Below, one piece after another: positions 1 to 64,000 of a stretch of 64,000 bases of DNA. A model generated the notes under the pieces. That model searched no databases. It was not told where the DNA came from and saw only the letters and a program-made list of their open reading frames with translations. Made by a program: the position numbers and the translations under genes. Source of the stretch: Streptomyces sp. NBC_00659 (GTDB lineage Bacteria > Actinomycetota > Actinomycetes > Streptomycetales > Streptomycetaceae); NCBI RefSeq assembly GCF_036226925.1, contig NZ_CP109031.1, forward strand, positions 5,146,001-5,210,000, written 5' to 3'. The first letter of the stretch is position 1, and each line of letters starts with the position of its first letter.

Positions 1-377
1 TTGCGTCGGAGGGATTACGAGTGAACACGTAGTGTTGTGGGAGATTGGCGCAGGCCGCAGCCCTGCGCCAGTCGAGTTTGCTGGTCACGAGCGATACCTC
101 CCCAGAGGATGGGAATATTCGTTCGATATATGCGGGCAGCAGTCAGCGTGGCACCGTGCGAGCGCGAGCGCAAGCGACTTGCGGGGGTGGCGAGGGCGCC
201 AGGGGTGGTGGCTTGAACGCGACCAGCGGTGCAGCGTGCGAACGTATGTTCTATATATGGTGGCCGGACTGTCCGTGGCGAGGTGAAGAAAAATGTGTTC
301 CCTTACGCGCGTGCGCGCGCACTCCAGGTGCGTGCGCGATCGGTACGCTGCTCCCGACACGAGGGGAGATCGGGAAC
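1..377. other. Leader/intergenic region with hairpin and repeats
   Basis: No convincing coding region. An open frame runs through it into the regulator at 378, but its translation is low-complexity and unlike a protein family, so it is read as leader. A hairpin (GGCGCAGG / CCTGCGCC) lies at 47-69, a GAAC-N4-GTTC palindrome at 240-251 and an alternating GCGC-rich tract around 305-340. AT-rich patches near 118-130 and 244-258 could hold promoter elements, but none matches a clean -35/-10 pair. Confidence 0.5.
240..251. promoter_or_regulatory. Candidate LexA (SOS) box
   Basis: The perfect palindrome GAACGTATGTTC, preceded by C, fits the actinobacterial LexA consensus CGAAC-N4-GTTCG except for the last base. 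It lies 126 bp upstream of the HTH gene at 378 and beside an AT-rich tract that could be a -10. The match is seen; LexA control is inference. Confidence 0.4.
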
Positions 378-830
378 ATGGGGCCCAGTCCACGCGCCGC
401 GAGCACGGAACGAACAGAACGAACGGAACGAACCGACGCGTTGGAGGAGTTCGCCGTCTGGGTCGAGGACCTGATGCGGGACCGCGGCTATGTGATCGAC
501 GGCCCACGCGGCGGTGGCAAGTCGCGGCTGGCCGACGACTCCGGTGTCCACCGGGCCGCGGTGACTCGGCTGCTGCAGCGGCAGAGCATGCCGGACCTCG
601 AGACCATGCGCCGCCTGGCCGTGGTGCTCGGCGTGCCGCTGCGGGACATGCTGATCCGCTCCGGGCGGCTGTCCGAGGACGATCTGCCGCTCGAACCCGG
701 CCCGGGAGCGGACCCGGGAGCGAGCAGGCGGCTGAGCCCGGAGGAGGCGGCGCGGCGCATGGGCGTACCGGAGGACCTGCGTGGTCTGTTCGTGAAGGTC
801 GCCCGGCAGTTTCTGGGGGAGGGGTCTTAG
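378..830 (+). CDS. XRE-family helix-turn-helix regulator
   Basis: A 150-residue cytoplasmic protein with one helix-turn-helix at about residues 50-95 (DSGVHRAAVTRLL ... DLETMRRLAVVLGVPLRDML), the pattern of Cro/C1-type regulators. The N-terminus has a TER-TER-TER run encoded by a short GAAC-rich DNA repeat, and the C-terminus is Pro/Glu-rich. The ATG at 378 is chosen because GGGGAG precedes it and everything upstream in the frame looks non-coding. The hypothetical gene at 878 follows after 47 bp and may be co-transcribed. The target is unknown; similar small XRE proteins in Streptomyces control neighbouring genes or themselves. Family confident, role not. Confidence 0.75.
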   Translation: MGPSPRAASTERTERTERTDALEEFAVWVEDLMRDRGYVIDGPRGGGKSRLADDSGVHRAAVTRLLQRQSMPDLETMRRLAVVLGVPLRDMLIRSGRLSEDDLPLEPGPGADPGASRRLSPEEAARRMGVPEDLRGLFVKVARQFLGEGS

Positions 831-877
831 GGAAAGAGACGCGGGACGGGGGAGCCGGGAGTGCAAGGAGTGCACAC

Positions 878-1384
878 ATGGGTGACGGGGGACGCCGGGA
901 CGATGACAAGGACGGTACCGGTGGTGAAGGGTCGTACACCGAGGCGGAGCGGGTTACCCGGCTGCTGGGCGGTCTGCTGATCGCACTGGGTGAGAAGGTC
1001 CAGGAGGCGGGACCGGAAGGGGTCCGCATCCTCAGCGACGAGGAGGTGCAGCGGGCCAACCTCCAGTGGTACCGCACGGGTTGGGAGGAGCACGCACGGG
1101 CGGTCCGCCCGTCCGGCGAGCTCGAGTCGCCGGGGCATGTGGCGGCCGCTCCGGCTGATCCGGCCACCCCGGCGGAGCATCCGGCGGATCCCGACCCCCT
1201 GTCCGCCATGGGCCGGCTGCTCGACTTCCCCGGCCACGGCGCCCCGGCCGTCGGCCAGGGCGCCGAGCGCGCCCGGGCGGAGCTGCGGCACCGGCACGAC
1301 GAGCCCGGCGCCGGACGGCACGAGCGCGTCCGGGAACGCGGTGAGGGCGCCGATGCGGTACGGCGGCCCGACGGTGACGGATGA
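878..1384 (+). CDS. Hypothetical protein
   Basis: A 168-residue soluble protein of no recognised family. Residues 20-70 (GSYTEAERVTRLLGGLLIALGEKVQ ... LSDEEVQRANLQWYRTGWEEH, shown in part) look like an amphipathic helical domain; the rest is Ala/Pro/Arg-rich and probably disordered. There is no signal peptide or membrane segment. ATG 878 follows the XRE gene closely on the same strand, so a shared transcript is likely. Its stop overlaps the ATG of the decayed monooxygenase-like frame at 1381 as ATGA, suggesting an older coupled arrangement. Function unknown. Confidence 0.55.
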   Translation: MGDGGRRDDDKDGTGGEGSYTEAERVTRLLGGLLIALGEKVQEAGPEGVRILSDEEVQRANLQWYRTGWEEHARAVRPSGELESPGHVAAAPADPATPAEHPADPDPLSAMGRLLDFPGHGAPAVGQGAERARAELRHRHDEPGAGRHERVRERGEGADAVRRPDGDG

Positions 1385-1610
1385 GGGAGCAGGAAGAAGC
1401 CGTCGACGCAGTCGAGATCGGCCTCGTCCACACGCGCTGGCGTGACAAGGAGTCCTTCCGGGCGTGGACGGAAGGGCCGATGAAGTCCGTGCACCAGGGC
1501 GGCGGCGAGGGGAGAGAGCGGCCTGAGCCCGGGTCTCCGGCCCGATCCTGTGGTGCTTCGAGGTGGTGCAGCAGGCGGGCCGCCCGAAGGGCGAGGCGCA
1601 GGGAATGTCC
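1381..1610 (+). pseudogene. Decayed antibiotic-biosynthesis-monooxygenase (ABM) gene
   Basis: Two consecutive frames together resemble the C-terminal half of an ABM-domain (ferredoxin-like) protein. From 1381, one frame gives LVHTRWRDKESFRAWTEG and PMKSVHQGGGEGRERPEPG. Near 1531-1538 the frame shifts, and the next frame gives SGPILWCFEVVQQAGRPKG. Family members have about 40 more N-terminal residues (the first strand and helix), which are absent here. Truncation plus frameshift indicates a remnant. The family assignment rests on recognising the motif order RWRD-SF-AW, HQGG and FEVVQ, not on a search. Confidence 0.55.
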
Positions 1611-1660
1611 TCCTGCGCGAGCTGTGCGAGCGCGCCACCGGCGTCCGGGGCAGGCCCCGC

Positions 1661-1703
1661 ACGACCGACGCCCCGCACCGGACAGGTGCGGGGCGTCGGT
1701 CGT
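1661..1703 (-). terminator. Strong terminator of the Fe-S reductase gene
   Basis: A perfect 19-bp inverted repeat (ACGACCGACGCCCCGCACC and its complement) around a GGACA loop sits 15 bp beyond the stop codon of the minus-strand Fe-S reductase. There is no U-tract, as is usual in Streptomyces. It faces the decayed gene on the plus strand and could act on both sides. Confidence 0.85.
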
Positions 1704-1717
1704 ACCGAACGGGGCGG

Positions 1718-3994
1718 TTACTTCACGGGTTCGGGTTCCGGCTCGTTCTCCGATTCCGCCTCGCCGGCCGGGGGTTCGTCCGCGACCGGCGTCTTGACGG
1801 ACTCCAGCAGCAGCTGCGCCACGTCCACGACCTGGACGGACTCCTTGGCCTTGCCCTCGTTCTTCTTGCCGTTGACCGAGTCGGTCAGCATGACGAGGCA
1901 GAACGGGCAGGCGGTGGAGACGATGTCGGGGTTCAGCGACAGAGCCTCGTCGACACGCTCGTTGTTGATGCGCTTGCCGATCCGCTCCTCCATCCACATC
2001 CGCGCGCCGCCGGCACCGCAGCAGAAGCCGCGTTCCTTGTGGCGGTGCATCTCCTGCTGGCGCAGGCCCGGGACGGCGGACATGATCTCGCGCGGGGGCG
2101 TGTAGATCTTGTTGTGGCGGCCCAGGTAGCAGGGGTCGTGGTAGGTGATGAGCCCGTCCACCGGCGTCACCGGGAGCAGCTTGCCCTCGTCGATGAGGTG
2201 CTGGAGCAGCTGGGTGTGGTGGATGACCTCGTAGTCGCCGCCGAGCTGCGGGTACTCGTTGCCGATCGTGTTGAGGCAGTGCGGGCAGGTGGCGACGATC
2301 TTCTTCGCCGTCTTCGGCTTCTTGGTGGACTCGTCCTCGTCGTCCTCGCCGAAGGCCATGTTCAGCGCCGCGACGTTCTCCATGCCGAGCTCCTGGAACA
2401 GGGGCTCGTTGCCGAGGCGGCGGGCGGAGTCACCGGTGCACTTCTCGTCGCCGCCCATGATCGCGAACTTGACGCCCGCCATGTGCAGCAGCTCCGCGAA
2501 GGCCTTCGTGGTCTTCTTGGCCCGGTCCTCCAGGGCGCCGGCGCAGCCGACCCAGTACAGGTACTCGACCTCGCTGAGGTCCTCGATGTCGCGGCCGACG
2601 ACGGGGATCTCGAAGTCGACCTCCTTGGTCCACTCGAGGCGCTGCTTCTTGGCCAGACCCCAGGGGTTGCCCTTCTTCTCCAGGTTCTTGAGCATCGTGC
2701 CCGCCTCGGACGGGAACGCGCTCTCGATCATCACCTGGTAGCGGCGCATGTCGACGATGTGGTCGATGTGCTCGATGTCGACCGGGCACTGCTCGACGCA
2801 GGCGCCGCAGGTGGTGCAGGACCACAGGACGTCCGGGTCGATGACGCCGTTCTCTTCGAGGGTGCCGATGAGGGGGCGCTCGGCCTCGGCCAGGGCGGCC
2901 GCGGGGACGTCCTTGAGCTGCTCCTCGGACGCCTTCTCCTCGCCCTCCGCGTTCTTGCCGCCGCCGGCCAGCAGGTACGGGGCCTTGGCGTGCGCGTGGT
3001 CGCGCAGCGACATGATGAGGAGCTTGGGGGAGAGCGGCTTGCCGGTGTTCCAGGCGGGGCACTGCGACTGGCAGCGGCCGCACTCGGTGCAGGTGGAGAA
3101 GTCGAGCAGGCCCTTCCAGGAGAACTGCTCGACCTGGGAGACGCCGAACACGTCGTCGTCACCGGGGTCGGTGAAGTCGATGGCCTTGCCGCCCGACGTC
3201 ATCGGCTGGAGCGCGCCGAGGGCCGTTCCGCCGTTCGCCTCGCGCTTGAACCAGATGTTCGGGAAGCCCAGGAAACGGTGCCAGGCCACGCCCATGTTCG
3301 TGTTCAGCGAGACCACGATCATCCAGATGAACGAGACGCTGATCTTGATCATCGCGACCAGGTAGATCAGGTTCTGCAGCGTGCCGACGCTCAGGCCCTT
3401 GAAGGCCAGGACCAGCGGGTACGAGGCGAAGTACGCGGCCTCGTAGTGCTCCACGTGGTGGATGGCGCCCTCAAGGCCGCGCAGGGTGTAGATCGCGAGG
3501 CCGATGGTGAGGATGACGTACTCGACGAAGTACGCCTGGCCGGACTTGGAGCCCGCGAAGCGGGACTTGCGGCCGGGGCGCGAGGGCAGGCTCAGCAGCC
3601 GGATCGCCATCAGGACGAGGATGCCGAGGATGGTCATCACACCGATGAACTCGGTGTACATCTCGAGCGGCAGGAAGTCGCCGACGACCGGCAGCGTCCA
3701 GTCGGCCTCGAAGAGCTGTCCGAAGGCCTGGGCCAGGGTCGGAGGGAGCGTCAGGAAGCCGACAGCCACGAACCAGTGGGCGAAGCCCACGATGCCCCAC
3801 CGGTTCATCCGGGTGTGGCCGAGGAACTCCCGGACCAGCGTCACGCTGCGCTGGTAGGGGTTGTCGGTCCGGCTCCCGGCGGGGACGGGCTGTCCCAACT
3901 TGAAGTAGCGGACGAACTGGCCGATGGCGCGTGCTAGCAGCGCCACGCCGACCACGGTCAGGACCAGCGACACAATGATCGCGGCGAGTTGCAT
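1718..3994 (-). CDS. Membrane-bound Fe-S oxidoreductase (heterodisulfide-reductase-like)
   Basis: A 758-residue protein. The first ~270 residues contain several hydrophobic membrane segments (MQLAAIIVSLVLTVVGVALL; WFVAVGFLTL; EFIGVMTILGILVLMAIRLL), resembling a respiratory cytochrome-b/NarI-type membrane part. Two ferredoxin 4Fe-4S motifs follow, CTECGRCQSQCP at about residue 301 and CTTCGACVEQCP at about 390. Next come two CCG-type domains with HDPCYLGR and CCGAGGARMWMEE, as in heterodisulfide reductase HdrD and glycolate oxidase GlcF. It probably moves electrons between the quinone pool and a soluble donor or acceptor; the substrate is unknown. The start has GAGGAG upstream. It is single-cistron, divergent from 4261 and closed by a strong terminator. 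The C-terminus is acidic (EAESENEPEPEP). Confidence 0.9.
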   Translation of the reverse strand: MQLAAIIVSLVLTVVGVALLARAIGQFVRYFKLGQPVPAGSRTDNPYQRSVTLVREFLGHTRMNRWGIVGFAHWFVAVGFLTLPPTLAQAFGQLFEADWTLPVVGDFLPLEMYTEFIGVMTILGILVLMAIRLLSLPSRPGRKSRFAGSKSGQAYFVEYVILTIGLAIYTLRGLEGAIHHVEHYEAAYFASYPLVLAFKGLSVGTLQNLIYLVAMIKISVSFIWMIVVSLNTNMGVAWHRFLGFPNIWFKREANGGTALGALQPMTSGGKAIDFTDPGDDDVFGVSQVEQFSWKGLLDFSTCTECGRCQSQCPAWNTGKPLSPKLLIMSLRDHAHAKAPYLLAGGGKNAEGEEKASEEQLKDVPAAALAEAERPLIGTLEENGVIDPDVLWSCTTCGACVEQCPVDIEHIDHIVDMRRYQVMIESAFPSEAGTMLKNLEKKGNPWGLAKKQRLEWTKEVDFEIPVVGRDIEDLSEVEYLYWVGCAGALEDRAKKTTKAFAELLHMAGVKFAIMGGDEKCTGDSARRLGNEPLFQELGMENVAALNMAFGEDDEDESTKKPKTAKKIVATCPHCLNTIGNEYPQLGGDYEVIHHTQLLQHLIDEGKLLPVTPVDGLITYHDPCYLGRHNKIYTPPREIMSAVPGLRQQEMHRHKERGFCCGAGGARMWMEERIGKRINNERVDEALSLNPDIVSTACPFCLVMLTDSVNGKKNEGKAKESVQVVDVAQLLLESVKTPVADEPPAGEAESENEPEPEPVK

Positions 3995-4260
3995 TCGGGG
4001 GCTCCTCGGGCCTGCGAGGTGTTGCTTCGAGGGTGACCTCGAAGGTGATTACTAAGCGGTAACTTATGCAGTCCGTCTGAGACTACCCACTTCCTCCGCC
4101 GCACTGTAGTCAGAGGTGCGGTGATCTGCGTCGCTGAGGGAAGCCTGAGTGGGTGCCCGGGAGGCGGGCACAGGGTCCGTTTCGCCCGGGGCCGACAGGA
4201 CACGTAAACCCGATCGTGTTATTCACCCAATACTGTGACAATTACCCCTAAATTGGCGAC
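3995..4260. promoter_or_regulatory. Divergent promoter region
   Basis: 266 bp between the divergent Fe-S reductase and MraY-like genes, with AT-rich segments unusual for this chromosome near 4044-4066 and 4218-4255 that should carry the two promoters. CGTGTTATTCACCCAATACT at 4214-4233 lies just upstream of the GTG at 4261. No clear operator palindrome was found. Confidence 0.4.
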
Positions 4261-5376
4261 GTGCTGTACGGAATCACGGCCGCCACCGCCGCTCTGCTCC
4301 TGACCGCCACGCTCACCGCGCTGCTGCGGTCGTTCTCCCTGCGCCTCGGCCCGGCCGAGGGGAGGGGGCTTCCCGCGCGCCGGGCGAAACCGCGGGCCCC
4401 CGGAAGAGGGAGACCGGTTCCGCTCCTCGGCGGGGTCGCCGTGGCCGGCACGACGGCGCTCGTCGGCTGGGCCGGGGGCTGGACCGGCGCCGCCCCGCTC
4501 GGGCCGGAGACCGGCCGGCTGCTGGTCGCCGGGATCGCGGTCGCCCTGCTCGGCCTTGCCTCCGATCTGCTGCCCGTACCCCCGGTGGTGTGCGGGGCGG
4601 GCGTCGCCGTCGCCGCCGCGCTGACCGTCCCCTACGACGAACTCGGCATGCCGGCCGGAGTGCTGGCGGTGGGCTGGATCGTCCTCGTCACGCAGGGCTT
4701 CCGTTCGCTGGACCACGCCGACGGGGTGATGGGGACGGTCGGCGTCATCACGGCGTTCGCCCTCAGCGCGTGCGCGGCCGCCGAACTCATGGACGGGCTC
4801 GCGGCGCTGCTCAGCGTGCTGGCCGCGGCCCTCACCGGGTTCCTGATGCACGGATGGCCGCCCGCCAGGATCGCGCCGGGGCGGTGCGGGTCGCTGTTCA
4901 CGGGCTTCGTCCTGGCCTCGGCGGTCGTGCTGGTGCACGCGGGGCGGCCCGCCGGGACCGGCCTCGGCGCCGCCTTCGCGCTGACGGCCCTGGCCACCGC
5001 GGACGCCGTCCTGGTCCTGGTGTCGCGGCGGCGGGCGGGGCGGCCGCTGCTGCGACCGGCGCCGGACCATCTGGTGCACCGGCTGCGGCAGGCGGGACTC
5101 ACCCGTCAGGGGGTCATGATCGTGACGGGTCTTGCAGCGTTCGCGGCTGCGCTCGTGGGGCTGTGCATCGACCTCGGGTGGCTGGGGGCGGGGGCCGCCT
5201 GGTGGGTGGCGGGCGCGGTGGCCGCCGTCGCGGTCGTGGGCGCCGTACGTCCCGGGGTCCGCCCGCGCCGTGCCCATCCGCATGCGATTCCTGCCCCCGG
5301 GGGACCCGTCCCGAGGCCGCTGGGGCGTCCGGGGCGCCCCCGTCCGGAGGCTCCGGGTGCAGTAAAGGTGCACTGA
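4261..5376 (+). CDS. MraY/WecA-family-like membrane glycan-phosphotransferase homologue (divergent)
   Basis: A 371-residue, very hydrophobic protein with about ten membrane spans. Its segment RSLDHADGVMGTVG at about residues 149-162 corresponds to the NxxDxxDGL motif of polyprenyl-phosphate sugar-1-phosphate transferases (MraY, WecA, TagO), and HLVHRLRQAGLTRQ at about 271-284 to the HHHxE/HLHHRL loop. The Asp-rich motif normally near residue 100 (DDxxD) is reduced to GLASDLLPV. The chemistry expected of the family is transfer of phospho-GlcNAc or MurNAc-pentapeptide to undecaprenyl phosphate, but the weakened first Asp motif makes activity uncertain. GTG 4261 was chosen as the first start after the AT-rich promoter. 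It lies upstream of dnaK on the same strand, but dnaK has its own promoter. Confidence 0.65.
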   Translation: MLYGITAATAALLLTATLTALLRSFSLRLGPAEGRGLPARRAKPRAPGRGRPVPLLGGVAVAGTTALVGWAGGWTGAAPLGPETGRLLVAGIAVALLGLASDLLPVPPVVCGAGVAVAAALTVPYDELGMPAGVLAVGWIVLVTQGFRSLDHADGVMGTVGVITAFALSACAAAELMDGLAALLSVLAAALTGFLMHGWPPARIAPGRCGSLFTGFVLASAVVLVHAGRPAGTGLGAAFALTALATADAVLVLVSRRRAGRPLLRPAPDHLVHRLRQAGLTRQGVMIVTGLAAFAAALVGLCIDLGWLGAGAAWWVAGAVAAVAVVGAVRPGVRPRRAHPHAIPAPGGPVPRPLGRPGRPRPEAPGAVKVH

Positions 5377-5382
5377 CTCTGC

Positions 5383-5406
5383 GAGAAAACCGCAGTTCAG
5401 AGGCTC
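5383..5406 (+). terminator. Weak hairpin between MraY-like gene and dnaK
   Basis: CTGCG-AGAAAAC-CGCAG, flanked by CTCTG/CAGAG-type partial pairing, lies just after the stop at 5376. It could end the upstream transcript before the dnaK control region. Stability is modest. Confidence 0.3.
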
Positions 5407-5430
5407 CATGCGCGTAAGGAGCGGATAAGA

Positions 5431-5451
5431 GTTGAGCCCCTACGACTCAGG
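5431..5451 (+). promoter_or_regulatory. Second, imperfect HAIR (HspR) operator of dnaK
   Basis: GTTGAGC-N7-ACTCAGG has the spacing and symmetry of the HspR inverted repeat CTTGAGT-N7-ACTCAAG with three mismatches. It lies 31 bp upstream of the perfect site. Multiple HAIR sites upstream of dnaK are known in Streptomyces. Confidence 0.6.
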
Positions 5452-5455
5452 TCTG

Positions 5456-5482
5456 TTGACCGAGAGGCGGACGTCGTGCACA

Positions 5483-5484
<2 letters not shown>
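5456..5484 (+). promoter_or_regulatory. Candidate dnaK promoter
   Basis: TTGACC at 5456-5461 and CACACT at 5479-5484, 17 bp apart, form a vegetative-type promoter. The -10 overlaps the start of the perfect HAIR box, so HspR binding would block polymerase. The pairing is read by eye. Confidence 0.55.
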
Positions 5485-8024
<2,540 letters not shown>

Positions 8025-8057
8025 GCTTGAACGGACGAGGAAGGAGGGACGTCGGGG

Positions 8058-9248
8058 ATGAGCACCAAGGACTTCATCGAGAAGGACTTCTACAAGGTCC
8101 TCGGCGTCCCCAAGGACGCCACCGAGGCCGAGATCAAGAAGGCGTACCGGAAGCTCGCCCGCGAGTTCCACCCGGACGCCAACAAGGGCAACGCCAAGGC
8201 CGAGGAGCGCTTCAAGGAGATCTCCGAGGCGAACGACGTGCTCGGCGATCCCAAGAAGCGCAAGGAGTACGACGAGGCACGCGCCCTCTTCGGCAGCGGT
8301 GGCTTCCGGCCGGGTCCCGGCGCGGGCGGCGGCAACTTCAACTTCGACCTGGGCGACCTCTTCGGAGGCGGTGCCCAGGGTCAGGGAGCGGGAGGAGCCG
8401 GCGGCTTCGGCGGCGGCATAGGTGACGTCTTCGGGGGCCTGTTCAACCGCGGCGGCGGCCCCGCCACGGGCACGCGTACCCAGCCCAGGCGCGGCCAGGA
8501 CATCGACACCGAGGTCACACTCTCCTTCACGGAGGCGGTGGACGGCGCGACCGTTCCGCTGCGCATGACCTCGCAGGCGCCCTGCAAGGCCTGCTCGGGA
8601 ACCGGCGACAAGAACGGCACACCGCGCGTGTGCCCGACCTGTGTCGGCACCGGCCAGGTGGCGCGGGGCTCGGGCGGCGGGTTCTCGCTCACGGACCCCT
8701 GCCCGGACTGCAAGGGCCGCGGCCTGATCGCGGAGCACCCCTGCATGGAGTGCGCCGGCAGCGGGCGGGCCAAGTCGTCCCGCACGATGCAGGTCCGCAT
8801 CCCCGCGGGGGTCAGCGACAACCAGCGGATCCGGCTGCGGGGCAAGGGCGCGCCGGGCGAGCGGGGCGGCCCGGCCGGTGACCTGTACGTCACCGTCCAC
8901 GTGGACGCCCATCCGGTCTTCGGCCGCAAGGACGACAACCTCACCGTCACCGTGCCCGTCACCTTCACGGAGGCGGCACTGGGCGGCGAGGTGAAGGTCC
9001 CGACGCTGGGCGGCCCCCCGGTGACCCTGAAGCTTCCGCCGGGCACGCCCAACGGACGGACCATGCGCGCCCGGGGCAGGGGCGCGGTCCGCAAGGACGG
9101 CACCCGGGGCGACCTCCTGGTCACCGTCGAGGTGGTCGTCCCCCAGGACCTGTCCGGCAAGGCTCGTGACGCGCTCGAGGCGTATCGCGAGGCGACCGCG
9201 GGTGAGGATCCGCGGGCGGAGCTGTTCCAGGCCGCGAAGGGAGCATGA
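8058..9248 (+). CDS. dnaJ: DnaJ co-chaperone (type I Hsp40)
   Basis: A 396-residue co-chaperone that delivers substrates to DnaK and stimulates its ATPase. The J domain has HPD at residues 38-40. A Gly/Phe-rich linker spans about 75-140, followed by four zinc-finger repeats CKACSGTG (176), CPTCVGTG, CPDCKGRG and CMECAGSG, then the C-terminal beta-sandwich substrate domains. ATG 8058 lies 33 bp after grpE with an AAGGAGG-type ribosome site upstream. It is the third gene of the heat-shock operon; streptomycetes usually carry a second dnaJ elsewhere. Confidence 0.98.
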   Translation: MSTKDFIEKDFYKVLGVPKDATEAEIKKAYRKLAREFHPDANKGNAKAEERFKEISEANDVLGDPKKRKEYDEARALFGSGGFRPGPGAGGGNFNFDLGDLFGGGAQGQGAGGAGGFGGGIGDVFGGLFNRGGGPATGTRTQPRRGQDIDTEVTLSFTEAVDGATVPLRMTSQAPCKACSGTGDKNGTPRVCPTCVGTGQVARGSGGGFSLTDPCPDCKGRGLIAEHPCMECAGSGRAKSSRTMQVRIPAGVSDNQRIRLRGKGAPGERGGPAGDLYVTVHVDAHPVFGRKDDNLTVTVPVTFTEAALGGEVKVPTLGGPPVTLKLPPGTPNGRTMRARGRGAVRKDGTRGDLLVTVEVVVPQDLSGKARDALEAYREATAGEDPRAELFQAAKGA

Positions 9249-9255
9249 CGGAGCC

Positions 9256-9708
9256 ATGGACACGACCGGTCGTCGACGCAACCCCTATGAACTGACCGAG
9301 GAGACCCCGGTCTACGTCATCTCGGTGGCGGCCCAGCTCTCCGGACTGCACCCGCAGACCCTGCGTCAGTACGACCGGCTCGGTCTGGTCTCTCCCGACC
9401 GTACGGCCGGCCGGGGCCGCCGTTACTCGGCCCGCGACATCGAGCTGCTGCGCACCGTCCAGCAGTTGTCGCAGGACGAGGGCATCAACCTCGCCGGCAT
9501 CAAGCGCATCATCGAGCTGGAGAACCAGGTGGCCGCGCTCCAGTCCCGTGTCGCGGAGCTGGAGTCGGCCCTCGACGGTGCCGCGGCCGCCATGCAGCAG
9601 CGCGAGGCCGCCGTGCACGCCTCCTACCGGCGTGACCTGGTCCCGTACCAGGAGGTCCAGCAGACGAGCGCGCTGGTGGTGTGGCGTCCCAAGCGGGCGG
9701 CCGACTGA
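9256..9708 (+). CDS. hspR: Heat-shock repressor HspR (MerR family)
   Basis: A 150-residue DNA-binding repressor. The MerR-type winged helix-turn-helix is at about residues 19-64 (VYVISVAAQLSGLHPQTLRQ, then YDRLGLVSPDRTAGRGRRYS) and is followed by a coiled-coil (IIELENQVAALQSRVAELES). Known HspR binds HAIR inverted repeats with DnaK as co-repressor. The operon's own promoter and clpB (15.7 kb) both carry such sites in this window. ATG 9256 follows the dnaJ stop by 7 bp with GACGGAG as ribosome site; the upstream in-frame extension overlaps dnaJ and is not used. Confidence 0.97.
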   Translation: MDTTGRRRNPYELTEETPVYVISVAAQLSGLHPQTLRQYDRLGLVSPDRTAGRGRRYSARDIELLRTVQQLSQDEGINLAGIKRIIELENQVAALQSRVAELESALDGAAAAMQQREAAVHASYRRDLVPYQEVQQTSALVVWRPKRAAD

Positions 9709-9741
9709 ACCCGGTCGCCCGGGCGGTACCGGACGAACCCG

Positions 9742-9776
9742 AAGGGCCCGGAGGTCATCGACCTCCGGGCCCTTTC
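9742..9776 (+). terminator. Terminator of dnaK operon
   Basis: A perfect 14-bp stem (AAGGGCCCGGAGGT / ACCTCCGGGCCCTT) with a CATCG loop and a short trailing T run lies 33 bp after the hspR stop. Confidence 0.9.
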
Positions 9777-10369
9777 GCGTGCCCCGCGCTTTCCGGCCGG
9801 AGCGGCGAGGTTGACCGTTTTTGACCGAGTGGCTGAAACCTTCTCCCTGAGGTCTGTTTTGCGTATGTCGTCCGTATAGGCCCGGTGGCGGAGGTTCGGG
9901 ACGTCCCTTTCGTCGTGCGGGAGCGGGCGGCGATAAGAGGTGTTCGCGGTGAATTGCCGTCAATGAAGCGGCGGTGTGCGCTTGGTCACTGCGAGGGCGG
10001 CCGCGCCGGCCGCGCCGAGTGGCCGGCGCGCAGGGGTGAGCGTGGGGGCCGAGGTGGGGGCGCCTCGCGCGGGAGTGTCCTTGTCCATGTGTTTCTTCGG
10101 GTCTGACCGATCGTCAACGGCGGTTAAAAACCGTCGGCGATCGCGACTCCTGTGAACGGACGTGGGATGTCCATGTGAATGACGGAAGGTGAAGCTGAGG
10201 GGATCGATCGGTGGATGGGCGTAGTATTTTCCCGTCGCGTTCACTTGTGGAACACGAAACGCCGTTGCCATCTCGTTAAGTGATTACTCCTTGACGCTGA
10301 GGTGATCGCCGCGTTGGCTTTCAGCCACCTGGGTCGCAATGCTGCAACCTCGCCCGGAAGGCACCTGCT
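9777..10369. other. Long intergenic region before sugar-binding protein
   Basis: About 590 bp after the terminator with no convincing gene. A 73-residue open frame at 9885 lacks family resemblance and good coding bias. Near the downstream gene there is GTTC-N7-GAAC at 10239-10253, a possible operator, and TTGACG at 10291-10296 that could be a -35, with TTGGCT 17 bp later as a poor -10. This fits a carbohydrate-regulated promoter for the lipoprotein gene, but that is inference. Confidence 0.4.
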
Positions 10370-11494
10370 GTGAAGACTCGTAACACCGGCCTCCGCCGTA
10401 CCGTCATAGCCGTGGCGTCGTCCGCCACGGCCCTCACCCTCGCCGGATGCGGCGTGGTCGACTTCGGTGGGAGTGGGAGCTCGGCCAGCGCCACGAAGGG
10501 CGACGACATCACGGTCGGCCTGCTCCTTCCGGAGAAGGAGAACACCCGTTACGAGAAGTTCGACTACCCGATCATCCGGGAGCAGGTTCAGAAGCTCACC
10601 GAGAAGCAGGGTGACGTCCTCTACCTGAACGCGGAGCAGGACGCTGCCAAGCAGCTCCGCCAGATGCAGCAGATGATCGACGACAAGGTCGACGTCATCC
10701 TCGTGGACGCCGTGGACTCGGTGTCGATCGCGAAGGGCGTGCGCAAGGCCAAGGAGGCCGGGATCCCGGTCATCGCCTACGACCGTCTGGCGCAGGGTCC
10801 GATCGACGCGTACATCTCCTTCGACAACGAGCTGGTCGGCGAGACCCAGGGCAAGGCCCTGGCGGCCGCGCTGGGCTCCGACACGGCCTCGAAGAAGATC
10901 ATCATGATGAACGGCTCGTTGACCGACCCGAACGCCGCGCAGTTCAAGAAGGGCGCCGAGTCCGAGCTCAAGGACAAGGTGATCGTCGCCGCCGAGTACG
11001 ACACCAAGGACTGGAACCCGGTCAACGCCAAGGCCAACATGGAGAAGTCCATCCAGGCCGTGGGTCTGAGCAACATCGCCGGTGTCTACGCCGCCAACGA
11101 CGGCATCGCGGGCGCGGTCATCGACGTCTTCAAGGCCGCGGGTGTCAGCAAGGTGCCGCCGGTCACCGGTCAGGACTCCGAGCTCATCGCCGTGCAGCGG
11201 ATCATCAAGGGCGACCAGTACATGAGCGTGTACAAGTCGTACCCGCAGGAGGCCAACGCCGCCGCCGAGATGGCCGTCGCCCGGGTCCAGGGACGGACGA
11301 TCGAGTTCGACGCGCTCACCCGCGACAAGGTCAGCAGCCCCACGAACAAGGACGTCCCGTCCCAGCTCGTGCCCGTGGTGGCCCTCACCAAGGAAAACAT
11401 CGAGAACACGGTCGTCCAGGACGGCATCTACACCGTCGACAAGATCTGCACGACGGCCTACAAGGCGCTCTGCAGCTCGCTCGGCATCAAGTAG
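10370..11494 (+). CDS. Sugar ABC transporter substrate-binding lipoprotein (XylF/RbsB type)
   Basis: A 374-residue periplasmic-binding-protein type I fold, exported and lipid-anchored. The signal peptide ends in the lipobox LAGC with Cys27. The body has the expected order of ITVGLLLPEKENTRYEKFD, QMIDDKVDVILVDAVDS, EAGIPVIAYDR, GVYAANDGIAGAVIDVFK and VTGQDSELIAVQRIIKGDQ, closest to the xylose-binding group. GTG 10370 gives a proper signal peptide. No ATPase or permease gene lies next to it: the neighbours are hspR and a LuxR regulator. It must therefore work with a transporter encoded elsewhere or act as a sensor. Sugar specificity is not visible. Confidence 0.9.
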   Translation: MKTRNTGLRRTVIAVASSATALTLAGCGVVDFGGSGSSASATKGDDITVGLLLPEKENTRYEKFDYPIIREQVQKLTEKQGDVLYLNAEQDAAKQLRQMQQMIDDKVDVILVDAVDSVSIAKGVRKAKEAGIPVIAYDRLAQGPIDAYISFDNELVGETQGKALAAALGSDTASKKIIMMNGSLTDPNAAQFKKGAESELKDKVIVAAEYDTKDWNPVNAKANMEKSIQAVGLSNIAGVYAANDGIAGAVIDVFKAAGVSKVPPVTGQDSELIAVQRIIKGDQYMSVYKSYPQEANAAAEMAVARVQGRTIEFDALTRDKVSSPTNKDVPSQLVPVVALTKENIENTVVQDGIYTVDKICTTAYKALCSSLGIK

Positions 11495-12182
11495 GACGCT
11501 CCGCCCGGACGTCTCGGCACCGAGACGGCCGGCGAGCACGGTTCCGGCCCCGCTCGCGGGTGCGCGCCGACGGCGCCCACCCGCGGCCGGGGCCGTTCCC
11601 GTACCGGCCCGGCCCGGAAGGCCTCCCAGGAGGGCGCTGCACGGCCTCCCGCCGCGCCGGAGCCCCCCGCCGCCGCCCCGGCGCGCCCCGGCCCCCACGG
11701 CGCCCTCTGGGGCCGCACGCCCCCCTTTCGGCATGATCGCCCCGTGCCATCGCCCCGTGCCCACCGCCCCGCCCATCGCCCCGCGGGTGGCGGTCAGGCG
11801 GTTTGCGGGTCCGGTGGACTTTCGTCGCGGTGCCCGTTCCCGCGCAACCTCCGGTTCCTTGAGGCCGAGCGTCGTCGGCGGCTGCGGCCGGGGCGGGTGC
11901 GCTCGCCGCAAGTCCCCCGGAAGGAAACGGAGTCGGGGATTCGGGCGGAGGGTCTCGGAGCGTGTGCCGGGGCGTGTCCGGGGGGTCGGGCGGCGGCCCT
12001 TCAGCTTGTTGCAAGGGGCGCGGCGGAGGTCAGGATTTATGGGGACGAGCAGGGGCGTACGGACGCTCCCCGGCCGCACAGCCTTGTTGCGATGCCGGTC
12101 GCGTCCGCGCATAGTTGCGCTGCGGAGGACGCCCTGACGCGGGGCTCACGCCAGGGGTTGGAGCTGGAGCCAGGGGTGGGAG
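11495..12182. other. Gene-free 690-bp GC-rich interval
   Basis: No credible gene on either strand; open frames are compositional shadows rich in Arg/Pro/Gly. A palindrome CGTCTCGG-CA-CCGAGACG at 11510-11527 just after the lipoprotein stop may terminate transcription. The remainder should contain the promoter of the LuxR-type gene at 12183, but no clear -35/-10 pair is seen. A GGAGCTGGAGCC stretch at 12160 is near its ribosome site. Confidence 0.4.
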
Positions 12183-13247
12183 ATGGCCGGGCACGGGACG
12201 GACAGGCATCCGCACGGCGCTGACCGGCTGTGTGATGCGGGCGACCGGGTGTACTCCCGGGCCGTGCGCCGGGGCCGGGTGCCCCGCGAGGACGCCGAGG
12301 CGGTGCCCTGCCTGCTGGAGCTGGCGCTGCTGCACCCCGATCCGGACGACATGGACTGGCTGGTGCCGACCTCGCCCCAGGAGGTCATGACCCGGCTCCT
12401 GCGAGGCGTGTACGAGGAAGTCAGCGCGAGCCAGGCGCGAGTGGGCGACGCGGTGTCGGCCTTCGAGTGGTACGCGGGTCTCGGCGGCCGGGTGCGGGCG
12501 CCGGCCGAAGGGGTGGCGATCCGGGTCCTGGACGGGCTGCCGCGGATCCACGCCGCCATGGACAAGGCGACCGAGGAATGCACCCGTGAGGTCCTGACGG
12601 TGCAGCCGGGCGGCATCCGGCGCGAGGACGAACTCGTCGAGGGGCTGCACCGGGCGCTGGAGATGCGCCGGCGCGGGGTGCGCATGCGCGATCTCTACAC
12701 CCATGTGGCCCGGCACGGCCAAGGCCTCCTGAACTACATGGAGTTGATGGGCGACGCCGCCGAGGCCCGCACCCTCGACGAGGTGGTGGAGCGGCTCATC
12801 CTGTTCGACCGCACGGTCGCCTTCATCCCCGCCAACTCGGACCGCACGATCGCGCTGGAGCTGCGCCACCCCGCGCTGGTGGACTACCTGGGGACGGTCT
12901 TCGAACGGCTGTGGCGCCTCGGGATCCCGCTGACCTCGCCCATGCCCTCGACGGGCATCGAGGGCATCACCCACCGGGAGCGGTCCATCGCGGCGCTGCT
13001 CGCCGAGGGGCATCAGGACGCGGTCGTCGCGGAGCGGCTGGGCATCAGCGTGCGGACCTGCCGGGCGCACATCGCCCGGCTCTCGGAGACGCTGGGCGCG
13101 GCGAGCCGGACGCAGCTGGGCGTGCGGATCGCCCAGGCGGGTCTCGACGGGCCGCAGCGTTCCCCCGAATTCGAGCCGGTCCCCGTCGCGGAGGCCGCGT
13201 CGGGAGCGCCCGCCGTCCCCGACCGCGGATCCCCGGCCGGCCGCTGA
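12183..13247 (+). CDS. LuxR-type transcriptional regulator A
   Basis: A 354-residue regulator. The last ~90 residues hold a LuxR/FixJ helix-turn-helix (about 261-320: GITHRERSIAALLAEGHQDA, VVAERLGISVRTCRAHIARL). The N-terminal ~250 residues (CLLELALLHPDPDDMDWLVP ... ILFDRTVAFIPANSDRTIAL) form an effector domain of the TrmB/PLD-like type found in many Streptomyces solo regulators. It lacks a receiver Asp pocket, so it is not a classical response regulator. It is a clear paralogue of the convergent gene at 13315, sharing LLHPDPDD, LTVQPGG, LFDRTVAFIPA and VRTCRAHIA. It has a Pro/Ala-rich C-terminal tail. Its target may be the DSGW cassette. Confidence 0.8.
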   Translation: MAGHGTDRHPHGADRLCDAGDRVYSRAVRRGRVPREDAEAVPCLLELALLHPDPDDMDWLVPTSPQEVMTRLLRGVYEEVSASQARVGDAVSAFEWYAGLGGRVRAPAEGVAIRVLDGLPRIHAAMDKATEECTREVLTVQPGGIRREDELVEGLHRALEMRRRGVRMRDLYTHVARHGQGLLNYMELMGDAAEARTLDEVVERLILFDRTVAFIPANSDRTIALELRHPALVDYLGTVFERLWRLGIPLTSPMPSTGIEGITHRERSIAALLAEGHQDAVVAERLGISVRTCRAHIARLSETLGAASRTQLGVRIAQAGLDGPQRSPEFEPVPVAEAASGAPAVPDRGSPAGR

Positions 13248-13314
13248 GAACGGCGGTCCGGGCGAGGCTTCCGGAGCCCGGCCGGGCGTGCCGGACGTTC
13301 TGGCGTCAGCGGGG

Positions 13315-14307
13315 TCACTCGCCTCCCTCGGGCTGGTCCAGGAGTCCCGACTGCGCTATCAGGAAGCCGAGTTGGGCCCGGCTCCCGCTGCCGAGGGCGG
13401 AGGCCAGCTTGGCGATGTGGGCGCGGCAGGTACGGACGTTCATGCCCAGGCGGCGGGCGATGGCCTCGTCCACGTGCCCCTCGATGAGCAGTTTGGCGAT
13501 GGAGCGCTGGACGCCGGTGATGCCGTTGGGCCCGACATCGTTCGGGACGTTCTCGGTGAGGGGGACCGCCCGCTGCCAGAGCTGCTCGAAGACCTTGCTC
13601 AGGTACATCACGAGTCCGGGGTGGCGGAGTTCGAGGGCGACCCGCCGGTCGTCGCTGGCCGGGATGAAGGCGACGGTCCGGTCGAAGATGATCAGCCGCT
13701 CGATGAGTTCCTCGAGCGTACGCACCTGGATCCGGCCGCCGGATATGCGCTCCACGTAGGCGAGCGTCCCCTGGCTGTGCCGTGCGGTGTGCTGGTACAG
13801 CGTGCGGATGCGCACGCCCCGGTCGGTGAGCGGCCTGTCGCGCTCCAGGGCCTGCATCAGGGCGTCGGCGGGCCGGCCGCCGCCCGGCTGGATCGTCAGC
13901 ATCTCCGTCTGGCACTCGGCGGTGGCCGAATTGAGCGCCGCGTTGATCCGGTCGAATCCCTCCAGGACGGTGATCGCGTGGATACTCGCGGTGCTCTGTG
14001 TGCTGATCGCGATGAACGGATCGAAGGAGTCTGTCAGTTCGATCGCGAGCCGCCGGCGTTCCTGGATCTCCCGTTCCAGGGGCTGCAGGCGCTGGGCGAG
14101 CGCGACCGACGGCGGGACGGGACGCAGCCACTTCTCGTCGTCGGGGTCGGGATGAAGCAGTGCGAACTCCAAGAGGCAGGGGGCCGTTTCCACTTCGACC
14201 CGGGTGATGCGGCCGGAGTGCAACGCACTGGCGTAAAGGCGTGTTCCTTCGTCACACAACGTGGTGACAGCGTGGGGATGTGTCGGTTGTGAGTTGTTTG
14301 TGGGCAA
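13315..14307 (-). CDS. LuxR-type transcriptional regulator B
   Basis: A 330-residue paralogue of the regulator at 12183, convergent with it. The effector domain covers about residues 1-250 (CLLEFALLHPDPDDEKWLRP, LIIFDRTVAFIPASDDRRVA) and the LuxR helix-turn-helix about 262-323 (GITGVQRSIAKLLIEGHVDE, AIARRLGMNVRTCRAHIAKL). It has no receiver domain. ATG 14307 is 113 bp from, and divergent to, the DSGW-repeat peptide gene, so the two share a promoter region and this protein is the most likely direct regulator of the cassette. That link is inference from position. Confidence 0.8.
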   Translation of the reverse strand: MPTNNSQPTHPHAVTTLCDEGTRLYASALHSGRITRVEVETAPCLLEFALLHPDPDDEKWLRPVPPSVALAQRLQPLEREIQERRRLAIELTDSFDPFIAISTQSTASIHAITVLEGFDRINAALNSATAECQTEMLTIQPGGGRPADALMQALERDRPLTDRGVRIRTLYQHTARHSQGTLAYVERISGGRIQVRTLEELIERLIIFDRTVAFIPASDDRRVALELRHPGLVMYLSKVFEQLWQRAVPLTENVPNDVGPNGITGVQRSIAKLLIEGHVDEAIARRLGMNVRTCRAHIAKLASALGSGSRAQLGFLIAQSGLLDQPEGGE

Positions 14308-14420
14308 ATCTCCACCCCCCAGGGTCCTGAACGTGCAGGAACATGATGCATCGCTGCTGTGGCATTGACGTGCCTGAATGAGCCATCGTCTTGTGACGAC
14401 GGGGGAGAAGATTCCATCAA
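14308..14420. promoter_or_regulatory. Divergent promoter between LuxR regulator B and DSGW cassette
   Basis: 113 bp, with TTGACG at 14365-14370 as a possible -35 for the cassette and several direct TGCAGGAACATGATGCA-like symmetric words around 14334-14350. GGGGGAGAAG at 14401-14410 precedes the cassette start. It is short enough that one regulator could control both genes. Confidence 0.4.
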
Positions 14421-14786
14421 GTGAGGACGAAGCCGACTATGCGAGCGAGATTGCTTGGTTCAGTGCTTGCCGCAGTCTTCTCTGTCGCTGTGGCGTCCGG
14501 CTCCCTGGGAGCCTCGGGTCTTGATGCCGGGGGTGCCCGGACCGGGGCCGGCCCGGACAGCGGTTGGACCAGCGTGAAGGCGACCCCGCCGGACAGCGGC
14601 TGGACCTCCGCCGAGGCGGTCCCCGGGGACAGCGGCTGGACCGACATCGAGGCCGCGGCGCTCCCGGGCGACAGCGGCTGGACCAGCGTGAAGGCGACCC
14701 CGGCGGACAGTGGCTGGAACGTCGCCGAGGCCTCGGCGCTGGGGGACAGCGGCTGGACGGTCATCTCCGCGAGCGCAGAAGCATGA
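14421..14786 (+). CDS. Secreted peptide with six DSGW repeats (candidate peptide precursor)
   Basis: A 121-residue protein. Residues 7-33 (MRARLLGSVLAAVFSVAVAS then GSLGA) form a Sec-type signal peptide. From residue 46 to the end, six units each begin with DSGW, 12-14 residues apart: DSGWTSVKATPP, DSGWTSAEAVPG, DSGWTDIEAAALPG, DSGWTSVKATPA, DSGWNVAEASALG, DSGWTVISASAEA. The consensus is DSGWTSxxAxP. The mature part is almost only repeats, with no Cys. The start may be GTG 14421 or ATG 14439. The stop overlaps the next gene as ATGA. Tandem identical short units after a signal peptide recall multi-copy peptide precursors, either ribosomal natural products or signals, but no family is recognised with certainty. 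Confidence 0.75.
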   Translation: MRTKPTMRARLLGSVLAAVFSVAVASGSLGASGLDAGGARTGAGPDSGWTSVKATPPDSGWTSAEAVPGDSGWTDIEAAALPGDSGWTSVKATPADSGWNVAEASALGDSGWTVISASAEA

Positions 14787-15118
14787 GCATTCCGCCCGAC
14801 GACCGCTCCTTCCGCCGAGAGATGGCCACCGCCTACCGGTCCGGCTGGCACTTCATCGACCTGGTCACCGCCATCCCCTACAGCGGCGACTCGCTGATGG
14901 TGACCGTCTTCGGAGAGCCCGTCGTCGTCACCCGCGACGACGACGAGGACGTACGGGCCTACCGGTGTCTGCGGCGGCCTCGGGGGGCGCCGCAGCCCGT
15001 CCGGTGCGCCATCCGGTACGGAATGATCTTCGTCAACCTCGACCAGCGCGACCACCAGCTCACCGGGCCTGACGTCCCGGACATCGAGACCATCGCAGCC
15101 ACCCCCCGCAGTGCCTGA
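14783..15118 (+). CDS. Small Rieske-like protein without metal ligands
   Basis: A 111-residue protein whose core GDSLMVTVFGEPVVVTRDDD, then VRAYRCLRRPRGAPQPV and YGMIFVNLDQR, follows the strand order of the N-terminal Rieske domain of ring-hydroxylating oxygenases (LLVTVLGEPVVLTRD ... C-x-H-RGA ... C-x-x-H-G ... FVNLD). Both His ligands are replaced by Arg (CLR and CAIR) and the loop between them is shortened, so a 2Fe-2S cluster seems impossible. The catalytic domain is missing. ATG 14783 overlaps the DSGW-peptide stop (ATGA), so the two are made together. It may bind or present the peptide; that is speculation. The Rieske relation is moderately sure. Confidence 0.6.
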   Translation: MSIPPDDRSFRREMATAYRSGWHFIDLVTAIPYSGDSLMVTVFGEPVVVTRDDDEDVRAYRCLRRPRGAPQPVRCAIRYGMIFVNLDQRDHQLTGPDVPDIETIAATPRSA

Positions 15119-15161
15119 CGCGATTCCCCCGTCGTAGTAGATCGCGCAGGTACTTCCCCCC

Positions 15162-15202
15162 GCAGCGGCGTCACCGTGACCTGAACACGGTGACGCCGCT
15201 GC
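15162..15202. terminator. Bidirectional terminator
   Basis: A perfect 17-bp inverted repeat (GCAGCGGCGTCACCGTG and its complement) with loop ACCTGAA sits between two convergent genes and can end both transcripts. Confidence 0.9.
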
Positions 15203-15279
15203 AGTTTCCGGGGAAATCTCCGGGTTTCGGCCCGTCCTGGCCTGAGCCGGCAGCGGCCGTGGGATGCCCGCCGGTGGTC

Positions 15280-15693
15280 TCATCCGCGGCCCATCGCCGC
15301 CGTGAGCTCGATCTCGATCGCCACCCGGGACGGGTTCGGCGACGGCACGCGCTCGTAGCGCTCCGTGTGGCGCCGCACCGCCTCCGCGACACGCGCCGGG
15401 TCCGTGGAGACCCGTGCCCGCCCCTCCAGCGTCGCCCAGCGCCGGCCGTCCACCTGGCAGACCGCCACGCGGGCCCCGTCCGGCCCGGCCGCCAGTACGT
15501 GGGCCGCCTTCCGGCTGGACTTGTCGGTGATGACCCGAGCGAGACCGGCCTCGGGGTCGTATGTAACGCCGACGGGCACCACGTGCGGGCTGCCGTCGGG
15601 CCGGAGGGTGGTGAGTGTGCACAGATGGCGCTCGCGCCAGAAGCTCAGGTAGGCGGCGTCGGGCTGCCGCGGGTCCACCGGATAGGAAGCCAT
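15280..15693 (-). CDS. PPOX-class F420/FMN-dependent oxidoreductase
   Basis: A 137-residue split-barrel protein of the pyridoxamine-phosphate-oxidase-like superfamily. It begins YLSFWRERHLCTLTTLRPDG, then SPHVVPVGVTYDPEAGLARV and SRKAAHVLAAGPDGARVAV and WATLEGRARVSTDPARV, as in F420-dependent PPOX enzymes of actinobacteria. It probably reduces an unknown small molecule with F420H2 or binds flavin. ATG 15693 was chosen because the upstream frame runs into the clpB control region. It is divergent from clpB, and the clpB HAIR site lies 50 bp upstream of its start, so HspR could also affect it. The substrate is unknown. Confidence 0.85.
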   Translation of the reverse strand: MASYPVDPRQPDAAYLSFWRERHLCTLTTLRPDGSPHVVPVGVTYDPEAGLARVITDKSSRKAAHVLAAGPDGARVAVCQVDGRRWATLEGRARVSTDPARVAEAVRRHTERYERVPSPNPSRVAIEIELTAAMGRG

Positions 15694-15742
15694 GAGGCCT
15701 GAATCTACGCCTGGTGGGCGTCTCTTTTCCGGTCCTTGCAGC

Positions 15743-15763
15743 CTTGAGTGGAATAGACTCAAC
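15743..15763 (+). promoter_or_regulatory. HAIR operator (HspR site) of clpB
   Basis: CTTGAGT-N7-ACTCAAC matches the HspR inverted repeat with one mismatch in the last base. It lies 60 bp upstream of the clpB start and places clpB in the HspR regulon, as known in Streptomyces. Confidence 0.93.
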
Positions 15764-15823
15764 TTTGTGTACGCTGGATGAGTCAGGGAACCGTCAGGAC
15801 GCCAGGAGGAGGAGAACGCGAAC

Positions 15824-18436
<2,613 letters not shown>

Positions 18437-18459
18437 CCGGCTCCGGAACCCGGCGGGGG

Positions 18460-18496
18460 AGGGGGCCCCGGCACACGTGCCGTGGGCCCTCTTCCT
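18460..18496 (+). terminator. Terminator after clpB
   Basis: An imperfect stem AGGGGGCCCCGGCAC / GTGCCGTGGGCCCT followed by CTTCCTTT begins 24 bp after the clpB stop. Confidence 0.65.
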
Positions 18497-18622
18497 TTGC
18501 CGGTCCGAGGCCCGTACGTGACCGGATCTTGTCAGCCCCCGGCGGACAGGGCCCGCCAGAGGTTGCCACCCCCCGCCCCGCATGAGAGAGGATGGCAGCA
18601 TCCGTACGAAGGGAAATACACG

Positions 18623-19165
18623 GTGAGCATCGACCCGTCCTCGATTCCGAATTTCGGGGGCCAGCCCGAGCCGCAGCCCGGCGGCCCCGCGGGCCCCGTG
18701 GTCCCGGATCAGGACCTCGTGAAGCAGCTTCTGGAGCAGATGGAGCTGAAGTACGTCGTCGACGACGAGGGTGACCTCGCGGCGCCGTGGGAGGAATTCC
18801 GTACGTACTTCATGTTCCGCGGCGAGGGTGACCAGCAGGTCTTCTCGGTTCGGACGTTCTACGACCGGCCGCACCAGCTCGACGAGAAGCACGCACTCCT
18901 CGAGTCGATCGACGACTGGAACCGCCGCACGCTGTGGCCCAAGGTCTACAGCCACACCCACGACGACGGCACCGTCCGCCTGATCGGCGAGGCGCAGATG
19001 CTGATCGGCACCGGCGTCAGCCTGGAGCACTTCGTGTCCTCCACGGTCAGCTGGGTGCGCGCCGCCATCGAGTTCGACAAGTGGCTCGTCGAGCAGCTCG
19101 GCCTCGAGCAGGAGATCAACGAGGCGGAGAAGCCCGAGGACGACGGCGAAGCCGAAGACGAGTAG
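18623..19165 (+). CDS. YbjN-domain protein (putative sensory regulator)
   Basis: A 180-residue soluble protein. Residues ~35-165 (QLLEQMELKYVVDDEGDLAA, FRTYFMFRGEGDQQVFSVRT, LESIDDWNRRTLWPKVYSHT, LEHFVSSTVSWVRAAIEFDK) match the YbjN/type III secretion chaperone-like fold. Actinobacterial members have no settled function. The N-terminus is Pro/Gly-rich and the C-terminus acidic (EKPEDDGEAEDE). GTG 18623 follows GAAGGGAA. It stands alone between clpB and a convergent membrane gene. A direct GGGACAGGTCC repeat at about 19208-19235 separates the convergent pair. Confidence 0.8.
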   Translation: MSIDPSSIPNFGGQPEPQPGGPAGPVVPDQDLVKQLLEQMELKYVVDDEGDLAAPWEEFRTYFMFRGEGDQQVFSVRTFYDRPHQLDEKHALLESIDDWNRRTLWPKVYSHTHDDGTVRLIGEAQMLIGTGVSLEHFVSSTVSWVRAAIEFDKWLVEQLGLEQEINEAEKPEDDGEAEDE

Positions 19166-19234
19166 GCCCGACCTCGCAGCGGCGCTCCTCCCGCGCGCAC
19201 CGGCCCCTGGGACAGGTCCCCTCCGGGACAGGTC

Positions 19235-20434
19235 CTAGAGCGGGGTGTGCGCGATCACGACCAGATACGCGCCGTAGGCGAACGAGAGCCCGGCCAGGGC
19301 GCCGACCACCAGGGTCGCGTGCCAGGGGCGGGCTCTCGCCGTTCGCACCAGGGCGCGGGCCAGCGGCAGCAGCAGCGGGAACGCCGGGATCAGGAACCGC
19401 GGCTTCGACTCGAAGAATCCCGAGCCGCCCACGGCGATGAGTAGCAGGATGCCGCTGTGGACGAGCAGCGGCAGCGGCGCCCGGTCCGCGATCAGCAGCG
19501 TGTACAGGAGCACGGCCGCGGCGACGATCACCATCGTCATGGGGAACACGAACCGGTCCCCGTGGAGCAGCAGGTGCTTGGCGAAACGGAGCGACCCCTC
19601 GCCGAGGTCGAAGCGCGAGCCCCACAGCCGCTGCACCTGGAAGTAGCCGCCGAGCCAGTCGCCCTCGCGGTGTCCCACCCACAGCACGTAGCCGGTCCAG
19701 CCGGCCGGCGCGAGCGCGGCACCCGTCCACACCCTGTGGGAAACTTTTCCGCGGCTCCGCCAGATCTCCTGCGCCGCCGCCACGAGGACCGCCGCGGCCA
19801 CCGCGAAGCCGTTCGGCCTGGTCAGCCCCGCGAGCGCGGCCAGCGAGCCGGCCCACAGCCAGCGCCCGTCGAGCACCGCGTACAGCGACCAGGCGGCGAA
19901 CGCGGTCAGCACGGGCTCGGTGTACGCCATCGACAGCACCACCGAGTGCGGCAGCAGCCCCCACAGCACCACCAGCGCCGTACCGACCGCCCGGCCGTGC
20001 AGCCGGGCTCCGATCGCGTACACCCCGCACGCGGCGGCGGCCGCCGCGGCCCAGGAGACCAGCAGCCCCGCCGAGCCCCCGGTCAGCGGTGTCAGCGCGG
20101 TGACGGCCCGTACGAGGGCGGGGTAGAGCGGAAAGAACGCGAGGTCGCTGTGGACGACCGTGGGACGGAAGTGGAGCGTCCTGCCGTATCCGTGCGCGGC
20201 GATTCCCAGATACCAGGCCGAGTCCCAGGACCGCGCGAGCAGGGCGACCGGGTGCCTGCCGGTGGCCCAGGCCGTCCCGGCGAGCACGAGCAGGCCGGCC
20301 AGGCGTGCGGCGGCGAACAGCCCGAGCGCCGTGATCGCGGCGGACGGCAGACTGCGTGCGGCGCGGGACGGGCGGACGGCACGGTCGCCGGGCTCCGGAG
20401 GAGCGGGGCGAGCGAGGGTACTCGGGTGGGTCAC
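19235..20434 (-). CDS. Membrane mannosyltransferase-like protein (PIG-V/GT-C type)
   Basis: A 399-residue protein with about nine membrane spans. After the first span it has the loop ARSWDSAWYLGIAAHGYG, which matches the WD-WY luminal motif of GT-C dolichol/polyprenol-phosphate mannosyltransferases such as PIG-V, followed by DLAFFPLYPALVRAV and SMAYTEPVLTAFAAWSLYA. It probably transfers a sugar from a polyprenyl carrier outside the membrane; the acceptor is unknown. An in-frame ATG ten codons upstream (20464) is the alternative start; neither has a clear ribosome site. It faces the YbjN gene. Confidence 0.75.
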   Translation of the reverse strand: MTHPSTLARPAPPEPGDRAVRPSRAARSLPSAAITALGLFAAARLAGLLVLAGTAWATGRHPVALLARSWDSAWYLGIAAHGYGRTLHFRPTVVHSDLAFFPLYPALVRAVTALTPLTGGSAGLLVSWAAAAAAACGVYAIGARLHGRAVGTALVVLWGLLPHSVVLSMAYTEPVLTAFAAWSLYAVLDGRWLWAGSLAALAGLTRPNGFAVAAAVLVAAAQEIWRSRGKVSHRVWTGAALAPAGWTGYVLWVGHREGDWLGGYFQVQRLWGSRFDLGEGSLRFAKHLLLHGDRFVFPMTMVIVAAAVLLYTLLIADRAPLPLLVHSGILLLIAVGGSGFFESKPRFLIPAFPLLLPLARALVRTARARPWHATLVVGALAGLSFAYGAYLVVIAHTPL

Positions 20435-20574
20435 ACCCCGAACTGTGCGTTCCCCACGGGGCATTCGCGAGCGTTGCTCGTCCGTGCGGGTTCCGTTGCG
20501 AGGCCTCCGGCGCGCCGCCCGCGCGCGGGATGCGGACGATGCTAGTGCCGCGGGGCGCCGACGGTGCTGAACGG

Positions 20575-20626
20575 CCCGGCCGGAGGCATCTGCCGGGAGG
20601 CTGCTCCGGGACCTTTGCGGGGTTGC
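20575..20626 (+). repeat. 52-bp direct repeat, copy 1
   Basis: Begins CCCGGCCGGAGGCATC and ends CTCCGGGACCTTTGCGGGG then TTGC. It matches copy 2 at about 45 of 52 positions and lies 123 bp from it in the same orientation. Confidence 0.8.
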
Positions 20627-20697
20627 TCAGGGGCCGGGCTGTGGGGCCGGGCTGTGGGCCCGCTCCGTGGTGGCGGGGGACGCTGCGACCGGACCTT

Positions 20698-20749
20698 CCC
20701 GGCCAGGGGCATCCGCCGAGAGGTCGCTCCGGGACCTTTGCCGGGTTGC
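20698..20749 (+). repeat. 52-bp direct repeat, copy 2
   Basis: Begins CCCGGCCAGGGGCATC and ends CTCCGGGACCTTTGCCGGG then TTGC; the same orientation as copy 1. Confidence 0.8.
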
Positions 20750-20841
20750 AAGTGGATCACTGTTGCCGCAGAACCGTCCTCAGGTCGGCGATATCGGACG
20801 TCGCCCCGCACCCGGGCGACCGCGAGGCCCGCGTCGGCGCG

Positions 20842-21231
20842 TCAGCGGAGCCAGGGGGCGAGTTCTTGAGCGAACACCGCGTACGCGGGGTCTGTCGGAA
20901 GCCAGAGGAGTTTGTGCTGCGATCCGTCCTGCATGCGCAGGGTGAGGCGGTCGGCGGTTATCCCGCGACGGAGATGGGCGGAGGCGATGCCGGCCAACGG
21001 GATCACCTTGTTGGTCCGGTGCTCCGCCAGGATCTGCTCGGTGGCACCCGGGGCCACGTCGGCCTCCGGCAACGGTACGACCACCGTGGGCCCCTTACCG
21101 TTCGCCACGGTGGCGGTGAACCCGAGCCGTCGGCGGACCAAGGACGACGGGAGCAGCCAGAGCTCCCCATGGATCCAGTCGCCCCACCCGGTCGTGCAGC
21201 CCAGCGTCAGCAGTCGCGCCCGTCCGTCCAT
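20842..21231 (-). CDS. Conserved hypothetical protein (PH-like)
   Basis: A 129-residue soluble protein of alternating beta strands with one C-terminal helix: RARLLTLGCTTGWGDWIHGE, GFTATVANGKGPTVVVPLPE, HRTNKVIPLAGIASAHLRRG, RLTLRMQDGSQHKLLWLPTD, FAQELAPWLR. This layout is like bacterial PH-like domains, but I do not recognise a named family. ATG 21231 was chosen because the upstream frame overlaps the aminotransferase end. It follows the aminotransferase (stop 21314) on the same strand and is probably co-transcribed. Function unknown. Confidence 0.6.
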   Translation of the reverse strand: MDGRARLLTLGCTTGWGDWIHGELWLLPSSLVRRRLGFTATVANGKGPTVVVPLPEADVAPGATEQILAEHRTNKVIPLAGIASAHLRRGITADRLTLRMQDGSQHKLLWLPTDPAYAVFAQELAPWLR

Positions 21232-21313
21232 CGCGCCACCGTAGTTCGTGCGTCCTCCACGCGCCACGACGCGATTCGGGCCTCGCGCGGGATGTTGTCC
21301 CGCTTGGCGGCTG

Positions 21314-22513
21314 TCAATCGGCCAATGCCCTGAGCCGGGAAGCGGCCTTCTCCAGCACACTGGTCCGCTTGCAGAACGCGAACCGTACGAAGGGCGCGCC
21401 CGCCTCGCGGTGGTCGTAGAAGACGGCGTTGGGGATGGCCACGACGCCGGCTCGCTCGGGCAGGGCACGGCAGAACGCGAAACCGTCGCTCTCGCCGAGC
21501 GGCCGGATGTCGGTGGTGATGAAGTACGTCCCCCGCGGCCGGTAGACCGCGAAGCCCGCGTCGGCGAGGCCCGCCGCCAGCACGTCGCGCTTGCGCAGCA
21601 TGTCCGCGCGGAAGTCCTCGAAGTACGTGTCCGGCAGCGCGAGCGCCTCGGCGACGGCGTACTGGAACGGCCCCGACGCCACGTACGTCAGGAACTGCTT
21701 CGCCGACCGTACGGCGCTGACCAGGGCCGGCGGCGCGGTCACCCAGCCCACCTTCCAGCCGGTGAACGAGAAGGTCTTGCCCGCGCTGCCGATGGTGACC
21801 GTCCGCTCGCGCATGCCCGGCAGGGTCGCCAGGGGGATGTGCTCGGCGTCGTCGAAGACGAGGTGTTCGTAGACCTCGTCCGTCACCACGAGCAGATCCC
21901 GCTCGACGGCGATCCGCGCGATCTCCGTCAGCTCCGCGCGCGTGAGGACGGTGCCGGTCGGGTTGTGCGGGGTGTTGATCAGCAGCAGCCGGGTCCGCTC
22001 GGTGACCGCGTCGCGCAGCTCGTCGAGGTCGAGCCGGAAACGCCGGTGGCCGTCCCCGTCGGCCTCGTCGGGCCGCAGCGTCACGGGCACGCGCGTCCCG
22101 CCCGCCATGGCGATCGAGGCCGCGTACGAGTCGTAGTACGGCTCCAGGGCGATCACCTCGTCGCCGGGCTCCAGGAGCGCGAGCAGGGCGGCGGCGATGG
22201 CCTCGGTCGCGCCCGCCGTCACCAGGACCTCGGTGTCGGGGTCGTACGACAGGCCGTAGAGGCGCTTCTGGTGCGAGGCGATCGCGGTGCGCAGCTCGGG
22301 GACGCCCGGACCCGGCGGGTACTGGTTGCCGCGTCCGTCCCGCAGTGCGCGGACGGCCGCCTCCCGGATCTCCTCGGGACCGTCCGTGTCCGGGAAGCCC
22401 TGTCCGAGGTTGATCGAGCCGGTGCTCATCGCCAGGGCGGACATCTCGGCGAAGATCGTCGTCCCGAACTCGGCGAGCCGGCGGTTCAGAAAGGGGCGCG
22501 CGCTGGAGGTCAT
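21314..22513 (-). CDS. PLP-dependent aminotransferase, class I/II
   Basis: A 399-residue fold-type I aminotransferase. It shows INLGQGFPDTDGPEEIREAA near residue 37, NQYPPGPGVPELR, the PLP-anchoring INTPHNPTGTVL, VVTDEVYEHLVFD and the Schiff-base lysine in TIGSAGKTFSFTGWKVGW (about residue 246), with the substrate arginine near FVRFAFCK. The signature fits the kynurenine/glutamine transaminase and DapC-like branch; Streptomyces homologues are annotated as putative succinyldiaminopimelate or kynurenine aminotransferases. It could use kynurenine, since the kynurenine genes are in the same window, but not in the same operon. ATG 22522 is an alternative start. Confidence 0.88.
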   Translation of the reverse strand: MTSSARPFLNRRLAEFGTTIFAEMSALAMSTGSINLGQGFPDTDGPEEIREAAVRALRDGRGNQYPPGPGVPELRTAIASHQKRLYGLSYDPDTEVLVTAGATEAIAAALLALLEPGDEVIALEPYYDSYAASIAMAGGTRVPVTLRPDEADGDGHRRFRLDLDELRDAVTERTRLLLINTPHNPTGTVLTRAELTEIARIAVERDLLVVTDEVYEHLVFDDAEHIPLATLPGMRERTVTIGSAGKTFSFTGWKVGWVTAPPALVSAVRSAKQFLTYVASGPFQYAVAEALALPDTYFEDFRADMLRKRDVLAAGLADAGFAVYRPRGTYFITTDIRPLGESDGFAFCRALPERAGVVAIPNAVFYDHREAGAPFVRFAFCKRTSVLEKAASRLRALAD

Positions 22514-22541
22514 GCCGGCCATCCTGCGCCCAGGCTCCGGT

Positions 22542-22757
22542 GTTCCTCAACTTCGCGTCCTGAGTGACGAGGCCGGATGTCAGCGGCGGGGACCGGTGTC
22601 CGTGCTCGTCGTCGGCCCGCACCGCGGGGAACTCCGCGACCGGGACTGCGCGGACAACCCGCCCTTCGAGCCGTACGTCGACGCGGACGGAAACCGTCAC
22701 ACCTTCCGCAGCTGGTACCTCGAATGGCTTGAGCAACGCGAGAGAGCAGCTCGATGA
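22542..22757 (+). pseudogene. 5'-truncated SUKH (SMI1/KNR4) gene remnant
   Basis: The frame from 22542 reads PQLRVLSDEAGC, then VSVLVVGPHRGELRDRDCAD, NPPFEPYVDADGNRHTFRSW and YLEWLEQRERAAR, the typical C-terminal third of a SUKH-fold protein (conserved LSDxGCG, LVVxGPxRGE, PxDxxGxxxTFxxWYxxWL). The N-terminal ~100 residues, including the conserved W and start, are missing; the sequence directly upstream is the aminotransferase promoter. A GTG at 22596 could give a 53-residue peptide. SUKH proteins are immunity proteins of polymorphic toxins, so this is probably a deleted immunity gene. Confidence 0.6.
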
Positions 22758-22897
22758 TCAAAGGCTGGTAACCCCGGCCCGTTCCCTACACACAGCGGGA
22801 TGCCGGGGTGCCTCCGGCCATGCCGTGACCGTCTGCCATGCTGCGCGGGCCAGCATGCGCAGACCGGCCGCGTACGGCCGGGGGAGACGGGACGGAC

Positions 22898-23413
22898 ATG
22901 ACGGAATCCCAGGTGAGCGGGGCCCCGGCCCCGGAGGAGATCCGCTTCCGGCCCAGCGTCTGGCAACGGGTGCTGCCCTTGCTCCCCATGACCATGGCCC
23001 TGGGGTTCGACGCCTTCATGCGGGTGGTCAGCCCTGTCCCCAAGCCGGCGTTCGACGTGTGGTTCCATTCCCTGCTGATCGTGTTGGTGTTGACGCTGGC
23101 GGTGGCGAGTTCGTTCTTCGGGATCACGTTGAAGCCGTCGGCCGCCCGGGTGCACGGCCTCCGCCGCCGCACCATCCTGTGGGCATCCGTACAGGATGTC
23201 CGCGTCGAGCAGGTCATGGGTGGCCGGGTCGTCGCGCTGTACGAGGCCGACGGCCGCCGCACCCGACTCCGGGCACCGTTCACCGGATTCCTCCAACAGG
23301 ACCGCCGCTTCGAGGAGAAGTTCCACGTCATCGGCCAGTGGTGGCTGGCGCACCGCGGCACCGACTGGGTTCCCGTTCCGCCTCCCGGAAGCGGCACGCC
23401 GACCCGGCGTTGA
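22898..23413 (+). CDS. Small membrane protein with PH-like domain
   Basis: A 171-residue protein with two membrane helices at about residues 27-45 (LPLLPMTMALGFDAFM) and 55-78 (FHSLLIVLVLTLAVASSFFG). A cytoplasmic PH-like beta domain follows: GITLKPSAARVHGLRRRTIL, WASVQDVRVEQVMGGRVVAL, YEADGRRTRLRAPFTGFL. It is similar to the bacterial PH (YdbS/DUF304-type) membrane proteins, whose role is mostly unknown. ATG 22898 follows GGGGGAGACGGG. It is monocistronic, between the SUKH remnant and the Cys/Gly-rich gene. Confidence 0.65.
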   Translation: MTESQVSGAPAPEEIRFRPSVWQRVLPLLPMTMALGFDAFMRVVSPVPKPAFDVWFHSLLIVLVLTLAVASSFFGITLKPSAARVHGLRRRTILWASVQDVRVEQVMGGRVVALYEADGRRTRLRAPFTGFLQQDRRFEEKFHVIGQWWLAHRGTDWVPVPPPGSGTPTRR

Positions 23414-23472
23414 CGCTGCGGGTCTCCGCCCGTCCGATGCCCGACAGCCGGGAGCGCTTCCGACGCGCAGGT

Positions 23473-23551
23473 CAGGGGGCATCCCCACATTTACATGCTC
23501 TGGAGTTCCTCAACTCTGCTTTGCGTCGCGCGGCGTGGGGGCATCCCCCTG
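23473..23551. repeat. Imperfect inverted repeat, CAGGGGGCATCCCCAC type
   Basis: CAGGGGGCATCCCCAC at 23473-23488 and GTGGGGGCATCCCCCTG at 23535-23551 are near-complementary arms around 46 bp. Each arm is also self-complementary. Words of this type recur between streptomycete genes. It lies after the PH-like gene and before the Cys/Gly-rich gene and may terminate the former. Confidence 0.65.
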
Positions 23552-23623
23552 TCACGCAAGACCGGAACCGAGAAGCACGGCCCACGGGGGGCTGTTTCGG
23601 GGGAACGAAAGGAGGGTGACGCC

Positions 23624-23920
23624 ATGCTCATCGGCATCATCCTGGCGGTCGTCCTGCTCGTTGTGATCATGGGGGTCGCCGGCGGGAGCAGGAGGCGAGG
23701 GCGCCCTTCCAGGGGTGCGGCCGGGGTCAGGAGGGGACGGCGCTCCGGTGGCAGCGGTAGCAGCTGGTGGGCCGGCGGCGCGGGCGGTGCCGCGTCCTCC
23801 TGTTCGTCCGGCGATTCCTCGGGCGGTCACTCCTGCGGAGGCAACTCGTCGTGCGGAGGCTCGTCCTGCGGAGGCGGGTCCTCGTGCGGCGGCGGAGGCG
23901 GATGCGGCGGAAGCGGCTGA
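23624..23920 (+). CDS. Short membrane-anchored Cys/Gly/Ser-rich protein
   Basis: A 98-residue protein. Residues 2-20 (LIGIILAVVLLVVIMGVAGG) are one membrane helix, 21-42 are Arg-rich (stop-transfer, so the tail is probably cytoplasmic), and the C-terminal ~50 residues are nearly only Gly, Ser and Cys, with SSCGGSSCGGGSSCGGGGGC and eight cysteines. ATG 23624 follows AAAGGAGGG. Such tails occur on bacterial TPM/TIGR04222-like membrane proteins, where they are thought to bind metal or lipid. The composition also recalls the microcin B17 core, but there is no leader or YcaO gene nearby. Function unknown. Confidence 0.7.
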   Translation: MLIGIILAVVLLVVIMGVAGGSRRRGRPSRGAAGVRRGRRSGGSGSSWWAGGAGGAASSCSSGDSSGGHSCGGNSSCGGSSCGGGSSCGGGGGCGGSG

Positions 23921-24305
23921 CGGGGCGGCCGCGCTCCTGGCGGGAACCGCAACCGAGTACGAAGGTGCCCGTCGGCCGGTGACTGCCGACGGGCGCGTTC
24001 GTGCGCCGGGCGCACGTCGTCGTTGAACAGTTGAGCTGTGGAGCCCTCGGGGGGATGGAAACCCCACGAAGTTGGGTAAAAACGCTGTGGCGGCACCACA
24101 GTTCATGATTCCCTCTAAACCACCAAAGCGGCCCTGGTGCATCACCAAGCAGCCCTGGGCCGACAGGCCTCGGAAGTCCATCGGATGGTCGTATCGGACG
24201 CGTCCGCCGGATGTCCTTCCGGCCGGGCCGCCCGGGCCGTTCCCCCGGTGCTGACCGGGTGCGCAGGAATCCCACCTCACCTTTGCGTGCTAGCGGAGCC
24301 GACCC
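23921..24305. other. Intergenic region with AT-richer, hairpin-rich segment
   Basis: No convincing gene. Between about 24050 and 24150 the GC content falls well below the surroundings and three short hairpins are present: GGGG-N9-CCCC near 24051, CTGTGG-CGGCA-CCACAG at 24085-24101 and TGGTG-CAT-CACCA at 24135-24147. This could be a structured leader RNA for the DUF2617 gene or a small RNA. Confidence 0.4.
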
Positions 24306-24836
24306 ATGCTCACGACCCTGAAAACCTCGTACACCGACACGCGCGCGGCCGATCTCGCCTGGGCTCTGGGCCGCGAACCGCTGCCGGCACTCGCCACCCT
24401 CGATCTCGAACTCGCCGGGGCGAAACTCCAGTTGAGACTTCTCGGCGCGTCCCACCAGGTCCTTCTGGAGGAGAAGCGGGGCAGTTGTTCGGAGACCGTC
24501 GCCTGTATCGCGGGCAGCAGCACGCCCCTGCCGCTCGGCGTCGCGAAGAGGTTCGGCGACTGGGAGTACGAGTTCGCGGCCCGTGTCGAGATCATGTCGC
24601 CCGGCTCCTTCGCGGGCCGCGCCCAGGAGTTGCTGGCCCTCGTCTCCGACCACCCCCAGGGTCTGGCCGGCGTCTTTCCCGGCAGCCCGCACGCGTTCAC
24701 GGCGATGCTCGCCCAGCGTCATGAGGGCCAGGTCCACTGGCGTACGTGGCACGCGTACCCGCAGGACGGCCAGTTGGTGGCGACGCGTACGCGAGTCGGC
24801 GTACGGAAGGGAGCCCTCAGCGCGTCCGGCGTCTGA
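24306..24836 (+). CDS. DUF2617 family protein
   Basis: A 176-residue soluble protein matching the actinobacterial DUF2617 family: LTTLKTSYTDTRAADLAWAL at the N-terminus, LDLELAGAKLQLRLLGASHQ, RFGDWEYEFAARVEIMSPGS, FPGSPHAFTAML and WRTWHAYPQDGQLVATRTRV. No catalytic residues are evident and no function is known. In related genomes members lie beside a membrane spermidine-synthase-like gene, as here (25168), which suggests a joint role. ATG 24306 follows CTAGCGGAG. Confidence 0.85.
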   Translation: MLTTLKTSYTDTRAADLAWALGREPLPALATLDLELAGAKLQLRLLGASHQVLLEEKRGSCSETVACIAGSSTPLPLGVAKRFGDWEYEFAARVEIMSPGSFAGRAQELLALVSDHPQGLAGVFPGSPHAFTAMLAQRHEGQVHWRTWHAYPQDGQLVATRTRVGVRKGALSASGV

Positions 24837-25167
24837 CGGCGCGGCGCGCGAACGGACACGTGAAGGTGTCCGGCGCGGGGGCGGGGCAGGCCGGTGCGGT
24901 GCGGTGCGGTGCGGTGCAGTGCGGTGCGGTGCGGTGCGGTGCGGGCGGGCATAGGGGGTGTGTCCGGCGCCGACCCGGGCTCCGGGAGCGGGGGCGGCCC
25001 CGGCGCCGACCCGCGGTTCGGGGACAGGGGCGGCTCGGCGGCGATCCGCGGTTCGGGGGCCGTGTGCCGGGAAGATGCCCAGGTCAACTCCGTACACCAG
25101 GAAGAGCAAGGGTTTCCACACGTGTGGGTGACGTGACGTAGTGGCGGCGTGACGTAGCGTTCACGGC
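24837..25167. other. Intergenic region with pentanucleotide tract
   Basis: No gene. It contains the CGGTG tract and then two loosely repeated 45-bp GC-rich blocks with GACCCGCGGTTCGGGG / GATCCGCGGTTCGGGG (about 25008-25050). The promoter for 25168 is expected near the end; GTGACGTAGTGGCGGCGTGACGTAG at 25132-25158, which includes a repeated GTGACGTAG word, is the only conspicuous element. Confidence 0.45.
24892..24943 (+). repeat. Microsatellite-like (CGGTG)n tract
   Basis: About ten tandem copies of CGGTG, interrupted once by CAGTG. Such tracts can slip during replication. It is in non-coding DNA between DUF2617 and the spermidine-synthase-like gene. Confidence 0.95.
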
Positions 25168-26835
25168 GTGATCGAACCGCACGCGCCAGCCCCACCCGGC
25201 GCGCCGCCGCCCTGGGGCGTCCAGGGCCAGGCGCGGCTGCCCGTCCGGCCGGGCATCGGCAGGTTCCTGGTCCTGGCGGGAGTGTTCGTCTGCGCGGCCT
25301 GCGGACTCGTGTACGAGCTCGAACTGGTCGCCCTCGCCTCGTACTTGATCGGCGACTCGGTCACCCAGGCGTCCGTCGTCCTGTCCGTCATGGTGTTCGC
25401 CATGGGTGTCGGTTCCCTCGCGGCGAAGCGGCTGCGCCCGTGCGCCGCGGCCGGGTTCGGCGCCATCGAGGCGGCGCTCGCCCTCGTCGGCGGATTCAGT
25501 GCGATGGCGCTGTACGCGGTGTTCGCCTGGACGGGCGGATGGGGCGGCCTGTGGGCGGACGGGCCCCGCTGTCTGCTGGTGGTCTTCTCACTCACCATCG
25601 GCCTGCTCATCGGCGCCGAGGTCCCGCTGCTCATGGAGCTGATACAACGCATCCGCCGCCAGGACCCCGGCGGCGCGGTCGCGGACCTGTTCGCGGCGGA
25701 CTACGTGGGCGCCCTCTTCGGCGGCCTCGCCTTCCCGTTCCTGCTGCTGCCCCAGCTCGGCCAGCTGACGGGCGCGCTGCTGACCGGAGCGGTGAACGTG
25801 ATCGCCGGCGGCGCCCTCGTCCTCGGGCTGTTCCGGAACGACCTGACCCGCCGGGCACGCTGGACCCTGATCGTGGCCAACGTCGTCGTGCTCGGCCTCC
25901 TCGCCTCCGCAGCGATGCTGGTCGGCGACTTCGAACGGGCCGCGCGGCACGCCCTGTACGGGGCGGACGCCCGCGTCGCGCTCCGCACCGGCGTCCAGGA
26001 GGCCGTCCTCACCGGAGGCACCCACGGCCGTCCGCTCCGCTTCTTCCTCGACGGCCGACTGCGCTTCAGCGGTCGCGACGAACGCCGCTACCACGAGGCG
26101 CTCGTCCACCCCGCGATGAACGGACCGCACGCGCGCGTGCTCATCCTCGGCGGCGGTGACGGCCTCGCCGCCCGCGAGGTGCTGCGCCACCCCGGTGTGC
26201 GCCGCGTCGACATCGTCGAACCCGACGCGGACGTGGTCCGGCTCGCACGCCACGACGCCGCGCTGTCCGCCCTCAACCGCCATGCGTACGACGACCCCCG
26301 GGTCCACGAGGTGACGGCGGACGCCTTCAGCCGGCTGCGCCACGCGCGGTCGACGTACGACGTCGTCATCTCGGACCTGCCCGACCCGTGCGTCACCGCC
26401 GCCACCAAGCTGTACTCGCAGGAGTTCTACGGCCTCGTGCGCCGCGTGCTCGCCCCCGGCGGACGTCTCGTGGTCCACGCGGGGCCGCTGTCCGGCCGGC
26501 ACCGGGCCTTCTGGACGGTCGACGCGACGATCCGTGCGGCGGGCCTGTTCACCAGGCCCTACCGTGTCGGCGGCCGGGACTCCGGCTTCGCGGCCCGGCC
26601 CGGCCGCCACGCCGGTCGGGTCACGGGGCCGGGAGGCGCGGCGGGATCCGTGGGCGACTGGGGTTTCCTCCTCGCCTTCCGCGCGCCCGCGCCCCTGCGG
26701 CTGGACTCGTCCTGTCCGCGGCTGCGCACCCTCACCCAGGCGGCCCTGACGGCGGACGCGCGCGCCGCCTCCCGCGGTCGCGACCACCCTTCGCCCCCGC
26801 CCTCCACGCTGGTGCATCCGCGGTACACCGACTGA
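25168..26835 (+). CDS. Membrane spermidine-synthase-like protein (polyamine aminopropyltransferase)
   Basis: A 555-residue two-domain protein. Residues ~30-260 hold about seven membrane helices ([60 protein letters not shown]). Residues ~290-500 form a Rossmann aminopropyltransferase domain with [38 protein letters not shown] (dcSAM-binding Gly loop), [11 protein letters not shown] and the catalytic-region [10 protein letters not shown]. Soluble homologues make spermidine from putrescine; the substrate of membrane forms is uncertain. The start is GTG 25168. The Pro/His-rich C-terminus is an extension. It follows DUF2617 on the same strand. Confidence 0.88.
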
Positions 26836-26901
26836 GGGGAGGGCCGGGAATCCCGTGATACGCGGGTGCGGTCCGGTTCGTGCTGGGTAGGCTCGGCTGA
26901 C

Positions 26902-28017
26902 ATGGAGCATGAGGTGTTCGTTCCGTTTCCGGCCCGGCGGCTGAGAGAGGCGCTGGCCGATCCCGTCCGGGTCGCCCGCGCGGTCCCCGGTCTCCAGCAG
27001 GACGCGTCGGCCGTCACCGACAGCGTGGCGGAGACGGACGGGGGCTCGTCACCCGGCTCCGGGGCCGGGCAGGACGCCGCCGGCGGGTCCGCGGCTGCCG
27101 GGCACGGGCGGGACGCGGGGGTCGCGCGGGTCGCCGGGCGGCTGAAGGTGCGCGTCGCCGGCCACACGATCACCTATCGCGGCGCCTTCTGTGTCACCTC
27201 CCAGGCCGACGGCTCGTACGCCGTCGAGGGCGACGCCACGGAGGTGCGCGGCGCCGGTGCCGTGAAACTGGCGCTGACCCTGCGGCTTCTCCCCGCCGAG
27301 GGCGGTACCACCCTCGCGTTCGGCGGCACGGCCTCCGGCGACGGCCGCCTGGCGGAACTCCCGCGCGACGCGGTGACGTCGACGGGCGCGCGCCTGCTGA
27401 CCCGCTTCGGCGAAGCCCTGACCACGGACCTCGCGTCACGGCCCGGCTCCGAGCCCGCACACGGAGCCGAGCCCACACACGGAGCCGCCGAGTCCGGTCA
27501 TCGAGCCGAATCCGAAACCGGTCCGTCAGCCGGAAACGCCCCCGCGGCCGGATCGGAACGCGAACCTGCACCCGAACCTGCACCCGAAGCCGAAGCCGAA
27601 GCCGAAGCCGAAACCGAAGCCGGTCCCGAAACCGAAGCTGAACCGGAAGCCGGTCTCGAAGCCGACGCCGAGGGCGAGGCGGTTCCCGGGTTCGAGGCGG
27701 ACGTGACGTCCTCCTCGTTCGATTCGTCGGGCGAGGACGACGAGTTCGGCGGGGAGGACTTCGTGGCGGAGGCGGAGGCGGAGGCCAGGGGACCGGGGCG
27801 GGCGGACGCCATGGCCGAGGCGGCGCACGCGCGGCGGACGATGATCGGGCGGAGCGCGGAGGAGGTCGACCACGCCCCTCCGCGTGGCCGCTACGCCCCC
27901 GTCCCGCCCCCGGAGGCCACCGCCGCACGCGACACCCTGCGCTGGGCGGCTCCCGCGGCGGCCCTGGCGCTGGCCTCGGCGATCGCCCTGACCCGGGTGC
28001 TGCGTAAGCGTCGTTGA
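26902..28017 (+). CDS. SRPBCC (CoxG-like) protein with acidic repeats and C-terminal anchor
   Basis: A 371-residue protein. Residues 1-165 are an SRPBCC/CoxG lipid-binding-type fold (MEHEVFVPFPARRLREALAD, AVPGLQ, VAGRLKVRVAGHTITYRGAF, GAVKLALTLRLLPAEGGTTL, GDGRLAELPRDAVTSTGARL). CoxG proteins anchor or assemble carbon-monoxide dehydrogenase-type molybdoenzymes, but no such enzyme is nearby. A Gly/Ser-rich insert sits at 45-70. Residues ~185-290 are low-complexity Glu/Ala repeats (PEAEAEAEAETEAGPETEAE). One membrane helix follows near the end (WAAPAAALALASAIALTRV) with RKRR, a tail anchor. ATG 26902. The acidic tract probably arose by short-repeat expansion. Confidence 0.75.
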   Translation: MEHEVFVPFPARRLREALADPVRVARAVPGLQQDASAVTDSVAETDGGSSPGSGAGQDAAGGSAAAGHGRDAGVARVAGRLKVRVAGHTITYRGAFCVTSQADGSYAVEGDATEVRGAGAVKLALTLRLLPAEGGTTLAFGGTASGDGRLAELPRDAVTSTGARLLTRFGEALTTDLASRPGSEPAHGAEPTHGAAESGHRAESETGPSAGNAPAAGSEREPAPEPAPEAEAEAEAETEAGPETEAEPEAGLEADAEGEAVPGFEADVTSSSFDSSGEDDEFGGEDFVAEAEAEARGPGRADAMAEAAHARRTMIGRSAEEVDHAPPRGRYAPVPPPEATAARDTLRWAAPAAALALASAIALTRVLRKRR

Positions 28018-28073
28018 GCCGGTTCCGAGGGCGGGAAGGCGCACAGCGCTCCCGCCCCAGTAGGGTCGGCTCC

Positions 28074-28868
28074 GTGAGTAACGAAGACATCACGCTGACC
28101 GCGGGTGACGCGGAGGTGACCGTGTCGCCGGGTAACGGCGGCCGGATCGGCAGTCTGCGGGTCGGCGGCGTCGAACTGCTGCGGCAGGGAGCGAAGTTCG
28201 GGTGCTTCCCGATGGTCCCGTGGTGCGGACGGATCCGTGACGGCAGGTTCCTGGACGGCGCCGCCGTCCGGCAGATGCCGCTCAACTCCCCGCCGCACGC
28301 CATCCACGGCACCGCCCGCGACGGTGCCTGGAGGACGGCCCGCGTCACCGCGGACGACGCCGTGATCACGTACGACCTGGTCGAGCCCTGGCCGCACCCC
28401 GCCCGTGTCACCCAGGCGTTCACCCTCACGGAGGACAGCCTGGCGATCACCATGGGGGTGGAGACGTACGGGGAGTCGTTTCCGGCCCAGATCGGCTGGC
28501 ACCCCTGGTTCAACAGGAACCTGGGAGACGGCGGCGAGGACGTCCGCATCGATTTCCGGCCCGCCTGGCAGGAGGAGCGGGGCGACGACCACCTGCCCAC
28601 CGGCCGCCGCCTCGACCCGAAGCCCGGCCCCTGGGACGACTGCTTCGGCATGCCGGAGGGCGTCGACGTCACGCTCACCTGGCCGGGGCGGCTGGAGCTG
28701 AAGGTCGCGAGCCGTGAGCAGTGGGCCGTCGTCTACGACGAGCAGGACGCCGCCGTGTGCGTGGAGCCGCAGACGGGTCCGCCGAACGGGCTCAACACCC
28801 ACCCCCGGCTGGTCACACCCATCGAACCCCTCGAAGCCGTCACGACCTGGAGCTGGCGGCGGCTCTAA
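28074..28868 (+). CDS. Aldose 1-epimerase family protein
   Basis: A 264-residue beta-sandwich protein of the galactose mutarotase-like superfamily, which interconverts alpha and beta anomers of sugars. It shows GNGGRIGSLRVGGVELL, MVPWCGRIRDGRF, a conserved His in PHAIHGTARDGAW, the catalytic His in GWHPWFNRNL and a conserved Glu in VCVEPQTGPPNGLN (general base). It is shorter than GalM and nearer to YeaD/putative hexose-6-phosphate mutarotases. GTG 28074. Ten bases after its stop pyrE begins, so the two are likely co-transcribed. Confidence 0.85.
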   Translation: MSNEDITLTAGDAEVTVSPGNGGRIGSLRVGGVELLRQGAKFGCFPMVPWCGRIRDGRFLDGAAVRQMPLNSPPHAIHGTARDGAWRTARVTADDAVITYDLVEPWPHPARVTQAFTLTEDSLAITMGVETYGESFPAQIGWHPWFNRNLGDGGEDVRIDFRPAWQEERGDDHLPTGRRLDPKPGPWDDCFGMPEGVDVTLTWPGRLELKVASREQWAVVYDEQDAAVCVEPQTGPPNGLNTHPRLVTPIEPLEAVTTWSWRRL

Positions 28869-28877
28869 GCTGGCGTC

Positions 28878-29426
28878 ATGAGTGACGTACGCGGCGCGCT
28901 GCTGCAGCAGATCAAGGACAAGGCCGTGGTGCACGGCAAGGTGACCCTCTCCTCGGGTCTTGAGGCCGACTACTACGTGGACCTGCGCCGGATCACGCTG
29001 GACGGCGAGGCCGCCCCGCTCGTCGGGCAGGTCCTCCTCGACCTCACCGCCGACCTGGACTTCGACGCGGTCGGCGGGCTGACCATGGGCGCCGACCCGG
29101 TCGCCGGGGCCATGCTGCACGCCGCCGCCGCGAGCGGGCGCAGGCTCGACGCCTTCGTCGTCCGCAAGGCGGCCAAGGCGCACGGCCTGCAGCGCCGTGT
29201 CGAGGGTCCCGAGATCAAGGGCCGGCGTGTCCTCGTGGTCGAGGACACCTCGACGACGGGCGGCTCCCCGCTGGAGGCCGTCCAGGCCGTCCGGGAGGCC
29301 GGGGCCGAGGTCGTCGGCGTCGCCACGATCGTCGACCGCGCGACCGGTGCCGCCGAGAAGATCGAGGCCGGCGCCGGTGTTCCGTACCTCTTCGCCTTCT
29401 CCAAGGGCGAGTTGGGGCTCGACTGA
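28878..29426 (+). CDS. pyrE: Orotate phosphoribosyltransferase
   Basis: A 182-residue enzyme converting orotate and PRPP to OMP in pyrimidine biosynthesis. It has the orotate-loop region LSSGLEADYYVDLRRITLDG, VGGLTMGADPVAGAML, VRKAAKAHG (catalytic Lys) and the PRPP motif VLVVEDTSTTGGSPLEAV. The length is normal for the actinobacterial short form. ATG 28878 lies 9 bases after the epimerase stop. The aldolase gene follows after 185 bp with its own likely promoter. Confidence 0.96.
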   Translation: MSDVRGALLQQIKDKAVVHGKVTLSSGLEADYYVDLRRITLDGEAAPLVGQVLLDLTADLDFDAVGGLTMGADPVAGAMLHAAAASGRRLDAFVVRKAAKAHGLQRRVEGPEIKGRRVLVVEDTSTTGGSPLEAVQAVREAGAEVVGVATIVDRATGAAEKIEAGAGVPYLFAFSKGELGLD

Positions 29427-29611
29427 CGAAGCTCCCGCGGGGCCCCGCCGACGGCAGGGTCCCGCATGTCGGATGGGGGTCTGGAGCATCCGGCGATGTC
29501 TGGAAAGATGGGGCCGACGATGACGTCGCCCCCCTAGGTCAGGGCCATAAGCACCAGTCCCGTCGTACCGCAGCAGCAGTACGCAGACCCGCACATACAA
29601 GGAGCGGACAG

Positions 29612-30634
29612 ATGCCCATCGCAACCCCCGAGGTCTACAACGAGATGCTCGACCGGGCGAAGGCAGGCAAGTTCGCCTACCCGGCCATCAACGTGACCTC
29701 GTCCCAGACCCTGCACGCTGCGCTGCGCGGCTTCGCGGAGGCGGAGAGCGACGGCATCATCCAGATCTCCACCGGTGGTGCGGAGTTCCTGGGCGGTCAG
29801 CACAAGAAGGACATGGTGACGGGCGCCGTCGCGCTCGCCGAGTTCGCGCACATCGTCGCCGCGAAGTACGACATCACGGTCGCGCTGCACACGGACCACT
29901 GTCCCAAGGACAAGCTGGACGGCTACGTCCGTCCGCTGATCGACGTCTCCGCCGCGCGTGTCGCCAAGGGCGAGAACCCGCTGTTCCAGTCCCACATGTG
30001 GGACGGCTCCGCCGAGACCCTCGCCGACAACCTGGCCATCGGCCAGGAGCTGCTCGCCAAGGCCGTTGCCGCGAAGATCATCCTCGAGGTCGAGATCACC
30101 CCGACCGGTGGCGAGGAGGACGGCGTCAGCCACGAGATCAACGACGAGCTGTACACGACCGTCGACGACGCGCTGCGCACCGCCGAGGCCCTCGGCCTGG
30201 GCGACAAGGGCCGCTACCTGCTCGCCGCGTCGTTCGGCAACGTGCACGGTGTGTACAAGCCGGGCAACGTCGTCCTGCGCCCCGAGCTCCTCAAGGACCT
30301 CCAGGAGGGTGTCGCCGCCAAGTACGGCAAGGCGAGCCCGTTCGACTTCGTCTTCCACGGCGGCTCCGGCTCCACCGCCGAGGAGATCGCCACCGCGCTG
30401 GAGAACGGCGTCGTGAAGATGAACCTCGACACCGACACGCAGTACGCCTTCACCCGTCCGGTCGTGGACCACATGTTCCGCAACTACGACGGTGTCCTGA
30501 AGGTCGACGGCGAGGTCGGCACCAAGTCGAAGTACGACCCGCGCACCTGGGGCAAGCTCGCCGAGGCCGGCATGGCCGCGCGTGTGACCGAGGCCTGCGC
30601 CGCCCTGCGTTCCACGGGCACCCGCCTCAAGTAG
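29612..30634 (+). CDS. fbaA: Fructose-bisphosphate aldolase, class II
   Basis: A 340-residue Zn-dependent aldolase of glycolysis/gluconeogenesis that splits fructose-1,6-bisphosphate to DHAP and glyceraldehyde-3-phosphate. The zinc ligands and catalytic residues are in TVALHTDHCPKDKLDGYVRP, LEVEITPTGGEEDGVSHEIN, SFGNVHGVYKPGNVVLRPEL and FVFHGGSGSTAEEIATAL; the C-terminal YDPRTWGKLAEAGMAARV is typical of the FbaA group. ATG 29612 follows AAGGAG. Strong Gly/Asp/Lys codon bias agrees with high expression. It is followed by a strong terminator. Confidence 0.97.
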   Translation: MPIATPEVYNEMLDRAKAGKFAYPAINVTSSQTLHAALRGFAEAESDGIIQISTGGAEFLGGQHKKDMVTGAVALAEFAHIVAAKYDITVALHTDHCPKDKLDGYVRPLIDVSAARVAKGENPLFQSHMWDGSAETLADNLAIGQELLAKAVAAKIILEVEITPTGGEEDGVSHEINDELYTTVDDALRTAEALGLGDKGRYLLAASFGNVHGVYKPGNVVLRPELLKDLQEGVAAKYGKASPFDFVFHGGSGSTAEEIATALENGVVKMNLDTDTQYAFTRPVVDHMFRNYDGVLKVDGEVGTKSKYDPRTWGKLAEAGMAARVTEACAALRSTGTRLK

Positions 30635-30700
30635 TCACCCGATGGTCCGCCGGTAGGCCCGAGCAGTCCTCCGGTGGTCCGCCGGCAGTCATTCCTGCGC

Positions 30701-30736
30701 AAGGGCCCGGCACCTCCCACGGTGCCGGGCCCTTCC
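30701..30736 (+). terminator. Terminator after fbaA
   Basis: A perfect 14-bp stem (AAGGGCCCGGCACC / GGTGCCGGGCCCTT) with loop TCCCAC lies 66 bp after the aldolase stop and just upstream of the MFS gene. Confidence 0.9.
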
Positions 30737-30750
30737 GTATGCTCCGAGGT

Positions 30751-32334
30751 ATGACTGTGCCGGCGCGGGACGCATCGGACCTGTCGGACGGCAGACCCGC
30801 GGTACGGATCGCCTCCCCTGCGGGGAAGTGGATCCTGCTGACGACCGTCCTCGGCTCCAGCATGGCCTTGCTGGACTCGACGGTCGTCAATGTCGCTCTG
30901 CCGACCATCGGCCGTGACCTGGACGCGAGCCTCTCCGCCCTCCAGTGGACCGTGAACGGCTACATGCTGTCGCTGGCCGGGCTGATCCTGCTGGGCGGCT
31001 CGCTCGGGGACCGTTACGGGCGCCGGAAGATCTTCGTCATCGGCGTGGTGTGGTTCGCCGCCGCCTCGCTGCTGTGCGGGCTCGCGCCGAACGTGGGCGT
31101 GCTCATCGCCGCCCGTGTCCTGCAGGGCGTCGGAGGGGCGCTGCTCACCCCCGGCTCGCTGGCGATCATCCAGGCCTCCTTCCACCCGGACGACCGGGCC
31201 CGTGCCATCGGCCTGTGGTCGGGCTTCGGGGGTGTCGGGGCGGCCGTCGGGCCGTTCCTCGGCGGCTGGCTGGTGGACGGGCCCGGCTGGCGCTGGGTCT
31301 TCCTGCTGAACATCCCCGTCGCGCTGGTCTGCGCCCCGATCGCCCTGCTGCACGTTCCGGAGTCGGCCGGCGGAACCTCCCGCCCGGCGGAGGCCCAGGG
31401 CGGGAGAGGCGGGTCGCACCGCGGCTTCGACGTCCTCGGCGCCGTCCTCGGCGCGCTCTCGCTCGCCCTGGTCACCTACGCCCTGATCGAGGCCAGGAGC
31501 GGTTCTCCGCTCGTGTGGGTGGCCGCGGTCACGGGCGTGGCGGCGGGGGTGGCCTTCGTGTACGTCGAGAAGCGGCGGCCCGATCCGATGATGCCCCTGG
31601 ACATCTTCGCCTCGCGTCAGTTCACGGCCGTCAACCTGGTGACCCTCTGCGTGTACGCGGCTTTCGGCGGCTTCTTCTTCCTGACCGCGCTCCAGCTCCA
31701 GGTCGTGGCGGGCTACTCGGCGCTCCAGGCCGGCACGGCACTGCTGCCGACCACCGCCTTGATGCTGCTCTTCTCCGCCCGCTCCGGCGAACTGTCCCAG
31801 CGCATCGGCCCGCGCATCCCGCTGACGGTCGGGCCGCTGCTGTGCGCGGCGGGCATGCTGCTGATGCTGCGGGTCGGCGAGGACGCGTCGTACGTGACCG
31901 ACGTGCTGCCCGCGCTGCTGGTGATGGGGCTCGGCATGGTCACGCTGGTCGCGCCGCTGACCGCGACCGTCCTGGCCTCCGTGGACACCGGGCGGGCGGG
32001 TCTGGCCAGCGGGATCAACAACGCGGCGGCCCGCGTGGCCGGGCTCCTCGCCGTGGCCGCGCTGCCGCTGCTCACCGGGATGGGAGAGGAGGCGTACCGC
32101 TCGGCGGCGGCCTTCGACGCCGCCTTCCGCCGGGCGATGCCGCTGTGCGCGGGTGTGCTGGTGGTCGGCGCGGTACTGGCCTTCACGACCGTACGCCGTC
32201 CGCCGCCCGGCTGCCTGCGCCCCGAGTGCCGCAGGCACGGTTCCCTGACGGCGCCCCCGCTGGAGCCGGAGCGCTCCCGGGGCGTCCTCGGCGCCAAGGA
32301 GTCCCCGGGCTCGCCGGGATCCCCGGGGCGTTAG
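30751..32334 (+). CDS. MFS multidrug exporter (DHA2, 14-TMS type)
   Basis: A 527-residue proton-coupled exporter. It has motif C-like and DHA2 features: TTVLGSSMALLDSTVVNVAL in TM1, WTVNGYMLSLAGLILLGGSL, GDRYGRRKIFVIGV (motif A), ARVLQGVGGALLTPGSLAII, GFGGVGAAVGPFLGGWLVDG (motif C) and WRWVFLLNIP. About fourteen helices are visible. A Gly/Arg-rich cytoplasmic loop is at about residue 210. ATG 30751 follows CCGAGGT; another ATG four codons upstream (30739) is less likely. No TetR/MarR regulator is adjacent. The substrate is unknown; efflux of drugs or own metabolites is the usual role. Confidence 0.92.
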   Translation: MTVPARDASDLSDGRPAVRIASPAGKWILLTTVLGSSMALLDSTVVNVALPTIGRDLDASLSALQWTVNGYMLSLAGLILLGGSLGDRYGRRKIFVIGVVWFAAASLLCGLAPNVGVLIAARVLQGVGGALLTPGSLAIIQASFHPDDRARAIGLWSGFGGVGAAVGPFLGGWLVDGPGWRWVFLLNIPVALVCAPIALLHVPESAGGTSRPAEAQGGRGGSHRGFDVLGAVLGALSLALVTYALIEARSGSPLVWVAAVTGVAAGVAFVYVEKRRPDPMMPLDIFASRQFTAVNLVTLCVYAAFGGFFFLTALQLQVVAGYSALQAGTALLPTTALMLLFSARSGELSQRIGPRIPLTVGPLLCAAGMLLMLRVGEDASYVTDVLPALLVMGLGMVTLVAPLTATVLASVDTGRAGLASGINNAAARVAGLLAVAALPLLTGMGEEAYRSAAAFDAAFRRAMPLCAGVLVVGAVLAFTTVRRPPPGCLRPECRRHGSLTAPPLEPERSRGVLGAKESPGSPGSPGR

Positions 32335-32360
32335 GTCTTCCGGCGCCGGTCCGGCTTCGT

Positions 32361-32430
32361 GATCGCGGCGGTGCCGTCGCGATCGACGTTCACCCCGTTC
32401 GGCGTGAACGCGATCGGCGGATACCGATCG
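32361..32430 (+). other. Three overlapping, mutually exclusive stem-loops
   Basis: Stem A: GATCGCG 32361-32367 with CGCGATC 32378-32384. Stem B: CGATCG-a-CGTTCAC 32380-32393 with GTGAACGCGATCG 32404-32416. Stem C: CGATCGG 32411-32417 with CCGATCG 32424-32430. B shares bases with both A and C, so A plus C excludes B. It sits after the MFS stop and 82 bp before the DUF3151 start: a terminator complex, or a switch-like leader. Confidence 0.5.
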
Positions 32431-32511
32431 CGGTCCGGCCGCGGACGGATCCTTCCCCGGGTGCCATGGGCCACCGTTACCGATCACGGAGAATGCAGCA
32501 GACTGGAACCC

Positions 32512-32925
32512 ATGACGATTCACGAGAACCTTCTCGGGGGACCGCCCCCGACCCGTCTCCCCGACGACCCGGAGCCGCGCGAGCTCCTCGCCAACGGCAC
32601 GGCCCCCGCCGATGTCGCCGCGAAGTACCCCACCTCCTCGCTCGCCTGGGCGCAGCTCGCCGACGACGCGTTCGAGCGGGGCGGCGTCGTCGAGTCGTAC
32701 GCCTACGCCCGTACCGGCTACCACCGCGGCCTGGACGCGCTGCGCCGCAACGGCTGGAAGGGCCACGGCCCGGTGCCCTGGGAGCACGAGCCGAACCGCG
32801 GCTTCCTGCGTGCCCTGCACGCCCTCGCCCGCGCCGCGCAGACGATCGGCGAGCAGGAGGAGTACGAGCGCTGCAGCCAGTTCCTGAAGGACTCCTCGCC
32901 GACGGCGGCCCAGACCCTGGGCTAG
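32512..32925 (+). CDS. DUF3151 family protein
   Basis: A 137-residue soluble, mostly helical protein matching the actinobacterial DUF3151 family (ENLLGGPPPTRLPDDPEPRE, TSSLAWAQLADDAFERGGVV, SYAYARTGYHRGLDALRRNG, WKGHGPVPWEHEPNRGFLRA). It looks like two TPR-like helical hairpins. No function is established. ATG 32512. The stop codon lies inside the first unit of a 17-bp tandem repeat, so the C-terminus has probably been changed by repeat expansion. The overlapping stem-loops at 32361-32430 form its upstream region. Confidence 0.85.
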   Translation: MTIHENLLGGPPPTRLPDDPEPRELLANGTAPADVAAKYPTSSLAWAQLADDAFERGGVVESYAYARTGYHRGLDALRRNGWKGHGPVPWEHEPNRGFLRALHALARAAQTIGEQEEYERCSQFLKDSSPTAAQTLG

Positions 32926-33052
32926 GACAGACCCCGGGCTAGGACAGACCCCGGGCTAGGGCAGACCCCGGGCTGGGGCAGACCCCGGGCCGGGGCAGAC
33001 GGTGGGCTAGGACCGGCCCTGGGCAGGGCAGACAGACCCTGGGCCGGGGCAG
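32921..33052 (+). repeat. 17-bp tandem repeat array
   Basis: Units GCTAGGACAGACCCCGG begin at 32921, 32938, 32955, 32972, 32989 and 33006, the first two identical and the later ones increasingly diverged, then decayed pieces to about 33052. The first unit contains the TAG stop of the DUF3151 gene. The array fills the gap before the kynurenine genes. Confidence 0.9.
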
Positions 33053-33225
33053 AGCCTTCACACGAAGCCCCGTCGGCGGGGCTTCGACGCGGGTCCGCCT
33101 GGTGTGATCAGGCGGACCTTGCGGTTTCGGGGGACGATTGTGGAGGATGCCCGGTGGGGACCGGGGCCCCCGTGTCGGTAACGGCAGGGGCGGACCGCTA
33201 CCCGGAGCACAATCAGGAGACAGCG
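33053..33225. promoter_or_regulatory. Upstream region of kynurenine operon
   Basis: Contains an inverted repeat around 33060-33090 (AGCCCCGTCGG-CGGGGCT) and GGTCCGCCT-GGTGTGATC-AGGCGGACC at 33091-33118, a good 9-bp hairpin that could terminate the DUF3151 transcript. The promoter of kynA should lie between 33120 and 33215; TTGTGGAGGATGCCC at 33138 is the only -35-like word. Confidence 0.45.
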
Positions 33226-34071
33226 ATGTCCCACCAGGCTCAGCCCACGCAGGCTCAGGAGCCCGAGACCCCGCATCTCGACTTCCAGGGCACGACGCCG
33301 TACGAGGACTACGTACAGGCGGACGTGCTCACCCACCTCCAGCACACCCTCTCCGACGACCCCGGAGAGATGGTCTTCCTGGTGACGACCCAGGTCATGG
33401 AGCTGTGGTTCACGGTCATCGTCCACGAGTGGGAGACCGCGGCCAAGGCACTGCGCGCCGACGACGTCCCCGTCGCGGTGGCCGCGCTGAAGCGGTCCGT
33501 ACGGGAGCTGGAGGCGCTCAACGCCTCCTGGCGTCCCCTCGGGCAGCTCACCCCCGGGCAGTTCAACGCCTACCGCTCGGCCCTCGGCGAGGGTTCCGGC
33601 TTCCAGTCGGCGATGTACCGGCGCATGGAGTTCCTGCTCGGCGAGAAGTCCGCGTCGATGCTCGTCCCGCACCGGGGCGCGACGCGGGTGTACGCCGAGC
33701 TGGAGAAGGCGCTGCACGAGCCGAGCCTGTACGACGAGACGCTGCGGCTGCTCGCGCGGCGCGGGCACGCGATCCCGGCCGCCGTGCTGGAGCGTGACGT
33801 GTCGCAGCGCTACGAGCCCGTGCCCGAGGTGCAGGCCGCGTGGACGGCCCTGTACTCCGGTGACGACACCGACGAGCTCGCCCGGCTCGGCGAGGCGCTG
33901 ACCGATGTCGCCGAGCTGGTGTGGCGCTGGCGCAACGACCACCTCGTCGCCACCCGGCGGGCGATGGGCTCGAAGACCGGCACCGGCGGCTCCGCCGGGG
34001 TGGCCTGGCTGGAGAAGCGCGCGCAGAAGAACGTGTTCCCCGAGCTGTGGACGGCGAGGTCCTATGTCTGA
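33226..34071 (+). CDS. kynA: Tryptophan 2,3-dioxygenase
   Basis: A 281-residue haem enzyme that opens the indole ring of L-tryptophan to N-formylkynurenine, the first step of the kynurenine pathway. The family signature is visible as LDFQGTTPYEDYVQADVL, EMVFLVTTQVMELWFTVIVH, FQSAMYRRMEFLLGEKSASM, LVPHRGATRVYAELEKALHE and WRWRNDHLVATRRAMGSKTG, with GTGGSAGVAWLEKR near the end. ATG 33226 follows AGGAGACAGCG; the open frame upstream is not conserved-looking. Its end overlaps the kynureninase start by 8 bases, so translation is coupled. Confidence 0.96.
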   Translation: MSHQAQPTQAQEPETPHLDFQGTTPYEDYVQADVLTHLQHTLSDDPGEMVFLVTTQVMELWFTVIVHEWETAAKALRADDVPVAVAALKRSVRELEALNASWRPLGQLTPGQFNAYRSALGEGSGFQSAMYRRMEFLLGEKSASMLVPHRGATRVYAELEKALHEPSLYDETLRLLARRGHAIPAAVLERDVSQRYEPVPEVQAAWTALYSGDDTDELARLGEALTDVAELVWRWRNDHLVATRRAMGSKTGTGGSAGVAWLEKRAQKNVFPELWTARSYV

Positions 34072-35266
34072 GCGAGCCCACGTGTCCGAGCTCGCCGCGC
34101 GGGCGGCCGAGCTGGACACCGCCGACGGACTCGCCGGGCTGCGCAAGCGGTTCGTGCTCGACGACGTCGTGTACCTGGACGGGAACTCGCTCGGCGCGCT
34201 GCCGGCCGAGGTCCCCGGCCGGGTCGAGGACGTCGTCCGCAGGCAGTGGGGCGAACTGCGCATCCGCTCCTGGGAGGAGAGCGGCTGGTGGACCGCGCCC
34301 GAGCGGATCGGCGACCGCATCGCCCCGCTGGTCGGCGCGGCGCCCGGACAGATCGTGGTCGGCGACTCGACGAGCGTGAACGTCTTCAAGGCTCTGGTGG
34401 GCGCGGTACGGCTGGCGGGCGAGGGGCGCGACGAGATCCTCGTCGACGCGACGACGTTCCCGACGGACGGGTACATCGCGGCTTCGGCGGCCCGTATGAC
34501 GGGCTGTGAGCTGCGTCCGGTCGACCCCGACGAGGTGCCCTCGGCGCTCGGCCCCCGCACGGCCGCGGTGCTGCTCAACCACGTCGACTACCGCACCGGC
34601 CGGTGCTACGACCTCCCGTCCCTCACCTCCGCGATCCACGCGGCGGGCGCGCTCGCCGTCTGGGACCTGTGCCACAGCGCGGGCGCTCTGCCGGTCGGGC
34701 TGGACGAGCACGGCGTGGACCTGGCGGTCGGCTGCACCTACAAGTACCTGAACGGCGGCCCGGGTTCGCCCGCGTACCTCTACATCCGCGCCGGTCTCCA
34801 GGACCGCTTCGACTCCCCGCTGCCCGGCTGGAACTCGCACACGGAACCCTTCGCCATGAGCTCGTCGTACGAGCCCGCGCCGGGCGCGCTGCGCGGACGG
34901 GTCGGCACGCCGGACGTCCTCTCGATGCTGGCTCTGGAAGCGGCGCTCGACGTGTGGGACGGCGTCTCGATCGACAGCGTCCGCGCCAAGTCGCTCGCCC
35001 TGACCGACTTCTTCCTGGAGTGCGTCTCGGCGTACGTCCCCGAGGGCCGGGTCGAGTCCGTGACGCCGTCCGCCCACGCGGAACGGGGCAGCCAGGTTGC
35101 CCTGCGCTGCGCGGACGCGGGTGCCGTGATGAAGCGCCTGATCGACAAGGGTGTCGTCGGCGACTTCCGCCACCCGGACATTCTCCGCTTCGGCTTCACC
35201 CCCCTGTACGTCGGCTTCGCGGACGCGGAGCGGGCGGCGAGGGTCCTGGCGGAGACGCTGAGCTGA
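34064..35266 (+). CDS. kynU: Kynureninase
   Basis: A 400-residue PLP enzyme that hydrolyses kynurenine to anthranilate and alanine. It shows VYLDGNSLGALPAEVPGRVE, WGELRIRSWEESGWWTAPER, VGDSTSVNVFKALVGAV, WDLCHSAGALPVGLDEHGVD and the Schiff-base lysine K227 in VGCTYKYLNGGPGSPA. ATG 34064 overlaps kynA. Together with the downstream hydrolase it makes tryptophan to anthranilate complete. A strong terminator follows. Confidence 0.96.
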   Translation: MSERAHVSELAARAAELDTADGLAGLRKRFVLDDVVYLDGNSLGALPAEVPGRVEDVVRRQWGELRIRSWEESGWWTAPERIGDRIAPLVGAAPGQIVVGDSTSVNVFKALVGAVRLAGEGRDEILVDATTFPTDGYIAASAARMTGCELRPVDPDEVPSALGPRTAAVLLNHVDYRTGRCYDLPSLTSAIHAAGALAVWDLCHSAGALPVGLDEHGVDLAVGCTYKYLNGGPGSPAYLYIRAGLQDRFDSPLPGWNSHTEPFAMSSSYEPAPGALRGRVGTPDVLSMLALEAALDVWDGVSIDSVRAKSLALTDFFLECVSAYVPEGRVESVTPSAHAERGSQVALRCADAGAVMKRLIDKGVVGDFRHPDILRFGFTPLYVGFADAERAARVLAETLS

Positions 35267-35268
35267 GA

Positions 35269-35321
35269 GTTTCAGCCCCTCCGGCGTTTGAGGAGCGAGG
35301 TCCGGGGCGGAGCACCGGGGA
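35269..35321. repeat. Streptomycete intergenic repeat, copy A
   Basis: Starts GTTTCAGCCCCTCCGGCG, continues TTTGAGGAGCG and GTCCGGGGCGGAG, the same sequence as copy B at 54440-54498 with about five differences. It lies directly after the kynU stop. This word is, from memory, very common between Streptomyces genes. Confidence 0.85.
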
Positions 35322-35329
35322 CACGGGAC

Positions 35330-35370
35330 GGGTAGGGGCGGAGGGGGCGAAATTCCCTCCGCCCCTACCC
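35330..35370 (+). terminator. Terminator after kynU
   Basis: A perfect 16-bp inverted repeat, GGGTAGGGGCGGAGGG with CCCTCCGCCCCTACCC, around loop GGCGAAATT. It separates kynAU from the kynB-like gene. Confidence 0.9.
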
Positions 35371-35539
35371 GTACGCCGGGTACCTGGCCCGCCCGGGGGC
35401 CACGGAAAAGGAGAACGTTCCCCTTGACCGAGAGTGACAGCCCGCTGCCGACCCATGTCACCGGCCTGATACCGTCCCCGCAAACGGCCGAATTGTTCCC
35501 TCGCCCGCCAAATCCGTTTCACCGCTGAGAGGTTGGAGC

Positions 35540-36532
35540 ATGCAGGACGACGCCGCACCCCGGGATGAGGACGGCGACGACGCCGCCGCGCGCGACGCAG
35601 CCGAAGAGGCCTCCGCCTTCTCGCACCCGGAGGTGGCCCCGGACGTCACGACGGCGTACGGCGACCACCCCGACCAGGTGATCGACTTCTACGCCCCGCG
35701 CGATCCCGACCCGGAGGTCCCCGCCCCGGTCGTGGTCGTCCTGCACGGCGGCGCCTGGCGCGCTCCGTACGACCGCCGCCACATCACGCCGTTCGCCGAC
35801 TTCCTGACCCGCCGCGGATTCGCCGTGGCGAACGTCGAGTACCGCCGGGGAGAGGCGCCATCACCCGCTCCGGGCGGGCCCGTGATCCCCGCGCAGGGTG
35901 GCCCCACGGATCCCGGGCGGGACGACGCGGCCTCTTCCACGGTCGGCGGCACCGCCACCGGAGGTCCGGTCGCCGGCCGCTGGCCCGACACCTTCGACGA
36001 CGTGGCGGCCGCCCTCGACGCGCTGCCCGCACTCGTACGCCGGGCACTTCCGCAGGCCGACCCCCTGCGCATGGTGATCACCGGGCACTCCGCGGGCGGT
36101 CACCTGGCGCTGTGGGCCGCGGCGCGCCACCTCCTGCCGGCCGACGCGCCCTGGCACACCGACCGCCCCGCACCGCTGCGCGGCGTCGTCGCCCTTGCTC
36201 CGATCGCCGACTTCGAGGTCGCGGAGAAACTCGATGTGTGCGGCGGGGCCTCCCGCCAACTCCTCGGCGGGGAAGCCATGTTCGCGGAGCGTCTGCCCTA
36301 CGCCGACCCGGTGCGACTGCTCCCCACCGGCATCGCCACCACGCTTGTCCAGGGCCGTTCCGACATCGTCGTCCCGCAGGCGGTCGCCGAGTCCTACGCG
36401 GACGCCGCGGCCAAGGCCGGCGAGGTGGTGGGTCTCACCCTGCTGGAGGACGTCGGCCACTTCCCGCTGATCGACCCGGCCGCCGACGCCTGTGCCGTGG
36501 TGGCGGAGGAGATCGCCCAACTGGCCTGGTAG
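35540..36532 (+). CDS. kynB: Alpha/beta hydrolase, probable kynurenine formamidase
   Basis: A 330-residue serine hydrolase. The oxyanion motif HGGAW starts at His69, the nucleophile elbow GHSAGG has Ser184, and the catalytic His is in EDVGHFPLID near residue 306. These features and the place next to kynA and kynU point to hydrolysis of N-formylkynurenine to kynurenine, although a general esterase cannot be excluded. About 45 residues rich in Pro/Gly/Ala are inserted at 110-155 between the HGG strand and the nucleophile, likely a flexible loop. The N-terminal 30 residues are acidic. ATG 35540 follows GGTTGGAG. It has its own upstream region after the terminator. Confidence 0.8.
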   Translation: MQDDAAPRDEDGDDAAARDAAEEASAFSHPEVAPDVTTAYGDHPDQVIDFYAPRDPDPEVPAPVVVVLHGGAWRAPYDRRHITPFADFLTRRGFAVANVEYRRGEAPSPAPGGPVIPAQGGPTDPGRDDAASSTVGGTATGGPVAGRWPDTFDDVAAALDALPALVRRALPQADPLRMVITGHSAGGHLALWAAARHLLPADAPWHTDRPAPLRGVVALAPIADFEVAEKLDVCGGASRQLLGGEAMFAERLPYADPVRLLPTGIATTLVQGRSDIVVPQAVAESYADAAAKAGEVVGLTLLEDVGHFPLIDPAADACAVVAEEIAQLAW

Positions 36533-36626
36533 CCGGGGTCCGGACCCGATGCCGCCGGCCGAAACTTCCACCCCAAGGGCGCCGCCGATCAAGGGAGTTG
36601 ACCCGCTCTCCCCGAACCCCGGTCAT

Positions 36627-36643
36627 ACCCGTAATACCTGAGA
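36627..36643 (+). promoter_or_regulatory. Shared 17-bp upstream element, copy 1
   Basis: ACCCGTAATACCTGAGA, 108 bp before the secreted hydrolase start. It matches ACCCGTAGTACCTGAGA at 41420-41436, upstream of the second histidine kinase, at 16 of 17 positions; a response-regulator operator is possible. Confidence 0.5.
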
Positions 36644-36751
36644 GCTACTTCTCGGATGGGGCCTGCAGCGGGACGCGGGCGACGGGTGACGATCCGTAAT
36701 TTCCCTTCCAGTGAAGCCCGATGAACGGGCGCACGGGGAGGGACGGACACC

Positions 36752-37756
36752 ATGGATTTCCGGGCGAAGCCGATCGTCGGGGGGAACGCGGACACCTCAC
36801 GACAACGGCCGCGGCGACTGCGCCGGCGGCTGGGCCGCACGCTGCTCGCCGCGCTCGTCACGGCCGCGGTCGTCGTCCCCTTGTCCGGCGCCGCCCGCCC
36901 GGAGATCCCCGCGCCGCCACCCGCGGTCCTCGCACCGCTGACGGCGTCGACCCTGGATGCGGCGTACGCGGCGAACCGGGCCGACGCCGCGGAGGCCGCC
37001 CGGATGGCCGCGGACCACGGCGACCACACCCGGGCGGCCGCCGACCGCGCGATGGCCGCACCCTCCCGCCGTTTCCTCTCCTTCGACGGCCGGGGTTCCG
37101 GCCGGGCCGTCGAGGTCCTCGGCGACCTCGCCCACGCCGACCGCGTGGCCGTCCTGGTCCCGGGCTCGGACACCACGCTGGAGACGTACGGGCGTTTCCG
37201 CGCCGGCGCCCTCGCCCTGTACGACCGACTCGGCCCGCGCGGCGCCGTCATCTCCTGGCTCGGGTACGAGACGCCGGGCACGGTGAGCACCACGGTCATC
37301 ACGCCGGACCGCGCCGAGCAGGCGGCCCCGCTGCTGAGGGCGTTCCTGCACCAACTGCACGGCGTCGTAGGCCGGTCGGCGCACCTCTCCCTGCTCTGCC
37401 ACTCGTACGGCACGGTGGTCTGCGGCCGCGCCGCCCCGGGCCTGGACGTGAGCGACATCGTCGTCTTCGGCAGTCCGGGCACCGGCGCGTCCTCGGCCGC
37501 CGCGCTGCGCACCCCCGCCCGTGTCTGGGCGGCCCGTGGCTCCGCCGACTGGATCGCGTACGTCCCGCACACGAGCGTCGGTCTTTTCGGTGCGACCGTC
37601 GGCCTGGGCCCCGACCCGGTGTCCCCGTCCTTCGGCGCACGGGTATTCCGGGCGGGCACCGCCGGCCACAGCGACTACTTCGCCCCGGGCTCGGTGTCCC
37701 TGGCCAACCTCACCCGCATCGTCCTCGGCGACACCTCGGAGGTCACCCGTGCATGA
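36752..37756 (+). CDS. Secreted alpha/beta hydrolase (DUF1023-like)
   Basis: A 334-residue exported hydrolase. Residues 17-48 (RQRPRRLRRRLGRTLLAALV then TAAVVVPLSGAAR) form a twin-arginine-free signal peptide with cleavage near AAR/PE. The body carries VAVLVPGSDTTLETYGRF, ISWLGYETPG, the nucleophile elbow LLCHSYGTVVC (GxSxG-like CHSYG) and a C-terminal His in AGHSDYF, typical of DUF1023 alpha/beta hydrolases. The substrate is unknown, perhaps a cell-envelope or secreted ester. ATG 36752. It overlaps the acyltransferase start by 8 bases. A 17-bp element 108 bp upstream is shared with the second two-component system. Confidence 0.8.
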   Translation: MDFRAKPIVGGNADTSRQRPRRLRRRLGRTLLAALVTAAVVVPLSGAARPEIPAPPPAVLAPLTASTLDAAYAANRADAAEAARMAADHGDHTRAAADRAMAAPSRRFLSFDGRGSGRAVEVLGDLAHADRVAVLVPGSDTTLETYGRFRAGALALYDRLGPRGAVISWLGYETPGTVSTTVITPDRAEQAAPLLRAFLHQLHGVVGRSAHLSLLCHSYGTVVCGRAAPGLDVSDIVVFGSPGTGASSAAALRTPARVWAARGSADWIAYVPHTSVGLFGATVGLGPDPVSPSFGARVFRAGTAGHSDYFAPGSVSLANLTRIVLGDTSEVTRA

Positions 37757-39008
37757 ACCGACCGGCACGACCGCCCTGACGGGCAGCACCACCCCGACCG
37801 GCAGGACCGCCCTGAGCGGTGTGCGGACCGCGATCCACCGCGTCGACCGGGCCACCCCCGCCGAACGGGACCGTTCCGTGGACGCCCTGCGCGCCCTCGC
37901 GATCCTGGGTGTGGTCCTGGGCCACTGGCTGGTGACGGCGCTCGTCGCGGACGGCGGCGCGCTGCGGACCGCGAGCCCCTTACAGCACATGCCGTGGCTG
38001 ACCCCGGTCTCCTGGGTCTTCCAGACGCTCGCAGTGTTCTTCCTGGTGGGCGGTCATGTGGCGACGAAGAGCTACGCGTCGGCGCGGGCGCGCGGCACGA
38101 CGTACGGGCAGTGGCTGCGCGCCCGGATGGTCCGTCTGCTGAGGCCGTTGGCGGCGGTGCTGACGCTCTGGACGGTGGCGACCGTTTGTCTGCTCGCCTC
38201 CGGCGCGGACTTCGGCACGGTGCGCACGCTGGTGAAGCTGGCCCTGTCCCCGCTCTGGTTCCTGGTGGTGTTCGCCGGACTGACCGCGGCGACACCGCTG
38301 TTGACCTGTCTCAGCCCGCTGTGGCCGCTGGCCGTCGTTCTCCACGTCGACGTCATCCGTTTCGGCCTCGGCGGCCCGGCATGGCTCGGCTGGGTGAACC
38401 TCGCGGCGGGCTGGCTGGTGCCGTACACCCTGGGCGCGGCCTGGACCCGCGGCGAGTTGGAGGGACGGCGCGCGGGATGGGTGCTGTTCGGCGGGGGCGT
38501 GTCGGCGACGGTGGTGCTGGTGACGTGGGCCGGCTATCCGGCGTCCATGGTCGGCATACCTGGGGCCGCGGTCTCCAATCTGGACCCGCCGACACTGGCC
38601 GCGGTCACGTTCGGCCTGGCCCAGTGCGGACTCGCCCTGCTGCTGCGCGAGCCGCTGCGCCGGGTGATGCGGCGCCCGGCGCTCTGGGCGGGCACGGCCT
38701 TCGCCAACCTCTCCGCGATGACGATATTCCTCTGGCACCAGAGTTCCCTGATGGTGGTGACCGCCCTCGGCCTGCTCGCGGGCCGGCTTCCCGGCCTGCA
38801 CACCACCCCCGACTCCCTGGTCTGGGTGGCCGCGAGGGTCGCCTGGCTGCCCGTCTTCGTGTGCGCCCTCACCTTGTGCTGGTTCGCCTTCAGCGCCCAC
38901 GAGCGTGGACCCCGCCGCCCCACGGGCCGTCCTTCCCGGGTCGTCCGGGTCCACCGCGTGCGTCGCGGCCCCGGTCCGGCCACGCCCAAGGCGGCACCTC
39001 GTGCCTAG
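37749..39008 (+). CDS. Membrane acyltransferase 3 family protein (TTA-containing)
   Basis: A 419-residue protein with about ten membrane helices. The family motif RDRSVDALRALAILGVVLGH at residues 40-59 includes the catalytic-type RxxxxDxLRxxAI-H pattern of acyltransferase-3/OafA enzymes, which O-acylate cell-surface or secreted glycans. TLAVFFLVGGHVATKSY follows. GTG 37749 overlaps the end of the hydrolase gene, so translation is coupled. Residue 78 is encoded by TTA (37980-37982), one of only two TTA codons seen in this window's real genes, predicting dependence on bldA tRNA. The Arg-rich tail is cytoplasmic. The two-component genes follow. Confidence 0.85.
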   Translation: MHEPTGTTALTGSTTPTGRTALSGVRTAIHRVDRATPAERDRSVDALRALAILGVVLGHWLVTALVADGGALRTASPLQHMPWLTPVSWVFQTLAVFFLVGGHVATKSYASARARGTTYGQWLRARMVRLLRPLAAVLTLWTVATVCLLASGADFGTVRTLVKLALSPLWFLVVFAGLTAATPLLTCLSPLWPLAVVLHVDVIRFGLGGPAWLGWVNLAAGWLVPYTLGAAWTRGELEGRRAGWVLFGGGVSATVVLVTWAGYPASMVGIPGAAVSNLDPPTLAAVTFGLAQCGLALLLREPLRRVMRRPALWAGTAFANLSAMTIFLWHQSSLMVVTALGLLAGRLPGLHTTPDSLVWVAARVAWLPVFVCALTLCWFAFSAHERGPRRPTGRPSRVVRVHRVRRGPGPATPKAAPRA

Positions 39009-39018
39009 GGTTGACGGC

Positions 39019-40659
39019 GTGACCAGCGAGGAGCACCGCCCCCGGGACGACGAGCCCGCAAGGCTCCCTGACATGCCCTCAACCTCACCCGCACCCACGC
39101 CCGAGCCACCCGAGCTCGCCACCGCGCCGACCACGCCCATCGACCACGCCTCCCGCACTCCCCGGACCTCCCGCGGGACGCGCGCCATCCACGCGATCCG
39201 CGCCATCCGCGTCCAGAGCCTCGCGCGGACCCTCGCGCAGACCGCTCTCCCCTTCCTGCGCGGGATCCTGGCCGAACTGGCGGTGCCGACGGCCGCGCCC
39301 CTGCCGCCGTTGTCCCGGCCCCGTTGGCTGCGCAGACTGCCGCATGCCGTGGTGTGTCTGATCGCCCTCGGAGTCGGGCTGGCGGCCATGGACGAGCTGA
39401 CCAGCAGCTATCGACTGGGTTTCTCGCTGGGCACGGGGAGCGGCTTCGTGCTGGGTGCGTCGATCGTGTTCGCTCTGTGGCGTCCCGTTCCGGCCTGGTG
39501 GCTGTCGCTGGGCACCACCGTGGTGGCCGCCGTCGGTGCCCGCTCGCACACGGAGTGGGACATCCCGATCCCGGGACCGGACTGGCCGTGGAGCACGCCC
39601 GCGATGCTGGCACAGGCCTTCGTGCTCTTCCTGCTCGCCCTGCGGGTGCCCACGCGCGTCGCCGTCGGCGCGCTGTCCCTGACCACTCTGACCACGTATG
39701 TGCTGGCGGCTCTGGTGGGCGGACCGTCGTACCGTTCCACGGGCATGCTGGGCGAACCGTCCTACCGTTCCACGGGCATGCTGGGCGAACCGTCCTACCG
39801 TTCCACGGGCATGCTGGGCGGACCGTCCTACCATTCCACGGGTGTGCTGGCGGTGGTCGTCTTCGTCGCCGTCGTCCTTCTCGGAACGGCGCTGCGCGGC
39901 CGCCGCGAGGCCCGCAGCCAACTCGTCGAGCAGGCCTCGCTGACCGAGGAGGAGCGCGCCCGCCGCACGGTTCTGGAGGAGCGCAGCCGTATCGCGCGCG
40001 AGCTGCACGACGTGGTGGCCCACCACATGTCGGTGATCTCCATTCAGGCGCAGGTCGCCCCGCACCTGGTGGAGAATCCGACGGACGAGCTGAGGGAGAA
40101 CCTCCACGGCATCCGGCAGAACGCCCTGGAGGCGCTGACCGAGCTGCGCCGGGTGCTCGGAGTGCTGCGTTCGGAGAATCCGGAGGACCCGTACGGCCTC
40201 GGTGCGAGTGCGGGCGTGGCGCCGGACGCCCCGCAGCCCACGCTGGACCGGCTCGACGCCCTGGTCGAGAACACGCGCGCCGCGGGACTGGACGTGACCA
40301 CGGAGATCGCCGGGGAACAGCTTCCCCTGGCTCCGGGCGTGGAGCTGTCGGCGTACCGGATCATCCAGGAGGCGCTGAGCAACGCCCTGCGCCACGCGCC
40401 GGGGTCGGCGGTCAAGGTGGAGCTCTGGCACTTCCCGCGTGGCCTTCAGGTGAGAGTCGTCAACTCACGGCCCGCGTTTCCCGCCCCGCCGTCCCCGGGC
40501 GCGGGGCACGGACTGCTCGGTATGCGTGAGCGCGTCGTGATGCTGGGTGGCACTCTCGTGACCTCGGAGACGTCCTGCGGTGGTTTCGCGGTGGCGGCCT
40601 TCCTCCCGGGCAACGGCGTCGAGCCCACCGACGACGTCACCCGGACGACGACACCTTGA
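39019..40659 (+). CDS. NarL-type sensor histidine kinase 1
   Basis: A 546-residue HPK7-type kinase. A disordered Pro/Thr-rich N-terminus (~1-60) is followed by about five membrane helices (~110-290). The DHp helix has ARELHDVVAHHMSVISIQAQ with phospho-acceptor His330, and the HATPase domain has YRIIQEALSNALRHAPGSAV and GAGHGLLGMRERVVMLGG. Unusually, an 11-residue unit GGPSYRSTGML is repeated four times between two membrane helices (about residues 234-277). GTG 39019 starts 10 bases after the acyltransferase. It pairs with the regulator at 40685. The signal is unknown. Confidence 0.92.
   Translation: MTSEEHRPRDDEPARLPDMPSTSPAPTPEPPELATAPTTPIDHASRTPRTSRGTRAIHAIRAIRVQSLARTLAQTALPFLRGILAELAVPTAAPLPPLSRPRWLRRLPHAVVCLIALGVGLAAMDELTSSYRLGFSLGTGSGFVLGASIVFALWRPVPAWWLSLGTTVVAAVGARSHTEWDIPIPGPDWPWSTPAMLAQAFVLFLLALRVPTRVAVGALSLTTLTTYVLAALVGGPSYRSTGMLGEPSYRSTGMLGEPSYRSTGMLGGPSYHSTGVLAVVVFVAVVLLGTALRGRREARSQLVEQASLTEEERARRTVLEERSRIARELHDVVAHHMSVISIQAQVAPHLVENPTDELRENLHGIRQNALEALTELRRVLGVLRSENPEDPYGLGASAGVAPDAPQPTLDRLDALVENTRAAGLDVTTEIAGEQLPLAPGVELSAYRIIQEALSNALRHAPGSAVKVELWHFPRGLQVRVVNSRPAFPAPPSPGAGHGLLGMRERVVMLGGTLVTSETSCGGFAVAAFLPGNGVEPTDDVTRTTTP
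39718..39849 (+). repeat. 33-bp tandem repeat, four units, inside histidine kinase 1
   Basis: Units at 39718, 39751, 39784 and 39817, each encoding GGPSYRSTGML or a one- to three-residue variant. Units 2 and 3 are identical, showing recent duplication. The reading frame is kept. Confidence 0.97.
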
Positions 40660-40684
40660 CCGGCCTCCCAGGAGAAGAGACGTC

Positions 40685-41365
40685 ATGACGACCGTGAGCG
40701 GCACCATCCGCGTTCTGATCGCCGACGACCAGCAGATGGTCCGCCAGGGATTCACCGTGCTGCTCAACGCGAACCCGGGCATCGAGGTGATCGGCCAGGC
40801 GGTCGACGGACTCGACGCGGTCCGCCAGGTCGCCGAACTCGCGCCGGACGTCGTCCTGATGGACATCCGTATGCCCGAACTCGGCGGCATCGAGGCGACC
40901 CGCCGCATCACGACGGACACCCCGCACATCAAGGTTCTGGTGCTCACCACGTTCGACCTCGACGAGTACGTCTACGAAGCCCTGCGCGCCGGTGCCTCCG
41001 GCTTCCTCCTCAAGGACGCCTCGGCCGATCAACTCGCCGAGGCGGTCCGTGTGGTGGCCGCCGGCGACGCCCTTCTCGCCCCGGGCATCACGCGTCGCCT
41101 CATCGCCGAGTTCTCCCGCCTCGACTCCACCCCGCGCGCTCCCCTCAAGCAGCGCGTGGGTGATCTCACCGAACGCGAGACGGAGGTCCTGGCCCATATC
41201 GCCCAGGGTCTCTCCAACGCCGAGATCGCCCAACGTCTGGTGGTGGCCGAGCAGACGGTGAAAACCCACGTCGGCCGCATCCTCGTCAAACTGGGCCTGC
41301 GCGACCGCACCCAGGCGGCGGTCTTCGCCTACGAATCGGGGCTGGTCCGCCCCACCGGCTACTGA
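40685..41365 (+). CDS. NarL-family response regulator 1
   Basis: A 226-residue regulator. The receiver domain has acidic pocket ADD at residues 13-15, phospho-acceptor Asp60 in DVVLMDIRMP, a conserved Thr in VLVLTTFDLDEYVYEAL and Lys in FLLKDAS. A LuxR helix-turn-helix is near residues 158-215 (LTERETEVLAHIAQGLSNAE, IAQRLVVAEQTVKTHVGRIL). ATG 40685, 25 bases after kinase 1, with AGGAGAAGAG upstream. It is about 70% identical by eye to the second regulator at 42867, so the pairs arose by duplication. Confidence 0.95.
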   Translation: MTTVSGTIRVLIADDQQMVRQGFTVLLNANPGIEVIGQAVDGLDAVRQVAELAPDVVLMDIRMPELGGIEATRRITTDTPHIKVLVLTTFDLDEYVYEALRAGASGFLLKDASADQLAEAVRVVAAGDALLAPGITRRLIAEFSRLDSTPRAPLKQRVGDLTERETEVLAHIAQGLSNAEIAQRLVVAEQTVKTHVGRILVKLGLRDRTQAAVFAYESGLVRPTGY

Positions 41366-41419
41366 TGTCCGTACAGGCCGGCCGAAGACCGGCCGCCACC
41401 TCCTCGCGGACCCGGCCCT

Positions 41420-41436
41420 ACCCGTAGTACCTGAGA
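41420..41436 (+). promoter_or_regulatory. Shared 17-bp upstream element, copy 2
   Basis: ACCCGTAGTACCTGAGA, 66 bp before histidine kinase 2; the partner of the site at 36627. It contains TACCcGTAGTA, so part of it may be a direct TA-C repeat. Confidence 0.5.
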
Positions 41437-41502
41437 CGGATCCCCAAGGACCCTCCTCGCAGGTGACGACCCCACCCCCCGCCCGGGCCTACCGTTCTGA
41501 GC

Positions 41503-42870
41503 GTGACCGAGACGACCCACACGCAGACGACGTCCCCGCCCCCCGGCGGTGCCGGGGCCAAGCCCCGCAGCCCGGAGTTCCGCCTCGCGGCGGACGCCGT
41601 GCGCGGCCTGCGGCAGGACATGTTCCACGACGCCTTCGCCTACCGCCCCCTTCGCCGCATGCGCACGGACGGCCCCATCACCCGCCGCCTCCCCGGGACC
41701 CTGCGTGCATACGCGGCCTGGACCCCGCACGCGGCGGTGGTGGCGGCCGGCCTGCTCGCGATGGCCGCGGCCTACAGCGCCGAGACCGGTTTCGGCCCCG
41801 GCGGCGGCACGGTCGCACCCCTGCTGTGTGGGTTCCTCGCCCTGCTTCCGGTCCTGGCGACCCTGGTCCGACCGGTCGGCGCCTTCTGGTTCTCGATCGC
41901 GGCGGCCCCGGCCGTCGCCATGTTCGGCAGCGCCTGGAGCGACTGGCCGTGGGCGCCCGGCAGCTTCATAGCGCATGTCACGGTGCTGACGGTCGTGGCT
42001 CTGCGCTCACGCCCTCGCGTCGCGGCGTGGATGTGGCTGCTGACCGCGGCGTACGGCCTGATCACCGAGACCCTGTTCGGAGAGGGCTACTACAGCGTCA
42101 ACACGTTCCCGCTGCTCTTCGTCTCCGCACTGGCCCTCCTGGTCGTCACGGTGCTGAACATCCGCAGGGAGGCCGAGCAGGAGGTGACCGCCCACCAGTC
42201 GGAGACGGCCCAAGAACGTTCCCGGCGCACGCTGCTCGAAGAGCGCACGACGATCGCCCGCGAGCTGCACGACGTGGTCGCCCACCACATGTCCGTGGTC
42301 GCCATCCAGGCGGAGGCGGCGCCCTACCGGGTGGAGAATCCGCCCCCGGAGCTGGAGCAGGCGTTCGTCACGATCCGGGAGAACGCGGTGGCGGCGCTCA
42401 CCGAACTGCGCCGGGTGCTGGGCGTGGTCAGGGCCGAGGACTACGAGGCTCCGGACGCGCCGCAGCCCACCCTCGCCGACCTGGACGGGCTCCTCGCCAA
42501 TGTGCGGGACGCGGGTCTGACCGTGGAGAAGGCGGTCACCGGTGCGGTGCGCGAGCTTCCGCAGGGCGTCGAACTGTCGGCGTACCGGATAGTCCAGGAG
42601 GCCCTCAGCAACACCCTGCGGCACGCGCCGGGCGCGTCGGCCCGCGTCGAGATCGGCTATGTCCTCGGCGGGCTCGGCCTGCGCATAGTCAACGGCCCCG
42701 CGCCGGTGACGACCCTGGAGAAGTCCACGCACGGCGCGGGGCACGGCATCACGGGCATGCGCGAGCGGGTCACGATGCTGGACGGTGAGATGACGACGGG
42801 CGCCATGGACGACGGAGGGTATGAGGTGGTGGTGTTCCTGCCGGTGCCGTCTGGGGAGGAGACCGGATGA
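41503..42870 (+). CDS. NarL-type sensor histidine kinase 2
   Basis: A 455-residue paralogue of kinase 1. A Pro-rich N-terminus is followed by five to six membrane helices (~70-215), DHp motif ARELHDVVAHHMSVVAIQAE with His256, and HATPase motifs YRIVQEALSNTLRHAPGASA and GAGHGITGMRERVTMLDG. It has no repeat in the sensor part. The GTG is at 41503. Its stop overlaps the start of regulator 2 as ATGA. A 17-bp site upstream is shared with the hydrolase gene, suggesting that one of the paired regulators binds both promoters. Confidence 0.94.
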   Translation: MTETTHTQTTSPPPGGAGAKPRSPEFRLAADAVRGLRQDMFHDAFAYRPLRRMRTDGPITRRLPGTLRAYAAWTPHAAVVAAGLLAMAAAYSAETGFGPGGGTVAPLLCGFLALLPVLATLVRPVGAFWFSIAAAPAVAMFGSAWSDWPWAPGSFIAHVTVLTVVALRSRPRVAAWMWLLTAAYGLITETLFGEGYYSVNTFPLLFVSALALLVVTVLNIRREAEQEVTAHQSETAQERSRRTLLEERTTIARELHDVVAHHMSVVAIQAEAAPYRVENPPPELEQAFVTIRENAVAALTELRRVLGVVRAEDYEAPDAPQPTLADLDGLLANVRDAGLTVEKAVTGAVRELPQGVELSAYRIVQEALSNTLRHAPGASARVEIGYVLGGLGLRIVNGPAPVTTLEKSTHGAGHGITGMRERVTMLDGEMTTGAMDDGGYEVVVFLPVPSGEETG

Positions 42871-43550
42871 CGGACGGTACGCGTCGCGCGATCCGTGTGC
42901 TGATCGCCGACGACCAGATGATGGTCCGCGAGGGCTTCTCCGTACTGCTCGGCGCGATGCCGGACATCGAGGTGGTCGGCGAGGCGGTCAACGGCCGGGA
43001 GGCGGTCGACCGGGTCCGTGAGCTGCGCCCGGACGTCGTGCTGATGGACATCCGTATGCCGGAGATGAACGGCATCGACGCGACCCGGGAGATCGTCGCC
43101 GCGGACGGTGCCGCGAAGGTGCTGGTGCTGACGACGTTCGATCTCGACGAGTACGTGTACCAGGCACTGCGCGCGGGGGCGTCCGGTTTCCTGCTCAAGG
43201 ACGCCTCGGCCCGCCAGCTCGCCGACGGGGTGAGGGTCGTGTCGGCCGGGGAGGCGCTGCTCGCCCCCTCGGTCACCAAGCGGCTGATCACGGAGTTCTC
43301 CAAGCTCGCGGAGGAGCCCCGGCTGTCGGCGACGGCGCACGGGGCGTACGGGGATCTCACCGACCGGGAGACGGAGGTGCTGGTGCTGATCGCGCAGGGG
43401 CTGTCGAACGCGGAGATCGCCGGGCGGCTCGTCGTCGCGGAGTCGACGATCAAGACCCATGTGAGCCGCATCCTGGTGAAACTGGGCCTGCGGGACCGGA
43501 CGCAGGCCGCGGTATTCGCCTACGAGGCCCGCCTGGTCACCCCCAGATGA
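42867..43550 (+). CDS. NarL-family response regulator 2
   Basis: A 227-residue regulator with Asp61 in DVVLMDIRMP, TTFDLDEYVYQAL and FLLKDAS in the receiver, and a LuxR helix-turn-helix (LTDRETEVLVLIAQGLSNAE, IAGRLVVAESTIKTHVSRIL). ATG 42867 overlaps kinase 2 by four bases. The close likeness to regulator 1 means cross-phosphorylation or shared targets are plausible. Confidence 0.95.
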   Translation: MTDGTRRAIRVLIADDQMMVREGFSVLLGAMPDIEVVGEAVNGREAVDRVRELRPDVVLMDIRMPEMNGIDATREIVAADGAAKVLVLTTFDLDEYVYQALRAGASGFLLKDASARQLADGVRVVSAGEALLAPSVTKRLITEFSKLAEEPRLSATAHGAYGDLTDRETEVLVLIAQGLSNAEIAGRLVVAESTIKTHVSRILVKLGLRDRTQAAVFAYEARLVTPR

Positions 43551-43617
43551 CGGCGCCGGCGCCCCCGTAACGGGTCGGCCCTGGTCAGCGGGGGGTGGGT
43601 CGGGCTAGCGTCCGTTC

Positions 43618-44838
43618 ATGGCAGCTTTGGAGACTTCGCAGGCCTTCGACCCGTGGGACCCGGCGTTCTTGGCGGACCCGTACCCGGCGTACGAGGAGCT
43701 GCGTGCGCGGGGCCGGGTGCACTACTACGAGCCGACGAACCAGTGGCTGGTGCCGCACCACGCGGACGTGTCGGCACTGCTGCGGGACCGCCGGCTGGGC
43801 CGGACGTATCAGCACCGGTTCACGCACGAGGACTTCGGGCGGACGGCGCCGCCGCCGGAGCAGGAGCCGTTCCACGTGCTCAACGATCACGGGATGCTCG
43901 ACCTGGAGCCTCCGGATCACACGCGGATCCGGCGGCTGGTGTCGAAGGCGTTCACGCCCCGCACGGTCGAGCGGCTGAAGCCGTATGTGGAGGGGCTGGC
44001 GGGTGAGCTGGTCGACCGGCTGGTGGAGGCGGGCGGCGGGGATCTGCTGACCGATGTGGCGGAGCCGCTGCCGGTGTCGGTGATCGCGGAGATGCTGGGC
44101 GTCCCGGAGTCCGAACGGGCGCCGTTGCGGCCCTGGTCGGCGGACATCTGCGGGATGTACGAACTGAATCCGTCCGAGGAGGTGGCGCGGAAGGCGGTGC
44201 GGGCGTCGGTCGAGTTCACCGAGTACCTGCGGGGCCTGATCGAGGCCCGCCGCAAGGAGCCCGGGGACGATCTGATCTCGGGGCTCATCGCGGCCCACGA
44301 CGAGGGCGACCGGCTCACCGAGCAGGAGATGATCTCCACCTGCGTGCTGCTGCTGAACGCCGGGCACGAGGCGACGGTCAACTCTACGGTGACGGGCTGG
44401 TGGACCCTGTTCCGGCATCCCGGGCAGCTGGAGGCGTTGCGGGCGGACCATTCGCTGATCCCGACGGCGGTGGAGGAGCTGATGCGCTACGACACCCCGC
44501 TGCAGCTGTTCGAGCGGTGGGTGCTGGACGACATCGAGATCGACGGTACGACGGTGCCGCGGGGTGCGGAGATCGCGATGCTCTTCGGTTCCGCGAACCG
44601 TGACGCCGAGGTGTTCGCGGACCCGGAGACGCTGGACCTGTCCCGGTCGGAGAACCCGCACATCTCCTTCAGCGCGGGTATCCACTACTGCATCGGCGCT
44701 CCGCTCGCCCGGCTCGAACTGGCCGCGTCCATGAGCGCGCTCCTGACCAAGGCCCCCGGTCTCCGGCTCACCCAGGAGCCGGTCCGCAAGCCGAACTTCG
44801 TGATCCGCGGACTGGAGAGTCTGCCGGTGGAGGTCTGA
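43618..44838 (+). CDS. Cytochrome P450 (CYP107-like)
   Basis: A 406-residue class I bacterial P450. It shows I-helix AGHEAT at residues 248-253 (Ala-Gly-x-x-Ala-Thr oxygen-activation pattern), ExxR Glu287/Arg290 in EELMRYDTP, and the haem loop FSAGIHYCIG with ligand Cys358. It needs ferredoxin and a reductase, neither encoded here. By position it corresponds, from memory, to S. coelicolor CYP107P1 (SCO3636). The substrate is unknown. ATG 43618. It stands alone, convergent with the ABC permease; no biosynthetic cluster surrounds it. Confidence 0.95.
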   Translation: MAALETSQAFDPWDPAFLADPYPAYEELRARGRVHYYEPTNQWLVPHHADVSALLRDRRLGRTYQHRFTHEDFGRTAPPPEQEPFHVLNDHGMLDLEPPDHTRIRRLVSKAFTPRTVERLKPYVEGLAGELVDRLVEAGGGDLLTDVAEPLPVSVIAEMLGVPESERAPLRPWSADICGMYELNPSEEVARKAVRASVEFTEYLRGLIEARRKEPGDDLISGLIAAHDEGDRLTEQEMISTCVLLLNAGHEATVNSTVTGWWTLFRHPGQLEALRADHSLIPTAVEELMRYDTPLQLFERWVLDDIEIDGTTVPRGAEIAMLFGSANRDAEVFADPETLDLSRSENPHISFSAGIHYCIGAPLARLELAASMSALLTKAPGLRLTQEPVRKPNFVIRGLESLPVEV

Positions 44839-44916
44839 CAACCGTCACCGCTGCCCGTCCGGCGGGCGCGACCGCTCGTCCCGGCAGGTCTCGCGGCCAA
44901 GGGCTCGTCAGCGGCC

Positions 44917-44946
44917 GGGCCGCCTTCCGGCTCGGACGGGCGGCCC
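44917..44946. terminator. Hairpin between convergent P450 and ABC permease
   Basis: GGGCCGCC and GGCGGCCC form an 8-bp stem around 14 bases. It lies in the gap between two facing genes. Confidence 0.5.
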
Positions 44947-44951
44947 GCCTC

Positions 44952-46565
44952 TCATGTCGCCAGGTCGCGGCGGCGCAGGGACACCAGTCCCGCTGCCGTC
45001 AGGGCCGCCGCGATCGTGGTGAGGACGAGGACCGGTGTCCAGGCCATGGTTCCGCCCGGCAGCTTCGGCAGGTGACCGAAGGGGGAGAGGTCCATGACGG
45101 CCTGCGGGATCTTCAGTGCGGGCCCGATCCAGCCGAGGAGGAGGGCGAGGCCCGCCGCGGCCCAGGCACCGGGGGCGATCCGGGGGGAGAGGCCGTGGAG
45201 CAGGACGGCGAGGCCGCCCAGGGTCCAGACCGCCGGGACCTGGACCAGGCAGGCGCCGAGGATGGCGCCGAGCTCGGCGCCGTAGCCGAGAGCGAGGCCG
45301 AGTCCGCCGAGCAGCATGATCAGGACCGTGCCGCCGAAGGCGATGACGAGGTGTCCGCCGGCCCAGCGCAGCCGGCCGACGGCGGCGGCGAGCAGGGGTT
45401 CGGCGCGCTGCGAGGTCTCCTCGCCGTGCAGCCGCAGCACGGAGGCGACGATGTAGAGCGCGGCGACCATGCCCAGCATGTTCACCATGGCGGCGAGGAA
45501 CGCGTCGGTGATCCCGGCCTGCCCGCCCATCCGCTCGATGATCTCGCGGGTCTTGGCGTTGTCGCCGACCAGGTCCGCGGCCCCCTTCGTGATGCCGCCG
45601 AACGCGGCGCCCGCCGCGAGGAATCCGAGGCTCCAGCCGAGCACCGCGCCGCGCTGGAGACGCCAGGCCAGTGCCCCGGCCGTGCCGAGGCGTCCGGTCG
45701 CGGGTCCCGGCCGGGTGGGCAGGAAGCTCATGCCCACATCGCGCCGCCCGGCGAGCGCGTAGGCCGCGGCGCCCTGGGCGGCGACGGCCGCGGCGAACAG
45801 CGGCAGGACCCACCAGCGTTCGTCCGCGAAGGCGCGGACGTTCTCCAGCCAGCCCACTGGTGAGATCCAGGTCAGCGCCGACGAGCCGTCGTCGGTCGCG
45901 GAGTCGCCCGCCGCCCTGAGGACGAAGGCGGCGCCGATCAGCCCGCCCGTCAGTCCCTTGGCGAGCCGCGCGCTCTCCGTCAGCTGGGCGACGATCGCGG
46001 CCATGGTCGCGAAGACCATCCCGGTCGCGCCGATCGCGAGCCCCAGTGCCAGGGCCCCGGCACCGCCCTGTCCGGCGAGGCCGATGGTGACGAGGAGGGC
46101 GAGAACGCCATTGGCGACGAGCGCCGCGAGCAGGGCGGCGGTCAGCGGCGCCCGCCGCCCGACCATCGCGGCGGAGACGATTTCCTGGCGTCCACTCTCT
46201 TCCTCGTCCCGGGTGTGCCGTACGACGACGACCAGGCTCATGACGGCGGCGAGGACTCCGGCGTAGGCGCCGATGCGCCAGGCGGTGAGTCCGCCGAGCG
46301 AGTCGCTGAACACCGGTCCGTAGGTGGCGCGCAGGGAGCTGTTGGCGAGCATCTGCCGCGCCAGGGAGGCACGTTCGGCCGGGGTGCTGTAGACGGACTT
46401 CAGCGAGGCCGGCAGGGAGAGCACCATCAGGGCGATGACGCCGATCCACAGCGGCATCATCACGCGGTCGCGGCGCAGCGCGAAGCGCAGCAGGGTTCCG
46501 GTGCCGGCCAGGGGGCGGGAGCCGCCGACGCGTGCGGTGAAGGGGCCGGCGGTCGTGGCGGTCAT
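44952..46565 (-). CDS. ABC-2-type exporter permease
   Basis: A 537-residue integral membrane protein of about twelve helices arranged as two similar halves. It begins [20 protein letters not shown], then [20 protein letters not shown] near 130 and [20 protein letters not shown] near 370, the duplicated motif of tetronasin/anthracycline-type ABC-2 exporters. It works with the ATPase at 46562, whose stop overlaps this start by four bases. It probably exports a hydrophobic compound. The divergent regulator at 47660 likely controls the pair. Confidence 0.9.
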
Positions 46566-47557
46566 CGGGCCATCGCCCCTTCCTCGGATCCGTCGGCCCG
46601 TACGTCGTCCTGGTAGTGCCGCAGGAACAGCTCCTCCAGGGTCGGCGGGGTCGAGGTCAGGGACCGTACGCCGGAGTCGGTCAGTGACCGCAGGACCGCG
46701 TTCAGCTTGTCGCTCTCGACGTGGAACCGGACCCGGCAACGGACGCCGTCCTGCCGGACCCCGGTGTCCTGGACGTCCAGTTCGTGGACTCCGGGCAGGG
46801 ACGCCAGTCCGTTCGGCGGGCCGGTGAGTTCGGCGGTGACGCTGGTGCGGGTGAGGTGGCGCAGGTCGGCGAGGGAGCCGCTCTCGACGGTCCGGCCCTT
46901 GCGGATGATGCTGACGCGGTCGCAGAGCTCCTCGACCTCGCTCAGGATGTGCGAGGACAGCAGGATCGTGCGGCCCCGGTCGCGTTCCTCCCGGACGCAC
47001 TTCTGGAAGACCTCTTCCATCAGCGGGTCGAGGCCGGAGGTCGGCTCGTCCAGGATGAGCACATCGACGTCGGAGGCGAAGGCGGCGACGAGGGCGACCT
47101 TCTGGCGGTTGCCCTTCGAGTAGGTGCGCCCCTTCTTGGTGGGGTCGAGTTCGAAGCGCTCGATCAGTTCGGCACGCCGTGCCGGGTCGAGGCCGCCGGT
47201 CCGCCCGCCGCCCGGTCCGCCGCGCCGGGCGCGGCCCCCGTCGTGCAGCCGTCCGTAGAGGTCGATGACCTCGCCGCCGGAGAGGTTGCGCCACAGGGTG
47301 ACGTCGCCGGGGACGTAGGCGACCCTGCGGTGCAGTTCGACGGCGTCCGCCCACGGGTCCATGTCCAGCATCCGGGCCGTGCCCGAGTCGGCGCGCAGCA
47401 GGCCGAGCAGGACCCGGATGGTGGTGGACTTCCCGGAGCCGTTGGGGCCGAGGAAGCCGTGCACCTCACCGGCCTCGACCTCCAGGTCCAGTCCGTCCAG
47501 TGCGTGCGTCCTGCCGAACGACTTGTGCAGACCGGCGACGCTGATTGCCTTCGTCAT
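46562..47557 (-). CDS. ABC exporter ATPase
   Basis: A 331-residue DrrA/tetronasin-type ATPase. It has Walker [11 protein letters not shown] at about residue 38, signature region [15 protein letters not shown] (the usual LSGGQ is replaced by YSKGN, common in this subfamily), Walker [14 protein letters not shown] and H-loop [16 protein letters not shown] Gly/Arg-rich insert (~108-122) sits between Walker A and the signature. The C-terminal ~100 residues are the DrrA-type regulatory extension. ATG 47557. Confidence 0.94.
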
Positions 47558-47574
47558 GGCCCGAACGTACGCTT

Positions 47575-47623
47575 CTTTCAGAAATTTGTGAAGTTAAGGA
47601 AACGTATAAATCCTGGATACACT
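47575..47623. promoter_or_regulatory. AT-rich divergent promoter/operator of ABC exporter and MarR gene
   Basis: CTTTCA-GAAATTTG-TGAAG at 47575-47593 is a near-palindrome in an AT-rich stretch 18 bp upstream of the ATPase start; TTAAGG and TACACT, 18 bp apart (47594-47623), may be the regulator's promoter. Position and symmetry suit a MarR-family operator. Confidence 0.5.
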
Positions 47624-47659
47624 CGACGGTGATGCGTGAGCAGGGGAGATGATCGACAG

Positions 47660-48160
47660 ATGGCGGAACCGATCACGGCGGAGCGGGATCCGGAGGCGGT
47701 CTCGAAGTTCGTCGAGAGCTTCGCGGCGCAGCTCGTCGAGGCCGGGATGCAGCGGATGCCCGCCCGTGTCTTCGCGGCGCTGCTGGCCTCCGACGCCGGT
47801 GCGATGAGCTCCGCCGAACTCGGGGAGCAGCTCCAGGTCAGCCCCGCCGCCGTCTCCGGCGCGGTGCGCTATCTCGCGCAGCAGCACATGGTCTCGCGCG
47901 AGCGGGAGCCGGGCTCACGGCGCGAGCGGTACCGCGTGCACAGCAACCAGTGGTACGAGGCGCTGACCAACCGTGACGCGGTGCTCAAGCGCTGGGAACT
48001 CGCCCTGCGCGCCGGTGTCGACTCCCTCGGTTCCACGACCCCCGCCGGGCGGCGGCTCTCCGAGACCCTCGCGTTCTTCGAGTTCATCGACGGTGAGATC
48101 GCCGCGATGATGGAACGCTGGCGCGCCCACCGCGAGACGCTGTTCGGCGACGCCGGCTGA
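47660..48160 (+). CDS. MarR/GbsR-family transcriptional regulator
   Basis: A 166-residue winged-helix regulator: GMQRMPARVFAALLASDAGA, SSAELGEQLQVSPAAVSGAV (recognition helix), RYLAQQHMVSREREPGSRRE (wing), then a helical dimerisation tail (LAFFEFIDGEIAAMMERWRA). This arrangement is the GbsR-type branch of MarR that commonly sits divergent to ABC-2 exporters. ATG 47660 has GGGGAG 11 bases upstream; GTG 47636 in frame is possible. It probably represses the exporter until a ligand binds. Confidence 0.88.
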   Translation: MAEPITAERDPEAVSKFVESFAAQLVEAGMQRMPARVFAALLASDAGAMSSAELGEQLQVSPAAVSGAVRYLAQQHMVSREREPGSRRERYRVHSNQWYEALTNRDAVLKRWELALRAGVDSLGSTTPAGRRLSETLAFFEFIDGEIAAMMERWRAHRETLFGDAG

Positions 48161-48179
48161 CGAGGGGAACTGCCTCGCT

Positions 48180-49037
48180 TCAGGGTGCCGCCGGCAGGGT
48201 CAGGCCCCAGGCCGACTCCCGTACCGTCCACGTCCGGGTCCGCACCGGGCCGCTCACCACGGAGTCCGCGCCGTAGCGGAAGTCGGCGCCGGAGACGGTG
48301 ACCTTGTGGCCCAGCAGCCGCAGGGGCGAGGACCCGGCCCCCACGGACACCGCGCGGACCTCGATCTCGGCGCCGGTGCCCGAGCCCCCCGGTGTCACCG
48401 ACACGGTTTCCACGGGCTGGTCCAGGTCCACCACGCACACCCCGTCGACCTCGATCCGCAGCCGGGAGGACCCCGTCGCCGGCGCGGAGGCGAGCCGGGA
48501 CGGCCGGGAGGCGATGGTCCGTACCAAGGACTGGCAGGTACGCAGCCACGGACGCGCACCGGCTTCCTCCCCGGGCACTCCCACGGGCACCGGAGCGGAC
48601 GGCCGGGAGGGCAGCGAGGGGATGCGCAGCGCGCCGAGCACCACACCGTCACTGTCGTCCACGAGCAGGTCGAGCCGCCGTTCGGCCCCGTCGAGGACCG
48701 CCCTGGCCGCCGCGACGGTCCCCATCGGCACCCCGAGCGAACGGGACAGCGACAGCGCACCGCCCACGGGCACGAAGGACAGCGCGCACGCGGCCAGTTC
48801 CCGCCGCCGGTGCAGCAGGGACACCGCCCGCAGCAGGGCGCCGTCGTCACCGATGACGACGGGTCGGCGCCCACCCCGGCGGAGCAGTGCCCGAGCGAAT
48901 TCCTCGGGCCCTTCCGGGAGGCACACCTTCGTCGCCGCACCCGCGCTGAGCACGTCTTTCGCGATCCGGACGGACTCGCCGTCCGTCCGTCGGGCGACCG
49001 GGTCGATGACCACCAGGAGCTGGTCGGAAGCCGCCAC
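48180..49037 (-). CDS. Diacylglycerol-kinase-like (DAGK catalytic domain) protein
   Basis: A 285-residue protein. The N-terminal part ([60 protein letters not shown]) follows the DAGK/sphingosine-kinase fold, and [20 protein letters not shown] replaces the GTGNDFAR-type motif. The classic GGDGT nucleotide loop is reduced to GDDGA, so activity may be altered. The C-terminal half is beta-rich as in the family ([20 protein letters not shown]). GTG 49037 was chosen because the frame upstream runs into the leader of purA. It is convergent with the MarR-type gene. Confidence 0.7.
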
Positions 49038-49079
49038 CTCGGTCCTGCCTCGCTTCCTCGGGTAGCATCTTTCTGCAAG

Positions 49080-49107
49080 AGCCCCTTGCGCCTTTGCGCC
49101 AGGGGCT
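49080..49107. other. Stem-loop in the purA/DAGK divergent region
   Basis: AGCCCCT at 49080-49086 pairs with AGGGGCT at 49101-49107, and GCGC at 49088-49091 with GCGC at 49096-49099 (loop CTTT). It lies 125 bp before purA and 43 bp before the divergent gene, so it is in a leader or promoter and not at a gene end. Confidence 0.6.
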
Positions 49108-49231
49108 TCGTCTATTCCGGGGCATCCGGTCCGACGGTCGCGGCCAATGGTGGTCGCCGGTGTACGCAGCCACGAACGGCCACGTACGTCCCCGACCTTG
49201 GACATGCCCCGCCCGGAAGGGGTGTACGCCT

Positions 49232-50515
49232 GTGCCCGCACTTGTGCTGCTCGGTGCTCAGTGGGGTGACGAAGGCAAGGGAAAGGCCACCGATCTGCTC
49301 GGTGGATCCGTGGACTATGTGGTGCGCTATCAGGGCGGCAACAACGCCGGCCATACGGTAGTCGTTGGCGACCAGAAATACGCTCTCCACCTCCTCCCTT
49401 CCGGAATCCTCACGCCGGAGTGCACTCCGGTGATCGGCAACGGAGTCGTCGTCGACCCGTCCGTCCTGTTCTCCGAGCTGAACGGACTGAACGAGCGCGG
49501 CGTCGACACCTCCAAGCTGCTGATCAGCGGAAACGCTCACATCATCACGCCTTACAACGTCACTGTCGACAAGGTGACGGAACGCTTCCTCGGCAAGCGG
49601 AAGATCGGCACCACCGGGCGCGGAATCGGCCCGACCTACGCGGACAAGATCAACCGTGTGGGCATCCGCGTCCAGGACCTCTACGACGAGTCGATCCTCG
49701 TCCAGAAGGTCGAGGCGGCGCTGGAGGTCAAGAACCAGCTGCTCACCAAGCTCTACAACCGCCGCGCCATCGAGGCGAGCCAGGTCGTCGAGGAGCTGCT
49801 GGGCTACGCGGACCGGCTCAAGCCGTACGTCGCGGACACCGTCCTGATCCTCAACCAGGCGCTGGAGCAGGACAAGGTCGTGCTCTTCGAGGGCGGCCAG
49901 GGCACGCTCCTGGACATCGACCACGGCACGTATCCGTTCGTGACGTCGTCGAACCCGACCGCGGGCGGCGCCTGCACGGGTGCCGGCGTCGGCCCGACCA
50001 AGATCAGCCGGGTCATCGGCATCCTCAAGGCGTACACGACCCGGGTCGGCTCGGGTCCGTTCCCGACCGAGCTCTTCGACGCGGACGGCGAGGCGCTGCG
50101 GCGCATCGGCCACGAGCGCGGTGTGACGACCGGCCGTGACCGGCGCTGCGGCTGGTTCGACGCGGTCATCGCCCGCTACGCGACCCGCGTGAACGGTCTG
50201 ACCGACTTCTTCCTCACCAAGCTGGACGTCCTGACTGGCTGGGAGGAGATCCCGGTCTGTGTGGCGTACGAGATCGACGGCAAGCGCGTCGAGGAACTCC
50301 CGTACTCCCAGACCGACTTCCATCACGCGAAGCCGATCTACGAGACCCTCCCCGGCTGGTCGGAGGACATCACCAAGGCGAAGACCTTCGCGGATCTCCC
50401 GAAGAACGCGCAGGACTACGTGAAGGCGCTGGAGGAGATGTCGGGCGCCCCGATCTCCGCGATCGGCGTCGGACCGGGCCGCACCGAGACGATCGAGATC
50501 AACTCGTTCATCTAG
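49232..50515 (+). CDS. purA: Adenylosuccinate synthetase
   Basis: A 427-residue GTP-dependent enzyme that joins IMP and aspartate to adenylosuccinate on the way to AMP. It begins [20 protein letters not shown] (P-loop GDEGKGK with catalytic Asp), then [68 protein letters not shown] and [11 protein letters not shown] 49232 gives the standard N-terminus; AAGGGGTG is upstream. The length is normal. It is monocistronic with a terminator. Confidence 0.98.
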
Positions 50516-50597
50516 CGCGGAGCGCCATACCCGGCGTATCCGCGGCGGTGTCCGAACCGGGCCCGCCGCGGTGTCCGAAGCGGTTGTTCCACGAGTG

Positions 50598-50622
50598 CGC
50601 CCCCGGCCGACATCCGGGGGCG
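50598..50622. terminator. Bidirectional terminator between purA and glycoside hydrolase
   Basis: CGCCCCCGG / CCGGGGGCG, a 9-bp GC stem with loop CCGACAT, in the gap of two convergent genes. Confidence 0.8.
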
Positions 50623-50645
50623 TACCCGTACCCGGGGAGCCGGCC

Positions 50646-52490
50646 TCAGCGTGAGGTCAGTCTCCACAGGTGGTCGGCGGTGCCGTTGTCGTCCCACTGG
50701 AGGACCTGGGCGCCGGTGGAGGTGCTCATGCCGTTCACGCCGAGCAGCAGACCGCTGTTGTAGTTGGCGATCTTGTAGTAGCCGTCACCGGCCGGGATCA
50801 GCTGCCACAGGTGGTCGGCGGTGCCGTTGTCCGCCCAGATCAGCGCGGTTCCGCCGGCCGCCGTGCTCGCGTTCGTGATGCCGAGCAGCAGACCGCTCGC
50901 CTTGTTGGTGATCTTGTAGAGGCCGGATCCGGCGGAGGAGAGAGTCCACGACTGGCCGGCGCCGGTGGAGGACGTGGCCTGGACGACCGCGGTGCCCTGG
51001 GCCGTGCCCGCGCTCTGGGTGTCCAGGGCGAGGGCGCTGTTCCTGTTGGTGATCTGGTAGGTCCCGGCCTGCGAGGTGGAGCTGCCGCTGGGCGTGATCA
51101 CCAGGTGGTAGCCGTCCGAGGCGTTCATGGCCACGGGCACGGTGACGGATCCGTTCGAGACCGTGTAGTCGGCCTCCGAGATCGTGTACGGGGCTGATAC
51201 GGCCGTGGTGCGGCCCCTGGACGGGGTGTACTCCAGCTTGGCGTGCACCGTGCCGCCGAAGGCGGACAGCGAGCTGAGGCCCTTGACCGTGACGGCCGTC
51301 GAGCCCGTGCCGCCGCCGAAGACGACGCTGATCTGCCGGCCGTCCCCGGTGCGGGACGCGGCCCCGTCGATGCCCGTCTGGGCCGGGGGCGTGGTGGGGA
51401 CCATGCTGCCCGACATGTCGCCGTACCACTTGTACAGCCAGTAGGAGCCGTTGGGCGATCCGCCGGTGTCGGTGAGGGTGTCGCCGAGGGTGCCGTAGTG
51501 GTTCCAGAAGGCGAGCTCGGCGTCCCGGACACCCGTCCGCTCGAACTTGGCGACGTAGCCGACGAGTGAACCCGGTATGCCCATCTCGGCCGGCGTGCCG
51601 TACTCCTCGATGGAGATCGGCCGCGCGCTGATGCCGAGGCCGCTCTCCAGGGAGCGGTACGCCGCGACGTGCGCCGCGATGTCCTGGGAGCCCTGGAGTT
51701 CGTGCCAGGCGATGACGTCGGGAACGGTGCCGGCGGCCTTGGCGGCGGTGAGGAACGTGCTCATCCAGCTCTGGTTCCACGCCGAGTGGCTGGGCCCCTG
51801 GATCGGCGTGGTGGTGTCCTTGGCGCGGACCTCCTTGTAGGTGCGCGTCCAGCCGGCCTCGAACGTACCGGCGTTCGTGGTGTCCCAGGTCCAGTCGGGT
51901 TCGTTCCACAGCTCGTAGGCGCGGATGTTGGTGGCCGAGGAAGACTTGACCGACGCGATCTGGGTGTCCACGGCGGACAGCCAGTTGCTCCAGCTCACCC
52001 ACTTGTAGGGGAAGTTCGGGTACCAGTCGGGCATGCGGACGACGACCCCGGCGCCGGCCCGCGCCGCCTTTGAGGCCACCTTCAGCGCGTCTCCCCCGGG
52101 CGCGGGTTCGCCGTTGGGGAGCTGGGAACCACCCGGTGCCATCTGCACGAAGGTGTTCGGCTTGAGCGGGGTGACCAGGCTGTCGGCCGGGGTGCTCGCG
52201 TCGGCGAGGCCGTACAGACTGCCGCTGGCCGCATGGGTCACGGAGCGGAGGGTCTGGTCGGCGTTGACGACCAGGGTCGTGGCCGTGGTGGGGGCGGCCT
52301 GGGCGGGGGGTGCGGCGAGCAGGGCGGTGGTGGCCAGGGCGACGGCGCCCAGGGTGGCCAGGGCACGGGCGCGGTGGTGTCCGGCGGTCGAGGGCGGTAC
52401 GGCGGTCGGAAGCGGTGCGGCGGTGGGGGTGGCTGTCGGGGTGATGCGTAACGTCCGGGTCGTGCGGCCTGAGCGGCTCGTGCGGCTCAT
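50646..52490 (-). CDS. Secreted clan-A glycoside hydrolase (GH39-like) with ricin-type lectin domain
   Basis: A 614-residue exported enzyme. A long signal region (residues ~1-66, hydrophobic ATLGAVALATTALLAAPPAQ then AA) precedes a TIM-barrel with acid/base Glu197 in ELWNEPDW and nucleophile Glu295/296 in ISIEEYG, a pattern of clan GH-A enzymes such as GH39. A beta-sandwich (~370-480) follows, and the last ~135 residues form a CBM13/ricin trefoil with three Q/H-x-W repeats (QSWTL, HLWQL, HLWRL). It probably cleaves arabinose- or xylose-containing glycan outside the cell. ATG 52490 follows AGGAGG. Residue 14 is a TTA codon (52449-52451), implying bldA control. It is the last gene of the ABC/GH127 island. 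Confidence 0.8.
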   Translation of the reverse strand: MSRTSRSGRTTRTLRITPTATPTAAPLPTAVPPSTAGHHRARALATLGAVALATTALLAAPPAQAAPTTATTLVVNADQTLRSVTHAASGSLYGLADASTPADSLVTPLKPNTFVQMAPGGSQLPNGEPAPGGDALKVASKAARAGAGVVVRMPDWYPNFPYKWVSWSNWLSAVDTQIASVKSSSATNIRAYELWNEPDWTWDTTNAGTFEAGWTRTYKEVRAKDTTTPIQGPSHSAWNQSWMSTFLTAAKAAGTVPDVIAWHELQGSQDIAAHVAAYRSLESGLGISARPISIEEYGTPAEMGIPGSLVGYVAKFERTGVRDAELAFWNHYGTLGDTLTDTGGSPNGSYWLYKWYGDMSGSMVPTTPPAQTGIDGAASRTGDGRQISVVFGGGTGSTAVTVKGLSSLSAFGGTVHAKLEYTPSRGRTTAVSAPYTISEADYTVSNGSVTVPVAMNASDGYHLVITPSGSSTSQAGTYQITNRNSALALDTQSAGTAQGTAVVQATSSTGAGQSWTLSSAGSGLYKITNKASGLLLGITNASTAAGGTALIWADNGTADHLWQLIPAGDGYYKIANYNSGLLLGVNGMSTSTGAQVLQWDDNGTADHLWRLTSR

Positions 52491-52528
52491 GGTGGAGCCT
52501 CCTGGAGGTGGGAGCGGGGAACGCCTGC

Positions 52529-53350
52529 TCAGTCCTTCACGGCGCCCGCGGTCACACCCGCGGCCACATAGCGTTGCGCGAGGACGAGCAGGACAGTGGC
52601 GGGGACGGACGCGACGACGGCGGTGGCCATGATCGCGTTCCATTCCTGGTTGTTGTTGCCGATGTAGTGGTAGATGCCGAGGGTGATGGGGCGCATGTCG
52701 CCGCCGCCGTCGAGGGTGTTGGCGAAGACGAAGTCGGACCAGGCCCACAGGAAGGCGAAGAGCGAGACCGTGACGATCGCGTTGCGGCTCACCGGCAGGA
52801 CGACGGAGCGGAAGATCCGCCAGGTGCCCGCGCCGTCGATCCGGGCCGCGGAGACGAGTTCGCCGGGGATGCCCGACATGAAGGCGGCGAAGATCATGAC
52901 GCCGAAGGGCACGGAGATGGTGGAGTCCGCGACGATCAGGCCCCACCAGGAGTCGATCAGTCCGAGGTCGAGGAAGAACCCGTAGAAGCCCATGGCCATG
53001 ACGATCCCCGGGATCATCTGGGCGACCAGGAGGGCGAGTCCGAGCGGGCCCGCGCCGGGCGGGCGCAGCCGGGCGAGGGAGTAGCCCGCCGGTGCGGCGA
53101 GTGCCAGCGTGAGGACGACCGTGCCGAGGCCGATGAGCAGGCTGGTGCCCAGGTAGGGCAACTGGTCGTTCAGGACGGCCCGGTAGCCCTCGAAGGTGGG
53201 GTGCAGCGGGAACAGGTCGGGCGGGCTCTTGCGCATGTCGCGCTGCGGGGTGAGGGACACGTTCAGCATCCAGTACACCGGGAAGAGCATGAGAGCGGTG
53301 AGGGCGACGCCGATCACGGTGTGACGGCGGCCGGTCGTACGGGACTTCAT
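52529..53350 (-). CDS. Carbohydrate ABC transporter permease (MalG type)
   Basis: A 273-residue inner-membrane protein with six helices. The ATPase-coupling EAA loop reads ELVSAARIDGAGTWRIFRSV then VLPVSRNAIVT, as in MalG-family permeases. It forms the channel with the MalF-type gene at 53347, overlapping it by four bases (ATGA). It belongs to the operon with the lipoprotein at 54570. No ATPase is encoded; in Streptomyces MsiK commonly energises such systems. Confidence 0.95.
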   Translation of the reverse strand: MKSRTTGRRHTVIGVALTALMLFPVYWMLNVSLTPQRDMRKSPPDLFPLHPTFEGYRAVLNDQLPYLGTSLLIGLGTVVLTLALAAPAGYSLARLRPPGAGPLGLALLVAQMIPGIVMAMGFYGFFLDLGLIDSWWGLIVADSTISVPFGVMIFAAFMSGIPGELVSAARIDGAGTWRIFRSVVLPVSRNAIVTVSLFAFLWAWSDFVFANTLDGGGDMRPITLGIYHYIGNNNQEWNAIMATAVVASVPATVLLVLAQRYVAAGVTAGAVKD

Positions 53351-54237
53351 GCTTCCTGCCTCCTCTGGACGCGGATGTGCAGCAGCCCGAAGGCGAGGGC
53401 GATGACGATCAGGATGTTGCCGACGGCGGCGCCGGGGCCGAACTTGGGCAGCAGGGTGCCGAATCCGAGCTGGTAGGACCAGGTGGCCAGGGTGGACGAG
53501 GAGTCGCCGGGGCCGCCTTTCGTCATGATCCAGATCAGGTCGAAGACCTTGAGGGTGTAGACGAGACCGAGCAGCAGGGTGATCGCCGAGACCGGGCGCA
53601 GCAGCGGGAACGTGATGCGGCGGAACTGCTGCCACGTGCCCGCTCCGTCCAGGGCGGCGGCCTCGTACAGCTCGGCGGGGATGTTCTGGAGGCCGCTGTA
53701 CAGGATGACCAGGTTGAAGGGGACGCCGATCCAGATGTTGGCGACGATGACCGAGGTCAGCGCCCAGTGCGGTGAGGTGAGCCAGCCGACGGGGTCGACG
53801 CCGATCAGGTGCAGGGCGTAATTCACCACGCCGGACTCGCTGTTGAACATCCAGGACCAGGTCGACGCCGACACGATCAGCGGCAGCAGCCAGGGGATCA
53901 GGAACAGGGCCCGCAGGGTGGGGGCCAGCGGGAAACGGCGGTCGAAGAAGACGGCGAGGGCGAGTCCGGCGGCGTACTGGACGGCGATGGAGGCGAAGGT
54001 GAAGATCATCGTGTGCCGCATCGCCGGGGCGAAGGACGGGTCGTCCAGGACCGTGCGGAAGTTGTCCCAGCCGGTGAAGGGGGCGTCGCCCGCGACGAAG
54101 GACCTGACCGTGTAGTCGCGCAGGCTCAGGTCGAGGTTGCGGTAGAGGGGATAGGCGTAGAAGGCGGCGAGGTACGCGGCCAGCGGCGCGAGGAAGGCCA
54201 GCGCCGTCAGCCGGCTCCGGCGATCGTGGGTGAGCAT
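53347..54237 (-). CDS. Carbohydrate ABC transporter permease (MalF type)
   Basis: A 296-residue permease with six helices. It starts RLTALAFLAPLAAYLAAFYA, carries the EAA loop ELYEAAALDGAGTWQQFRRI then TFPLLRPV and ends RVQRRQEA. ATG 54237. A long inverted repeat lies 50 bp upstream, between it and the lipoprotein gene, which probably lowers permease expression relative to the binding protein. Confidence 0.95.
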   Translation of the reverse strand: MLTHDRRSRLTALAFLAPLAAYLAAFYAYPLYRNLDLSLRDYTVRSFVAGDAPFTGWDNFRTVLDDPSFAPAMRHTMIFTFASIAVQYAAGLALAVFFDRRFPLAPTLRALFLIPWLLPLIVSASTWSWMFNSESGVVNYALHLIGVDPVGWLTSPHWALTSVIVANIWIGVPFNLVILYSGLQNIPAELYEAAALDGAGTWQQFRRITFPLLRPVSAITLLLGLVYTLKVFDLIWIMTKGGPGDSSSTLATWSYQLGFGTLLPKFGPGAAVGNILIVIALAFGLLHIRVQRRQEA

Positions 54238-54287
54238 GCGGTGGCCTCTGCGGTTTCCGGGTGCGGTGTCGGTCCGGTGGGTGGGTC

Positions 54288-54373
54288 GGGGCCGTGCCGG
54301 TACATCAGCCCGTCGCCGTTGGATGAGGCGTGGCCGTCGGTGGCGACGGGCATCGATGTACCGGCACGGCCCC
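54288..54373. other. Long inverted repeat between binding-protein and permease genes
   Basis: GGGGCCGTGCCGGTACATC at 54288-54306 pairs with GATGTACCGGCACGGCCCC at 54355-54373 (19 bp, perfect); CCCGTCGCC at 54309-54317 pairs with GGCGACGGG at 54342-54350. The loop is 24 bases. It forms a long stable stem in the mRNA between the stop of the lipoprotein gene and the permease start. Confidence 0.9.
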
Positions 54374-54439
54374 TCCCGTGCACGGCCGACTGCGGGTGCA
54401 TCGTGGTGGCCGGTCCGGATTTCAGCCCCGGCCGGGGAA

Positions 54440-54560
54440 GTTTCAGCCCCTCCGGCGCTTGAGGAGCGGGGTCCGGGGCGGAGCCCCGGGGATGATGGGG
54501 GTCCCCCCTGGTCGAGCGAAGCCGAGACCTTGGGGGAGGGTAGGGGCGGAGGGGGCGAGA
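54440..54560. repeat. Streptomycete intergenic repeat, copy B (composite)
   Basis: GTTTCAGCCCCTCCGGCG ... GCTTGAGGAGCGGGGTCC ... CGGAGCCCCGG at 54440-54490 matches copy A at 35269. A second module, GGGTCCCCCCTGGTCGAGCG ... CCTTGGGGGA, follows at about 54499-54538. It ends GGGTAGGGGCGGAGGGGGCG, also found at copy A. It lies directly after the binding-protein stop. Confidence 0.85.
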
Positions 54561-54569
54561 AAACGTCTG

Positions 54570-55808
54570 CTAGCCCTTGGACGCGGAGGTCTGGGCGTCG
54601 GACAGGGCGGAGGCGGGGGCCTTGGCGCCGGAGAGGGCCGCTTGGACGGCAGTCCACATCTGCTCGGAGATGGTGGGGTACTTGGTGCCCAGGCCGCCGC
54701 TCGTGCGGCCCCGCGCCGACGCCACCGCCTCCACCCACGGCCCGAGCTTCGCGTTCGCCTTGACCTGCTGGGCCTGCACCGCGGAGGTGGGCGCCACATA
54801 GGTCAGCGTCGTGTCGCTCGCCAGGAGGTTCTCGGCGCTGGTCAGACAGGTGACGATCTTCTTGGTGGTGTCGTAGCGGCCGGTGTCCTTCTGCACGGGA
54901 ACGGTGACGAACTCCCCGCCGGTGGGGACCGGCGCCGAACCGCCGTTCTGCGCAGGGATGTTGACCACTCCGTACGGGAATCCGGCCTCCTCCGCGTTGG
55001 CGAGCTGCCAGGTGCCGTTCTCGCCGAAGGCGTACTCCCCGGTGGCGAACTCCTGCCAGCTGGTGGTCTGGGTGTTGTTCAGTACGTCCTTGGGGGCGTA
55101 GCCCGCGTCGACCCACTGTTTCCACAGGGTGAGGGCGGCCACGCCCTTGGCGGAGTCGAGCCGGGTGAGGTCCGCGCCGGCTCCCCAGAACCAGGGCAGG
55201 AACTGGAAGCTGCCCTCCTCGGTGTTGATCGCCGAGAAGGTGATGCCCTTCTTGCCCGCCGCCTTGATCTTCTTGAGGGCCGCCGTCAGGGACGCCCAGT
55301 CCTTGATGCCGGCCGGGTCCACGTGCGCGGCGGAGAGAACGTCTTTGTTGTAGTAGAGGGCGAGGGTGTTGGCGCCGATGGGGACGCCGTAGGCCGCGTC
55401 GTCGAGGGTGCCCGCGCCGATGATGTTCTTCTGGATCGAGGCCGTGTCGAGGCCGAGGTCGCTGGTCCTGGTGAGGATGCCCGCCTCCACGAGGGTGGAG
55501 ACGACCGGGTTGTCGACCAGCATCACGTCGGGCGCGTTGCCCTGCTGGGCGGCGAGCAGCGCCTTGTTGCCCAGGTCCGTGGTGTCGTACGCGGTGCGCT
55601 TGATCTTGACCCCGGCGTCGGTGCCGCAGGCGGTGACGCGCTTGCCCCAGTCGGACGAGGCGTCGAACTGCGGGTACGGGTCCCAGAAGGTGTACGTCGA
55701 GGACGTACCGGACGAGGAGGAGCCGGAGCCGCCGCCGCACGCGGTGACGGTGGCGAGGGCACAGGCGGTGGCTATGGCTGCGGTCAGGGTGCGGCGGGTG
55801 CTTCTCAC
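54570..55808 (-). CDS. Carbohydrate ABC transporter substrate-binding lipoprotein
   Basis: A 412-residue exported lipoprotein of the MalE/UgpB class. The signal peptide ends with TVTACGG (lipobox Cys24), followed by a Ser/Gly linker and the binding domain (TYTFWDPYPQFDASSDWGKR, LLAAQQGNAPDVMLVDNPVV, AAYGVPIGANTLALYYNKDV, EFATGEYAFGENGTWQLANA). GTG 55808. It precedes the two permeases on the same transcript and follows GH127. The ligand is probably an oligosaccharide released by the enzymes of this island, perhaps arabinosides; that is inference. Confidence 0.94.
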   Translation of the reverse strand: MRSTRRTLTAAIATACALATVTACGGGSGSSSSGTSSTYTFWDPYPQFDASSDWGKRVTACGTDAGVKIKRTAYDTTDLGNKALLAAQQGNAPDVMLVDNPVVSTLVEAGILTRTSDLGLDTASIQKNIIGAGTLDDAAYGVPIGANTLALYYNKDVLSAAHVDPAGIKDWASLTAALKKIKAAGKKGITFSAINTEEGSFQFLPWFWGAGADLTRLDSAKGVAALTLWKQWVDAGYAPKDVLNNTQTTSWQEFATGEYAFGENGTWQLANAEEAGFPYGVVNIPAQNGGSAPVPTGGEFVTVPVQKDTGRYDTTKKIVTCLTSAENLLASDTTLTYVAPTSAVQAQQVKANAKLGPWVEAVASARGRTSGGLGTKYPTISEQMWTAVQAALSGAKAPASALSDAQTSASKG

Positions 55809-55861
55809 GGGGTGACCTCGTTGTCGGGAGACGGGGAGAGAGACGTGCGAGGGTGCGCGGA

Positions 55862-57796
55862 TCAGGACGTGGGCAGCCAGACGCGCATCGCGCCGTCCTC
55901 GCGGTTGGCCCAGGCGTAGTAGGGGATCGCGGTGAGCTCGACCGGGTCGCCGGCCGGGGCCGCCGTGTGACCGGCGGGGCGGTAGGGCCACCAGGAGCCG
56001 TCGTCGGGGAGCTCGCGGCGGTGTCCGGCGGCCAGCACGGTGGTGACGCCGCCGAGCAGTTCGGGGCGCTGCTTGACGGCGAGCGGGCGGGCGGTGTCGA
56101 GGACGATGTCGTCGAGGCCGCCGCCCGGGTGGTCGGCCTGCTCCAGGCAGTACACGAGCGGGCCGCGTTCGATCGCCGCGCAGCCGCGTACGGCGTCCAC
56201 GCGCGGGTCGGCGGCGGTGAGCCGGGCGTCCAGGGCGAGTTCGAGGATCACCCGGTCGCCGGGGGTCCAGATCCGCTCCAGGCGCAGCCAGCCGTCCCGG
56301 ACGGGCGCGTTCGTGCCGTCGTAGGTCCGCTCGCCGTCGTGGACGCGGAAGGAGCCGCACCACTGGGGGATGCGGAGCGAGAGGGTCCAGGGGGTCTCGG
56401 GCGTCTCCTCGACGGTGAGGGCGATCGTGCCGTGCCAGGGGTAGTCGGTCTCGGCGTGTACGGCGACGGGGGTGCCGGCCAGGTCCGCGCGGTACTCGCC
56501 GGTGACGTACTGGTGGATCTGGAGACCGTCCGGGCCGGTGGAGGCGAGGTAGTGCTCCAGGGAGGCCAGCAGCCGCATGACGTTGGGCGGGCAGCAGGCG
56601 CAGCGGAACCAGCGGGTGCGGCGGGCCGACTGGTCGCCGCCGGGGTCGGTGTGGCCGTCGCGGACCTGGAGCGGGTTGACGTACAGCCAGCGCTCGCCGT
56701 CCAGGGAGACCCCGGCCAGGAAGCCGTTGTAGAGGGTCCGTTCGATCAGGTCGGCGTAGCGGGCCTCGCCGGTGAGCAGGGCCATGCGCCAGCTCCACTG
56801 GATGGAGGCGATGGCGGCGCAGGTCTCGCAGTAGGCGCGCTCGTTGGGGAGTTCATAGGGGTCGCCGAAGTCTTCCTCGTCGTGGTGGGCGCCGAGCCCG
56901 CCGGTGAGGTGGGTCTTCGTCGCAGCCATGGCCTGCCACAACCGCTCGGTGGCCGCGCGGAGTTCGGCATCGGCGGTCTCGGACGCCAGGTCCGCCGCCG
57001 CGGCCAGCAGATACAACTGCCGTACGGCGTGGCCCTCCACGGTGGTCGCCTCGCGCACCGGGACCCGGTCCTGGCAGTAGGCCTCGCCGCCGAGCAGGCC
57101 GTGGCCGTGCCGGTCGACGAAGTAGCCGGCCAGGTCGAGGTAGCGGCGTTCGCCGGTCTCCCGGTAGAGCTCGACCAGGGCGGTCTCGATCTCGGGGTGG
57201 CCGTCGATGCCGTCCAAGGGTTTCCCGCTGTCGGGGAGGCCGAACACCGTGTCGATGTGGTCGGCGAAACGGCGGGCCACGTCGAGGAGTTCGGGGCGCC
57301 CGGTGGTGCGGTGGTGGGCCACGGCCGCCTGGATGAGGTGGCCGGCGCAGTACAGCTCGTGGCCCCAGCGCAGATCCTGGTAGCGCTCGCCGTTCCCGCG
57401 CAGCTGGAACCACGTGTTGAGATAGCCGTCGGGCTGCTGGGCCGCGGCGACCAGGGCGATGATCCGGTCCACCTCGGCGGCGAGGGCGCCCGTGGGTTCC
57501 CCGGCCAGCCGCCAGGCGGCGGCCTCCAGCCACTTGTAGACGTCGGTGTCGAGGAACGGGTACGCGCCCTGGAACACTCCCTCGGCCGTGCCCGCCGCCA
57601 GCCGCAGGTTGTGCAGGTTGCCCGCCGACTCCAGCAGGTCCGGGCCCTGGGGGACGGAGGTGCGCGCGTTGACCTCACGGCGGGTGTGCCAGAAGCCGCC
57701 GCCGATGGTGGCGGGCGCAGGGCGCAGCGCGCCACGGGCACCGGGAGTGGGGTGGACGGGTCCCGTGCCGGGGCGGGCGGAGCGTGTGCGGGGCAT
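55862..57796 (-). CDS. Glycoside hydrolase family 127 (beta-L-arabinofuranosidase-like)
   Basis: A 644-residue cytoplasmic enzyme of the former DUF1680 family. The (alpha/alpha)6 barrel carries the Zn/Cys site: E and C in YCETCAAI, and the Cys pair CC in FRCACCPPNVMR, corresponding to the known nucleophile and ligand cysteines of HypBA1. Early motifs are GGFWHTRREVN, QGAYPFLDTDVYKWLEAAA and QPDGYLNTWFQL; the C-terminal part is beta-rich. It probably releases L-arabinose from imported oligosaccharide. ATG 57796 with GGAGAA upstream; the longer frame runs into the operator region. It is the first gene of the minus-strand operon, divergent from the LacI gene. Confidence 0.9.
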   Translation of the reverse strand: MPRTRSARPGTGPVHPTPGARGALRPAPATIGGGFWHTRREVNARTSVPQGPDLLESAGNLHNLRLAAGTAEGVFQGAYPFLDTDVYKWLEAAAWRLAGEPTGALAAEVDRIIALVAAAQQPDGYLNTWFQLRGNGERYQDLRWGHELYCAGHLIQAAVAHHRTTGRPELLDVARRFADHIDTVFGLPDSGKPLDGIDGHPEIETALVELYRETGERRYLDLAGYFVDRHGHGLLGGEAYCQDRVPVREATTVEGHAVRQLYLLAAAADLASETADAELRAATERLWQAMAATKTHLTGGLGAHHDEEDFGDPYELPNERAYCETCAAIASIQWSWRMALLTGEARYADLIERTLYNGFLAGVSLDGERWLYVNPLQVRDGHTDPGGDQSARRTRWFRCACCPPNVMRLLASLEHYLASTGPDGLQIHQYVTGEYRADLAGTPVAVHAETDYPWHGTIALTVEETPETPWTLSLRIPQWCGSFRVHDGERTYDGTNAPVRDGWLRLERIWTPGDRVILELALDARLTAADPRVDAVRGCAAIERGPLVYCLEQADHPGGGLDDIVLDTARPLAVKQRPELLGGVTTVLAAGHRRELPDDGSWWPYRPAGHTAAPAGDPVELTAIPYYAWANREDGAMRVWLPTS

Positions 57797-58140
57797 GGTT
57801 CTCCGGTTCTCGTCGGAACGCGTTCGACGGGTCGTGACGTGTTCGAGGACGGGCACGGCAGGGCGCCCGGGTACGGGCAGGGGCGCGGCCGACTGCTCGG
57901 CCACGGGCGGCAGGGTGCTCGGGCAGGAGCCCGGTCGGCTGCTCGGGAACTCGTTTGAGCAACCGTTTTCCTGCCCGAAAGTAGAGGGGAGGCGGCGGGA
58001 GGGGTCAAGGGTCGCGGCGCAATATTTTCTCTGCCGCTCCGACTCTGGCCCGGATCCCTGGCCGCTGGCACGATGGGGTAGCCAATGTCGTCGACGAGGG
58101 CCGGTGCCGTCCTGGTCGACGCGAAGGAAAAGGATTTCCC
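57797..58140. promoter_or_regulatory. Divergent control region of arabinoside operon and LacI gene
   Basis: 344 bp between GH127 and the regulator. It contains GAACGCGTTC at 57816-57825, a perfect palindrome 20 bp from the GH127 start, an AT-richer AACCGTTTT segment at 57960-57968 and TCGTCGACGA at about 58089-58098 near the regulator. LacI-family operators are usually palindromes centred on CG, so the first is the best operator candidate. Confidence 0.5.
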
Positions 58141-59271
58141 GTGACTTCTGCTCCGCGTTCGTCCTTCGCCGGCCGGGCCAAGCTCGCCGACGTCGCCGCC
58201 CTCGCGGGGGTCAGTGTGGGCACGGCGTCGAAGGCGCTGAACGGCGGCGGGCGGATGCGGCCCGAGACCCGCCGGCGGGTTCTCGACGCCGTCGACTCGC
58301 TCGGCTTCCGGCCCAACCAGCACGCGCGGAACCTGCACACCGGCCGGAGCTGGACGGTCGGACTGATGACGACGGACGGCATCGGCCGCTTCTCCACCCC
58401 CGTGCTGCTCGGCGCCGAGGACGCGCTCGGCGCCGGGAAGATCTCCGTGCTGCTGTGCGACACCCGGGGCGACTCGATCCGTGAGCAGCACCATCTGCGC
58501 AACCTGATGGACCGCAGGGTGGACGGCATCATCGTCACCGGCCGCCGCACGGACCCGCGCCCGCCGCTCACCGGCGTCGACCCGATCCCCATCGTCTACG
58601 CGCTCTCCCCGTCCACCGACCCGGCCGACACCTCCGTCGTCTCCGACGACCGGGGCGGTGCCCGGCTCGCGGTGGAACACCTGCTGGCGGCGGGCCGCAC
58701 CCGGATCGCGCACGTCACCGGCCCGGAGCACCACGCCGCCGCCCGCGACCGCGCCCGGCACGCGGCCGAGCACCTCGGACGTTCCTCGCTGAGGCTTGCC
58801 ACCGGACGCGTCCACTTCGGCGAGTGGAGCGAGGCATGGGGGCGCCGGGCCGCCGACGCGGTGCTGCGCACGGCCCCGGACACCGACGCCTTCTTCTGCG
58901 GCAACGACCAGATCGCCCGGGGTGTCGCCGACGCGCTCCGCGAGCGGGGTGTGGACGTTCCCGGTGACATCGCCGTCGTCGGCTACGACAACTGGGACAC
59001 CATGGCGCTGGCCTGCCGTCCGCCGCTGACCACCATCGACATGGACCTCGCCGAGATCGGCCGGATCGCCGCGCTGCGCCTCCTGGAAGCCATCGACGCC
59101 GACGCCGAGGCCCGCACCGATGCCGAGACCCGCACCGACGCCGAGACCCGCACTGGCACCGAGGTCGGCACCGAGCCCGGTACCGAGGACGATGCCGGGG
59201 ACGGCGAGGGGCCGGGGCGCGGGGGCGTCCACACGGTTCCCTGCCGACTTGTGGTGCGCGAGTCGAGCTGA
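58141..59271 (+). CDS. LacI-family transcriptional regulator
   Basis: A 376-residue repressor. The N-terminal helix-turn-helix is KLADVAALAGVSVGTASKAL then NGGGRMRPETRRRVLDAV, followed by a periplasmic-binding-like effector domain (GLMTTDGIGRFSTPVLLGAE, DGIIVTGRRTD, AFFCGNDQIARGVADAL, IAVVGYDNWDTMALACRPPL, TTIDMDLAEIG). Near the C-terminus the repeats ARTDAETRTDAETRTGTEVG form an insertion of about 35 acidic residues before the final HTVPCRLVVRESS strand. The GTG is at 58141. It is divergent from the arabinoside operon, so it very likely represses it until a sugar binds. Confidence 0.92.
   Translation: MTSAPRSSFAGRAKLADVAALAGVSVGTASKALNGGGRMRPETRRRVLDAVDSLGFRPNQHARNLHTGRSWTVGLMTTDGIGRFSTPVLLGAEDALGAGKISVLLCDTRGDSIREQHHLRNLMDRRVDGIIVTGRRTDPRPPLTGVDPIPIVYALSPSTDPADTSVVSDDRGGARLAVEHLLAAGRTRIAHVTGPEHHAAARDRARHAAEHLGRSSLRLATGRVHFGEWSEAWGRRAADAVLRTAPDTDAFFCGNDQIARGVADALRERGVDVPGDIAVVGYDNWDTMALACRPPLTTIDMDLAEIGRIAALRLLEAIDADAEARTDAETRTDAETRTGTEVGTEPGTEDDAGDGEGPGRGGVHTVPCRLVVRESS
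59101..59157 (+). repeat. 18-bp tandem repeat inside the LacI gene
   Basis: GCCGAGRCCCGCACCGAY-type units encode AETRTD about three times (59101-59157) and then GTEVGTEPGTED. In-frame repeat expansion gives a flexible acidic loop in the effector domain. Confidence 0.75.
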
Positions 59272-59315
59272 CGGGTCGGGCCTCCGCTTCCGGTCCGGTC
59301 CGGCCCGCTCGGCGC

Positions 59316-59351
59316 GCCCGTCCCACGAGCGAGTGCCCGTCCCACGAGCGA
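59316..59351 (+). repeat. 17-bp direct repeat pair
   Basis: GCCCGTCCCACGAGCGA occurs at 59316-59332 and 59335-59351, two bases apart. It is intergenic, after the LacI gene. Confidence 0.95.
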
Positions 59352-59483
59352 CGCGGCTTGGGTCTCACTGGAGAGGGTGACGTCCGGGCCGCCGCCGTGA
59401 GCACGCCGTCGGCGGGGGGAATGGCCTGAAAGCGCACGTTCAGGTGCTTCTGCGTGCGTCGGCCGACGGACAAGGAGAGTGCG

Positions 59484-59774
59484 ATGCGCGTGATGCTCAG
59501 GGCGACCATGGACACGGAGAAGGCCAACGAACTCATCCGGAGCGGAAAACTTCCGCAGCTGATGCGGGAAACGATGGAGCGCCTCAAGCCGGAGGCGACC
59601 TACTTCACCACCCACGAGGGCAGCCGGGCCTGTTACATGGTCTTCGACCTTCAGGACAGCAGTCGGATTCCGGTGATCGCGGAGCCGTTCTTCATGGAAC
59701 TCGGCGCCCGGATCGACCTCTCCCCCGTCATGAACGCCGAGGACCTCCACAAGGGCCTGTCCCAGCTGGGCTGA
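59484..59774 (+). CDS. Small conserved hypothetical protein (ferredoxin-like fold?)
   Basis: A 96-residue protein: MRVMLRATMDTEKANELIRS, LPQLMRETMERLKPEATYFT, RACYMVFDLQDSSRIPVIAE, PFFMELGARIDLSPVMNAED. The pattern beta-alpha-beta-beta-alpha-beta suggests a dimeric alpha/beta barrel-like domain, as in DUF3303/YciI-type proteins, but I do not recognise the family firmly. ATG 59484 follows CAAGGAGAG. It is monocistronic, convergent with the next gene. Function unknown. Confidence 0.7.
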   Translation: MRVMLRATMDTEKANELIRSGKLPQLMRETMERLKPEATYFTTHEGSRACYMVFDLQDSSRIPVIAEPFFMELGARIDLSPVMNAEDLHKGLSQLG

Positions 59775-59856
59775 CGACCGGCCGGGCGGACTCCGTCCCC
59801 GCCGGTGCGGGGCCACGCGGGCACGCGGCCGGGCCCCGCACCGTGGGACGGCCGGA

Positions 59857-60507
59857 TCAGCTGAAGACGATCATGGAGCCCTGGGCGAGACTCCGGGTCG
59901 CGGCGGCGTGCAGGCCCAGCCAGACGTGACGCTCACGGGCGAAGGGGCTGGAGTCGTAGGGGGCCGGAGCGGCGGGTTCCTCCAGCTCCGTCGGGGCGCT
60001 CGGGGGCTGTGGTGGCGCCGGCGGATTCGCCGGGTCGATGCCGATCGAGGGGGCCACGAACTCGAGTTCGCGCAGGAGGACCTGGGACGAGCCCAAGGGC
60101 CCGCCGCCCGCGAGGAGTTCGTCGTTGGCCAGCGGGTGCGGGAACTCCACCGGAACGTAGGCGCCCGCGTGGTCGTAGTGCCAGACCAGATGGGACTGCT
60201 GGGCGTTCGTCTCGAACATCTCCAGCAACTGCTCGTAGTCGCCGCCGAGTTCATCGACCGGCGCCACCGCGAGCCCGCACATCTGGAGCAGGTACGCGCG
60301 GCGCAGGAAGTGCAGCGCGTCGTAGTCGAAGCCGGCGACCGGGGCCACGTCACCCGACAGTCCCGGCATGTACGCGTACACCGGTACCGGGGGAAGCCCG
60401 GCCTCGGCGAGCACCTTGTCGTAGAGCGCCAGTTCCTCGGCGAAGGGGTTGTCGGGGGTGTGGCACAGCACGTCGACGAGCGGGACCAACCACAGGTCAC
60501 AGGCCAA
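59857..60507 (-). CDS. Hypothetical protein with TTG start
   Basis: A 216-residue soluble protein. The start is TTG, supported by AAGGAGCAAGAGGAG 9 bases upstream. The sequence ACDLWLVPLVDVLCHTPDNP, FAEELALYDKVLAEAGLPPV, DALHFLRRAYLLQMCGLAVA and LVWHYDHAGAYVPVEFPHPL is followed by a Pro-rich linker (APPQPPSAPTELEEPAAPAP) and a short C-terminal segment. I do not recognise the family; it resembles small immunity-type or DUF1877-like helical proteins only loosely. It is convergent with 59484 and separated from the GntR gene by 200 bp. Confidence 0.6.
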   Translation of the reverse strand: MACDLWLVPLVDVLCHTPDNPFAEELALYDKVLAEAGLPPVPVYAYMPGLSGDVAPVAGFDYDALHFLRRAYLLQMCGLAVAPVDELGGDYEQLLEMFETNAQQSHLVWHYDHAGAYVPVEFPHPLANDELLAGGGPLGSSQVLLRELEFVAPSIGIDPANPPAPPQPPSAPTELEEPAAPAPYDSSPFARERHVWLGLHAAATRSLAQGSMIVFS

Positions 60508-60711
60508 CAGACGACTCCTCTTGCTCCTTGGGGTGCAGGGTGGTCAGGGCAGCGTAATGCGCGTGGCGGTCCTGTGAAGAGGGCGGTACGCAAGTAGGCC
60601 TCCCGACGGCCGGGGTCGCCCGCTCCCCGGGGACACCTCCCCGTCCCCCCGATCGCCCGCCGGGGGTGTCCTCAAACACGGGAACGGGACGATCCGCGCC
60701 CGGACCGCGGC

Positions 60712-61449
60712 TCAGGGGGCGTCGAGGCGCTCGATGAGGGTGAGCGCGTGCTCGTTGTACGCCGTCACGATCGCCCGCGCCCCGTCGGCGTCGCGGTGCG
60801 CGAGGGCGTCCACCAGCTCGGTGTGGCCGGACCACAGATGGCCCTTGAGATCGGAGACGTGGCGCAGATGCTGGACCGTGCAGACCCAGGACTGGACCCG
60901 CATCCGGTGCAGGAAGTCGGCGAGGTAGGCGTTGCCGAACAGGTTGCTGAGCTCGCGCCAGTAGCGGAGGTCGTAGCCGATGAGGATGTTCAGGTCGCCG
61001 GCGGTGGCCGCGCGCTGGGCCTCCTCGCCGCGGCGCCGGACGGCCGCGAGCTGGGCGAGCGCGCGGGGGTCGTCGGCCTGTGGCATGCCGCTGGCCACGA
61101 GGCTCTGGAACATGCCCTCCGTGATCAGGCTGCGCGCCTCGATCATGCCGCGGTAGTCGGCGCCGGAGTACTCGTGGACGCGGAAGCCGCGGTGCTGGTC
61201 GGCGTCCAGAAGGCCCTGGGCCGACAGGTCGACCAGGGCCTCGCGGACCGGGGTGGCGGACACGCCGTACTGCTCGGCGATCTCCTTCACCGTGAACTCC
61301 TGGCCCGGCCGGAGGCGACCCCCGAGCACCTCGTCACGGAGCGCGTCCGCGATCTGCTGCCGCAGGGTGCTGCGTGTTACGGCGCCACTGCCGCCGGTGC
61401 CGGCCATGGTGGTGGTCTCACTCCCCGTCGCGTGGGTGGGTGCGCGCAT
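60712..61449 (-). CDS. GntR-family regulator (FadR/FCD subfamily)
   Basis: A 245-residue regulator. The N-terminal winged helix-turn-helix is LRQQIADALRDEVLGGRLRP, GQEFTVKEIAEQYGVSATPV, REALVDLSAQGLLDADQHRG. An all-helical FCD effector domain follows (YRGMIEARSLITEGMFQSLV, HRMRVQSWVCTVQHLRHVSD, GHTELVDALAHRDADGARAI) with the His and Asp that usually hold a metal and an organic acid. ATG 61449 or 61407. It lies 152 bp downstream of the aminotransferase on the same strand and probably regulates it. Confidence 0.88.
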   Translation of the reverse strand: MRAPTHATGSETTTMAGTGGSGAVTRSTLRQQIADALRDEVLGGRLRPGQEFTVKEIAEQYGVSATPVREALVDLSAQGLLDADQHRGFRVHEYSGADYRGMIEARSLITEGMFQSLVASGMPQADDPRALAQLAAVRRRGEEAQRAATAGDLNILIGYDLRYWRELSNLFGNAYLADFLHRMRVQSWVCTVQHLRHVSDLKGHLWSGHTELVDALAHRDADGARAIVTAYNEHALTLIERLDAP

Positions 61450-61601
61450 CTACTCGCGTATCTCTACGAGCAGGCCACCATACGCCGTGGGGGCCGGCGG
61501 ACGGACTCCCCGGCACCCCCGAAGGGGCGCGGGGAACCGGTACGGCCGACCCCCACCAGGGGCGGGAACCCCTGGGGCTTGTCAGACAGGCCCCCCAGAC
61601 C

Positions 61602-62957
61602 TCACACCGTGTGCTCGTCCGCCACCGACAGCGCCGCGTCCAGGGCCGCCAGGCCCTCCTTGGCCTCGGCCTCGGTGATGTTGCACGGCGGTACCACGTG
61701 GGTGCGGTTCATGTTGATGAAGGGCCACAGACCGCGGGCCTTGGCCGCGGCACCGAACGCCGCCATCGGCGCGTTCGCCTCGCCCGACGCGTTGTACGGG
61801 ACCAGCGGCTCCCGGGTCTCCCGGTTCTTCACCAGCTCCAGTGCCCAGAAGACGCCCGTGCCGCGCACCTCGCCGACACTCGGGTGCCGCTCGGCCAGCT
61901 CGCGCAGCCCCGGGCCGAGGACGGTCTCGCCGATGGCGGCCGCCTGGCCGACGATCCCCTCCTCCTCCATGACGTTGATCGTCGCGACGGCGGCGGCGCA
62001 GGCCAGCGGGTGGCCGGAGTAGGTGAGCCCGCCCGGGTAGGGCCGTCTGGCGAAGGTCTCGGCGATGGCGGCGGAGATCGCCACGCCGCCCAGCGGCACA
62101 TAGCCGGAGTTCACGCCCTTGGCGAAGGTCATCAGGTCCGGCGTCACCTCGTAGTGGTCCGCGGCGAACCACCTGCCGGTGCGGCCGAACCCGGCCATGA
62201 CCTCGTCCAGGATGAAGACGATCCCGTAGCGGTCGCAGATCTCCCGCACCCCGGCCAGGTAGCCGGCCGGCGGCGTCATGATCCCCGCGGTGCCCGGGAT
62301 CGTCTCCAGGATCAGGGCCGCTATGGTCCCCGGTCCCTCGAAGGCGATGGTGTCCTCCAGGTGCTGGAGCGCGCGCTCGCACTCCTGCCGCTCGCTGTCG
62401 GAGTGGAAGGGGCTGCGGTACAGGAACGGCGCCCAGAAGTGGACGACACCGGCCGCGCCGCTGTCGTTCGGCCAGCGCCGGGGGTCGCCCGTGAGGTTGA
62501 TCGCCGTGGAGGTGGACCCGTGGTAAGAGCGGTAGGCGGAGAGCACCTTCGGACGGCCGGTGTGCAGCCGGGCCATCCGCGTGGCGTTCTCGACGGCCTC
62601 CGCGCCGCCGTTGGTGAAGAAGATCTTGTCCAGATCGCCCGGGGTCCGCTCGGCGATCAGCCGGGCCGCCTCCGAACGCGCCTCGACGGCGAACGCCGGC
62701 GCGAACGTGGACAGGGTCGCGGCCTGTTCCTGGATCGCGGCGACGACCTTCGGGTGCTGGTAGCCGATGTTGGTGAAGACGAGCCCGCTGGTGAAGTCCA
62801 GATACCGCTTGCCTTCGTAGTCCCAGAAGTACGACCCCTCGGCGCCGGCGACGGCGAGCGGGTCGATGAGCTCCTGCGCGGACCAGGAGTGGAACACGTG
62901 CGCGCGGTCCGCGGCCTTCACGGCGGCGCCGGCCTGGGGGTTGGGCTGAGGGGTCAT
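61602..62957 (-). CDS. Class III PLP-dependent aminotransferase
   Basis: A 451-residue omega-amino-acid:pyruvate/2-oxoglutarate-type aminotransferase. It shows SYFWDYEGKRYLDFTSGLVF, NGGAEAVENATRMARLHTGR, SYHGSTSTAINLTGDPRRW, VFILDEVMAGFGRTGRWFA (PLP-contact Asp) and the Schiff-base lysine in MTFAKGVNSGYVPLGGVAIS. It probably acts on beta-alanine, GABA, taurine or a polyamine; the substrate cannot be told. ATG 62957. The gene is followed by a GntR/FCD regulator, suggesting inducible use of an amine. It is divergent from the Ser/Thr kinase gene. Confidence 0.92.
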   Translation of the reverse strand: MTPQPNPQAGAAVKAADRAHVFHSWSAQELIDPLAVAGAEGSYFWDYEGKRYLDFTSGLVFTNIGYQHPKVVAAIQEQAATLSTFAPAFAVEARSEAARLIAERTPGDLDKIFFTNGGAEAVENATRMARLHTGRPKVLSAYRSYHGSTSTAINLTGDPRRWPNDSGAAGVVHFWAPFLYRSPFHSDSERQECERALQHLEDTIAFEGPGTIAALILETIPGTAGIMTPPAGYLAGVREICDRYGIVFILDEVMAGFGRTGRWFAADHYEVTPDLMTFAKGVNSGYVPLGGVAISAAIAETFARRPYPGGLTYSGHPLACAAAVATINVMEEEGIVGQAAAIGETVLGPGLRELAERHPSVGEVRGTGVFWALELVKNRETREPLVPYNASGEANAPMAAFGAAAKARGLWPFINMNRTHVVPPCNITEAEAKEGLAALDAALSVADEHTV

Positions 62958-63218
62958 GCGGCGAAGCGTAAATGTCCGCCGGCCGGGCGCGATATCGGCG
63001 TCCTGTCTGCGGTCGGGGGCTTTCCGCGACAGTCTGTCGGGCTTGGCCGGGAGGCCGCTCGGGGCGGTCCCCGGCGGGGGACGCCAAGGACAACGGTGGG
63101 ACCCGTTACCAAAACGGCACCAGTCGTGACGGAACCGTGGACACTGCCCCGCCCGATGCCCGGTACGGCGCACTATCCTCGGTCTGTTGCACACGTACGG
63201 GGGAGGGTGGGCACTGCC
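62958..63218. promoter_or_regulatory. Divergent region between aminotransferase and kinase
   Basis: 261 bp with no gene. CAACGGTGGGACCCGTTACCAAAACGG (63091-63117, written in part as GGGACCCGTTACC) contains an ACCGTTG/CGGTAACG-like partial symmetry and the only AT-rich words; promoters probably lie there and near 62960-63000. Confidence 0.35.
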
Positions 63219-64000
63219 ATGGAGAACCTGGGGGCGGGGGATCCTCAGCAGATCGGGGCGTACCGGCTGCTGGCGAGACTCGGTGCCGGAGGGATGGGCC
63301 ACGTCTATCTCGCACGGTCCGACCGGGGACGTACCGTCGCGGTCAAACTCGTCCGGCCGGAACTCGCCGAGCAGGAGGAGTTCCGGGCCCGCTTCCGCCA
63401 GGAGGTGCGGGCCGCCCGCCGGGTCGGCGGGCTGTGGACCGCACCCGTCCTGGACGCGGACACCGAGGCCCCGATCCCGTGGGTGGCCACCGGCTATGTC
63501 GCGGGGCCCTCGCTCCAGGCCGTCGTCGGACGCGACCACGGCGCCCTGCCCGAGCGTTCCGTGCGCATCCTCGCCGCGGGCCTCGCGCACGCGCTGAAGG
63601 ACATTCACTCCGCGGGCCTCATCCACCGCGACCTCAAGCCCTCGAACGTCCTCGTCACCATCGACGGCCCCCGCGTCATCGACTTCGGCATCGCGCGCGC
63701 CCTGGAGACGGTGACGGACGGCGGCCTCACCCACACCGGGGCGCTCGTCGGCTCGCCGGGATTCATGGCTCCCGAGCAGGTGCGCGGCGACCGTGTCACG
63801 CCCGCGTGCGACATCTTCTGCCTCGGCTCGGTCCTGTCGTACGCGGCCACCGGCGCCCTTCCGTTCGGCGCGGCCAACAGCGGTGTGCACGCCATGATGT
63901 TCCGCATCGCGCAGGAGGAGGCCGACCTCACGGGGGTGCCCGAGGGGCTCGCCGACCTCGTGCGGGACTGTCTGCGCAAGGATCCCGGAGCCCGGCCCGG
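63219..64000 (+). CDS. Serine/threonine protein kinase (truncated by window end)
   Basis: The first 260 residues of a Hanks-type kinase. It shows Gly-loop LGAGGMGHVYLA at 21-32, catalytic-site Lys43 in VAVKLV, HRDLKPSNV with catalytic Asp138, DFGIA and APEQ, with the typical actinobacterial LGSVLSYAATGALPFGAANS. ATG 63219 follows GGGGGAGGG. No stop occurs before the window ends, so the juxtamembrane and sensor parts are not seen. It is probably membrane-bound like other Streptomyces Pkn proteins. Confidence 0.92.
   Translation, partial: MENLGAGDPQQIGAYRLLARLGAGGMGHVYLARSDRGRTVAVKLVRPELAEQEEFRARFRQEVRAARRVGGLWTAPVLDADTEAPIPWVATGYVAGPSLQAVVGRDHGALPERSVRILAAGLAHALKDIHSAGLIHRDLKPSNVLVTIDGPRVIDFGIARALETVTDGGLTHTGALVGSPGFMAPEQVRGDRVTPACDIFCLGSVLSYAATGALPFGAANSGVHAMMFRIAQEEADLTGVPEGLADLVRDCLRKDPGARP

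Follow-up and report, generated by a model that had tools for sequence, protein, structure and literature searches.

What does a short protein made up of an export signal and six DSGW units do, and which of its neighbours reads those units? The question comes from a window of 64,000 nucleotides, the whole stretch analysed here, in the 9.66-Mb chromosome of Streptomyces sp. NBC_00659. A preliminary description had proposed that this protein, ORF A, is a multi-copy peptide precursor and that the Rieske-like protein B, encoded directly downstream, binds, carries, or modifies each unit. The layout on which it was built holds. A has 121 codons from GTG 14421 to the stop codon at 14784-14786, with a basic N-terminus and a hydrophobic stretch followed by six DSGW units; their Asp codons lie at 14556, 14592, 14628, 14670, 14706, and 14745, which gives spacings of 12, 12, 14, 12, and 13 aa. 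The stop of A overlaps the start of the 111-aa B in an ATGA (B ATG 14783, stop 15118), and 113 bp separate GTG 14421 from the TTG start, at 14307, of the divergent LuxR regulator LuxB. ATG 14439, giving a product of 115 aa, is the likelier start of A, because GTGAGGACGAAGCCGA, which precedes it, shows conservation at the DNA level also in loci in which the reading frame across it is broken; an AGGA Shine-Dalgarno sequence lies inside GTGAGGACGAAGCCGA, upstream of ATG 14439. Coordinates are collected in Table 1. We assigned the names clpB, hspR, PPOX-like, and carrier protein presumptively, from our own reading of the sequences.

Table 1. Features of the A/LuxB locus and of two related peptide-LuxR pairs (window coordinates unless a locus or contig is named)
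Feature	Position	Strand	Remark
LuxA	12183-13247	+	LuxB paralogue, 50% identical; control, motif code not followed
LuxB	13315-14307	-	proposed peptide receptor and regulator; TrmB/PLD-like domain ~108-255, LuxR HTH ~260-328
Conserved intergenic block, 39 bp, candidate LuxB operator	14311..14349	.	conserved across 214 distinct loci
ORF A, candidate pheromone precursor	14421..14786	+	adjoins B in 259/260 loci; 211 distinct sequences
Signal-peptide-like N-terminus of A, MRARLLGSVLAAVFSVAVASG...	14439..14510	+	read from sequence; relatives have the same basic-hydrophobic pattern
Six DSGW[T/N] units of A	14556..14786	+	copy identity limited to -3..0 (partly +1) around Trp
ORF B, Rieske-fold remnant without cluster ligands	14783..15118	+	translationally coupled to A
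Short PPOX-like gene	15280-15693	-	
clpB	15824-18436	+	
Second pair	precursor L282:531-818; LuxR G000:C1:6797493-6798485 (L290)	precursor -	divergent; three DAGWQ units
SCO2686-type pair, L407	precursor 1159-1320; LuxR 1351-2481	precursor -; LuxR +	

We collected 260 loci with B across Streptomyces genomes, drawing on named and unnamed sets that share some members. In 259 of these loci, A and B are neighbours, and A together with a divergent LuxB is likewise found in 259 of 260; the sole locus with B and no recognisable A is L197 (genome G168). The first motif count covered 208 distinct A sequences, which became 211 once four missed loci had been added. Between 1 and 10 motif copies occur in 206 of the 208 and none in two. 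These two exceptions, L066 and L089, are ITEW and FTEW precursors with neither an acid nor Asn at the first position, and their LuxB proteins have Leu136. In the mature regions of the 208 proteins, D, E, or N stands at position -3 for 584 of 593 Trp residues, and 41 different tetrapeptides of the form [D/E/N]-x1-x2-W are used across A proteins, among them DSGW, DSTW, DSVW, DSHW, DTSW, DTVW, DVGW, DIGW, DITW, DLGW, EISW, EPSW, and NSSW. What stays constant is not DSGW as a whole: the acid/Asn and the Trp are kept, and the x-x between them depends on the species.

Copies are uniform in 149 of 159 multi-copy A proteins; none of 10,000 shuffles yielded more than 15 uniform proteins. Tetrapeptides agree in 862 of 876 copy pairs within proteins versus 8,784 of 143,040 pairs between proteins (208-A set); with the added loci, the agreement within proteins is 866 of 880 pairs from 161 multi-copy proteins. 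Position by position, copy identity is 1.00, 0.99, 0.99, and 1.00 from -3 to 0, then 0.60 at +1, 0.39 at -4, and 0.31 at +2. Codons nevertheless differ in 498 of the 866 copy pairs that share all four residues: 125 of the 161 multi-copy A vary synonymously only, 10 vary in residues (mixed copies), and 26 are identical in DNA. These comparisons indicate that the copies are kept alike by selection while the rest drifts, and that they are not recent duplications. Such sameness despite codon drift is expected if all copies must be recognised by something. Reading A as a secreted-type multi-copy precursor thus gained support, with a signal as the most likely product class.

What, then, recognises the motif? 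Where LuxA distance is 0-3%, LuxB distance is 0.020 for pairs with the same motif (n = 10) versus 0.210 for pairs with different motifs (n = 15); at a LuxA distance of 3-6%, the corresponding values are 0.055 (n = 17) and 0.227 (n = 61). The overall effect was matched by 0 of 2,000 label permutations. Motif and LuxB hence change together while LuxA stays put, as pherotypes do. Since joint change could be linkage, we examined individual LuxB columns; LuxB pairs of similar distance were compared (5,596 pairs from 169 representatives), and motifs were shuffled inside clades. For x1, column 136 reached a z of 42.9, with the next column at 4.9 and the threshold at 4.65. The second variable position, x2, tracks columns 146, 145, 143, and 151 (z 9.2, 8.4, 5.5, and 5.4), and the residue after Trp tracks columns 149, 221, and 181 (z 20.5, 19.8, and 17.8); LuxB correlates of x0 (D/E/N) are weak.

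The pairing between x1 and residue 136 is close to a one-letter code. Among 214 distinct LuxB proteins, Ser goes with Met136 in 99 of 99 cases, and Met is found in 0 of the 115 non-Ser cases, which comprise Thr-Val (50), Thr-Leu (3), Ile-Val (28), Leu-Val (10), Val-Val (8), Pro-Leu (14), and two odd x1 cases with Val136. Normalised information with the Ser/non-Ser state is 0.87 for LuxB 136 and 0.28 for the next LuxB column; the best column of LuxA reaches 0.14 (141 loci) and that of B 0.27. With column 136 left out of the LuxB tree, at least 24 switches between Ser and non-Ser are needed, and Met136 matches that state at each of the 214 tips; 37 changes are counted on the LuxA tree (141 loci) and 45 on the B tree. 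Because residue 136 changes so reliably with the motif, the A motif and LuxB 136 are very probably in contact, and we hold with high confidence that LuxB recognises the motif directly. As motif readers, LuxA (Val136 in 23 of 23) and LuxC (Ser-Met rule followed in only 22 of 45) were both rejected. LuxC denotes extra LuxR copies that lie between LuxA and LuxB at many loci (for example, L092:3704-4687) and that might be decoys or second receptors.

The rule was followed into further genomes. All 16 parsed loci in further Streptomyces genomes obey the Ser-Met rule (21 new-genome loci, of which five were unparsed and left out of the count); four of the 16 repeat a LuxB already used (98-100% identical), so 12 of 12 new LuxB proteins agree. 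At L340 (DTRW) and L343 (DTAW), both with Val136, the nearest known relative carries DSxW. A genus of another family in the same class gave DSSW with Met in 2/2 and DTxW with Leu in 5/5 cases (rule 7/7), with Met beside DSSW at L394 and Leu beside DTSW or DTTW at L391, L395, L397, and L398. From residue 136, x1 was predicted beforehand as DSxW at L392 and as DTxW at L390, L396, L399, and L400; predictions from Ile at L353-L356 and L364 were less firm. A peptide was found at two of the predicted loci only, both as expected (L392, DSSWG; L390, DTGWP). Two true pairs met in a control scan, L036 (DDSAWS) and L054 (GDSGWG), have a family LuxR with Met136. Exceptions to the exact pairing came from other branches: the SCO2686-type LuxR has Leu with DSQW (by-eye alignment), and in a second Streptomyces subfamily an x1 of Ala or Ser goes with Phe (four loci), as in DAGWQ/DSGWQ, and an x1 of Met, Leu, His, Val, Phe, Ile, or Thr goes with Val, Leu, Ile, or Cys (17 loci). 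Given these Phe and Leu exceptions, the strict pairing of Ser with Met is a property of the LuxB subfamily and its near kin; a wider rule of "small letter, large pocket residue" may run across the family.

LuxB has a PLD-like ligand domain of the TrmB type. Examined for the N-terminal winged helix by which TrmB regulators would hold DNA, it aligns to TrmBL2 from residue 12 on, with a poor rmsd over the whole length, and a LuxR helix-turn-helix is present at its C-terminus. GerE was found in 120 of 120 family members checked for domain families; autoinducer-binding, TPR, and XRE domains were absent from the 12 families listed for these 120 members. No membrane histidine kinase of the agr/ComQXPA type was seen by eye among the ORFs from LuxA to clpB, some of whose proteins were also Pfam-scanned. 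Between LuxB and A, the 9-mer AACATGATG is present in 214 of 214 intergenic stretches, and the palindrome TCCTGAACGTGCAGGA (TCCTG-N6-CAGGA) at 14325-14340 is free of mismatches in 181 of the 214 loci. A 30-mer of this strongly conserved block occurs once in the genome, and a genome-wide 16-mer scan that allowed one mismatch returned 26 matches versus 21 in a backward control, an enrichment that is not clear. On the simplest reading, the palindrome is a putative autoregulatory site.

Related LuxR-peptide pairs, as judged from their sequences, exist elsewhere in the window's genome and in other families. A second pair lies 1.6 Mb off on the same chromosome; its family LuxR is 35% identical to LuxB and its precursor ends in DAGWQVTPADAGWQVTPTDAGWQ. 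For the second subfamily, an xxxW peptide stands beside 22 of the 30 best loci from 121 genomes, 21 of them convincing (L310 looks spurious), mostly as a single copy that forms the very C-terminus (DMGWQ, DLGWQ, DMIWQ). The same filter found a peptide beside 16 of 45 LuxR loci at L350-L379 and L390-L404, or 15 of 44 outside the genus, as L404 is a Streptomyces genome. A looser, by-eye reading outside Streptomyces gave 21 of 44, adding L361, L365, L366, L397, L390, and L392. Outside Streptomyces, roughly every second LuxR locus scanned lacked a recognisable peptide, and no convincing peptide was seen at 17 of the 19 loci in the scan that gave L390 and L392. On reversed sequence, the peptide-finder returned 0/30 (second subfamily) and 3/45 (L350-L379 and L390-L404); on clpB-side stretches it returned 5/71, including the true pairs L036 and L054, and 1/15 at pattern loci. 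The L036 pair lies next to a carrier-protein-like gene downstream of clpB, within a group of frames at 9656-10795 (-), 10616-11029 (+), and 11042-11350 (+). Precursors at L361, L368, L370, and L378 end in CAGCWS, CGACWE, or CTSCWG, with a Cys pair about the core that might close the signal through a disulfide.

Published work on Streptomyces coelicolor bears on the output of such pairs. SCO3664 is among the insertion targets that raise actinorhodin more than 50-fold, and SCO2686 is another listed down-modulator of actinorhodin (PMC6585502); the passages on these two genes make no mention of a peptide. LuxB of an S. violaceoruber-like genome would be SCO3664 because gene order and protein lengths fit: LuxA and LuxC of that genome have 394 and 327 aa, the lengths given for SCO3666 and SCO3665 (PMC3282765, Table 1). 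The assignment was made by gene order and protein lengths and not by the sequence of SCO3664 itself. The SCO2686 primers of PMC6585502 match without mismatch around a family member whose divergent precursor ends in DDSQWG, and ArgR sites are listed at SCO2686 (PMC5839063). S. coelicolor also has a 655-Da signal imported by BldK (PMC9640686). We do not link A to this signal, there being no mass match at the motif: A of the S. violaceoruber-like genome ends in DTIWS (620.28 Da; SDTIWS, 707.31), and its only 4-9-residue piece near 655 Da is the unrelated VAEVPAA.

We suggest that A and LuxB are, in all likelihood, a species-specific peptide pheromone and its cytoplasmic LuxR receptor. The multi-copy motif, selection for sameness, co-variation, the predicted receptor fold, the operator-like site, and the related pairs were computed; secretion, cleavage sites and processing, uptake, and the direction of regulation are steps that we infer. 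A would be exported and cut into short peptides with the core acid-x1-x2-Trp-(x), DSGW(T) in the window's version. The peptide would re-enter the hypha, probably via an oligopeptide transporter, and would bind the PLD/TrmB-like domain of LuxB. There, residue 136 would sort x1 by size (Met-Ser; Val-Thr/Ile/Leu/Val; Leu-Pro), residues 143, 145, 146, and 151 would follow x2, and residues 149, 181, and 221 would follow the residue after Trp. Binding would alter the grip of the LuxR helix-turn-helix on the intergenic palindrome, such that the pair autoregulates, and the S. coelicolor orthologue would restrain actinorhodin. It also seems likely to us that the A-derived pheromone is released and acts between cells.

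The alternative that survives best bears on this last step. LuxB might bind the DxxW of A within the cell, either ahead of export or in its place, as part of an anti-regulator or a secretion-state sensor. Co-variation suggests contact and leaves the place of contact undefined, and A and LuxB are produced side by side. However, the export-type N-terminus is kept in relatives with a differing motif region, one to ten copies of an identical core fit peptides that are cut out, the single copies of the related subfamily are mostly exactly C-terminal, and different motifs in closely related genomes suit a between-cell code; we consider intracellular binding improbable. That the units make up an antimicrobial or another ribosomal natural product, sensed by LuxB for self-protection, strikes us as very unlikely. 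The precursor is indeed secreted-type and multi-copy, and the related pair L036 adjoins a carrier-protein-like gene, but no modifying enzyme, peptidase, or exporter was seen by eye among the ORFs from LuxA to clpB, the constrained core has four to five residues, and B is without cluster ligands.

The role of B, too, we infer, and the proposal that it binds, carries, or modifies each unit has become barely tenable. Coupling to A speaks for it, with a four-base overlap of A stop and B start in 126 of 259 loci and most others within five bases, as does the conservation of B, for which 256 of 295 Streptomyces genomes gave a match (E below 1e-40 in 243, weak in 13). Its predicted structure bears out a Rieske-like fold (model pLDDT 71.9), and the catalytic domain of Rieske oxygenases is indeed missing. 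The claim that Arg replaces both His ligands did not stand: the alignment puts the first C-x-H ligand motif at Arg64 and Pro66, and the segment with the second ligand pair is shortened. B lacks the two Cys and two His of the cluster (CxH ... CxxH) and has no intact cluster motif. For its own two Cys, a joint loss was rejected, as each is lost separately in some of 121 homologues (Leu62 with Cys75 in seven, Cys62 with Thr/Ser75 in eight, both lost in one). No B column tracks the motif above background, the best value lying at the 0.27 given above against 0.87 for LuxB 136. A class-wide sample of 90 genera yielded B in Streptomyces only, whereas peptide-LuxR pairs range wider, and the second pair in the window's genome is without B, because that genome has a single B. 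With no tracking column, no cluster ligands, and an occurrence in Streptomyces only, B was rejected as the motif reader; since the motif co-varies residue by residue with the divergent LuxR, the interpretation moves from B to LuxB. Least credible of all is that the A-LuxB correlation reflects mere linkage of neighbours moving together. A and LuxB do change as a block, but linkage would raise all LuxB columns alike, whereas column 136 lies far above the others; its pairing with x1 holds through at least 24 changes and recurs both in additional genomes and in a distant family.

If A and LuxB are signal and receptor, many orphan LuxR proteins of the family would turn out to be receptors for peptides, annotation having overlooked a small gene beside each of them, and one LuxR family would gain a genetically encoded ligand with a residue-to-letter assignment. 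Tens of switches would provide a natural experiment in signal-receptor co-evolution. The peptides could also become a handle on antibiotic production, because SCO3664 insertions raised actinorhodin and SCO2686 has the same sign (PMC6585502). We did not find this signal, receptor class, or code in searches of the open-licence PubMed Central literature. On balance, we lean towards an undescribed actinobacterial peptide language, with acid-x-x-Trp-x pheromones, PLD/TrmB-like LuxR receptors, at least two channels per genome, a near one-letter code, pherotype switching by exchange of receptor-precursor blocks, and antibiotic production as one output.

Intracellular reading of a peptide pheromone is, as a principle, already known. 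RRNPP systems (Rap-Phr, PlcR-PapR, Rgg-SHP) perform peptide quorum sensing and, like A and LuxB, place a small secreted-type precursor gene beside a cytoplasmic regulator gene (259/260 loci here), use a short, species-specific core, and show co-variation of peptide and receptor. Unlike the TPR and N-terminal XRE helix-turn-helix of RRNPP regulators, LuxB joins a PLD/TrmB-like domain to a C-terminal LuxR helix-turn-helix; moreover, A often has many copies, and A/LuxB is actinobacterial. TrmB binds sugars, and LuxB differs from the archaeal regulators TrmB and TrmBL2 in having a LuxR helix-turn-helix and in tracking a peptide motif. With acyl-homoserine-lactone LuxR receptors it shares the C-terminal GerE/LuxR helix-turn-helix, but its family is without an autoinducer-binding domain among the families listed (120 members). 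B, for its part, departs from Rieske oxygenases and ferredoxins in having neither the ligand residues nor the catalytic domain. Multi-copy precursors are known from pheromones of the yeast alpha-factor type, which A resembles in its identical cores and variable spacers after an export signal; A differs from them in its core of four to five residues, its bacterial origin, and its different receptor.
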